Position numbers and translations under genes: made by a program. Source: Candidatus Magasanikiibacteriota bacterium (lineage in GTDB: Bacteria > Patescibacteriota > Patescibacteriia > Magasanikbacterales > UBA922). From it: DNA of 36,161 nucleotides. Of the stretch, positions 1 through 36,161 are shown piece by piece. The notes under the pieces are model-generated. The model saw only the letters and a list, made by a program, of their open reading frames with translations, did no database searches and was not told the origin of the DNA. Position 1 is the stretch's first letter. Each line of letters starts with the position of its first letter. The DNA lies in the NCBI GenBank assembly GCA_002716765.1, contig PBBY01000009.1:1-36161 (forward strand), read 5' to 3'.

Positions 1-72
1 GCCGAGGTAGCTCAGTGGTAGAGCAGTGGACTGAAAATCCTCGTGTCGGGAGTTCAATTCTCCCCCTCGGCA
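1..72 (+). tRNA. tRNA-Phe (GAA)
   Basis: Complete cloverleaf starting at the window edge. The 7-bp acceptor stem GCCGAGG/CCTCGGC is perfect, the D stem is GCTC/GAGC, and the T arm is GGGAG-TTCAATT-CTCCC. The anticodon loop CTGAAAA gives anticodon GAA. The second anticodon-stem pair is a U-U mismatch. The 3' CCA is not encoded, so it must be added enzymatically. Positions 36-38 are A-A-A, the known recognition context for MiaA/MiaB, both encoded in this window (inference that this tRNA is a substrate). Confidence 0.97.
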
Positions 73-76
73 CAAT

Positions 77-150
77 CGGGCTGTAGCTCAGTTGGCTAGA
101 GCGCCTGGTTTGGGACCATGAGGCCGTGGGTTCAAGTCCCACCAGCCCGA
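77..150 (+). tRNA. tRNA-Pro (TGG)
   Basis: Cloverleaf with a perfect acceptor stem CGGGCTG/CAGCCCG, D stem GCTC/GAGC and anticodon loop TTTGGGA, giving anticodon TGG followed by G37. The T arm is GTGGG-TTCAAGT-CCCAC. The second anticodon-stem pair is C-U. CCA is not encoded. It lies 4 nt after tRNA-Phe and shares the downstream terminator, so the two are probably cotranscribed. Confidence 0.97.
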
Positions 151-157
151 CAAAGAA

Positions 158-187
158 AAACACCGAATGACTATTTGGTGTTTTTTT
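158..187 (+). terminator. Intrinsic terminator of the tRNA pair
   Basis: An 11-bp stem (158-168 with 173-183, one G-T wobble) closes a GACT tetraloop and runs into a tract of T residues to 187. It follows tRNA-Pro by 7 nt and faces the convergent gene at 233-952. Confidence 0.9.
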
Positions 188-232
188 GTTTTATTTACCC
201 ATTACAAACACTCTCATACCTTCCCAACCACA

Positions 233-952
233 CTACTTGTCATAGTCATAATCTTTATCCCAAACATCCGTATACCACGCATAATAGTATTTTTCTGGAT
301 CATGTTGCCCAATGTCATTTATACGACGAAAATCAATACCATACTCATTTTCAAACTCACCCAGCTTTTCCCAAACAATGGGCATTAGTTTTCTATAAAA
401 AAATCCCCACTCAATAAATGTATCGTTTATATCCACACCACCCTCTCCCCAATCATTTGCACCACCTTTCCACCACAAACGAGCCAGGTGTGTTGGCAAC
501 TGAAAAACAAGAACAAAATCATTATCAACATATTCATCACCCTCTTCACTTTCGCCACTTTCATCATAAAGTTCAATATCTATTAGCAATTCTTTTGCAT
601 GCCTTCCGTGAGCTATAGTAAACTTTGGTAAAGTGAGATTCTTTTTTTCAAGAAAATCAATAATCTTTTGAGGAATCTCCTTCCTTTCTTTGTATTCTTC
701 AATAAGTGAAAAAAAGGTGTTTCTAAATTGATCCGATAAGTCATTACAGAAACGTTCTAATAATTGAATATGCTTTTTACCTTCTTCGACTAGTTTATAT
801 GGATTACCTCTTACATCGATGTTCGCAGGAAGTTTTTTAATTTTTTCAGCATAATCACTAAGTGAAAACCACCCCTCTCTATCATTAGGATTCCCAAAAC
901 CTTCTTCTTCTTTAAAATAACTTTCTAGTTGACCGGGTGTACGAAATTTCAT
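233..952 (-). CDS. Hypothetical acidic protein
   Basis: A 239-residue protein not recognised as a known family. It is soluble, with no signal peptide or membrane segment, and acidic. The middle (about residues 75-115) is helical and charged. The C-terminal half is rich in Trp and Tyr, with several clusters between about residues 155 and 239, and ends in an Asp/Tyr/Lys tail. The start codon lies 11 nt after the stop of the antiporter gene, so the two probably form an operon read leftward. No Shine-Dalgarno sequence is visible. The function is unknown; the aromatic-rich tail could be an interaction surface, but that is speculation. Confidence 0.75.
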   Translation of the reverse strand: MKFRTPGQLESYFKEEEGFGNPNDREGWFSLSDYAEKIKKLPANIDVRGNPYKLVEEGKKHIQLLERFCNDLSDQFRNTFFSLIEEYKERKEIPQKIIDFLEKKNLTLPKFTIAHGRHAKELLIDIELYDESGESEEGDEYVDNDFVLVFQLPTHLARLWWKGGANDWGEGGVDINDTFIEWGFFYRKLMPIVWEKLGEFENEYGIDFRRINDIGQHDPEKYYYAWYTDVWDKDYDYDK

Positions 953-963
953 ATAAACATGTA

Positions 964-2655
964 TTAATCATGCATTTCTGCAGTAAACCGAAGCCTCATT
1001 TCTCTTTTTTGTTGTTTTTTTAAGTCGGTAAATGTTTTCTTTGTCCACGACCTGTCTTTTAGTATATTTGCCATCCAGTTTCCCCCAAGAAAATGCGGCA
1101 TCATAACATAATCTGCTCCTGATTTGTATAATTCATCTAGGCTTTCTGCATGGTATAGATTTCCAATACACAGTATGCGTTTAGAGAATTTACGGACGTG
1201 AATGAATAATGTTTTTTGGTCATCTGCTGCTGGTAATGTAGATATTACCATTTTAGCTTTGGAGATTGGTAGTGTTTCTAAAAATTCCACATCGGACGCG
1301 TCACCAAAAAATGCTGGAATTCCTCTGCGGTGAAGTTTGGCAAGTGCTACTGGATTAAAATCAATAACAGCATAGGAAACTTTTTTTTCGGCAAGTGCTT
1401 CGCACACTTTCCACCCGATTCTATGATACCCAAATACAAGCACATCGTACACCTCTTCTTTTGACTCCTTTTGCAAATATTTATCTTTACCAAATAAGGC
1501 GAAAAATGGTAATAAGAATGTATAAATTTGACTATTGTAGGTAATAAGATATGACGAAAGAATAATAGTTGTTAACGCAACAAATGTAAATAATTCAATC
1601 TCTGCATTTCCTATAATCCCAAGTTGACTTGCAGTAAAAAGAAGAATAAATCCGAACTCACTTACCTGTGCAGCAGTAAGTCCGGCCAAAAAACTATTTC
1701 TTCTAGTAAATTTGAGACTTCTAAAAGAGATGTATAAAATTAATGGATTACCGAGCAAAATAAATAGTGATATAATGGTTCCTGGAATCCAGACATCTCC
1801 AACATTACCTAAACTAAACTTACTTCCCAAAATAATAAAGAACATGATAATAAAAAAGTCGCGAAGTGGTTTAATTCTACTACTAATTTCTAGTTGATAT
1901 GGCGAAGATCCAAGCGCAAGTCCTGCAATAAGTGCCCCAACTTCTACCGAAAACCCTAACCAGTGCAGCAAACTCGCAACACCAAAACACCAGGCAATAG
2001 TAAAAACAAATAAAAATTCTCCGGACTGAGCAACATGTGATAATATCTTTGGAACCACCCACCGTGCCAAAATATAGACTAAAGCGATAAGCATGATTAT
2101 TTTAATAACAAATTCGCTTACCACTTGTGAAGCACCTTGCCCTCCTCCAACGGTTGTTAATCCAATCATAAGAGCCAAAGCAACCAGGTCTTGCACAATC
2201 ATGATCCCAAGTGTATACCTACCGTACACGGACTCTGAATCTTTTTTATCAAAAAGTAATTTTACAATAATAATAGTACTTGAGAATGTTGTTGCGATAC
2301 CCAAATACAATGCCTGAAGAAAGGAGAAGCCTAAAAACTGTAGGATGAAAAAACTAATTACAGCAGTAAATACCACCTGCGTAAGTCCAACAATAAGTGA
2401 AACCCTCCCTATTTTTTTAATATGTGTTAACTGCAAGCTTAACCCAACAACAAATAGTAGTAATACCACACCAAACTCAGCCAAAGTGTCGTACATTTCT
2501 GTTTCTAGGTGAAAAGAGTGTACAAAAAAAGAACCAGCAATTATTCCCGCGATAAGATATCCCGACATAAGAGGCTGACGTAGCAATCGCATAATAAATG
2601 CCACCACAAATGTTAAACCAAGTAAAATACTAATTTGAGTAAAAATACTTTCCAT
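964..2655 (-). CDS. KefB-like cation/proton antiporter (CPA2) with RCK domain
   Basis: A 563-residue integral membrane protein. The N-terminal ~380 residues contain about twelve hydrophobic segments typical of the CPA2 Na+/H+ or K+/H+ exchangers (KefB/KefC, GerN). A cytoplasmic Rossmann-fold TrkA-N (RCK) domain follows at about residues 400-520, beginning with the nucleotide-binding strand VLVFGYHRIG, where the usual second Gly of GxGxxG is His, and an acidic Asp ending strand 2 (VIDFNP). There is no TrkA-C domain; the protein stops soon after RCK-N. The family exchanges monovalent cations for protons and RCK senses NAD(H) or other nucleotides. The ion is not predictable here. The start lies 8 nt after an extended -10, so the mRNA is probably leaderless. 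Confidence 0.9.
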   Translation of the reverse strand: MESIFTQISILLGLTFVVAFIMRLLRQPLMSGYLIAGIIAGSFFVHSFHLETEMYDTLAEFGVVLLLFVVGLSLQLTHIKKIGRVSLIVGLTQVVFTAVISFFILQFLGFSFLQALYLGIATTFSSTIIIVKLLFDKKDSESVYGRYTLGIMIVQDLVALALMIGLTTVGGGQGASQVVSEFVIKIIMLIALVYILARWVVPKILSHVAQSGEFLFVFTIAWCFGVASLLHWLGFSVEVGALIAGLALGSSPYQLEISSRIKPLRDFFIIMFFIILGSKFSLGNVGDVWIPGTIISLFILLGNPLILYISFRSLKFTRRNSFLAGLTAAQVSEFGFILLFTASQLGIIGNAEIELFTFVALTTIILSSYLITYNSQIYTFLLPFFALFGKDKYLQKESKEEVYDVLVFGYHRIGWKVCEALAEKKVSYAVIDFNPVALAKLHRRGIPAFFGDASDVEFLETLPISKAKMVISTLPAADDQKTLFIHVRKFSKRILCIGNLYHAESLDELYKSGADYVMMPHFLGGNWMANILKDRSWTKKTFTDLKKQQKREMRLRFTAEMHD

Positions 2656-2662
2656 AGAGTAC

Positions 2663-2671
2663 TAGTATACC
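2663..2671 (-). promoter_or_regulatory. Extended -10 promoter of the antiporter gene
   Basis: On the minus strand this reads TGGTATACT, an extended -10 element. Only 8 nt separate it from the ATG at 2655, placing transcription initiation at or just before the start codon. No -35 match is evident. Confidence 0.55.
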
Positions 2672-2718
2672 AAAGAATAAAATAAAAGTCTTTTCATCAT
2701 ACCATATACAGAAAAAAA

Positions 2719-2747
2719 TTGACAATTTAGAAATGGTATGAAACAAT
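2719..2747 (+). promoter_or_regulatory. Sigma-70 promoter of the small proline-rich gene
   Basis: TTGACA (2719-2724), a 17-bp spacer ending in TATGA, then AACAAT (2742-2747). It matches the TTGACA-N12-TATGN-TANNNT layout seen at several other genes here. The predicted 5' UTR is about 30 nt and carries AAAGGAG before the GTG start. Confidence 0.7.
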
Positions 2748-2784
2748 AAGTACTAGTGTTTTTTTCTCACAGAAAGGAGAAATC

Positions 2785-3078
2785 GTGAAACCAAATCCAC
2801 CTGCTAGAACCGCGTCGGTTCAGCAAAACCCTAACACCGTGCATACTGCACCAACCCCCTCGCCATCAACCGATAATACCTCACAGGAGAATGAGCCAAC
2901 GTACAGAGTAATTCCTGACGAAATTATAGATGACCCGAGGGTCCATATTGAGGATATCCCTCGTTTTGAAACACCTGTTCATGTAACCGTAGACCCGTTA
3001 GGTGGCGGTTTGCTGTCTCTAACGTCACAGCATTTGGGACAAGCATGTCCTTGGCTGAAAAGTCTTGGGTTAGGATAA
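2785..3078 (+). CDS. Small hypothetical proline-rich protein
   Basis: A 97-residue protein with a GTG start preceded by a good Shine-Dalgarno sequence (AAAGGAG, 2774-2780) and a consensus promoter. The N-terminal half is disordered and rich in Pro, Thr, Ser and Asn. The acidic middle (about residues 40-65) is followed by a Gly/Leu-rich C-terminus containing DPLGGGLLSL and a single Cys. There is no signal peptide. I do not recognise the family. Promoter, ribosome site and terminator together argue that it is real despite its length. It is one of only a few rightward genes in the left part of the window. Confidence 0.65.
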   Translation: MKPNPPARTASVQQNPNTVHTAPTPSPSTDNTSQENEPTYRVIPDEIIDDPRVHIEDIPRFETPVHVTVDPLGGGLLSLTSQHLGQACPWLKSLGLG

Positions 3079-3128
3079 AAACTCGCTCTTTGATTAGGTA
3101 CATCGTATATTTTGTACCCCAAAAACAC

Positions 3129-3152
3129 AAAGCACAGCTCTGACTGTGCTTT
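3129..3152. terminator. Bidirectional intrinsic terminator
   Basis: A perfect 9-bp stem AAAGCACAG/CTGTGCTTT with a 6-nt loop, followed by T residues in the rightward direction and preceded by A residues that form T's leftward. It sits between the convergent small gene (2785-3078) and the lamin-tail gene, whose stop is at 3154, and can serve both. Confidence 0.8.
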
Positions 3153-3153
3153 T

Positions 3154-6100
3154 CTATTGCCAAAATTTTGTACATAGATACGCATACATTTTTCGAATAG
3201 TCTGTAACAGTGTATTTCCATATACTTTTAGTACTAAAACAAACAATAACATGCTTAGTCCTCCAATTGTTGCTGTTAAATATTTTTCCACGTCTTCTAC
3301 GCTCCTTTTTGGTGCAGTAATTGAGTCTGGCACCACAACATGCTCCTGGACTCTTCCTGTTTTTTGTATATCCTTTTGTGATCGTGGTAATAACTGATGG
3401 CCATTTTTTGTTTTTGCCACTATCCCGGTTACATTTACCAAATCCCCCACCTGAAACAAGTGCTTTTTAATCCCAGTACCGCGCTTTATATACACCCTCA
3501 CTTCTTCGGTACCATCATCAACATACAAATGTGATGATTTTACTTCGGTAATTTCGCCACTTATTTGCACCAACCAACCAGTATAATTGTCATACACCTG
3601 TGCAATGTCTATTACAGCTGCTTGTGGAATCCCAGGATGGTTAATAATTTGAATATCTTCTTTTTGTGTCACTTTTACCCGTGTCTGACCATACGCTTCA
3701 GAAACTTCCCCAATTACTTCAATTTTATCCCCCAAAGAAATGCTAGGGAAATCTTTTTTATGCATATATATTTGTACTCCTGGACTTCCAACAATATAAA
3801 AGTATTGAGACGAAAGAACACCTGGTAATACAGCTACTATACCTTGGATTTTTACTCTATCTCCAATATCTGTTTGCGCTATTTCTTCTAAGGGTGTTGG
3901 AATAATTGGCTTTTGTCTTTTTGTGTTATTGGTATTTGTTTTGTTCTGCTTTTCTGAAATTTCTGTTATGCTATTTTTTTCTCCTGGTGTTTTGGTTTGT
4001 GTCCATTGCCAAATATTTTTGGCCTGATTATACACAAATGATGCGCCTTCTACCACATCGTCATATCGTACTTCCGAAATAATACTACCATCAGCAAAAA
4101 GCAACCGTGCACTATCACTACCGTTATTAAAGGCAATACCAGATTCTTCCTTTTTAATTACCTTATATGATTGTGTCGCAATTGTATCGGTGACAGGAAA
4201 CGCATACCCTTTTGATCCACCAACCTCGTCATCAACTTTTATACCAGCAAGTGAAATAGTCGTCGCAGAAGGGTTATATATTTCTACAAATTCTGCTGTA
4301 TCAGCTCCTTTTGGGTTGGGGAAAATTTCTGAAATAATTAATGCTTCAGCCCCATCAGCCGCTTGGTCTGTGATTATGTTTTTTGGTGTATTATTCACCA
4401 ATATAATCATTTTTTCTGTTGTTGTTACATTACCATCGCTTGCCAAAAGTGTTACCGTTTCTTGACCAACTTTTCCAAAACTATGTGTTACTATTTCGCC
4501 ACGCGCACGCCTTCCGTTTTCAAATTCCCAAATAAAACTTAATGTATCGCCATCTGAATCAGCTGAGTCTGAAGCATCGAACAATACTAATTTACCAATG
4601 TGTACTTCTGAATCTGCCTCAATTACAATACTTGGTGGCGTATTTTCTTTTGTAATTGTATTTGCTGCGTGCGGTGTAACACTGCTCGTCCAATACCAAC
4701 TGTGTGTGTCTCGTGCATAACTTTGCCCTTCTGGTGCTTTTCCGGTATATGTTATTGTTTCTACAATCGTATTATTTGTATCATAAAGTGTTACCGTATC
4801 TCCGCCGGTATTATTTAGTGCAATGCGTGTTGCGCTTCGCAAAAAAGTTTTATGCTTTTTTGGTTCTACCACACCATTTGTAATAGTATATCTTCGAGAT
4901 GAACTATCACCCAAAACAAACCCTGTTATATCTACTGTTTCTTCATTAGCGTTATATATTTCTATAAATTCTTCTTCGCTATCACTACCAATTGGATTGG
5001 GAAATAATTCTGTAATATGTATACCGGTTACCGCAGAAGAAGTAGGTATATTATTCGTAGTTTTTTGTGCAATGTTTTGACTATTTTTTGGCACAGATTG
5101 CGTAATAATATTTGCAGCATTTTTTGTAATGGTAAGCGTTGGAGAAAAGTCATAATAGTCATTATCCGAATCCAAACCATCTTTTTTTCGTGCCAAACTT
5201 TTTGGATCTTTTGCAATACGTGCATTATTTGCAGTATTTCCATCATCCCAAGACCCATATGTAAGTCTATCTATTTCTTTTCCTGTTGGATCATACAATA
5301 TAATACTATCTCCACCATTATTTAAATGACCTTTTGGATTTTCTATAACAAAAAACTGTTTTCCTGCAATAGTACCACTTATTTTTGTTGTCGCTTCACT
5401 TCCATCTTCCACACTCCAATCATTAAGTGGAATAATTCTATTTGTTGTATTAAATAATTCTATAAATTCGGTATATCCGTCTGCTGGATCAGACACAATT
5501 TCGTTTATAACAACACTTCCACTATCGTAACGCTGTGTTGCGACTTGCGGAGCTGGCGGCGCTGTACCACCACCACTATTGTTTTGCGATGATGGTTTTT
5601 GCATAACAATTGGTGCTGTGATAATATTTGGCAACCCTTTTGTTTGTGTTGTTGAAAGCACAAAATCTTCTTTGTTATTCTTGGTATCTTGACCATCTAC
5701 ACTTCTGGCAAGTGCTTCTGTTTTTTTTGGTTTTTTTGCATTGTCATTTGTATTTCCATCATCCCAATTACCATAAGAAACAGCATCTACAATGGTGCCG
5801 TTCGGTTCTTTGAGTAATAGTATATCTCCGGTATTATTTAGTTTATCTGAAGATAGTTCAATAACAAAAAATGAATTTGCTGCAATAGTTGAGGTTGGTG
5901 TAGTAATCTGCCCGACCCCATCAAAAAGTGTCCAGCCAGTAAGTTGAACTGCCGTTGATGATGTATTATATAATTCAATCCATTCTGTATTCCCACTTGC
6001 CGGATCGGTTACAATTTCATTTATAACAATATATTGTGTTGAAGAAACGACATCAAACACCTCCTCTTGGTGCACTTCCACATCTTCTGGTTTTGCCAAA

Positions 6101-6969
6101 ACGTCTATTGTTGTGGTTGCAACATGTATATTGCCAAGTGTGTTTGTAATAACAAGTTCTGCTACAAATAATCCAACTGTGGTATATGAGTAAGAAGTAG
6201 AAACCCCTTCAAATGTCGCACCATCACCAAATTGCCACATATATGACACAATATCATTTTGTGTCGATGTAGAAAACTGCCCACTAAACATAATTGGTGT
6301 ATGCACAAAAGTAGACGTGGCGGAAGTAGTTATTACTGCTAAAAGTTGATCTTCCTGATTTTCATTCTGCGCTAATTCTTCTTCTGGTATTTGTGGATCT
6401 TCTTCATTATGCTTCTGCTCTTTATTTTCCTGAATAAATTTATTTTGTGTGCCAACAGAATTTCCACTATGATGTTCTTGCCAATTGTTTGCCGAATAAT
6501 CATTGACATACATATCTTTTCTTTGCAAAGAAAAGTCTTGTGCGGCAATATATATAAATGTTTCGATCACATTTCCCTCTTCATCTATTAATCCAATCTC
6601 TTCGCCACCTTCATTTAAGTTTTGCCACGAACTGTCAAATACTTGTACGCCCATATCTGGATAATTCTCTAGAAACACATCGCTATTTTGCGTAATTATG
6701 GCAAATGTGTCTGGTGCTATTACCTCTGTTTCACCAAGCACAAGATGAAGCCCATGATTAATATTATTTTCCCAAAACTTCCAATTGGAAATATCTACTG
6801 GTTCGGTTCCAGCATTATATATTTCAATCCACTCTTTTTTTTGCCCTTCATATGCACCGATTTCAGAAATTACTATTCGCTCTTCTGCTGCATTGCTATA
6901 AAAAATAATAAAAAAAACTCCTAAACATAAAAAGATTACGAGTATTACAAAAACGCGTATATTCGCCAT
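3154..6969 (-). CDS. Membrane-anchored lamin-tail domain / PKD / OB-fold surface protein
   Basis: About 1271 residues from the preferred ATG at 6969, which has AAGGGGG just upstream; an in-frame ATG at 7011 has no such site. The N-terminus MANIRVFVILVIFLCLGVFF is a signal peptide or anchor. Five lamin-tail (LTD) modules follow, each opening with a [IV]xE[IL] strand and an E[WF][IV]E[IL][YF]N core, at roughly residues 25-105, 315-420, 480-590, 640-740 and 865-960. Two PKD modules (FGDG near 240; about 770-855) are interspersed. Tandem OB-fold-like segments (about 1030-1200) and a C-terminal membrane helix (about 1230-1250) complete it. LTD modules in bacteria occur on secreted or surface proteins, often with nucleases or OB folds, suggesting nucleic-acid binding or uptake; that role is inference. 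Modules 2 and 3 look like a recent duplication, including their following Lys/Asp-rich linkers. Confidence 0.88.
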   Translation of the reverse strand: MANIRVFVILVIFLCLGVFFIIFYSNAAEERIVISEIGAYEGQKKEWIEIYNAGTEPVDISNWKFWENNINHGLHLVLGETEVIAPDTFAIITQNSDVFLENYPDMGVQVFDSSWQNLNEGGEEIGLIDEEGNVIETFIYIAAQDFSLQRKDMYVNDYSANNWQEHHSGNSVGTQNKFIQENKEQKHNEEDPQIPEEELAQNENQEDQLLAVITTSATSTFVHTPIMFSGQFSTSTQNDIVSYMWQFGDGATFEGVSTSYSYTTVGLFVAELVITNTLGNIHVATTTIDVLAKPEDVEVHQEEVFDVVSSTQYIVINEIVTDPASGNTEWIELYNTSSTAVQLTGWTLFDGVGQITTPTSTIAANSFFVIELSSDKLNNTGDILLLKEPNGTIVDAVSYGNWDDGNTNDNAKKPKKTEALARSVDGQDTKNNKEDFVLSTTQTKGLPNIITAPIVMQKPSSQNNSGGGTAPPAPQVATQRYDSGSVVINEIVSDPADGYTEFIELFNTTNRIIPLNDWSVEDGSEATTKISGTIAGKQFFVIENPKGHLNNGGDSIILYDPTGKEIDRLTYGSWDDGNTANNARIAKDPKSLARKKDGLDSDNDYYDFSPTLTITKNAANIITQSVPKNSQNIAQKTTNNIPTSSAVTGIHITELFPNPIGSDSEEEFIEIYNANEETVDITGFVLGDSSSRRYTITNGVVEPKKHKTFLRSATRIALNNTGGDTVTLYDTNNTIVETITYTGKAPEGQSYARDTHSWYWTSSVTPHAANTITKENTPPSIVIEADSEVHIGKLVLFDASDSADSDGDTLSFIWEFENGRRARGEIVTHSFGKVGQETVTLLASDGNVTTTEKMIILVNNTPKNIITDQAADGAEALIISEIFPNPKGADTAEFVEIYNPSATTISLAGIKVDDEVGGSKGYAFPVTDTIATQSYKVIKKEESGIAFNNGSDSARLLFADGSIISEVRYDDVVEGASFVYNQAKNIWQWTQTKTPGEKNSITEISEKQNKTNTNNTKRQKPIIPTPLEEIAQTDIGDRVKIQGIVAVLPGVLSSQYFYIVGSPGVQIYMHKKDFPSISLGDKIEVIGEVSEAYGQTRVKVTQKEDIQIINHPGIPQAAVIDIAQVYDNYTGWLVQISGEITEVKSSHLYVDDGTEEVRVYIKRGTGIKKHLFQVGDLVNVTGIVAKTKNGHQLLPRSQKDIQKTGRVQEHVVVPDSITAPKRSVEDVEKYLTATIGGLSMLLFVLVLKVYGNTLLQTIRKMYAYLCTKFWQ

Positions 6970-7001
6970 ATCCCCCTTATTATGGTAATTTATTATTTTT
7001 A

Positions 7002-7010
7002 AATATACCA
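7002..7010 (-). promoter_or_regulatory. Extended -10 promoter of the lamin-tail gene
   Basis: The minus strand reads TGTGG-TATATT, an extended -10, with a predicted leader of about 26 nt containing AAGGGGG directly before the ATG at 6969. This position supports the 6969 start over 7011. Confidence 0.5.
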
Positions 7011-7026
7011 CAAATCACCTAAAAAG

Positions 7027-7054
7027 AAAAAGACCTGGCTGTGAGACAGGTCTT
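7027..7054 (-). terminator. Intrinsic terminator of the thymidine kinase gene
   Basis: An 8-bp stem (7030-7037 with 7047-7054) with a 9-nt loop, followed on the minus strand by TTTTTCTTTTT. It lies 27 nt past the stop of the kinase gene. Confidence 0.85.
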
Positions 7055-7081
7055 GGAATGAACGTGATTGATAAAAAAGAT

Positions 7082-7666
7082 CTACATATTAAAGCAGTTG
7101 CGGCAAACCGCGGTATAATCTTCTGCACCAGAAACATGTTTTAGTTTAGTCACATCCGAAACACGCTTAGAAAACATTGCGTCCCGTTTTTTACACTGCA
7201 TGCACATAGCTTTTAACTTATGAACCTCATCAGCTACTGGCATAAGCGCTTGTGTGGTTGGCCAAGGCTTACGCTCAAAGGTAAGGTCAAGACCAACACA
7301 GTATACACGTATAGCAAACTTATCCGCAAAACGAACAACAACATCAACAAGTCCAACATCGAAGAATTGGCATTCATCAATAATCACCGCCGTAACCCCA
7401 GGATTTTCTTCTACAATCTGCTTAATCTGTTCATGGGACTGAACAGGAATACACTGTATGTTTTCCCCATCATGAGTAACAAGCACCTCCTCGGAGGAGT
7501 AGCGAACATCTGAATGATGCTTAAATACAAGAACCTTGCCCACCAAAACTTCACGCTTAGCTTGTAAAATAGCCCACGTTGTTTTTGAGGCAAACATAGG
7601 ACCAAATCCGCAAATTATAATACCAACCTGGCACGTATAATCAGATGGTTGAATCATTCGTATCAT
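7082..7666 (-). CDS. tdk: Thymidine kinase, type II (TK1-like), with altered P-loop
   Basis: A 194-residue cytosolic enzyme that phosphorylates thymidine or deoxyuridine to the monophosphate in pyrimidine salvage. The family signatures are in order: P-loop GPMFASKT (about residues 22-29), RYSSEE-VTHDG lid region, Walker B with catalytic Glu in IIDECQFF, GLDLTFERKPWP, and two CxxC pairs (CMQC and CRNC) forming the structural zinc site of the lasso domain. Length is normal. The oddity is the P-loop: the family's SGK[ST] is ASKT, so the otherwise near-invariant Gly before Lys is Ser. The start has AAGGAGG upstream. It is divergent from the uracil phosphoribosyltransferase gene and followed by its own terminator. 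Activity is probable but the P-loop change leaves doubt. Confidence 0.92.
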   Translation of the reverse strand: MIRMIQPSDYTCQVGIIICGFGPMFASKTTWAILQAKREVLVGKVLVFKHHSDVRYSSEEVLVTHDGENIQCIPVQSHEQIKQIVEENPGVTAVIIDECQFFDVGLVDVVVRFADKFAIRVYCVGLDLTFERKPWPTTQALMPVADEVHKLKAMCMQCKKRDAMFSKRVSDVTKLKHVSGAEDYTAVCRNCFNM

Positions 7667-7709
7667 CTCTCCTCCTTATTTAATTATTAAAAATAGCACA
7701 AACGAGATA

Positions 7710-7718
7710 ATTATACCA
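7710..7718 (-). promoter_or_regulatory. Extended -10 promoter of tdk
   Basis: The minus strand reads TGG-TATAAT within TGTGGTATAAT, a perfect -10 with a TRTG-type extension. The predicted leader is about 37 nt and ends in AAGGAGGAGAG before the ATG. Confidence 0.7.
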
Positions 7719-7750
7719 CACAAAAATAGAACCACCAAAACCCTCGTTAC

Positions 7751-7779
7751 TTGACTTAAAAACAGGAATAGGATACAAT
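7751..7779 (+). promoter_or_regulatory. Sigma-70 promoter of upp
   Basis: TTGACT (7751-7756), a 17-bp spacer and TACAAT (7774-7779). Initiation is expected near 7786, so the upstream in-frame GTG at 7788 would be at the very 5' end of the mRNA and is not the start. The leader holds a small hairpin at about 7790-7809 (TGGCTC/GGGCCA) before the ribosome site. Confidence 0.75.
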
Positions 7780-7847
7780 GAATCGCAGTGTGGCTCCATT
7801 CTGGGCCATGTTTCTTTACAACTACCGTTTTTACGGAAAGGTATATT

Positions 7848-8567
7848 ATGGCTGAAGAACAAAAGGTAATACCCCCAAACGTAACAGTCGTAGGTAAATC
7901 AGACCTGTACTTCCAACACATCATATCGCATCTACGAAACAGGAATACAAGACAGTCAGATTTTAAAGAATATGTTTGTGTTGCTGGCAGACTGTTGGCT
8001 CAACATACCATATCCAGACTGCCATCTGGCTGCCTAACCATTGAAACACCTCTTAAACAAACACAAGGGACTTTTTTAAGCATACCTAACGACGTACTAC
8101 TTGTTCCCGTCCTTCGGGCTGGAAAAGGGCTCGTTTCAGGATTCTCTGTTCCGTTTAAAGAATTATTCTCTCTCCCGTTTAAAGAATTATCGGAAGAACA
8201 GTCAATTAAAGTTGGGTCTATTAATATGGCCCGGGACGAGGAAACACTCATCCCAACGGAACATGACTACGACATTCCTAATCATATCTCTGATTATAAG
8301 ATTTTTATACTAGAGGTCGTGGTAGCAACTGGTGGTACTGTAAAAGCCACAATTGATCGTCTAGTCGAACAAGGGGCGAAACAGGAAAACATTCATGTAA
8401 TTTGTGTGCTTGCTGGCAACCCTGGTCTTATTCATATTTATGAATACTACAAGTCTGTTTCTGTTTTGGTAGGTGATATTGACGAGCAAGTCAATGCGCA
8501 TGGTTTTATTGTTCCTGGCCTTGGTGACGCTGGCGACAGACAGTTCGGACCCAAAGAGACCTTGTAA
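7848..8567 (+). CDS. upp: Uracil phosphoribosyltransferase
   Basis: A 239-residue enzyme predicted to convert uracil plus PRPP to UMP in pyrimidine salvage. The ATG at 7848 has GGAAAGG upstream and lies about 60 nt past the predicted transcription start. Family motifs: VPVLRAGKGLV (family VPILRAGLGM), RDEETL, the PRPP loop VVVATGGTVKATID, and the C-terminal uracil-binding GFIVPGLGDAGDRQFG, which is almost canonical. The PRPP-loop acidic residue differs: the usual DPMLATGG is EVVVATGG. The protein is about 30 residues longer than E. coli Upp, partly from a 24-bp tandem duplication (8143-8190) encoding FSVPFKEL-FSLPFKEL just after the LRAG motif. It is divergent from tdk, making a salvage pair. 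Confidence 0.93.
   Translation: MAEEQKVIPPNVTVVGKSDLYFQHIISHLRNRNTRQSDFKEYVCVAGRLLAQHTISRLPSGCLTIETPLKQTQGTFLSIPNDVLLVPVLRAGKGLVSGFSVPFKELFSLPFKELSEEQSIKVGSINMARDEETLIPTEHDYDIPNHISDYKIFILEVVVATGGTVKATIDRLVEQGAKQENIHVICVLAGNPGLIHIYEYYKSVSVLVGDIDEQVNAHGFIVPGLGDAGDRQFGPKETL
8143..8190 (+). repeat. 24-bp tandem duplication inside upp
   Basis: Two adjacent 24-bp units (8143-8166 and 8167-8190) differ at 2 positions and add eight residues in frame in the loop following the LRAGKG motif. Confidence 0.9.
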
Positions 8568-8618
8568 CCCACCACCATCTGTCTACTATCCTAAAAATAC
8601 CCCGCTCTTTCAACCCAA

Positions 8619-8641
8619 AAAGCACCAAACCCTGGTGCTTT
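8619..8641. terminator. Bidirectional terminator between upp and the convergent gene
   Basis: A perfect 9-bp stem AAAGCACCA/TGGTGCTTT with a 5-nt loop. A-rich flank on the left gives a T run for leftward transcription, and an AT-rich stretch follows on the right. It separates the convergent upp and the 8660-9355 gene. Confidence 0.75.
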
Positions 8642-8659
8642 GTATAATTTTATAGACTA

Positions 8660-9355
8660 TTATTTTTCAAAAGAATCAATCATTCCGGTAAAATCTTTTG
8701 CGTCTTCTTTGGTAATTCTTCCACCACGCCACGCACGCATAACCTCTAATTTCATTTTCTTCTTATCCCGAAAAGTAAAACGAGACCCAGTTTTTTTTCT
8801 TCCGGCATATCTACCAACCAATTTTTCAAAATACGCCCTGTCTTCTTTAGAAAGATTTTTAAACTTTTGCCTTCCTTTAAAAAAATGACGTTTTAACCTT
8901 TTGTGGAAACCACTTACTCCTTTTTTAGTAAAAGACATACCCGTACCAATGTATAACCCTTTTTTCCCTGCCTCTTTTTTTGCTATTGCAGCAGCCTCGG
9001 CCTCCTCTTTTTTCTTTCTTTCACGAATCATTCTTCTGGCATAACGATACCTACTTTCATCGGCTTCTTCGCTATAATATGTGTCGTCATACACCGATCT
9101 TTTTGCATGATCACCTGTTGACACAGACGTTCTTGCTTCTTTTTCTTTGTCACCTAAATGTGCTACAGAAGTAACACGCTGACCACTTCTCTCAGATTGC
9201 TCTCTGCGCACCTGCCCAACAGAAACACGTGCAGCTTCTCTGTCTTTTTTTTGTTGCAAAGCCGAAACAGACAAATTTTGCGCTCGGCCTGGTCTGGCTG
9301 ACGTTGGTATTGATGGTCTTTGCGATGGTAGTGTTGGCGGTAGATTTGCTGGCAT
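8660..9355 (-). CDS. Hypothetical basic protein
   Basis: A 231-residue highly basic protein not recognised as a named family. Residues 1-30 are Pro/Ser-rich, 30-95 are Arg/Ser/Gln-rich and probably disordered, about 105-140 form a charged Lys/Glu/Ala helix, and the C-terminal ~90 residues are Lys/Arg-rich with GFHKRLKRHFF and KFKNLSKEDRAYFEKL. That last motif resembles a repeated K[FY]xxL...D...F module in the 11954-13219 protein. It follows miaA by 39 bp and may be cotranscribed, but it also has an extended -10 at the end of miaA. The basic character suggests nucleic-acid or membrane-surface association, which is inference only. Confidence 0.75.
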   Translation of the reverse strand: MPANLPPTLPSQRPSIPTSARPGRAQNLSVSALQQKKDREAARVSVGQVRREQSERSGQRVTSVAHLGDKEKEARTSVSTGDHAKRSVYDDTYYSEEADESRYRYARRMIRERKKKEEAEAAAIAKKEAGKKGLYIGTGMSFTKKGVSGFHKRLKRHFFKGRQKFKNLSKEDRAYFEKLVGRYAGRKKTGSRFTFRDKKKMKLEVMRAWRGGRITKEDAKDFTGMIDSFEK

Positions 9356-9388
9356 ATAATTATAGTAAAAATATCATGCGCTATATTG

Positions 9389-9399
9389 AGTATATCATA
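9389..9399 (-). promoter_or_regulatory. Extended -10 promoter before the basic protein gene
   Basis: The minus strand reads TATGA-TATACT, with a predicted leader of about 27 nt. It overlaps the miaA stop region, allowing expression independent of the mia operon. No -35 is apparent. Confidence 0.5.
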
Positions 9400-10327
9400 C
9401 TTCTAAAAATTCTTTGACTCGCTCATTGGCTTCTTTGTACGATTGACACCACACAATTCGCTTGTCTCTTTTAAACCAAGATAATTGGCGTTTGGCAAAA
9501 CGACGGGTATCGCGTTTTAATATATTTACCGCCTCCTCAAGTGTACCATTTCCACTAAAATAATCATAAAATTGCTTATACCCAATACCACTCATACTTG
9601 GCAAATCCCAACTATATTTTTGTCGCAATAATTTTTCTATTTCTTGAATAAGTCCGCGTTGAATCATTTTGTCGACACGATTATTAATTCTATCATACAA
9701 AAGATCTCGCGGTGTGTGAATACCAATTTGTAAAAAATTAAAGACTTGACCACCCTTTTTTCTTTGGTCAGAAAATGGTTCTGCACTTAAAATACACACT
9801 TCTAGCGCACGAATAATACGGCGTTTATTTTTTTTGTCAATTGTTTTTGCCGCAACCGGATCCAAAGATACTAAGACTTGCATTAACTGTTCGACTGTTT
9901 TTTCTTCTAAACTATCTCGGAGTTTTTTGTTTGGCGCAATCCGTGGAATGTGTAAATTATCTACCAAAGATGACACATACAAGCCAGTTCCCCCAACTAC
10001 AAATGGCGTGCGATCATTTTTATGTGCAAGTTTAATATATTTAATAGCTTTATCTCTAAATTCCGCAACCGTAAATTTTTTTCCTGGATCAATAATATCT
10101 ACCAAATGATGCATAATATTATCTACCATATATACATGGCGCCACCCTTTCCATGACATGTGCCATTGCCACTCACCAATTTCTTTTGCGGTACCAATAT
10201 CCATTTTTTTGTATACTTGTCTAGAATCTGCAGAAATTATTTCACCATTATAGGTTTTTGCCAAATCCAAACCCCAAGAGGATTTTCCTGATGCTGTTGG
10301 CCCAACAATAACCACGGCCTTTTGCAT
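9395..10327 (-). CDS. miaA: tRNA dimethylallyltransferase MiaA
   Basis: This enzyme transfers a dimethylallyl group to N6 of A37 in tRNAs reading UNN codons. The P-loop VGPTASGKS lies near the N-terminus, followed by ISADSRQVYKKMDIGTAK, which contains the catalytic Asp and substrate-channel residues, the HHLVDIIDP segment, VVGGTGLYV, and the C-terminal RRFAKRQLSWFKRD tRNA-binding region. I chose the ATG at 10327 (310 residues) because it starts at the family-typical position with a weak GAAGAG upstream. ATGs at 10366 and 10408 are also in frame; the last would overlap miaB by 28 bp. It follows miaB directly, as expected for the two-step ms2i6A37 pathway. Confidence 0.94.
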   Translation of the reverse strand: MQKAVVIVGPTASGKSSWGLDLAKTYNGEIISADSRQVYKKMDIGTAKEIGEWQWHMSWKGWRHVYMVDNIMHHLVDIIDPGKKFTVAEFRDKAIKYIKLAHKNDRTPFVVGGTGLYVSSLVDNLHIPRIAPNKKLRDSLEEKTVEQLMQVLVSLDPVAAKTIDKKNKRRIIRALEVCILSAEPFSDQRKKGGQVFNFLQIGIHTPRDLLYDRINNRVDKMIQRGLIQEIEKLLRQKYSWDLPSMSGIGYKQFYDYFSGNGTLEEAVNILKRDTRRFAKRQLSWFKRDKRIVWCQSYKEANERVKEFLEV

Positions 10328-10380
10328 TTGTCGCTCTTCTGATTGTTTTTTTTCACTCTTTTCCATAACAAATAATTCAT

Positions 10381-11706
10381 TTATGCTTTTCTTCCCCACA
10401 ACATCCACATACCCGCTTTGTATATTGAAACTGGTACGATTGTTCCTACTAGCGATGCATCTCCTTTAAATCTTACGCATTTCATTTCACTAGAATTCCC
10501 AGTACACCAACCAGCCTCTTCATTTTCTACCAAAACCTGTACTGTTGTATTAAGATATTGTTGATTTTTTTCTAATACAATATCTTCCATTAATTCTTGC
10601 AATACCCACCATCGCCGCTTTTTCTCTTTATGAGATACATCATCTTTAAAAATTTTTGTTGCCAAGGTTCCCGATCTAGATGAATATTGCGCATTATACG
10701 AAATATCAAAATCACACTCTTTATACAAACTCACCGTATCTTCAAACTGCGCAGAAGTTTCTCCGCAAAACCCCACAATAATATCTGTAGCAAGTGCAAT
10801 ATTTGGTTTTTTTTGTCGTATCTTTTTTACTGTTTCCAAATAAAAATCTCTGTCGTGCCTACGATTCATTTTTTGCAATATCTGGGTATTACCAGATTGT
10901 ACCGGCAGATGCAAAAAGTTGATTTGTTTTGGCAGCGTCAGTGCATCGATTACCTCTTCTGTCATAAATATTGGATGTGGCGCGGTCCAATGAATTCGCT
11001 CAATTCCTTTGATTTGATGTATTTCCCACAAAAGTTTTGCAAAATCACTTGTATTATATATATTACTTTTACTAAAATACTGAGGATCTGGCGCAATATA
11101 ATGATTAACAATTTGGCCAAGTAGCGTAACTTCTACACAGCCGTTTTGCGCCAATTCGCGGACTTCTTCTAAAATTTGCTGCAATGGTCTGTTTTTTTCT
11201 AATCCGCGGGAAAACGGTACTACGCAATACGTGCAAAAATGATTACATCCGGTTTGTAATGTAACAAATGCCTGATACGTCTTTTTTAGTGTTGGTCGAA
11301 GCGCAAGATAATCTTTTTCCAAATCTTCCATTTGGCGCAACTTTGGATTAAGTTCGCCAAGCCATTTTGGTAAATGCACCATATCATGAGTAGGAAAAAA
11401 CAAATCAACACTATCTAACTTTTCTCCCATTTTTCCATCTTTATCGCGACCAGGCATACAACCTGTGACACAAACAATAAGATCTGGGTTCTTTTCCTTT
11501 AATTTTGCCAAGTTTCTTGTAATCCCATAAATTCTATCCTCTGCTTTTTGTCTTACCGAACAACTATTTAGCAAAATAACATCAGCCTCCTCTGGTTTTT
11601 GTGTTTCGACAAAATCCATGGTACTAAAAATAGACTCAATACGCTCTGAGTCATTTTTATTCATTTGGCAACCAAATGTTTGGATAAAATACCGATGTTG
11701 TGCCAT
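10381..11706 (-). CDS. miaB: tRNA-2-methylthio-N6-dimethylallyladenosine synthase MiaB
   Basis: A 441-residue radical-SAM methylthiotransferase adding the 2-methylthio group to i6A37. The N-terminal UPF0004 domain holds three cluster-binding Cys (FGCQMN near residue 13, NSCSVR near 48, TGCMPG near 82). The radical-SAM motif is GCNHFCTYCVVPFSRG, followed by LLGQIVNHY and a C-terminal TRAM-like segment. Length is normal. It is first in a leftward miaB-miaA(-basic protein) operon, with a near-consensus promoter 24 nt upstream and no Shine-Dalgarno sequence. The tRNA-Phe at the window start has the A36-A37-A38 sequence this pathway uses. Confidence 0.96.
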   Translation of the reverse strand: MAQHRYFIQTFGCQMNKNDSERIESIFSTMDFVETQKPEEADVILLNSCSVRQKAEDRIYGITRNLAKLKEKNPDLIVCVTGCMPGRDKDGKMGEKLDSVDLFFPTHDMVHLPKWLGELNPKLRQMEDLEKDYLALRPTLKKTYQAFVTLQTGCNHFCTYCVVPFSRGLEKNRPLQQILEEVRELAQNGCVEVTLLGQIVNHYIAPDPQYFSKSNIYNTSDFAKLLWEIHQIKGIERIHWTAPHPIFMTEEVIDALTLPKQINFLHLPVQSGNTQILQKMNRRHDRDFYLETVKKIRQKKPNIALATDIIVGFCGETSAQFEDTVSLYKECDFDISYNAQYSSRSGTLATKIFKDDVSHKEKKRRWWVLQELMEDIVLEKNQQYLNTTVQVLVENEEAGWCTGNSSEMKCVRFKGDASLVGTIVPVSIYKAGMWMLWGRKA

Positions 11707-11729
11707 GTTTCTATTTATGTGTGTGCATT

Positions 11730-11758
11730 AGTATATACGAAAACCTCTCTTCTGTAAA
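11730..11758 (-). promoter_or_regulatory. Promoter of miaB-miaA operon
   Basis: On the minus strand TTTACA (11753-11758), a 17-bp spacer and TATACT (11730-11735). The predicted leader is about 17 nt without a ribosome binding site. Confidence 0.7.
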
Positions 11759-11791
11759 TATAATACACCCAAACAAGATTCTCCAAAAATC

Positions 11792-11798
11792 AGGAGGG
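11792..11798 (+). promoter_or_regulatory. Strong Shine-Dalgarno sequence before a mini-ORF
   Basis: AGGAGGG followed by four T residues and an ATG at 11803. It is among the strongest ribosome sites in the window and decides that the short ORF deserves listing. Confidence 0.6.
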
Positions 11799-11802
11799 TT
11801 TT

Positions 11803-11931
11803 ATGCAAATTGAGCAAATTTTTTATAATTTTTATTACTTTTTTGCTAAATTTAGGAAAAAATTTCTCCACAATACATTGACAAATTGGTTTTTTTATGC
11901 TATAATACGTTTATTAGATATCTTCAATTAA
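11803..11931 (+). CDS. Candidate 42-residue aromatic-rich peptide
   Basis: A short ORF with an excellent ribosome site (AGGAGGG, 4-nt spacing). The peptide has 9 Phe, 4 Tyr and 1 Trp among 42 residues, with a dense run IFYNFYYFFAKF near its start. The composition recalls Phe-type attenuator leader peptides, though AT-rich DNA makes TTT codons common. A possible TATAAT -10 lies at 11759-11764. The promoter of the next gene lies inside this ORF, and I see no classical attenuator hairpin after it. It could be a leader peptide, a small membrane-active protein, or chance. Confidence 0.35.
   Translation: MQIEQIFYNFYYFFAKFRKKFLHNTLTNWFFYAIIRLLDIFN
11878..11906 (+). promoter_or_regulatory. Perfect-consensus sigma-70 promoter
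   Basis: TTGACA (11878-11883), a 17-bp spacer ending in TATGC, and TATAAT (11901-11906). Both hexamers are consensus, the spacing is ideal and the TRTG extension is present. It is the strongest promoter in the window. Expected initiation near 11913 gives a leader of about 40 nt. Confidence 0.92.
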
Positions 11932-11953
11932 TTCCATTATTATATTAGATACT

Positions 11954-13219
11954 ATGGAAGCAGAAATACCAAAACAAGAATTTCCATCCAAAGAAATCGG
12001 AATGCTAAATAATACAACATTATCTGACACAGAACCACCTACTAGTATTAAACCAGAAAGTGAAGATTTAAGAAATGGTGACATTGCTCTAGAGGAGTTG
12101 GAAGCAACGCTTGGTGAACACTTGAAAATATTTGAGCAAGGAAAACAACTGAATAGTGAAAAAATAAAGCTCAAAGAAAAAGGAATTGAGATAAATAAAA
12201 AATATATTGGTTCAGATGATACTGAGAATAATATATATTTTAAAATCACAGAAGACGAAGGAAAGTTAATGGTCACATATTATGAAGATGATACATTTGA
12301 TGACCAAAACATTCTTCATGAACTAACGGCAGAAAGTTTTTTAGAAGTGGTACCCAATAATTTTACTTTTCAAGAAAAAAGTGATACAAAAGTCAGCACC
12401 CAAGCAGTAACACCATCTGAAGCTGCACCAACCCCTAGCCAGACACCCAAAAAATCACAAAAAGAAAGAGTTATTGAGGAAAGAAGATATTTACACGATG
12501 TGAATGAACCTAGGCACGATATAGTCAAAGGTAAGCCAGATCCAGAAATTTTAAGGTCCATTCCTAGGACTCAACACCCTAAAGCAAATCAAGCGAATGA
12601 AAAGAGGCCTCCGTCAGTAAAAAAAGAAGCAAATAGGCAAGTTCTTATTGAAATGATTGATAAGCCAAACTTACAAGCACTTAAACCTGCTTTTGAAAAT
12701 TTCTTTGGTATACTAATTGATGAGCAAGGCAACCCAACAACCGCTTCTAAAGAGAAATTTAATCAACTACGGGATCAGGGAGATGATAGTTTATTTACCA
12801 AAACCTATAATTTACTGCAAAAAATGCTTCAAAACAAGCAAGCTACTAAAGAAGATAGAAAGAAAAGAGAGGAAGAAGATAAAGGAAAAGAAGAACATAA
12901 GAGAAGAAGAGAGGAGATTGAAAAAGAACTTTTATATATTAAAAACCTGGGAAATAGTGTGGAAAATTATATTACTCACATAAAAGCATATTTTGGTATT
13001 TCTGTGGATAAGACAGGTAATATAAATTGGATAAATAAAAGAAAATATAATAAACTGTCGGAAAAAGATAAAAACTTGTTTTATTTTGCTCGAAAACGAA
13101 TACGTGAAATAAATAATAAAACACAACCAATAGTGACAAGTGCAAGAGTGACAAGTGCAAGAATAAAGCCGAAAATACCATTCCGAAAAAAAATTTCCCG
13201 CTTCTTTGGTGGTAGGTAA
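11954..13219 (+). CDS. Hypothetical protein with two copies of a small FG-D-G module
   Basis: A 421-residue soluble protein, not recognised. The first ~150 residues are acidic, about 150-230 are Pro/Lys/Arg-rich and probably disordered, and about 295-325 form a very charged Glu/Lys/Arg coiled coil. Two copies of a ~45-residue module flank the coil: one with FFGILIDEQGN then KFNQL...LFTKTYNLL, the other with YFGISVDKTGN then KYNKL...LFYFARKRI. The C-terminus is basic (KIPFRKKISRFFGGR). There is no signal peptide. The ATG at 11954 has no Shine-Dalgarno sequence, yet the promoter is perfect consensus, so the gene is probably highly transcribed. Part of the module recurs in the basic protein at 8660-9355. 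Function unknown. Confidence 0.8.
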   Translation: MEAEIPKQEFPSKEIGMLNNTTLSDTEPPTSIKPESEDLRNGDIALEELEATLGEHLKIFEQGKQLNSEKIKLKEKGIEINKKYIGSDDTENNIYFKITEDEGKLMVTYYEDDTFDDQNILHELTAESFLEVVPNNFTFQEKSDTKVSTQAVTPSEAAPTPSQTPKKSQKERVIEERRYLHDVNEPRHDIVKGKPDPEILRSIPRTQHPKANQANEKRPPSVKKEANRQVLIEMIDKPNLQALKPAFENFFGILIDEQGNPTTASKEKFNQLRDQGDDSLFTKTYNLLQKMLQNKQATKEDRKKREEEDKGKEEHKRRREEIEKELLYIKNLGNSVENYITHIKAYFGISVDKTGNINWINKRKYNKLSEKDKNLFYFARKRIREINNKTQPIVTSARVTSARIKPKIPFRKKISRFFGGR

Positions 13220-13235
13220 TTATCTTTCCTAAAAC

Positions 13236-13268
13236 AAAAAAGACACGCAAACCAGCGTGTCTTTTTTT
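13236..13268. terminator. Strong bidirectional terminator
   Basis: A 13-bp stem (13236-13248 with 13255-13267) closes a 6-nt loop, with a run of T residues on the right and A residues on the left. It ends the 11954-13219 gene. Confidence 0.9.
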
Positions 13269-13312
13269 GTTGATACTTTTTTATCGACCACACTCTTTTT
13301 ACATACCTCCAC

Positions 13313-13348
13313 CCCTTTTAATAAAGGGACCCTAGCTAGCACTAGGGT
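13313..13348 (-). terminator. Two adjacent hairpins after the small gene
   Basis: A 7-bp hairpin ACCCTAG/CTAGGGT (13329-13348) lies next to a 6-bp hairpin CCCTTT/AAAGGG (13313-13328). Both are downstream of the leftward gene ending at 13353. The T tract is weak, so this may be an mRNA 3'-end structure rather than a strong terminator. Confidence 0.5.
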
Positions 13349-13352
13349 AATA

Positions 13353-13580
13353 TTATGAATTTTCCACTATTTCTTTTACTTGATTCGGAATAGACTCAAA
13401 CTCCTTATCATACTGAGGCAGGTCAATCTCCCTCAGCTTTAGCCTTTTCTTCAAATCTTCTACAAGGATGTCTTCGACTCCTTTTTTGAAGGACTCCTCT
13501 TCAAGAAACCCTTGTTCATATTGAAATTTTAAATTGTTTATTTTAAAATTCAACCCTAATTCATTTATTAATGGTTTCAT
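13353..13580 (-). CDS. Small hypothetical protein downstream of zeta-like gene
   Basis: I prefer the ATG at 13580 (75 residues), which has GGAG 9 nt upstream. An in-frame ATG at 13637 would add 19 residues but lies only 3 nt after the predicted -10, so it could hardly be on the mRNA. The protein is acidic and helical, with a Lys/Leu/Glu-rich segment KGVEDILVEDLKKRLKLREI. I do not recognise the family. It follows the zeta-toxin-like gene on the same strand, and its own promoter starts at that gene's stop codon. Size and position would suit an antitoxin, but epsilon/PezA antitoxins normally precede the toxin, so this is a guess. Confidence 0.6.
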   Translation of the reverse strand: MKPLINELGLNFKINNLKFQYEQGFLEEESFKKGVEDILVEDLKKRLKLREIDLPQYDKEFESIPNQVKEIVENS

Positions 13581-13640
13581 AGGCTTATTCTCCGGTGATG
13601 GTTCTAGGTGTGGTCTAAAACCGGTCTCTCTACTCATAAT

Positions 13641-13669
13641 AATGTACTATAATATATAAAAAATGTCAA
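13641..13669 (-). promoter_or_regulatory. Promoter of the small gene after the zeta-like gene
   Basis: On the minus strand TTGACA (13664-13669), a 17-bp spacer ending TATAG, and TACATT (13641-13646). It lies in the 35-bp gap after the zeta-like gene, so the small gene can be expressed by itself. Confidence 0.7.
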
Positions 13670-13672
13670 CTG

Positions 13673-14848
13673 TTATAACTCTTTTTGAGTTAGTTTTTGT
13701 ATCTGTGGTAAAGTCTTAAATATATCTTCAAGACCGCCTCCGTTATCACTATCATAGATAGCATCTCCTTGAAAGTCTGTGTTATCGATAAAAATAGTTC
13801 TTATCTTGGATAAATCTGCTTCCGTACTAACATTCCCAGAAATAAAATCAGTAATACTTTTTAATGTCCCTAAAACCTTTTTAACATATTGACCAGCAGG
13901 AATAGATCGCTCTCGAAAAGCAAAATTATTTCTTATACCTTTGTCTGAGTGAACAAAGTTTATCGTTACTGCATAGCCCATTTTTTGCGCCTCTTCTATT
14001 GCCTGAAGTATTGACGGTAAATGAGAAAAAGTAACCTCTCTTACCACCGACAACTGTTGCTCCAAAGCCTTTTCTTGTAATACATCAGCAACAAAGCAGC
14101 TCTCATCGTGCAACTCTCTTGTTAACTCAATATTATCTTCGGTATATTCTGGATGTAAATCATGCTTTAATTGATCGGGGCTAATTACTAAATACTGACC
14201 AGTCTCTGCTGACTCTGCCTTATCTACAAAAAAACTCTTTCCCACTCCAGGTAAGCCTGCTACGAGTACAAACTGAGGCGGACCTTCTTTGGGTTTTTCT
14301 GTTTTTTCTAAATTTGCACCAACTACTCGTTCTATCAGCGAAACTCTTTCTGGTGATTTTAATCTATTCTGTTCTAGGTTATCCAAAAATAGCGACACAC
14401 TTGCCCAACCTCTTTCATCCAAATCATAGCACGCATGCTTGGTCAGCGACGATGCTATTTCACTTAATTCTTTATTTCTTTGATTTCCTTTAGAATGTTC
14501 AACAAATTGTGTAATATACTCCCTATCTCCTCGTTTTACCGCTGACAGTAATGACAAATAGTCCTGTATTGAGTCAATTCCACCAAGGAGCAACTTTTTT
14601 CTTGTATTCTCCCTACTTGTTTCTAAAGTACTTTCAACCCACACCATGTCCGCCTCCGAAGTAGTGGCAGGCTCTTTAACAAGTTCCATAAGTCTTCGGC
14701 GATCCTGAGACTCTAACACAAAAAATTCAACTGTAATAGCCATATCCCGCAACACTTCGGGAGAGATCTCATTTTCAACCTGTTTACTATCTATACTAAA
14801 GCTCCCAGGTAAGATTGACTCAACCTTTTTACCCTCTTTGTAACTCAT
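13673..14848 (-). CDS. Zeta-toxin-like P-loop kinase with N-terminal extension
   Basis: A 391-residue protein. Residues 1-190 are an unrecognised, largely helical region. Residues 191-391 resemble the zeta toxin / AAA_33 P-loop family: Walker A GLPGVGKS (198-205), an ISPDQLKHDLHPEY segment (222-235) matching the zeta substrate-binding Asp region, REVTFSH (270-276), and a basic lid segment FRERSIPAGQ (311-320). Zeta/PezT toxins phosphorylate UDP-N-acetylglucosamine; whether this one does is not shown. The next gene downstream encodes a small acidic protein. A housekeeping P-loop kinase is the alternative. It has an extended -10 promoter and no Shine-Dalgarno sequence. Confidence 0.7.
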   Translation of the reverse strand: MSYKEGKKVESILPGSFSIDSKQVENEISPEVLRDMAITVEFFVLESQDRRRLMELVKEPATTSEADMVWVESTLETSRENTRKKLLLGGIDSIQDYLSLLSAVKRGDREYITQFVEHSKGNQRNKELSEIASSLTKHACYDLDERGWASVSLFLDNLEQNRLKSPERVSLIERVVGANLEKTEKPKEGPPQFVLVAGLPGVGKSFFVDKAESAETGQYLVISPDQLKHDLHPEYTEDNIELTRELHDESCFVADVLQEKALEQQLSVVREVTFSHLPSILQAIEEAQKMGYAVTINFVHSDKGIRNNFAFRERSIPAGQYVKKVLGTLKSITDFISGNVSTEADLSKIRTIFIDNTDFQGDAIYDSDNGGGLEDIFKTLPQIQKLTQKEL

Positions 14849-14891
14849 AGAAAAATCTATCTTAGTTTATCATCCGATAACACTTTTAATA

Positions 14892-14902
14892 ATTATATCA
14901 CA
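14892..14902 (-). promoter_or_regulatory. Extended -10 promoter of the zeta-like gene
   Basis: The minus strand reads TGTGA-TATAAT, a consensus -10 with TRTG extension and a predicted leader of about 37 nt. A -35 match is weak. Confidence 0.6.
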
Positions 14903-14952
14903 GACACGAGTTATATTAAAAGATGTTTTACTGCACAATATTTTGATCTTTT

Positions 14953-16707
14953 TTACCACGTCACTTTTTCACGTATTTCTTTTTGTATTTTTTCAATAAA
15001 TACATTCTTTGATAACGTTTCTTGTTCTTCGGTACCACGCTTTCGTATACACAAGTCCTCTCCGGCTAATTCTTTTTCTCCTACAACCAAAATATATGGT
15101 GCTTTTTGTGTTGCGGCTTTACGTATTTTTTTCCCAACTGTTTCGTCTGCTTCATCTACTTCTGTGCGGACTCCCGCATCGCGTAATTCTTTTGCCAAAT
15201 CTTTTGCACCAGCCAAATGTTTTTCGGTAGAAACCGGAACAATATGCACCTGAACCGGAGAAAGCCACAATGGAAATGCACCTGCAAAGTGCTCTATTAA
15301 AACTGCCATAAATCTTTCATATGAGCCCAAAATAGCCCGATGAATCATAACTGGTGTTGCTTCTTTACCGTCTTTATCTGTATACACCAAACCAAAACGT
15401 TTAGGCATATTAAAGTCTAGTTGGACTGTTGCAAGCTGCCATTCTCGACCCAGAGAATCTTCGAACATAAAATCAATTTTTGGACCATATATTGCTGCTT
15501 CACCCTCTACTCTTTTTGCATCTAATACTAATTCTTTTGCCATTTCCTCAAGCATAGATTCTGCCATATCCCAGTCCTCGGTTTTACCAATATATCCATC
15601 TGGATTTTTTGAATCACGAACAGATAAAGAAACCCAATGTTTTCCATATAAACCAAGACCGGTGTAAAACGTCTCGATAATCTTACATAAATTTACCACC
15701 TCTTCTTTTATTTGCTCTACGGTACAAAAAGTATGACCATCGTCACATGTAATAGCACGCACACGGGTAAGACCGCCAATTTCACCGGGCTTTTCGTCAC
15801 GGTATTGTATAGTAGATTCCATGTAGCGCAAAGGTAAGTCTCGGTAGCTACGTGGCCGAGAAGCGTAAATTTGCGTATGGTGGGGACAATTGACCGGCTT
15901 CATTACAAACTCATCATAATGGCTTACAACCCGTATTAATTCATCACCAAACTTATCTGCATGCCCAGAAGTTTCATACAAGGCCCTTTTTGCAATATGT
16001 GGAATACTCACAGGCTGCATACCATACTCCTTCCCTGCATCTAAAAGTGCTTGCTGTAGTTGATTTCTAATGATTGTTCCTTTTGGTGTAAACAGTGGCA
16101 AACCTGGACCAACCAAATCAGAAAAGGTGAACAAATCTAGTTCTTTTCCTAACTTTCTATGATCTCGTTTTTTTGCTTCCTCAACCATTGCCAAATAGTT
16201 TTTTAGCGCTTCTTTATTTTCAAATGCCACACCATAAATTCTTGTAAGCATTTTGTTTTTTTCATCTCCTCGCCAATAGGCTCCGGCAATTTTTGTTAAC
16301 GCAAATGCCCGTCTGTCTATTTCTTTTGTTGTTGCAACGTGCGGTCCTTTGCACAAGTTTTCAAAATTACCAGATTTATAAAAACTTACTTCTGTTTCAC
16401 CTTCTTTTTGTAAATCAGTAATAAGGGCTGTTTTATATTCATCATCTTTATAAAAATCTAATGCTTTTTCCACATCCATGCTGTATTGTTCAAAAGCAAT
16501 CCCTTCTTTAATTAATTCCTTCATTCTTTGTTCTAGTTTTGACAATACATCTTCGGAAATTTTTTCTGGTAAATCATAATCCTGATAAAACCCATTTTCT
16601 ATAACAGGCCCAACACCAAGTCCGGCATTGGGATACAATTCTAATACAGCCATGGTCATAATATGTGACAAAGAATGGCGTATATTTTCTATTTTTTGTT
16701 GATCCAT
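14953..16707 (-). CDS. thrS: Threonyl-tRNA synthetase lacking the TGS domain
   Basis: A 584-residue class II synthetase charging tRNA-Thr. The N-terminal TGS (N1) domain of the ~640-residue bacterial enzyme is absent. The protein begins with the editing domain, whose zinc/catalytic residues are intact: HxxxH at H11/H15 and CxxxH at C119/H123 (CKGPH). The core follows with motif 1, PVNCPHHTQIY carrying the catalytic-zinc Cys, motif 2 around RDEKPGEIGGLTRVRAIT, DDGHTFC, and motif 3 MIHRAILGSYERFMAVL. The anticodon-binding domain is C-terminal (VQVHIVPVS...DLCIRKRG). It is controlled by the T-box leader just upstream and has no Shine-Dalgarno sequence. Loss of TGS does not abolish editing in the family. 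Confidence 0.97.
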   Translation of the reverse strand: MDQQKIENIRHSLSHIMTMAVLELYPNAGLGVGPVIENGFYQDYDLPEKISEDVLSKLEQRMKELIKEGIAFEQYSMDVEKALDFYKDDEYKTALITDLQKEGETEVSFYKSGNFENLCKGPHVATTKEIDRRAFALTKIAGAYWRGDEKNKMLTRIYGVAFENKEALKNYLAMVEEAKKRDHRKLGKELDLFTFSDLVGPGLPLFTPKGTIIRNQLQQALLDAGKEYGMQPVSIPHIAKRALYETSGHADKFGDELIRVVSHYDEFVMKPVNCPHHTQIYASRPRSYRDLPLRYMESTIQYRDEKPGEIGGLTRVRAITCDDGHTFCTVEQIKEEVVNLCKIIETFYTGLGLYGKHWVSLSVRDSKNPDGYIGKTEDWDMAESMLEEMAKELVLDAKRVEGEAAIYGPKIDFMFEDSLGREWQLATVQLDFNMPKRFGLVYTDKDGKEATPVMIHRAILGSYERFMAVLIEHFAGAFPLWLSPVQVHIVPVSTEKHLAGAKDLAKELRDAGVRTEVDEADETVGKKIRKAATQKAPYILVVGEKELAGEDLCIRKRGTEEQETLSKNVFIEKIQKEIREKVTW

Positions 16708-16723
16708 ATAGTGTTAGTTATAT

Positions 16724-16772
16724 AAAAAACCCCGGTATACACCACAAAACTAGTCTGTGATATATACCGGGG
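16724..16772 (-). terminator. T-box leader terminator of thrS
   Basis: On the minus strand CCCCGGTATA (16763-16772) pairs perfectly with TATACCGGGG (16730-16739), with additional CACA/TGTG pairing inside, followed by six T residues (16724-16729). Its 5' arm is also the 3' arm of the antiterminator, so the two structures exclude each other. Confidence 0.92.
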
Positions 16773-16931
16773 TCCACGTGGACGGTTCCACCCGATTGTT
16801 TTACTTTTTTATATTGTTGTATACTCCAAAATTGGTACCATACCATCGTTTTCATAAAAAGGTTCTCAGTCTATGACCTTTTTTTCCTGTATGAACGTAT
16901 TGGCTGGGCTGGATTTTGTACGATCGTATTA
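16724..16931 (-). promoter_or_regulatory. T-box riboswitch of thrS
   Basis: The leader of about 200 nt between promoter and thrS holds the T-box core GGGTGGAACCG (minus strand, 16783-16793). It folds as a canonical antiterminator: helix A1 CGGG/CCCG, the 7-nt bulge UGGAACC, helix A2 GUCC/GGAC and an ACGU loop. The CCCG arm overlaps the 5' side of the terminator. A candidate Stem I pairs 16921-16929 with 16840-16848 (one G-G mismatch) and encloses a hairpin AAAAAAGGT/ACCTTTTTT. I could not place the specifier codon with certainty; Thr codons ACC and ACG occur on the 3' side. By the known mechanism, uncharged tRNA-Thr binding would stabilise the antiterminator and switch thrS on. Confidence 0.9.
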
Positions 16932-16936
16932 GTGCT

Positions 16937-16965
16937 ACTGTACGATATTACATCTATTTTGTCAA
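16937..16965 (-). promoter_or_regulatory. Promoter of the T-box/thrS transcript
   Basis: On the minus strand TTGACA (16960-16965), a 17-bp spacer ending TATCG and TACAGT (16937-16942). It sits 3 nt past the stop codon of the upstream gene, giving a leader of about 220 nt. Confidence 0.8.
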
Positions 16966-16967
16966 GA

Positions 16968-18113
16968 TTATTGCACTTCTTTTACAACAATACTGACATG
17001 ATCATGCATATGAGGTACTGTGCGCATCCATGCTGGCTGAAAATGAACATCTACTTTATGGATATGATCTAGGGAAAGTAAATATCTTCGAACCTCGTCT
17101 TTCGTTTTGCCGAAAAAATCACTTTTATCTAAATCTCTGTTTTCTGTACTTAGTGTTACCAATCCATCGTGAAAAACAGTAAATGTTGCTGTATTATCTC
17201 TTTCATTGTAGTCAGAAAAAGTTACATTCGGATCGTCGTTACTTGCTTGCACAGTTTCTCCTTCATCTATTGCTCGTTTTGCTAACTGTAACCCAACCCA
17301 ATCTTTTAGCATTGTTTTGTCGTATAACATACTTACAACAGTAACCTGTGTTTTTAATACAAAACTGTCTACTTCTGAACCAATTGCGGTTTCTGTATTA
17401 CTACTTGTATCTAGCACATGAAACACACCAACCAAATTTGGGTATTGTTCAGACATTTCTTCTGCTACTTGTTTTTTTACTTTTTCTTCCGTGTTTTTTT
17501 CTGCTCTGGAAATGTCTTTTTCGGAAAGTGCACCAATTTTCTTAATACCGCCAGTCATTGGTTCTATGCTTGTAGCATAAATTACTGCCTGTTTTGTTTT
17601 ATTTAATCCTGGAATAGTAAAGGATGATGCGGTGATATTACTTACTGACCCTTTTTTATCTGCATAGACTTCTACGTCTTCTAATGTGCCATTTGCTGGA
17701 ACAGTAACACGATTTTTTAGGCGAAATAATACACCGGAACTAGTAAGAAGTCTAGTAGTGGCAACAAGTGGTTGAGCAGAAGTTGTTTCGTTGTGCAATG
17801 TAACTAAACCAGTTGCAATACCTTCTTCTTCTTTTGTGCCAGTCGGTGAAAATGATTCTTCGATGGTGACTACTTTTTTCTTTACGATACTGCGAATATT
17901 ATGTGTACTCTGTGGATCTCCTAAAACTACCTTTGTGGTAATATCTACCGGAGACGGTTTTGTAGTTATTACTATTTCAGCGCGTTTTGAAGACATAAAC
18001 ACCACCACTCCAAGCAAAATAACCGTAAGTACTAAAAAAGTAAGTGCAATAAATTTATAAAAACGCACCGGTTGTTCTACCTTGTATGAAGATTGTGATC
18101 GTCTTGTGACCAT
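16968..18113 (-). CDS. Single-pass membrane protein with baseplate-J-like segment
   Basis: A 381-residue protein with a short cytoplasmic N-terminus, one transmembrane helix (about residues 23-42) and a large extracytoplasmic part. Residues about 100-190 contain GLVTLHNETT...VPANGTLEDVEVYADKKGSVSNITASSFTIPGL, a pattern resembling the 'A..G...N' region of baseplate J/gp47-like proteins. A polar helical stretch (about 205-230, Lys/Glu-rich) and a mixed C-terminal domain follow. The function is not established. It lies directly downstream of the PilB/GspE-type ATPase on the same strand, so a role in an envelope-spanning pilus or secretion apparatus is a reasonable guess. The ATG is 8 nt after an extended -10, suggesting a leaderless mRNA. 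Confidence 0.75.
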   Translation of the reverse strand: MVTRRSQSSYKVEQPVRFYKFIALTFLVLTVILLGVVVFMSSKRAEIVITTKPSPVDITTKVVLGDPQSTHNIRSIVKKKVVTIEESFSPTGTKEEEGIATGLVTLHNETTSAQPLVATTRLLTSSGVLFRLKNRVTVPANGTLEDVEVYADKKGSVSNITASSFTIPGLNKTKQAVIYATSIEPMTGGIKKIGALSEKDISRAEKNTEEKVKKQVAEEMSEQYPNLVGVFHVLDTSSNTETAIGSEVDSFVLKTQVTVVSMLYDKTMLKDWVGLQLAKRAIDEGETVQASNDDPNVTFSDYNERDNTATFTVFHDGLVTLSTENRDLDKSDFFGKTKDEVRRYLLSLDHIHKVDVHFQPAWMRTVPHMHDHVSIVVKEVQ

Positions 18114-18121
18114 ATGTAATT

Positions 18122-18132
18122 AGTATATCATA
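18122..18132 (-). promoter_or_regulatory. Extended -10 promoter with almost no leader
   Basis: The minus strand reads TATGA-TATACT and only 8 nt separate it from the ATG at 18113, the same geometry as at the antiporter gene (2655). It lies in the 55-bp gap after the ATPase gene. Confidence 0.55.
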
Positions 18133-18168
18133 AAAAAAGAAACAAACAAAATATATTGTGCACAATAC

Positions 18169-19911
18169 TTATTCAATGACACGAAACACTTCCTCTATGG
18201 AAGTTAGGCCGTCTAGTGCTTTTAACACACCGTCTTGTGCCATAGTTATAATACCTTTTTTTCTAGCGAGCTCTCGAATATCGTATTCTGAAGCAGCTCC
18301 TTTTGAAAGCAACCCCTCTATGTCTTCGTCTATTGTAAATATTTCATATATACCAATTCGCCCTTTATACCCAAGTTCACCATTTTCCGTTCTTTCTGGT
18401 GCTGAATAAAATTGTAATGGTTTTGCTTCTACTTCTGCTTTTATATCTTCTGGAAGAGTGTCGATAAGTTCTTGGACCTGTGTTAATTGCTTTTCTGTTA
18501 ATTCTGCTGGTACTTTATGGGCATCCACCAAGCGACGTACCAATCGTTGTCCAATAACACAATTGAGCGCTGGCGCAAGTAAAAATGGTCGTACACCCAT
18601 GGCCAAAAACCGAGGAATGGCACCAAATGCATCGTTTGTGTGAATAGTAGAAAGTAATAAATGCCCGGTTAATGAAGCTTGAATTGCAATATCTGCCGTT
18701 TCTAAATCTCGGATTTCTCCTACCATTGCAATGTCTGGATCTTGTCGCAACATAGAACGCAATCCTTTGGCAAAGGTATACTCATGACTTTTGTCTATTT
18801 GACTTTGGTTAATACCTTCCATTCTATATTCTACCGGATCTTCGAGCGTAATTATTTTGACATCCGGATCATTCAGTTTATACATAATAGAATACAGTGT
18901 GGTGGTTTTTCCACTTCCTGTTGGTCCGGTGGCTATGATCATACCATTTGGCCGACCTACTTCGCGCTGTAATCGCTCTAATGCTTGCCCACGAAGCCCA
19001 AGTTCTTCAAAGGATGGCGCCTCTTCTTTTTGTACTAATAACCGCATAACCACACTTTCGCCATATACGGTTGGAATAGTGGAAACACGCACATCTATAT
19101 CTCCTTCTTCTAGTTTTATAGTAAATCTACCATCTTGCGGCACTTCGGTAATATTTATTTTTAAAGAGGAAATAAGCTTAATTCGAGATATGACTCTTTT
19201 GTAACTTTCTTTTGGAATACTTGCTGCGTCGTGCAACACCCCATCTACACGAAAACGGACCATGATCTCTAATTCTTCGGCTTCTATGTGAATGTCCGAA
19301 GCATCGAGTTTTAATCCACCACCCAAAATAAGTGTTACTAAATCGGTAATACTCTTTTTTTCTAGCAAATCCTGAAATGAGTCAAAATTATCTATATTTT
19401 TTTGCACTTCTTGTAATTCTTTTTCTTCAATAACAATGTCTTTTGATACTGGAGTAACGGTTGGCAATGTTTTATATAAATCTATAACATGGTCAAAGCT
19501 TTTTTGCGAAATAACATATGCCGCACCATTTGCCTGATGTCTTTCTGTGAGTTCGTGTAAGAGATTCTTAACCTCTTCTTGTGATGGGTCGAGTGCGCCA
19601 ATACGAATTTCATCTTGAGAAGCAAAAAAACAAACAGCTTTTAGTACTTTTGCTTGTTCTGTGGTCATTTTTCTTAATGCCGCATGACTTACTGGAAAAC
19701 TGGTTAGGTCTATATGTGGTAAACCAATATCTTGAGCAAACCGCTGTGCTTCTGTCTCTATTTCTTTTGCACCAACCTCTCTCATTTTTTTTTCAAACGC
19801 TTGTTGTGTTTTTGTGGACGAAGCAGAAGGTGTTTTTCTAGAAGTATTTGCTGCACCAGGTACGGAAGGTTTCTTTTTTAACAAATCATCAATTGTGCCA
19901 AATCCATTCAT
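18169..19911 (-). CDS. Type IV pilus / type II secretion assembly ATPase (PilB/GspE family)
   Basis: A 580-residue hexameric cytosolic ATPase that powers pilin or pseudopilin assembly. The N-terminal ~150 residues are a MshEN/N1-like region (IGLPHIDL...). The core has the N2E domain (ASDIHIEAEE...VRFRVDGVLHD), Walker A GPTGSGKTTT, the Asp box IITLEDPVEY, Walker B IAMVGEIRD and the His box STIHTNDA. After QRLVRRLV the usual CxxC-CxxC zinc finger is missing: the Cys after RRL is Val and no Cys pair follows. GYKGRIGIYEIF closes the CTE. No pilin or PilC gene lies in the window. The baseplate-J-like membrane protein is the next gene downstream and a polytopic membrane protein precedes it. Confidence 0.95.
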   Translation of the reverse strand: MNGFGTIDDLLKKKPSVPGAANTSRKTPSASSTKTQQAFEKKMREVGAKEIETEAQRFAQDIGLPHIDLTSFPVSHAALRKMTTEQAKVLKAVCFFASQDEIRIGALDPSQEEVKNLLHELTERHQANGAAYVISQKSFDHVIDLYKTLPTVTPVSKDIVIEEKELQEVQKNIDNFDSFQDLLEKKSITDLVTLILGGGLKLDASDIHIEAEELEIMVRFRVDGVLHDAASIPKESYKRVISRIKLISSLKINITEVPQDGRFTIKLEEGDIDVRVSTIPTVYGESVVMRLLVQKEEAPSFEELGLRGQALERLQREVGRPNGMIIATGPTGSGKTTTLYSIMYKLNDPDVKIITLEDPVEYRMEGINQSQIDKSHEYTFAKGLRSMLRQDPDIAMVGEIRDLETADIAIQASLTGHLLLSTIHTNDAFGAIPRFLAMGVRPFLLAPALNCVIGQRLVRRLVDAHKVPAELTEKQLTQVQELIDTLPEDIKAEVEAKPLQFYSAPERTENGELGYKGRIGIYEIFTIDEDIEGLLSKGAASEYDIRELARKKGIITMAQDGVLKALDGLTSIEEVFRVIE

Positions 19912-19947
19912 AGTAATATCATTATAAACAGCCGTGATTAGATGGGT

Positions 19948-19958
19948 AGAATACCATA
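19948..19958 (-). promoter_or_regulatory. Extended -10 promoter of the PilB/GspE gene
   Basis: The minus strand reads TATGG-TATTCT with TTGGTG 17 bp upstream, which overlaps the end of the preceding gene. The predicted leader is about 30 nt with no Shine-Dalgarno sequence. Confidence 0.5.
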
Positions 19959-19959
19959 A

Positions 19960-20949
19960 TTATTTTAGAACACCAAATGCACGAAGTATACGACTAGAAA
20001 TACCATTATTATGCATTTTAATAAACAAAAATGTCCAAAGTGCGGTAGAAAAAATATGTAGAACTGTTGCAAATAATGCAATTAATACCACGAGCAAAGC
20101 TGCATTAAATACACTTAAGATAAAGGAAACTGCTGTACTACCAATAACCAAAGAAAGTGCCCAAAGAACAGCGCTTTCTGCAATAAACACCAATAACATT
20201 GCACTAATAAAGAGCGCACCAATTATTTGGCATAATAACATAATTCCACCAATCTCAAGAGAGACAAGCCAGTGTTTTTTGCATAATTCCCAAGCATGTA
20301 CAATAGCACCTACAAGTGTCTTACTTTCTATAACAACATAACAGACCGCATAAATAAGCATGGCAAAAATCCAAACACCCAACAAGAGTGCAACAACCAT
20401 TGCGCCATAGGCCCAAAATATTTGTGATACACTAGAGGAAACAAAAATGGAATATGCGGCAAAACTTACCAAAAGTGATAAACCGAAAATAATGATTTTT
20501 CTTAGTACATTAAGCCAAAATACCGGCCAAAAATGTGTTACACCAACTGTCCATGCTTTTGATACCGTACTTGCTTTACGTGGCAATTTTTTTGTGGTTT
20601 TTTCTATAGCGTACACCAAAGCACCCTGAGAGCATGTTGCACAAAATATTAACATGATACCCGCGGCAATAATGTAGAGCACCAGCCATAAAAACCAGAT
20701 CCACTGACTAACACTTAGTGTAAGCGAAGAAATCAGTGTGGTAAATAATTGTACAATTGTCACACCATCGGTTGCATACACATAAGTAAGTAAATTATTA
20801 TCGACAAATAAAATGCGAGAGAAGAAGTCTACCAAGCCCATTTGCCCAAGAAAAAGCGCGAAAAAACCAAAAATCCAATACTTTTTGTATTGCCAAACAA
20901 TACGCCACGAAAACGCAATGGCATCACGATACGTTGGTTCTTTAGACAT
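19960..20949 (-). CDS. Polytopic membrane protein of unknown function
   Basis: A 329-residue integral membrane protein. It begins with YRDAIAFSWRIVWQYKKYWIFGFFALF, an amphipathic/hydrophobic entry often seen in CPR membrane proteins of this type. About seven hydrophobic segments follow, with a cytoplasmic basic loop (EKTTKKLPRKASTVSKAW) near the middle. No catalytic motif is visible and I do not recognise the family with confidence. It lies upstream of the PilB/GspE gene on the same strand but that gene has its own promoter, so a functional link is uncertain. Confidence 0.75.
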   Translation of the reverse strand: MSKEPTYRDAIAFSWRIVWQYKKYWIFGFFALFLGQMGLVDFFSRILFVDNNLLTYVYATDGVTIVQLFTTLISSLTLSVSQWIWFLWLVLYIIAAGIMLIFCATCSQGALVYAIEKTTKKLPRKASTVSKAWTVGVTHFWPVFWLNVLRKIIIFGLSLLVSFAAYSIFVSSSVSQIFWAYGAMVVALLLGVWIFAMLIYAVCYVVIESKTLVGAIVHAWELCKKHWLVSLEIGGIMLLCQIIGALFISAMLLVFIAESAVLWALSLVIGSTAVSFILSVFNAALLVVLIALFATVLHIFSTALWTFLFIKMHNNGISSRILRAFGVLK

Positions 20950-20999
20950 AGAATTAAATAAAGAAGTAAAAAGTGCTTTACATGCTACGGCGTATAGCC

Positions 21000-21023
21000 A
21001 CTATACCATAATAGTATAGCATA
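21000..21023 (-). promoter_or_regulatory. Two overlapping-range extended -10 elements before the polytopic membrane gene
   Basis: On the minus strand TATGG-TATAGT (21000-21010) and TATGC-TATACT (21013-21023) lie 13 bp apart, both oriented toward the gene starting at 20949. Either could be used; neither has a clear -35. Confidence 0.45.
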
Positions 21024-21046
21024 ATTACATTATTGAACGAAATTGT

Positions 21047-21075
21047 TTTACTAAATAAAGAAAAAAAGGTATACT
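21047..21075 (+). promoter_or_regulatory. Promoter of the AI-2E family gene
   Basis: TTTACT (21047-21052), a 17-bp spacer and TATACT (21070-21075), preceded by GG. The predicted leader is about 30 nt without a Shine-Dalgarno sequence. Confidence 0.6.
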
Positions 21076-21111
21076 TGATCCATATAATTTCTTTGCTAAA
21101 TAAAAAAATGT

Positions 21112-22176
21112 ATGAAAAAAGAACAGATAATGCATTTTAATAATTTACGATCAATTACCTTTTTCTTATTAATTGGTGTTTTAGGTGTGTTAACTATTTC
21201 ACTCTTACAACCATTTTCATACCCCATTCTTTGGGCTATTGTTGTGGCAATTTTATTTAATGGCGTATACAAAAAAATTGACTCACACATAAAGATACCA
21301 AACTTAAGTGCATCTGTTACGGTTATTATAGTCATTGTAACATTATTCCTTCCACTAATGCTACTTTCTACACTTCTTGTGCACGAATCTGCGCAAATTT
21401 TTCAAAAAATATCTGAAGGAAATTATCTTGATAAACTGGGAAATATTGCGACACAAATAGAAGGTACTTCATATGAACCAATTGCAACAGCCCTAAAAGA
21501 TAATTGGTCAGAATACGCTGCATCTGGCGCACAATCAATAAGTGTTCTTGTATTTAAACAAATAAAAAGTATTACAGAAAACTCTGTTCGCTTTACCTTT
21601 ATGGCATTTATTATGTTATATACACTGTTCTACTTTTTAAAAGATGGTAAGCGCATATTACACAAAATTATGCGGTTGTCACCGATTGGCGATACATACG
21701 AAAAGACACTCTATTCTCGTTTTACCTCAACCGCACGAGCGACATTAAAAGGCACACTTATTATTGGCGGTATTCAAGGATTTTTAGGATGGATATTATT
21801 TGTGATTACCGGTATAGATGGCGCATTTGTTTGGGGAGTTATTATGACTATTTTATCTATTATTCCTGCAATTGGGTCATTTTTAGTGTGGTTGCCAATT
21901 GGTGTTATTATGCTACTTGCTGGAAACATATGGCAAGGAGTTACCATTTTACTCGTTGGATCAATTCTTATTGGAAATATAGATAATGTCCTTAGACCGC
22001 CACTGATTGGTAAAGATATTCAAATGCACCCACTACTCGTCCTCTTTTCTACTCTTGGTGGTATTGTTGCATTTGGTATTTCTGGATTTGTTATAGGTCC
22101 AATTATCGTAGCACTTTTTCTAGCAATTATCGCAATTTATAGTGAGTATTACAAAGAGCACTTAAATCATAATTAG
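21112..22176 (+). CDS. AI-2E family transporter (YdiK/PerM-like)
   Basis: A 354-residue integral membrane protein of the AI-2E exporter family. The typical layout is present: two or three N-terminal helices (LLIGVLGVLTISLLQPF, AIVVAILFNGVY), a helical extracytoplasmic/cytoplasmic region (about residues 90-145), and a C-terminal block of helices with the family signatures FFLKDGKRI, GGIQGFLGWILFVITGIDGAFVWGV, PAIGSFLVWLP, IGNIDNVLRPPLIGKDIQMHPLLVLFSTLGG and GFVIGPIIVAL. Family members include exporters of AI-2 and Na+/H+ antiporters, so the substrate cannot be stated. It is a single-gene rightward unit with its own promoter and terminator. Confidence 0.93.
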   Translation: MKKEQIMHFNNLRSITFFLLIGVLGVLTISLLQPFSYPILWAIVVAILFNGVYKKIDSHIKIPNLSASVTVIIVIVTLFLPLMLLSTLLVHESAQIFQKISEGNYLDKLGNIATQIEGTSYEPIATALKDNWSEYAASGAQSISVLVFKQIKSITENSVRFTFMAFIMLYTLFYFLKDGKRILHKIMRLSPIGDTYEKTLYSRFTSTARATLKGTLIIGGIQGFLGWILFVITGIDGAFVWGVIMTILSIIPAIGSFLVWLPIGVIMLLAGNIWQGVTILLVGSILIGNIDNVLRPPLIGKDIQMHPLLVLFSTLGGIVAFGISGFVIGPIIVALFLAIIAIYSEYYKEHLNHN

Positions 22177-22196
22177 TGTATATTTTCATAATTAAA

Positions 22197-22219
22197 AAAA
22201 CACGCTTTTGGCGTGTTTT
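22197..22219. terminator. Terminator after the AI-2E family gene
   Basis: A 9-bp stem AAAACACGC/GCGTGTTTT with a 5-nt loop, followed by GTTTTG on the right and by T residues when read leftward. It lies between convergent genes and can act in both directions. Confidence 0.85.
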
Positions 22220-22260
22220 GTTTTGTAAAAAAGATCGTAGTATTATCTTCCTCTTTTACA

Positions 22261-22977
22261 TTAAATAAGGTTAATGATCTTGGAATCGCCGCCATCCTGA
22301 CGAGTGTAGTTTGGACCCCAATGACCACTTGTTAGAGTCCAGTCTGCAGAGTCTATATACACATGACTCTGGCTCACGACTATTTGGGTCAGGTTCCTGT
22401 GAATCCTACTATCACCAACACTCTCAAAAGAGTGTTCAAATGTATGGATCTTTGAGGCTGGGATCCCTAACTCTGCATAATCTGCTTTGGTGGACATCCT
22501 TTTCTGACCAAACCCCGGTTCCTGCCCAGGGCCGACTGAAGCGACAACAAAAATATCGGTGTGAGTAACCCCTCTGCTCAAGAGGAAGTTTATAGTACCG
22601 ACGGTTGACTCAACTTCTGAATAGCTCACATGAGCGACGACCAGGTGTGACCTGGTACGTGCTATTATAGTGCTACACTCAGACATTGAGGTAAATAACT
22701 TTGGTCTTCTACTTTTGGGCAGAGCCCACATTGCACCCTGCTCAACGGTGGCAAGAATACTACCACCAACGATCCTCCCCTCACACCGCCAAGATCCAAC
22801 CTCCTCTCGAACAAGTTCGAGGTTTTTAGTCGTCTTACCCGGCATACCAGGAAGCAGGAAGTGTTCCCCAGGACCTGCATTACAAGGAGAGCCAGTCTCC
22901 TCATGGAATGCCTCGATCAGGAGACTTACGAGACCCAGGTCTTTCTCCCGTTCGATTTCATGAAAAAAACTAGACAT
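22261..22977 (-). CDS. Probable YfiH-like (CNF1/YfiH superfamily) protein, divergent
   Basis: A 238-residue soluble protein. Residues 95-160 line up with the YfiH/laccase-domain core: SMSECSTIIARTRSHLVVAHVSYSE (family TADCxP...VAAxHAGWRG), then HTDIFVVASVGPGQEPGFGQ (family xxIxAxxGPxIGPxxYEVG). The C-terminus NYTRQDGGDSKIINLI resembles the family's YRRDxxxGRxxSxI ending. C101 and H116 match two of the three superfamily active-site residues; the third, a Cys after GP in many members, is not evident. Known members act as purine nucleoside phosphorylases or remove peptidoglycan precursor errors. The gene is noticeably richer in G+C than its neighbours, and has AAAAGGAGC before ATG and a consensus promoter, suggesting acquisition. 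The assignment rests on motif reading only. Confidence 0.6.
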   Translation of the reverse strand: MSSFFHEIEREKDLGLVSLLIEAFHEETGSPCNAGPGEHFLLPGMPGKTTKNLELVREEVGSWRCEGRIVGGSILATVEQGAMWALPKSRRPKLFTSMSECSTIIARTRSHLVVAHVSYSEVESTVGTINFLLSRGVTHTDIFVVASVGPGQEPGFGQKRMSTKADYAELGIPASKIHTFEHSFESVGDSRIHRNLTQIVVSQSHVYIDSADWTLTSGHWGPNYTRQDGGDSKIINLI

Positions 22978-23016
22978 GTTTGCTCCTTTTTTGAATCACA
23001 GTAAAAAATCTATATA

Positions 23017-23045
23017 AGATTACCATAAATAAGCCATTTTGTCAA
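23017..23045 (-). promoter_or_regulatory. Sigma-70 promoter of the YfiH-like gene
   Basis: On the minus strand TTGACA (23040-23045), a 17-bp spacer ending TATGG and TAATCT (23017-23022). The leader of about 33 nt ends in AAAAGGAGCAAAC before ATG. Confidence 0.75.
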
Positions 23046-23100
23046 GTATATTATAGAAAAACTACTTATTTTAAGCTATTTTTAGTGTTTTTTTTTGAAT

Positions 23101-23130
23101 TAAAAAACAACCGCCCAGAGGAGGTTGTGT
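23101..23130 (-). terminator. Terminator of the Janus-domain gene (repeat copy 1)
   Basis: On the minus strand ACAACC and GGTTGT pair, with inner C-G pairs, followed by TTTTTT. The 30-bp sequence is repeated with 2 mismatches at 24203-24232 as the terminator of the next gene upstream. Confidence 0.8.
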
Positions 23131-23164
23131 CAATTTACACAGAGAACGTGGAAATGGTTTTTTG

Positions 23165-23944
23165 TTAATTTCTCCACTCAATATCCAATGTATACGAGGG
23201 GTAGTACGCAGAAAGTAGTGTTTCTGTGATTTTTCTATCCTCCCACCCATAGTCTGCAGAATAGTCCCAAATACTGATGGAACTTTCCTCTTTGTTAAAA
23301 TGTATGCGACCTCCCCCACAGCAAATTGCTCGAATATCGTTTTTTTCACGAAATAATTGAAGATTATATCTATGATAAGAGCATTCTTCTCTTGCAAATA
23401 CAAAATACCGAGACTGGTGCTTTACCAGTATGAATTTGTACCCGCCAGATTCTTCAACATCCACCGAAGGTATTCGAGAAAAAGGAAGTTCTGGTCCAAA
23501 AGTGTCTGTTTCTAGCTGTAAAGATAAAAATTTTTCGCATGAATAACCAAACCCAAGCTCAGCCAACTTTAATACATCTTGCCTAACTTGATCCTTGTAT
23601 TCTCTTTGCAGAAAAATGGTAGAGAATATCTTGGACTCAACGATCTTCAAGATCTGATGACCCGCTGACTTATTCTCACCTGCAACACTGGCCAAAAGTG
23701 ACGTGAATGCCTTCCAACTTTTACGAGAGTTGCTAGTGCGAAGTTTCGGCGACACACTGCTAATCTTATCAGAATCTTCAAGAGCAGAGACAAGAGAAAT
23801 AATTTCTCTTGTACTTACTTTTCCGATATTAGGAAGAGAAAGAAGCACATACTGCAAAGCACTTGCGCTCATTTGATAAATACGTAAGAAGTTGACCACA
23901 AACATCACATGTGGCCTTTGAAAAAAAGGTTTTTGTCTTTTCAT
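23165..23944 (-). CDS. Janus/Ocnus (PHPT1-like phosphohistidine phosphatase) domain protein
   Basis: A 259-residue protein from the ATG at 23944, which has AGGAG 7 nt upstream; an in-frame ATG at 23971 lacks a site. The N-terminal ~155 residues are helical and unrecognised. Residues about 158-257 align along their length with the 14-kDa phosphohistidine phosphatase family: IPSVDVEESGGYKFILVK (PHPT1 IPDVDIDSDGVFKYVLIR), ECSYHRY with H191 at the catalytic His53 position, CCGGGRIHF (CLGGGRISH), ISIWDYSADYG (IHVYGYSMAYG) and YYPSYTLDIEW (KYPDYEVTW). In animals this fold dephosphorylates protein phosphohistidine. The domain is mainly known from eukaryotes, with scattered bacterial members. The gene has a consensus promoter, a tandem 43-bp upstream element and a structured leader. 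The substrate is unknown. Confidence 0.8.
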   Translation of the reverse strand: MKRQKPFFQRPHVMFVVNFLRIYQMSASALQYVLLSLPNIGKVSTREIISLVSALEDSDKISSVSPKLRTSNSRKSWKAFTSLLASVAGENKSAGHQILKIVESKIFSTIFLQREYKDQVRQDVLKLAELGFGYSCEKFLSLQLETDTFGPELPFSRIPSVDVEESGGYKFILVKHQSRYFVFAREECSYHRYNLQLFREKNDIRAICCGGGRIHFNKEESSISIWDYSADYGWEDRKITETLLSAYYPSYTLDIEWRN

Positions 23945-23981
23945 GACAAATCTCCTAAATAAAATGAACAAAAAGTATAAT

Positions 23982-24022
23982 ATCTCTTAGAAATATAATA
24001 AAGAGATTGGTAGACCATCTAC
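23982..24022 (-). promoter_or_regulatory. Structured 5' leader of the Janus-domain gene
   Basis: The predicted 80-nt leader contains two hairpins: GGTAGA/TCTACC with a 3-nt loop (24008-24022) and ATCTCTT/AAGAGAT with an 11-nt loop (about 23982-24007). Both lie upstream of the AGGAG site. No T tract follows, so post-transcriptional control or stability is more likely than attenuation. Confidence 0.5.
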
Positions 24023-24031
24023 CGCAAAAAC

Positions 24032-24060
24032 ACCTTATCATATTAGTTAGGTTTTGTCAA
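24032..24060 (-). promoter_or_regulatory. Sigma-70 promoter of the Janus-domain gene
   Basis: On the minus strand TTGACA (24055-24060), a 17-bp spacer ending TATGA and TAAGGT (24032-24037). It is immediately downstream of the two 43-bp repeats. Confidence 0.8.
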
Positions 24061-24064
24061 TACT

Positions 24065-24150
24065 TTAGACCATATTAACTGATAATGACTACTATACCAT
24101 GCATAAATTAGACCATATTAACTGATAATGACTACTATACCATGCATAAA
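24065..24150 (-). repeat. Exact 43-bp tandem duplication upstream of the promoter
   Basis: Two identical, directly adjacent 43-bp units (24065-24107 and 24108-24150). The proximal unit ends 4 bp before the -35 hexamer of the Janus-domain gene. The 43-bp period is close to four helical turns, so any bound protein would face the same side. Each unit also contains an extended -10-like CATGG-TATAGT in the same orientation. It is not a CRISPR: there are no spacers. Confidence 0.95.
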
Positions 24151-24202
24151 GTGGTATTTAGTTAGTACAATAAAGAATGTCAACATTATAATTTGGCGTA
24201 AC

Positions 24203-24232
24203 TAAAAAACAACCGCCCGGAGAAGGTTGTGT
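24203..24232 (-). terminator. Terminator of the secreted-protein gene (repeat copy 2)
   Basis: The same 30-bp hairpin plus T run as at 23101-23130, with 2 mismatches that keep the stem. It lies 16 nt after the stop at 24249. Confidence 0.8.
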
Positions 24233-24248
24233 GAAAAAGAACATGAGT

Positions 24249-24719
24249 CTACTTAGGACCTAATTTGCGAAAAGCAATTTTCATAACTCTCTTATAGAAA
24301 TGTTGCCAATATATAAAATACTCTTCACCTTCCACATTACCATCGTTATAAAAATCCGGACCAATATAATTCCTGATTGCAAAATCCTTCCCAGCACCAG
24401 CAAAATCAACATTACCGTCCATGTTGTTGTCTGAAATACTTTCTAGTGTATGCCAACCATGTGTGCCGTTTTTTCTTACCCAAACAGCAATCATATTACC
24501 TTTTGGATCACATGAGGTATAAATAGTATATCGTAAATTATTTTGTACAAAAACGACTTCAGCACCCCCTTCTCTATGGATTTTATGAAAAATAACATGT
24601 TTTACTTGCTTTTTACAAATAAGCTCTGAAACACGAATAAATTTTGGTTTTTGTTTAGGTGAAGCACCTACGTACTGACAAAAGAAAAGTAGTGTAAAAA
24701 ACACTCTTATAAACCGCAC
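24249..24719 (-). CDS. Small secreted protein with EF-hand-like loop
   Basis: About 156 residues from a GTG start at 24719, chosen because GGGAG lies 6 nt upstream and the resulting N-terminus MRFIRVFFTLLFFCQYVGAS is a clean signal peptide; the longer reading from ATG 24800 starts upstream of the predicted transcription start. The mature protein has a segment DNNMDGNVD (D-x-N-x-D-G-x-x-D) typical of EF-hand or dockerin-type calcium loops, and a second, looser YNDGNVEGEE. Four aromatic residues cluster near EEYFIYWQHFY and the C-terminus is basic. The family is not recognised. It has its own consensus promoter and a terminator shared in sequence with the Janus-domain gene. Confidence 0.7.
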   Translation of the reverse strand: MRFIRVFFTLLFFCQYVGASPKQKPKFIRVSELICKKQVKHVIFHKIHREGGAEVVFVQNNLRYTIYTSCDPKGNMIAVWVRKNGTHGWHTLESISDNNMDGNVDFAGAGKDFAIRNYIGPDFYNDGNVEGEEYFIYWQHFYKRVMKIAFRKLGPK

Positions 24720-24733
24720 GACACTCTCCCTTT

Positions 24734-24746
24734 CTCCTCTTACAGA
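24734..24746 (-). promoter_or_regulatory. Leader hairpin next to the ribosome site
   Basis: CCTCT and AGAGG pair around a 3-nt loop just before the AGGAGAAAGGGAG region that precedes the GTG start at 24719. It could modulate ribosome access; the stem is only 5 bp. Confidence 0.35.
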
Positions 24747-24771
24747 GGTGTTTGTTACAAAAGACAGTAAC

Positions 24772-24800
24772 ATCGTATCATAAAAACACAAAAAACTCAA
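24772..24800 (-). promoter_or_regulatory. Sigma-70 promoter of the secreted-protein gene
   Basis: On the minus strand TTGAGT (24795-24800), a 17-bp spacer ending TATGA and TACGAT (24772-24777). Initiation near 24765 excludes the upstream in-frame ATG at 24800. Confidence 0.75.
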
Positions 24801-24839
24801 GAATTGATTAGATGCTAACCATGTTTACTGTTATAAAAA

Positions 24840-25442
24840 CTATCCCAAAAATGGATTTTCCATGTTAAATAGTATTTTTGGTGTATGATTATTTACACGA
24901 TCTTTTGAAATATTATATATACTACTATATATAGCATCAACCGAATCAAAAATGGCGTCTTCCCACTGACAACCCAAAGTATTTGCCACGTTTTTCACCG
25001 CATCTTCGGACGGTCCTTCTATTTCTATAAACGGCTCCAAAAATGGCCACCAATCTATCATGATTTCTGTATCATTCAGTTGCCATAATTCTCTTTTTGA
25101 TTCTTGCTCTGATCTTGGCCCAGCACCGATAATCTGTAAAAATTGTGTGGCATCGGTATAACTGTTTACCATTAGTTCAATTTCTTTTTGCCCTTCTATT
25201 GTGCCACTGGCTTCCATTATTTTTATACTCATGGTTATTTTGTCACCTTCATCACGAACGCGCAAAAACCCTCCTTGTATTTCATGACCTTTTGGAAAAG
25301 AGTACACCGTTCTTTTTTGCATAAACTGTGGTCTTTTTAATACCCCACCAAGCGCCTGTAATGTTTCTCGAATATGTTCAACATCAATATCTACAAATGT
25401 TGCCTCGTATTCAGTTTGTATTCCTGTTTTTTGTTTGGTCAT
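24840..25442 (-). CDS. CYTH domain protein
   Basis: A 200-residue protein of the CYTH superfamily (class IV adenylyl cyclase / thiamine triphosphatase tunnel fold), which hydrolyses or rearranges triphosphorylated substrates. Strand motifs are in order: N-terminal TEYEATF (the signature ExExK reads E-Y-E-A-T here, so the Lys is Thr), KRTVYSFP, GGFLRVRDEGDKITMSIK, KEIELMV and IMIDWWPFLEPFIEIEGPS. The final ~30 residues are a tail beyond the domain. Its ATG overlaps the TGA stop of the 1399-residue gene (ATGA), so translation is coupled. The first ~30 nt of coding sequence are duplicated at 29941-29974. The substrate is unknown; many prokaryotic CYTH proteins are tripolyphosphatases. Confidence 0.88.
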   Translation of the reverse strand: MTKQKTGIQTEYEATFVDIDVEHIRETLQALGGVLKRPQFMQKRTVYSFPKGHEIQGGFLRVRDEGDKITMSIKIMEASGTIEGQKEIELMVNSYTDATQFLQIIGAGPRSEQESKRELWQLNDTEIMIDWWPFLEPFIEIEGPSEDAVKNVANTLGCQWEDAIFDSVDAIYSSIYNISKDRVNNHTPKILFNMENPFLG

Positions 25443-28400
25443 AGGTTTTTTATTGGTTTAATAGTGACTGGATGCATAGTATCGTTACCTTCTTGGTATG
25501 AATCACCTTCCTCTAACACAAATTCAATGCCAACCGATTTTCCCAATCCATTTAAGTATCTAGTAATCAATTTGTAGCTCGAAACTTCTCTAGCTTCTGC
25601 CACAATTGGAATAAGTTTATCTTTTTTGATGTAGTTTTCTTGATAAAGCCTAAAAAATTCAGTGAAGAGTTCCATTCCCACACCCTTCTTTGCTTCATAT
25701 AGTTTTGCAATATCCATCACATAGATACACGACTCTTTGTCTGAACCTTTCTCTACATAATTTTCATTATGTAAATCATAATCATACTCACCTTCATATG
25801 CAACAAGATAAGCCTGCATTTTACCATCTTCAGTCACATGTTTTAAACTTAAATTAGGTCGTTCTTTGGCGGCGTTGTTAATATCTTTTGCAATAAGTGC
25901 ATTTTCCATTTCTGCCGCACCTTGCTTTAGTGTTGTGTCTTTATAAACTTTTCCTTCAATATAGCTCGTTTCCAATGAATCTTTAAAAGTTAAGTATTCA
26001 ATCTGTTTATTATGAATTGGGGTTTCTTGTATTCCTTCACAAGGAAGCTCTTCAACAAACTTTTCTGTATAAAAAATATCATCAGACCCTTCCAGTAACA
26101 ACGCTCCAACCTCTTCCACTTCATATGTGTCTGAATATGAAACAGGAGACAGGGCTAGATAAGTATTTTCTCTATCTTCCAAACCCGGCAATTCATAATC
26201 ACAACTACCAGAAATAACTTCTTTTGTGTTTAGGTTTTGTGCTTCTCCAAATTTGGCTAAATATTCTTTAAAAAAATCGCGATATAAACTTCTTAAGAGT
26301 TGGTCATATTCTTCATTCCTATAATTACGAGGAACTTCAACACTATCACAAGTAATATATGATTTTTCTTTCATAAGAATTTCCTGTGGTAATATATCTG
26401 CAATATTAGTTTGTCCGCTTTCAAGATATTCCTCTATGTCTGCTATCTGTGTGAAAATATTTTTATTAAGAGTAAGAACACTTTGTGCTGTGGGCCTACC
26501 CCCTCTTTGAACAATCAACATCCCACAAATCGGGTTAAATGTGTAAGAAGTGTTTTTTCCATCTCCAAACTGCATACACTCGCTCCCAACAATAGCATTA
26601 GGGTCAGATTTTAGCGTGGTTTTAATTGTATATTTTGTTGTACTAAGGTTCGTAACAGACCCTTGTTTTATCTTATAAACTTCTCGCCTTATCTCCTCTT
26701 TGGAATCTTCTGACAATTGACTTAATTCTTTACCAAACCCTTTAACCATTTCCTTAAGCATTTCCTTTGCTCTTTTTAGAGGCTCTGAAGCCTTCTCTTC
26801 TTCTAGCTGTGTTTTAATAATATGACTAATTTTGCCAAAAAGTTTACTCTTAGCTTTCTTTGTTAGAGCTGATTCTTTGCCTAAAAACTCTTTTAGCACT
26901 TCTAGAAATGATTTTTTAAAGAATTCTTGCTGCTCTTTTCGTACCTCTGCTTTTGAAGCTACGGTATAGGTTACTTCTAGTGGTTTCCAAACTTGTATTT
27001 TATCCAAAACCCCATTAACCAAAGCATCTCTTAGTTCTGTTGAAGAAAGATCTAAGTGTGGTATTTCGACATAATTTGTTGGCTTTTTTGAATTATGAAC
27101 ATCTTGTGAAGTGTATGAAGCCTCAAGCCCAAAATACTCATACGGATTTGTATAAAATAGCTCAACTGCCCTGGAATCTTCTACACTTGGATGAAATAAA
27201 AGGGTATTGACATAGTTTTTTAAATTTGGATTTTCTTCTTCTTCTAGTTCATGTAACAATTCTTCGTTTTCCAGATAATGGGTAAGGTCTTTATACTGAA
27301 TAAGCATTTTCCAACTTCCAAAGACCTTGCTTGGGCTATTCATTTTCTTTAAAAGTTCTATAAGCATTGGTAGATCTTTATACTCTTTTGCCTTGTTAAG
27401 TGTTCCTTCTATGTCCTTGTTAAATCCTTGTGTTATTTTGTTTAATTTTTGGTAAGACGTATCTTCATCTTCTCCGTGAGTGCCAGTATCCATTGCAACT
27501 TGCTGAAGAATGTTATGGTAAAACATATTATCGTTTAAGCCAGATATTTCTTGTAGCTCCAAAACCCTGTTAAAGGCATAAAGGGCATCGTGTGTGTGAT
27601 TAGGCTTGACAAAAGCAAGCATTCGGCGGTACCCAAAAACCTCTGCGCCCTTCTCGAAATTTTTGTTTTTTTGTGGGTGCGACCAATCTGAGTTCCTATT
27701 TTTTAACGCTTCGTATTTTAATTTGGCCTTAGCTTCCTTAACAGCCTCACCAAAAAAATCAAAAGCATCAAATAGAGTAAATTCTTCTTTAATTTTAAGA
27801 AACTCACCTTTTTCACCTTCATCCCTAAGATAATCTGCCAACCGATCAACAACGACTTTTTGAAATAAATTTTTCGGAACATTAAGGCTCCTGTTGATTT
27901 TAAGAGCCCTATCTACATATCCTCGTACAACACACCGCACCAAAGCTTCTTTAGCAGCTTCTTGAACAATCTCATCAGAAGTATTTAATTTTTTTATCAT
28001 TTTAAGAGCATCATCTATTTTACCCTTTTCAAGGTATTCTTTTAATGTTTGTTTAACACAATCCTGAAACTCTTGTGACTTGAGAAACTCATTAGACCCA
28101 AACACCTCTATTATTTTAAGAGCAAAATCTACATGGCCCCAGGAAAAATTGTGGTCTACAACTTCTTTAACAGCTGCCTGAAACTCTTGTGACTTGAGAA
28201 ACTCATTAGCGTGGAAATCCTCTATTGTTTTAAAAACATTATCTAGATCCCCAGAAAGGTCCATTATTATTGCTTTTTCAACAGCTCCCTGAATTTCTTC
28301 TGAATTAAGAAACTCATGAGGGATATGGAATGCATCTATTATTTTAAGAACATCATCTACACCACGGAAAACCGATATTACTGCAAATTTTTTAGCAGCC

Positions 28401-29638
28401 TCTTGAACCTTTGGTGACGTTAAGAAGTCGTCAGAGAAACCAATTTTATTTTTAAACCTCTGAAACATATCCACATACGTAAAACCTTCTTCGTAATGTT
28501 GGCCGTTTAAACTGTGTAAAAAAAGATTTTCAACAAGGCTTTGAATCTTAGGTGACGCAAAAAACTCATCAGGAATATTGAGTTTATTTTTAACTTTAGA
28601 AACCACTTCAAATCTTCCGCAACGAAAAAGAGTTATAAGTCCATCTTCAAATACTTTTTGGGTCAAGTCATCAGGGATTTTAAACTTATCTTTAATTTTA
28701 AAAACTTGATCCACATTACCGAACAAAATTGCGTTTTTCATAGCTTTTTTACCGGCTTCTTCGAGCTCTTGTGGTGCAAAAAAATCATCAGGAAAATCAT
28801 CAGGGATTTTAAACTTATCTTTAATTTTAAAAACTTGATTTATATTACCCAACGAAAATTCTGCTCTTATAAGTTCTTTAGCCGCTTCTTGAAATTCTTC
28901 TGACTTGAGACACTCATGAGAGATGTTGAACACATCTATTATTTTAAGAACATTATCTATACCATAACCATACCGAAACGCTACTTTTATACCTTCTTTA
29001 GCGACTTCTTGAAATTCTTCTGACTTGAGAAAATCATCAGGGATTTTAAACTTATCTTTAATCTCAGAAACCATGTATATATTAGCCCGATTAACATGTT
29101 CCGCTATTACATTTTTAACCACTTCTTGGAAAGTCTCGTTCGAAATGTCATGTTCTTTTTTAATTTTAGAGACCTCTTCTAGTCTCCCTTCCGAAAATGC
29201 ATGTAGAATACTTTTTTTTGCTAATTCTTGAACAACTTCTTTTGGAATACGCAATTTATTCTTAATTTCAACTATATTATCAGCCTCGAAACAATGTGTA
29301 AAAAATATTTTAATCGCCTCATTAAAAACCTTGTCTGATATTTTAAGTTTATTCTTAATTTTATGAATATTATCTATATTACCACGAAAAAGGTAGTCAA
29401 GTATTCTTTTCATAGACACCTCTTCCTCCTCACTCATCTCGGGACCACTTACTAACTCTTGTTTTTCTTCAGCTTCTTTTTTCTCCTCAGGAGTTTCGTT
29501 AGGCTCTTCATTTAGAATAGAACGTATCTCTCTTTCTCTACCTTCTTCCTTTTCTATACGGTACTCATCCATCCCCTCTTCTATTGCTTTGTGTTCTAAA
29601 ATACCAGGCCTTCCAAAACCTTCAATATTTTTTGTCAT
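25439..29638 (-). CDS. Giant alpha-solenoid repeat protein with C-terminal GNAT-like domain
   Basis: A 1399-residue cytosolic protein, the largest here. Residues 1-70 are acidic and disordered. Residues about 75-645 hold roughly fifteen helical repeats of 30-45 residues with a consensus like F..A.K..I...F..G.ID.VLKI...F.IP.EFLKS.EFQEA, forming a probable alpha-alpha solenoid. Residues about 650-1230 are unique and include GSECMQFGDGKNT and NPICGMLIVQRGG. The last ~130 residues resemble a GNAT acetyltransferase: strand IYVMDIAKLY, KKGVGMELF at the acetyl-CoA loop (family RxxGxG/A) and a following helix. The ATG has no Shine-Dalgarno sequence and the stop overlaps the CYTH start, implying a joint function. 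Large repeat proteins of this kind occur in CPR, but I cannot name a function. Confidence 0.85.
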   Translation of the reverse strand: MTKNIEGFGRPGILEHKAIEEGMDEYRIEKEEGREREIRSILNEEPNETPEEKKEAEEKQELVSGPEMSEEEEVSMKRILDYLFRGNIDNIHKIKNKLKISDKVFNEAIKIFFTHCFEADNIVEIKNKLRIPKEVVQELAKKSILHAFSEGRLEEVSKIKKEHDISNETFQEVVKNVIAEHVNRANIYMVSEIKDKFKIPDDFLKSEEFQEVAKEGIKVAFRYGYGIDNVLKIIDVFNISHECLKSEEFQEAAKELIRAEFSLGNINQVFKIKDKFKIPDDFPDDFFAPQELEEAGKKAMKNAILFGNVDQVFKIKDKFKIPDDLTQKVFEDGLITLFRCGRFEVVSKVKNKLNIPDEFFASPKIQSLVENLFLHSLNGQHYEEGFTYVDMFQRFKNKIGFSDDFLTSPKVQEAAKKFAVISVFRGVDDVLKIIDAFHIPHEFLNSEEIQGAVEKAIIMDLSGDLDNVFKTIEDFHANEFLKSQEFQAAVKEVVDHNFSWGHVDFALKIIEVFGSNEFLKSQEFQDCVKQTLKEYLEKGKIDDALKMIKKLNTSDEIVQEAAKEALVRCVVRGYVDRALKINRSLNVPKNLFQKVVVDRLADYLRDEGEKGEFLKIKEEFTLFDAFDFFGEAVKEAKAKLKYEALKNRNSDWSHPQKNKNFEKGAEVFGYRRMLAFVKPNHTHDALYAFNRVLELQEISGLNDNMFYHNILQQVAMDTGTHGEDEDTSYQKLNKITQGFNKDIEGTLNKAKEYKDLPMLIELLKKMNSPSKVFGSWKMLIQYKDLTHYLENEELLHELEEEENPNLKNYVNTLLFHPSVEDSRAVELFYTNPYEYFGLEASYTSQDVHNSKKPTNYVEIPHLDLSSTELRDALVNGVLDKIQVWKPLEVTYTVASKAEVRKEQQEFFKKSFLEVLKEFLGKESALTKKAKSKLFGKISHIIKTQLEEEKASEPLKRAKEMLKEMVKGFGKELSQLSEDSKEEIRREVYKIKQGSVTNLSTTKYTIKTTLKSDPNAIVGSECMQFGDGKNTSYTFNPICGMLIVQRGGRPTAQSVLTLNKNIFTQIADIEEYLESGQTNIADILPQEILMKEKSYITCDSVEVPRNYRNEEYDQLLRSLYRDFFKEYLAKFGEAQNLNTKEVISGSCDYELPGLEDRENTYLALSPVSYSDTYEVEEVGALLLEGSDDIFYTEKFVEELPCEGIQETPIHNKQIEYLTFKDSLETSYIEGKVYKDTTLKQGAAEMENALIAKDINNAAKERPNLSLKHVTEDGKMQAYLVAYEGEYDYDLHNENYVEKGSDKESCIYVMDIAKLYEAKKGVGMELFTEFFRLYQENYIKKDKLIPIVAEAREVSSYKLITRYLNGLGKSVGIEFVLEEGDSYQEGNDTMHPVTIKPIKNL
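28668..28839 (-). repeat. Near-recent duplication within the solenoid gene
   Basis: A 43-nt stretch at 28668-28710 recurs identically at 28797-28839 (129-bp period, 43 codons), and a partly matching copy begins near 29036. It encodes the VFKIKDKFKIPDD part of the repeats, indicating DNA-level expansion of the array. Confidence 0.85.
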
Positions 29639-29661
29639 ATATTTTAAAATTTATATATTCG

Positions 29662-29670
29662 AGTATACCA
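29662..29670 (-). promoter_or_regulatory. Extended -10 promoter of the solenoid-CYTH operon
   Basis: The minus strand reads TGGTATACT preceded by TTT, with a predicted leader of about 17 nt. A -35 is not clear. Confidence 0.55.
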
Positions 29671-29813
29671 AAATTTCCTAGTTTACTTTTTTGCAATTAC
29701 AAAGAAAATTGATTGTTTTAAATAAGACATTATTTATTACTATACCATTAGCCCATCTTGAGACATAATAGCAAATGTAGTAAGGGCTTATCAAAATATA
29801 TCTTTATGTGGTT

Positions 29814-29996
29814 TTAGCAAGCCAGGGTCGGCAGAAAAACAAGTGTATCAAAATATTTTTCCAAATCTAAATCTTTTATTATTTTTTTGTCCAAGTCGGT
29901 GTATTGGGCACCAAACCAATTAAAAATCCTGATTCTTTTAATATCTACAAATGTTGCCTCGTATTCGGTTTGTAACTGGCGATTCTGTTGTTTCAT
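29814..29996 (-). pseudogene. Chimeric remnant: CYTH N-terminus joined to HAD-like fragment
   Basis: A 60-codon ORF. Its first ~18 residues, with TEYEATFVDI, match the start of the full CYTH protein at 25442, and the DNA is 33/34 identical. From about residue 20 the sequence changes to INW-like and LDLEKYFDTLVF, which resembles the conserved LxLxxYFDxxVFS region of HAD-superfamily hydrolases, then stops where that family would continue with its KPDP motif. Neither domain is complete, so it is probably a degraded fusion left by recombination. A short real peptide cannot be excluded. Confidence 0.5.
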
Positions 29997-30017
29997 AGGA
30001 ATACTGTTAAATACACA

Positions 30018-30230
30018 TTACTTAAACCATCGTGAGATATAATAGACCAACAACCCAAGACCAAAAGGATAAAAACCAAAGAGCCAAAAAAAAGACCACA
30101 CCCCTACTGGAAAACCCTCTCGCAAAAAATCATACCAACTCATCAAACCCAAGTAAGAAGCGCAGAGGTTTAGCAGGATTGCGCCACAAAGCAGACAGAC
30201 TCCGCGAAAAAAGATACGTATAATAATCAT
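30018..30230 (-). CDS. Small two-helix membrane protein
   Basis: About 70 residues from the preferred ATG at 30230; the longer reading to 30341 overlaps the SOUL gene by 86 bp and adds a Cys-rich, non-membrane leader. Two hydrophobic helices (IFFRGVCLLCGAILLNLCASYL and the GVWSFFWLFGFYPFGLGLLVYYI region, each listed by its ends) flank a short loop SWYDFLREGFP. No family is recognised. It lies just downstream of the SOUL gene on the same strand and is probably cotranscribed. Confidence 0.55.
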   Translation of the reverse strand: MIIIRIFFRGVCLLCGAILLNLCASYLGLMSWYDFLREGFPVGVWSFFWLFGFYPFGLGLLVYYISRWFK

Positions 30231-30255
30231 AAAACACTTACTTTTAAATGTACTG

Positions 30256-30894
30256 TTATTGGACTGGTATCTGCAACTCATTACGTAGCATAAATGGCAA
30301 TGTCCAAGGCGGGTTATACCTTGCAACATTAATCGGGCCAACTACCCTTACACCATCCCTTTGAAGCTCTTTTAGAAGTTCCTCTTCTTTTTGAAGAAAT
30401 GTCTGTTCTGTATTACTCCAACTAAACCGCTTTACCGCAACCGTTCTTTCTGGTACTTGCACAAGCTGAACCTGTGCATTATTAGGTAAAGGAAGTGTCT
30501 TGAGTGTGTGCGATCGAGGCATTACAAATGAAACCGTATATGAACGAGTATTTTCCCCTCTCTCGGTATTAACTGGCACCGTCATGGCAATTTTTTCATA
30601 ACCCACCTCCTGAGTATTTACTGGAGCCGTCATCGCAACGGACTGTCTTTTTGTGTTATTACCAAAAATATAATCTGCAATAATAGAAAAACCTTGGTTT
30701 GTTGCAGTGCTTCTGGTAGATGCACCAATTATGCGCGTTTGCGCGATGATATAGGAATCATATTTTCGAATTTCATACCCATTTTTTTTATCTATCACAA
30801 TATACGAAGGCTCTTCAATATTCCGCACCGAAAGCACGCTATACAAAAAAAATGCTAGCACTATAATACCAAAAACACTAATTACACTATACAT
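30256..30894 (-). CDS. SOUL family haem-binding-like protein
   Basis: About 212 residues from the ATG at 30894; the longer reading to 31014 would run into the GrpB-family gene and upstream of the promoter. An N-terminal hydrophobic helix (YSVISVFGIIVLAFFLY) anchors or exports it. The SOUL domain follows: YEIRKYDSYIIAQTRI, FSIIADYIFGNN, the duplicated VAMTAPV and IAMTVPV motifs, SFVMPRS, RTVAVKRFSW, and the closing VARYNPPWTLPFMLRNEL, all classical. SOUL/HBP22 proteins bind haem or other tetrapyrroles; haem binding is not certain from sequence. Fits an envelope-facing or periplasm-like location. Confidence 0.9.
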   Translation of the reverse strand: MYSVISVFGIIVLAFFLYSVLSVRNIEEPSYIVIDKKNGYEIRKYDSYIIAQTRIIGASTRSTATNQGFSIIADYIFGNNTKRQSVAMTAPVNTQEVGYEKIAMTVPVNTERGENTRSYTVSFVMPRSHTLKTLPLPNNAQVQLVQVPERTVAVKRFSWSNTEQTFLQKEEELLKELQRDGVRVVGPINVARYNPPWTLPFMLRNELQIPVQ

Positions 30895-30945
30895 TGCACT
30901 CTTTCTATTAGAAAACAAAATAAAATATATATTATATATGAACCA

Positions 30946-30956
30946 AGTATACCATG
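30946..30956 (-). promoter_or_regulatory. Extended -10 promoter of the SOUL gene
   Basis: The minus strand reads CATGG-TATACT, with a predicted leader of about 45 nt to the ATG at 30894. It excludes the upstream start at 31014. Confidence 0.5.
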
Positions 30957-30971
30957 AAAACCGTAATAACA

Positions 30972-31529
30972 CTATATAGAAACGCGCCCCCCAAGCCCGC
31001 CATTCTGACACCATTCTTTTGACTTCTTGAGTAATCTTTCAACCTCTTTTGCCTTTTTTTCCGCATACTCAATACGATCACTCTTTCCACTATCAAAAGC
31101 GTCACGTTTCACTTGTGAATATCGCTCACACTCATGTTTATTTGCACGAAGATACTCACGAAAACAGTACTTTGACTGTGCTTGTGGATCATTTGTTTTA
31201 TACCACTGTATTGTAGATAGACGCATTCCGTTTTTTGCATCTTTAAAAAAGTATTTACAGTCTTTAATAAACATGTTTGGATCAAAAACATAACCCAATG
31301 TTTCCAATGAGGGGATATATTGATCAGCTATAGCTAAATCCGCAGAAGTGATCATAATATCAATCTGTGGTTTTGCCCACATACCAGGTATTGCCGTGCT
31401 TCCAACATGATAAATTTGTATGGCATCTAACTGTAGTATAGAAAGTATTTCTTTTTTTTCTTCCTGAAATATACGTGCCCAATCTGTTGAGTATGGTACA
31501 ACAGAATATGGGCGATCTTTTTTATCCAT
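30972..31529 (-). CDS. GrpB family protein (nucleotidyltransferase-like fold)
   Basis: About 185 residues from the ATG at 31529 (MDKKDRPYSVVPYSTDWARIF), the family-typical start; the reading to 31574 adds a hydrophobic leader lacking family support. Signatures: PYSTDWARIFQEEKKEI, then IYHVGSTAIPGMWAKPQIDIMI, the conserved GS...D.D-like nucleotidyltransferase motif of the GrpB family, and a basic helical C-terminus. The biochemical role of GrpB proteins is not well defined; they are often fused to or near dephospho-CoA kinase, but no such gene is here. Confidence 0.88.
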   Translation of the reverse strand: MDKKDRPYSVVPYSTDWARIFQEEKKEILSILQLDAIQIYHVGSTAIPGMWAKPQIDIMITSADLAIADQYIPSLETLGYVFDPNMFIKDCKYFFKDAKNGMRLSTIQWYKTNDPQAQSKYCFREYLRANKHECERYSQVKRDAFDSGKSDRIEYAEKKAKEVERLLKKSKEWCQNGGLGGRVSI

Positions 31530-31708
31530 AATAATGTATATATAAAAAAATAACTTTTTTAGTAGCTTAATCACCTACCATACAATAAACTTAACCTGCT
31601 CCTGGTGTGCATTATTTACCCAATGATCAAAAAGTATTTCGTACAATGTCCGATCATAATAATAAGATACATTTTAAACCATATTGTCTATTTTTGAGTC
31701 TCGTGGTA

Positions 31709-32527
31709 CTAAATATGTGGTACATTTGTGCCACCAAAGAAAAGTTTTTCTGGTAAACGATAAAAGGTATGTCTCTGCTCTTCTTTATTCATAAGCTCTT
31801 TAATTATACGAAAATAGCTCTGAACCTGATTGAGCGGCGTATTCTCACCAACATAATCGGTACCAAAGAGTGTTTTATCTTTAAGGGGGTAATAGGTAAA
31901 TACTCTTTTTAGGTCATAAATCAGTTGTTTCTCTATTTTTATAAAATTATGAGAGTCGCCGCATTCGTCTACTATGCCAGAAATATCGGTATACACATTT
32001 TTATGCTTATTTAGAACAAGTGCGGTTTCCATAAGAAAAGGAAAGCCAAAATGACAAATAATGATATTTGTTTCTGGGCATATGGTTGCCAATTCATCCA
32101 CGTGAATTGGGTGGGCATACTTAAGCAAAGCATTATCTTCTGAATTCCACAAATCTCCAGAATGAATAAGAAGTGGTTTATTGTATTTTTTACAAAGCTG
32201 AGCTATTTTAACAACCCTCTTATCAAAGGGGTAAAACTGTCTATATCCTGGGTATATTTTAATACCTACAATTTTTCCTTCCTGAAACAGTTTTTCGTGT
32301 CTTGATAACTGTTTTTTCATATCTCCCGCTATATCTATACTCCCAACTGCATAAATGTTTGGCTCAGTCTCGGTAAATGCTAAAAGTTTTTCGACATCTG
32401 GAATTCCTGATCTCAAATTGTTACACCAAGGAAGTGAAATCACCTTCTCGATTTTTCCACCACTCTTTTTTTTAAATGACTCCCATTCAGACTTATCCCA
32501 AATATGTGTATGAACATCTATTATCAT
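31709..32527 (-). CDS. Amidohydrolase family TIM-barrel hydrolase
   Basis: A 272-residue metal-dependent hydrolase of the amidohydrolase-2 group. The metal-binding HxH is at the very N-terminus (DVHTHIW, H5 and H7). Further family residues are GIKIYPGYRQF, the strand-5 His in LLIHSGD, the strand-6 His in IIICHFGFPF and the strand-8 Asp in TLFGTDY. These arrange as an (alpha/beta)8 barrel with one or two metals. Members decarboxylate or hydrolyse a wide range of substrates, and this one cannot be assigned. It has no Shine-Dalgarno sequence and stands between the GrpB and Nudix genes on the same strand. Confidence 0.9.
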   Translation of the reverse strand: MIIDVHTHIWDKSEWESFKKKSGGKIEKVISLPWCNNLRSGIPDVEKLLAFTETEPNIYAVGSIDIAGDMKKQLSRHEKLFQEGKIVGIKIYPGYRQFYPFDKRVVKIAQLCKKYNKPLLIHSGDLWNSEDNALLKYAHPIHVDELATICPETNIIICHFGFPFLMETALVLNKHKNVYTDISGIVDECGDSHNFIKIEKQLIYDLKRVFTYYPLKDKTLFGTDYVGENTPLNQVQSYFRIIKELMNKEEQRHTFYRLPEKLFFGGTNVPHI

Positions 32528-32592
32528 ATAATATTAACTTAAAATACTTAATAAACCAAACCTCCAACAATGCGCGCCAAGAATAAAAGTAG

Positions 32593-33051
32593 CTACAGTA
32601 TCTTAAACGGTGTTTCCTTTATCACCTTCTTTAGTATAGTCATTTTGTGTAACACATCTGATATAGTATTAATTTTTGGTTCAAAATTATCTACATCCTC
32701 TAATGAAACCCACGCATATTCCGAATACTCTTCATTAAGTACAACATCACCTGCCGTGTGAATTGCATAAAAGTGAGGAAGTATCATGGCGCTTCCATCT
32801 TTTTTTACAAAAAAAATATTAGTTGTAAAAAAAGGAAATACTTTTATATTAAAATCCTTCCCAACCTCTTCATCTTTTTCTCGTTGTAATCCATCAATTA
32901 TACCACTGTCCGTGTTCTCCATTTTTCCTCCAATAAAAGAAAAAGCACCATCAAAATCAGCCTCATCTTTACGCTTGCACAGTAAAACACTCGACTCGTC
33001 TTTTGAATAAATAACTAGCTTTTGACAATACTGAAAGTTATATTGTTGCAT
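32593..33051 (-). CDS. Nudix hydrolase
   Basis: A 152-residue hydrolase of nucleoside diphosphates linked to another moiety. The Nudix box is GGKMENTDSGIIDGLQREKDEEVG: G, then REKDEEVG with the metal-binding Glu residues (REUxEExG). It has one residue more than the canonical 23-residue spacing, and Asp replaces the usual Glu in the first half. The N-terminal strand VLLCKRKDEADFDGAFSFIGG is typical of MutT-like members. The C-terminus YAWVSLEDVDNF is the usual closing motif. Its substrate, such as an oxidised nucleotide, ADP-sugar or cap-like compound, cannot be told. Confidence 0.9.
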   Translation of the reverse strand: MQQYNFQYCQKLVIYSKDESSVLLCKRKDEADFDGAFSFIGGKMENTDSGIIDGLQREKDEEVGKDFNIKVFPFFTTNIFFVKKDGSAMILPHFYAIHTAGDVVLNEEYSEYAWVSLEDVDNFEPKINTISDVLHKMTILKKVIKETPFKIL

Positions 33052-33133
33052 ACGTTGTTGTTATTGATTATGAGTTAATACAAGTGGTGTAATATAAAAG
33101 GAAACTCCTTAATTTATTTCTTTTTTTTATAAA

Positions 33134-34204
33134 TCAACCATCTTTCTTTGAACCAATCCTATAACACGCCACATACGTGGTAATAGGCACAGCTAAAATA
33201 AGACCGATTGTTGCAACAAGCGTACGCACAATTTCTTCGGCAACAATTTCAACATTAATTGCTTGTTCGTAAGACAATGAACTGTCGACAAATAGTAATA
33301 ACAATGGCATTGCCGCTCCTGCGTAAACTAGCACGAGTGTATTTACCACAGAAGCAATATGATCTCGACCAACATCTATTGCTTTACCAAACAACGCTGT
33401 CTTGGAAAGGTTTGGATTAGTTTCCTTAAGTTTGTAGACCAAAGATGCTTGCGTCACCGTCACATCATCTAGTATACCAAGAAGTCCAATAATTATACCT
33501 CCGAGTAACAAGCCTTTTATATTTTCGATACTAATTCCCAACCCTCCAAGCATGGCGGCCTCTTCTGTTGCAAGACCAGTAAGCTTGGAAAAATGAATAG
33601 ATACATGCGCCAAAACCCCGGTAATAATAAGGGCAACAATAGTCCCAATCATTGCCGAAGTGGTTTTTTTGCTTACACCGTGCGAGAGTAAAAAAATTAC
33701 AGGAATAATAATAAACGCACCAAGTATGGAAAATACAATTGGATTTCCTCCGACCATTATACGAGGAATAACAAACCAAAACAGTATACAAAACGAAAAC
33801 ACCATTCCACACAAAGAAGCAAGACCTTTTTTTCTTCCAACAAGTGTGGTTAACATCACAAACAATACAAAAAGCCACACAAGTGTTGAAGATCGCTTAA
33901 AGTCTGTAATGTAATAAAATAACTTACCCGCAACATCTTCTGACTGTGTTACCACAACCTTGTCCCCTTTTTGAAAATCCAACCCACTAATGCCTATTTC
34001 ATTATTTTCTATTTCAACAACAGCCCCATCATTTTGTAGCATAACAGTAATGACGCCAGTTTCGGTATTTACTTGCTGTATTTTACCATCAAAAAACTGG
34101 TCTCCTTCTGCTGATACAATCTGCGGAAATACGAAAAAAGTGAGGAAGAAAACACATACTACATACTTTAGGATATACGCACGAACACGTGTAAAAAAAT
34201 TCAT
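33134..34204 (-). CDS. YibE/F family membrane protein
   Basis: A 356-residue integral membrane protein. It has a signal/anchor helix at residues 11-32, an extracytoplasmic beta-rich segment (about 35-105, GKIQQVNTETGVITVMLQ...VVVTQSEDVAGK), and then about seven helices with the YibE/F signatures GLLGILDDVTVTQAS, GRDHIASVVNTLVLVYAGAAMPLLLLF and the C-terminal VAEEIVRTLVATIGLILAVPITT. The cellular role of the family is unknown. A TTTACC-N17-TATACT promoter lies upstream. Confidence 0.92.
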   Translation of the reverse strand: MNFFTRVRAYILKYVVCVFFLTFFVFPQIVSAEGDQFFDGKIQQVNTETGVITVMLQNDGAVVEIENNEIGISGLDFQKGDKVVVTQSEDVAGKLFYYITDFKRSSTLVWLFVLFVMLTTLVGRKKGLASLCGMVFSFCILFWFVIPRIMVGGNPIVFSILGAFIIIPVIFLLSHGVSKKTTSAMIGTIVALIITGVLAHVSIHFSKLTGLATEEAAMLGGLGISIENIKGLLLGGIIIGLLGILDDVTVTQASLVYKLKETNPNLSKTALFGKAIDVGRDHIASVVNTLVLVYAGAAMPLLLLFVDSSLSYEQAINVEIVAEEIVRTLVATIGLILAVPITTYVACYRIGSKKDG

Positions 34205-34543
34205 AATATCTATTAAAAGAGTGTGTAATATATTACAACTTTAGTGAAGTATACCAAAAAGAGAGCTAATGGTAAATCTAGTACATCTAAAAGAAATGGT
34301 AAGTAACACACTCTCGTACAAATGTTATTGGTGGTTTTGCAATACATAGTGTTTTTCCGAGCTTTTTTACATATACCAAATCCACATCTTATAAACTTTA
34401 TTACACATAATACATGCTACACCACTTTTACCTAACCTAATTTACACAAACACTAATAACTTGGTTTATGATATTCTCCACGTATTTTCTACTATTATAG
34501 TAGGCTGGAGCTACTCTACCTAACTAAAACATAACACCATAAA
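34205..34543. other. 339-bp intergenic region
   Basis: Non-coding gap between the photolyase stop and the YibE/F start, both on the minus strand. It contains the YibE/F promoter (34248-34276) and a 15-bp palindrome CTACTA-TTA-TAGTAG at 34489-34503. I see no ORF with a ribosome site, no tRNA and no clear terminator hairpin with a T tract. Confidence 0.6.
34248..34276 (-). promoter_or_regulatory. Promoter of the YibE/F gene
   Basis: On the minus strand TTTACC (34271-34276), a 17-bp spacer and TATACT (34248-34253) preceded by TGG-like TTTGG. The predicted leader is about 37 nt. Confidence 0.6.
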
Positions 34544-35935
34544 CTAACTATTTTTCGCCTCTTTGTATGTTTTTATTGCCCTATGATAGCTATCTCTTTG
34601 ACCAACAACAGGTTTTGGATAATTAAAGACAAAAGAACTAAAGTCTTGCGTCTTGCCATCAGTAAGCTTAGCAGGAGAAACAGGTTTCAACTCAGGGACC
34701 CACCGCTTTATGTATACTGCAGCAGGGTCATATCGTTTTGCTTGTAAATATGGGTTAAAAATACGAAGTGGTCGCGGATCTGCACCAGTAGAAGCACTCC
34801 ATTGCCATCCACCATTATTTTGTGCAGGATCATAATCAACAAGATGTCGGGCAAAATATTTTTCCCCCCATCGCCAGTCTATGAGAAGGTTTTTTGTTAA
34901 GTATGAGGCAACAATCATTCGTACACGATTATGCATCCAACCTGTTTTATTTAGCTCACGCATACCAGCATCGACAATAGGTACGCCTGTTTTTCCAGAA
35001 CACCAGGCACGAAAATCTTTTTTGTTGTTTATCCATTGTATTTCTTCCCCCCAAGACAAAAAAGGTTTACCAAAAACATGCGGAAAGTGGTAGGCAATAT
35101 AATAATAAAAATCACGCCAATACAATTGACTCAAAAACTGCTCCGTATTTCCAGAAAAATTCATAGCCCTCCAATATGTTTCACGAATTGAAATAGTGCC
35201 AAATTTATGATGCACAGAAAGATGTGAAGTACCAATCTTTGCAGGAAAATCACGATCTTTTGTATAATTTTTAAGATACTCATCATTGCGCAAAAGCTGC
35301 AAACCCGCCGCTCTTCCAGCGCGAACCATTTGGTTATTTTTTTGCCCAACCCATGGTATTTTTTTTACACCAACATGTTTTGTCTTAAATCTACCAGAAA
35401 AATAATGGGAAAAATTATTTCTTTTTACTTTTGAAACCAAAAAACTTGTGGCATTATTTTTAAACGGAGTAAACACACTATACACCCCTCCCTGCTTAGT
35501 GACAATATCCTGAATTGGCGAAAGAGCTATGTCGTTATGTCCAAAAAAAGTTATGTTGTTTTTTTCGCAGACAGAAGCAATACCAGCGTCACGTCTTCTT
35601 GAAAATGGTGTGTAATCATTATTTAGAAATACAGCATCAATACCATCTTTCCGAATAAGTGTGGTGACTACGTCTGTAGGGTGACCTATAAAGAAATATA
35701 GTCTAGACCCACACTTTTTTAATACCGCATCAAGCTCGACCAAAGAAGAACACATAAACTGAAATGCTGCCAGACTAAAGTAGTCATTCTTTTTTTTATT
35801 TGTTTGCTGAGTGTCAAAAACAAAGGCAGGCACCACAGAGCGAGAAACCTTCAGGGCTGCTATCAAACCGGTATTATCCTGAAGACGCAAATCTCTTCGA
35901 AAAATAAATAGTGTTTTTTTGTATTTTTTGTTCAT
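34544..35935 (-). CDS. phrB: Deoxyribodipyrimidine photolyase (class I, cryptochrome/photolyase family)
   Basis: A 463-residue light-driven DNA repair flavoprotein. The N-terminal alpha/beta antenna domain starts FIFRRDLRLQDNTGL. The helical FAD domain contains SQLYWRDFYYYIAYHFP, TGVPIVDAGMRELNKTGWMHNRVRMIVASYLTKNLLIDWRWGEKYFARHLVDYDPAQNNGGWQWSAS (given by its ends; key residues are the Asn/Arg/Asp flavin contacts and the WQWSASTG active-site segment) and PRPLRIFNPYLQAKRYDP. Length matches E. coli PhrB, and the tryptophans expected for the electron-transfer chain are present. It presumably splits cyclobutane pyrimidine dimers; a (6-4) specificity is less likely. No Shine-Dalgarno sequence. 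It stands alone. Confidence 0.95.
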   Translation of the reverse strand: MNKKYKKTLFIFRRDLRLQDNTGLIAALKVSRSVVPAFVFDTQQTNKKKNDYFSLAAFQFMCSSLVELDAVLKKCGSRLYFFIGHPTDVVTTLIRKDGIDAVFLNNDYTPFSRRRDAGIASVCEKNNITFFGHNDIALSPIQDIVTKQGGVYSVFTPFKNNATSFLVSKVKRNNFSHYFSGRFKTKHVGVKKIPWVGQKNNQMVRAGRAAGLQLLRNDEYLKNYTKDRDFPAKIGTSHLSVHHKFGTISIRETYWRAMNFSGNTEQFLSQLYWRDFYYYIAYHFPHVFGKPFLSWGEEIQWINNKKDFRAWCSGKTGVPIVDAGMRELNKTGWMHNRVRMIVASYLTKNLLIDWRWGEKYFARHLVDYDPAQNNGGWQWSASTGADPRPLRIFNPYLQAKRYDPAAVYIKRWVPELKPVSPAKLTDGKTQDFSSFVFNYPKPVVGQRDSYHRAIKTYKEAKNS

Positions 35936-36003
35936 AACAACTTTGTTTCAAAATATTTTTTACAGCAACGATCTTAGACAAACCCAAATTAACACAATAT
36001 TGT

Positions 36004-36009
36004 AGTATA
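36004..36009 (-). promoter_or_regulatory. Candidate -10 of the photolyase gene
   Basis: The minus strand reads AGG-TATACT with a weak TTACTA 17 bp upstream. The leader would be about 68 nt. It is back-to-back with the promoter of the next rightward gene. Confidence 0.45.
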
Positions 36010-36053
36010 CCTAAAATACCCAAAAATAGTAACTAGGATTATTCGGAATACTA

Positions 36054-36082
36054 TTGACTTTTTTACTTATTTATGATACCGT
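36054..36082 (+). promoter_or_regulatory. Sigma-70 promoter of the gene at the right edge
   Basis: TTGACT (36054-36059), a 17-bp spacer ending TATGA (36072-36076) and TACCGT (36077-36082). It follows the shared TTGACW-N12-TATGN-TANNNT layout. The leader of about 22 nt has AAAGGA before ATG. Confidence 0.7.
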
Positions 36083-36110
36083 ACCAACCCCAACAAAAGA
36101 AAGGATACTT

Positions 36111-36161
36111 ATGGGTTGGAAAATTATTGACATGCCTTTTGGTGAGGTGCCCGTAGAACTA
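36111..36161 (+). CDS. Partial CDS at window edge, unknown
   Basis: The ATG at 36111 has AAAGGA 7 nt upstream and a consensus promoter. The first 17 residues, MGWKIIDMPFGEVPVEL, run off the window. Too short to assign a family. Confidence 0.6.
   Translation, partial: MGWKIIDMPFGEVPVEL

Follow-up and report, generated by a model that had tools for sequence, protein, structure and literature searches.

A probable reduced T-box riboswitch upstream of thrS in a Magasanikbacteria-like genome

Explanations of the T-box mechanism rely on the arm of Stem I, on Stems II and III and on a G-U wobble. In a review, Stem III with its RRRxG and AA flanks is described as indispensable for binding of the tRNA end, a basal G-U wobble in helix A2 is said to reject 3'-aminoacyl tRNA, and Stem II is considered essential once the apical arm is missing (PMC7583486). 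The leader analyzed here occupies 16965-16708 on the minus strand of the window (the whole stretch of DNA that was analyzed, 36,161 nt) and comprises a promoter, the Stem I and antiterminator of a T-box, and a terminator whose formation excludes that of the antiterminator. As judged from its sequence, it resembles the Bacillus subtilis glyQS, tyrS and thrS leaders in the K-turn position in Stem I, the internal specifier loop, the AG-bulge-like and distal-loop segments of the long forms, the UGGN bulge, the opposition of antiterminator and terminator, and the class of gene apparently controlled, which encodes an aminoacyl-tRNA synthetase. In contrast to the B. subtilis leaders, the reduced form lacks Stem II or IIA/B, its Stem III is collapsed, the basal pair of A2 is G-C rather than G-U, and a conserved CAGCC lies opposite the codon. 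In short relatives the elbow-binding apical arm is missing as well, and the sensor, counted from Stem I through the antiterminator, spans only about 112 nt (L057). The reduced form is missed by the Rfam model RF00230.

Class II (translational) T-boxes with a short Stem I, those of Actinobacteria ileS, place the specifier at the tip of a short stem, in its terminal loop (PMC7583486). The same arrangement is found in Patescibacteria in the leaders of glyS and ileS and in some of those of thrS. However, the Patescibacteria leaders end in transcription terminators, and their thrS forms dispense with Stem II, the element reported to be essential if the arm is absent (PMC7583486). The specifier and discriminator matching rules of TBDB are the same as those used here; its models rest on RF00230 and an Actinobacteria-derived class II model, and its available text mentions no Patescibacteria form (PMC7778990).

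The gene that follows the leader, thrS (14953-16707, minus strand, ATG at 16707), encodes a threonyl-tRNA synthetase of 584 aa (TIGR00418, 660 bits) that is 93% identical to the enzyme of the closest named relative, a Candidatus Magasanikbacteria genome. It was the sole thrS copy found in the genome (a single match in G000), which comprises 886 kb in 22 contigs and is ~90% complete. Directly 5' of the leader lies a gene of 381 aa (16968-18113, minus strand) that has no Pfam match and appears to be membrane-anchored, and the gene 3' of thrS (13673-14848, minus strand) matches Pfam Zeta_toxin and AAA_33 (P-loop kinase).

All elements of the leader lie on the minus strand. The -35 hexamer TTGACA (16960-16965), which also occurs upstream in many related leaders, is separated by a 17-nt spacer from the -10-like hexamer TACAGT (16937-16942). 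The first-pass annotation of this DNA had described a consensus promoter; TACAGT matches the consensus only in part. Stem I, which had been thought to be perhaps under 100 nt, measures ~109 nt (16929-16821). Its outer helix P0 pairs AUAC (16926-16929) with GUAU (16821-16824) in the MFE fold, and this pairing is supported by relatives as well. It is followed by an asymmetric internal loop with 7 nt on one side and 2 nt on the other (GAUCGUA/GA, 16919-16925) that is located at the K-turn position and may form a K-turn; the corresponding GUUNGUA/GGAG is conserved in many relatives. Helix P1, formed by CAAAA (16914-16918) and UUUUG (16827-16831) and paired in relatives, leads to the specifier internal loop, whose 5' strand is UCCAGC (16908-16913), with its conserved CAGC, and whose 3' strand is UACCAA. 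Above this loop, CCA (16905-16907) pairs with UGG (16840-16838) in a short helix that leads to the apical arm (16842-16904). The CAGGA and the distal loop GACUGAGA of the arm resemble the canonical AG bulge and distal loop, the double T-loop that binds the tRNA elbow. In a relative, L050, RF00230 scored only 19.4 bits (E 0.013), but its alignment covered the full length of the model, with these apical-arm elements falling on the distal region.

Stem I and the antiterminator are separated only by an A-rich linker of ~25 nt. Comparison with the published description (PMC7583486) identified the purine string AAAAG-UAAAACAA (16796-16808) as the RRRxG ... AA motif from which Stem III has been deleted. 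In the antiterminator, helix A1 is formed by UCGGG (16791-16795), 96% paired in relatives, and CCCGG (16767-16771), and helix A2 by GUCC-ACGU-GGAC (16772-16783). Between them lies the T-box bulge UGGAACC (16784-16790), which is invariant in two alignments of relatives (A1 and A4, below) and whose UGGA complements the tRNA 3' UCCA; the motif GGGTGGAACCG covers 16793-16783. The intrinsic terminator (16724-16773) consists of 20 bp (16773-16729) followed by UUUUUU (16729-16724) and overlaps the 3' strand of the antiterminator. Both structures had been proposed in the first-pass annotation, the antiterminator as CGGG/CCCG and GUCC/GGAC around UGGAACC, the terminator as a mutually exclusive hairpin with six T's, and both are present on the minus strand within 16724-16965. 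They are mutually exclusive because 16773-16767 is common to both. Folded in isolation, the terminator has an energy of -31.4 kcal/mol and the antiterminator one of only -9.7 kcal/mol, a difference that would call for strong stabilization by tRNA. The whole leader folds at -63.1 kcal/mol (z -4.6 vs. shuffles), to which the terminator contributes much; without the terminator the fold is no better than that of shuffles (z -0.04).

No match to RF00230 was found at E<=10 in the leader, searched as stretches of 401 nt and 172 nt, and the gathering cut-off of 93 bits was not reached; this model does not see the reduced form in the window. Across the whole genome RF00230 found one unrelated place only (E 0.8). 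The thrS leaders of relatives were therefore collected for models of their own. In most Magasanikbacteria-like genomes thrS is preceded by CAGCCCAG ... AUGGUACCACUCUCGGAG, then by UCGGGUGGAACCGUC ... GACCCCGA and then by a terminator. An alignment of 16 sequences (A1) supports P1, the CCA/UGG helix, the distal helix and the antiterminator: 95.5% of the cells are paired, 16 of the 24 pairs have changes on both sides, and none of 500 shuffles was as good on the main measures. Shifting the partners by one column left at most 52% paired, roughly halving the paired fraction. In alignment A4, from which the window's own genus was left out, 91.2% of the cells are paired with double changes in 21 of 27 pairs (0/500 shuffles). 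Here P1 is 92% paired with compensatory changes in 5/5 pairs, the CCA/UGG helix above the specifier loop 98% paired, and the distal helix 94.5% paired with compensatory changes in 6/6 pairs. The outer helix P0 is paired in only 58% of the A4 cells; its pairing in 39 relatives was 90, compared with 63.8+-5.9 in shuffles (0/2000).

Model R3, built from A4 and thus from other genera of the order with the window's genus excluded, gave the window leader a score of 104.9 bits (E 4.4e-27). It was the sole credible match in the genome, the next best place having an E of 0.36. Model R2, built from a different architecture with the window excluded, matched this genome only at the antiterminator region (16781-16854). 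Thus, the covariance search that the first-pass annotation had suggested as a check failed with the Rfam model and succeeded with the model of the relatives.

The specifier, which had not been located previously, is ACC (16834-16836), a Thr codon complementary to the anticodon GGU and followed by the purine A. Among 39 related thrS leaders with an internal loop, this position is occupied by ACC in 36, ACU in two and ACA in one, all of them Thr codons. The tRNA-Thr genes found in the genome have GGU and CGU anticodons, and both have U73, the complement of the A of UGGA; a U discriminator had been predicted from the A that follows UGG. Pairing of tRNA-Thr with both the Stem I codon (ACC/GGU) and the bulge (UGGA/U73) is therefore possible. 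In this genome U73 is limited to the tRNAs for Thr and Gly and one that is probably for Cys, so that the combination of ACC and UGGA points to tRNA-Thr(GGU); tRNA-Ile carries A73. Most tRNA genes of the genome (G000, L015-L043) have C at position 74 followed by bases other than CA. The whole CCA is not encoded by these genes, and an enzyme must therefore finish the 3' end after transcription.

The element has the parts of a T-box, its helices covary, and its codon and bulge match the anticodon and discriminator of tRNA-Thr. The leader is very probably a transcriptional tRNA-sensing T-box riboswitch. The binding of tRNA, the response to charging and antitermination would then proceed as follows. 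As it is transcribed, Stem I would display ACC in its internal loop for pairing with the anticodon GGU of tRNA-Thr, a step supported by the comparison of relatives. If the tRNA is uncharged, its free 3' UCCA would pair with UGGA of the bulge and stabilize the antiterminator, as expected from the known T-box mechanism. The terminator requires the same CCCCGG strand and would be blocked, allowing transcription of thrS. Charged tRNA-Thr could not make the UGGA contact, and transcription would stop at the U-run. The first-pass reading of a T-box upstream of thrS in a CPR genome, more precisely a Magasanikbacteria-like one, is supported by the hold-out covariance model, the covariation and the specifier and discriminator matches.

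The window leader differs from canonical T-boxes in several respects. Stem II and the IIA/B pseudoknot are absent. Stem III is absent from the window and from nearly all thrS leaders of the order, which have a few nucleotides instead; by canonical standards, the element is not the complete T-box that it had been called. A string resembling AAAAG-URAAA is kept just 5' of A1 in nearly all members of the order. Several glyS leaders of the same order have retained Stem III, indicating that its loss depends on the gene. The canonical G-U wobble at the base of A2 is replaced by G-C in the window, as it is in 36/38 internal-loop thrS leaders and in 11/11 other leaders scored. These features place the window element in a lineage of reduced T-boxes found in Magasanikbacteria-like Patescibacteria.

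The possibility was considered that the leader is constitutive or a relic, a degenerate T-box that has lost tRNA sensing and retains only a promoter and a terminator. The loss of Stem II, Stem III and the wobble, together with the blindness of RF00230 to the leader, is what such decay would produce. However, the specifier, the bulge and the helices have been kept with compensatory changes across dozens of genera, and the ACU specifier of a sister genome is still a Thr codon that can be read by the same tRNA through wobble. Decay of this kind is accordingly improbable.

The same element was found upstream of other genes. Model R1 matched 71 places in 58 of the 86 genomes of the order. Of 69 matches examined, 65 lie upstream of thrS (52), glyS (11) or ileS (2); three of the remaining four are too near the end of a stretch for the gene to be identified, and one is inside an unrelated gene (L202, E 0.007). 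In one thrS T-box, L190 (G033:C33), Stem I and the antiterminator are unusually far apart, so that the single element is returned as two matches. The glyS leaders combine UGGA with a short hairpin whose loop, read by eye, contains GGC or GGA, and the ileS leaders combine AUC in a 7-nt loop with UGGU. In a genome that has all three leaders (G002), tRNA-Thr and tRNA-Gly have U73, complementary to the UGGA found before thrS and glyS, and tRNA-Ile has A73, complementary to the UGGU found before ileS. The codons and UGGN of the three genes match their own tRNAs, indicating that specifier and bulge change together with the gene, and these other genes provide the best evidence for tRNA sensing.

The glyS and ileS leaders also bear on autoregulation by ThrRS, in which the leader would mimic tRNA-Thr and be bound by the synthetase, as in the E. 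coli thrS operator. The gene is indeed thrS, and Stem I has a loop containing ACC. However, the loop holds a codon rather than an anticodon, a transcription terminator then follows, and this UGGN element recurs before glyS and ileS with codons that fit those genes, making this explanation highly improbable. Finally, the genome contains 13 copies of the bare motif GGTGGNACC, those outside the leader showing no antiterminator, so that the motif alone is weak evidence and GGGTGGAACCG might have arisen by chance between the promoter and terminator of a short transcript, but this origin is refuted by the R3 match of the whole element and by its conservation at the same place in many genera.

If the leader is a tRNA-sensing T-box, the reduced forms could tentatively be grouped as a Patescibacteria family of minimal transcriptional T-boxes, an idea with a little less in its favor than against it. 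Such elements would read the anticodon and the 3' end without Stem II or III, often without the elbow arm (the apical arm is absent in short relatives), and with G-C in place of G-U, and charged tRNA would have to be rejected by a steric arrangement different from that of the solved structure. With most parts gone and the specifier and discriminator pairing kept, they may reveal the irreducible sensor, and the claim that Stem III and the G-U wobble are indispensable becomes directly testable. They also suggest that ultra-small bacteria, which probably depend on hosts, make wide use of uncharged tRNA to control essential genes, and that a large share of this regulation escapes the models now used for annotation.

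T-boxes of this phylum are not new to databases, since RF00230 at E<=0.1 has matches in 136/380 Patescibacteria genomes, above the cut-off in 13. The first-pass annotation had called tRNA-sensing riboswitches little described in Patescibacteria. No paper was found that treats T-box riboswitches together with the Candidate Phyla Radiation, Patescibacteria or Parcubacteria (a weak result, as subscription journals were mostly outside the scope of the search). RF00230 recognizes T-boxes of other Patescibacteria in front of argG, a gene for sulfate adenylyltransferase, and tyrS (L266, L263 and L269), and these may thus control amino-acid and sulfur metabolism as well.

Some members of the order, like other Patescibacteria, have a sister form of the thrS leader. 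Its codon lies in a 7-nt hairpin loop (YNACCAR), and the six pairs that close this loop vary but stay complementary; they are enclosed by an outer helix with GAUUG and CUAA at its flanks. The sequences (alignment A3) were picked by a pattern requiring ACC or AUC in a 7-nt loop with at least four closing pairs, the outer helix being unselected; therefore, independent evidence comes only from the outer helix and from the stem beyond four pairs. The outer helix is 85% paired, with double changes in 4/4 pairs. A GAUU/AAUC helix was dropped as a structure of the sister form; it is the helix outside GAUUG...CUAA that covaries. The specifier (ACC or AUC) occupies loop positions 3-5, like an anticodon loop facing the anticodon, and the hairpin is part of a junction of several helices, marked in the thrS leaders by GAUUG...CUAA. 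A specifier in the terminal loop is not unprecedented, being already known for short Stem I (PMC7583486). The form precedes thrS in L078, L083, L088, L103, L112, L113, L119-L121, L145, L193-L195, L197, L204, L214-L218, L220 and L222-L224, and ileS in L189 and L192. In several genomes, GNAT acetyltransferase genes are located between the T-box and thrS (two genes in L197:579-1671, similar first genes in L180, L205, L214, L218, L222 and L229) and would share the threonine-tRNA control.
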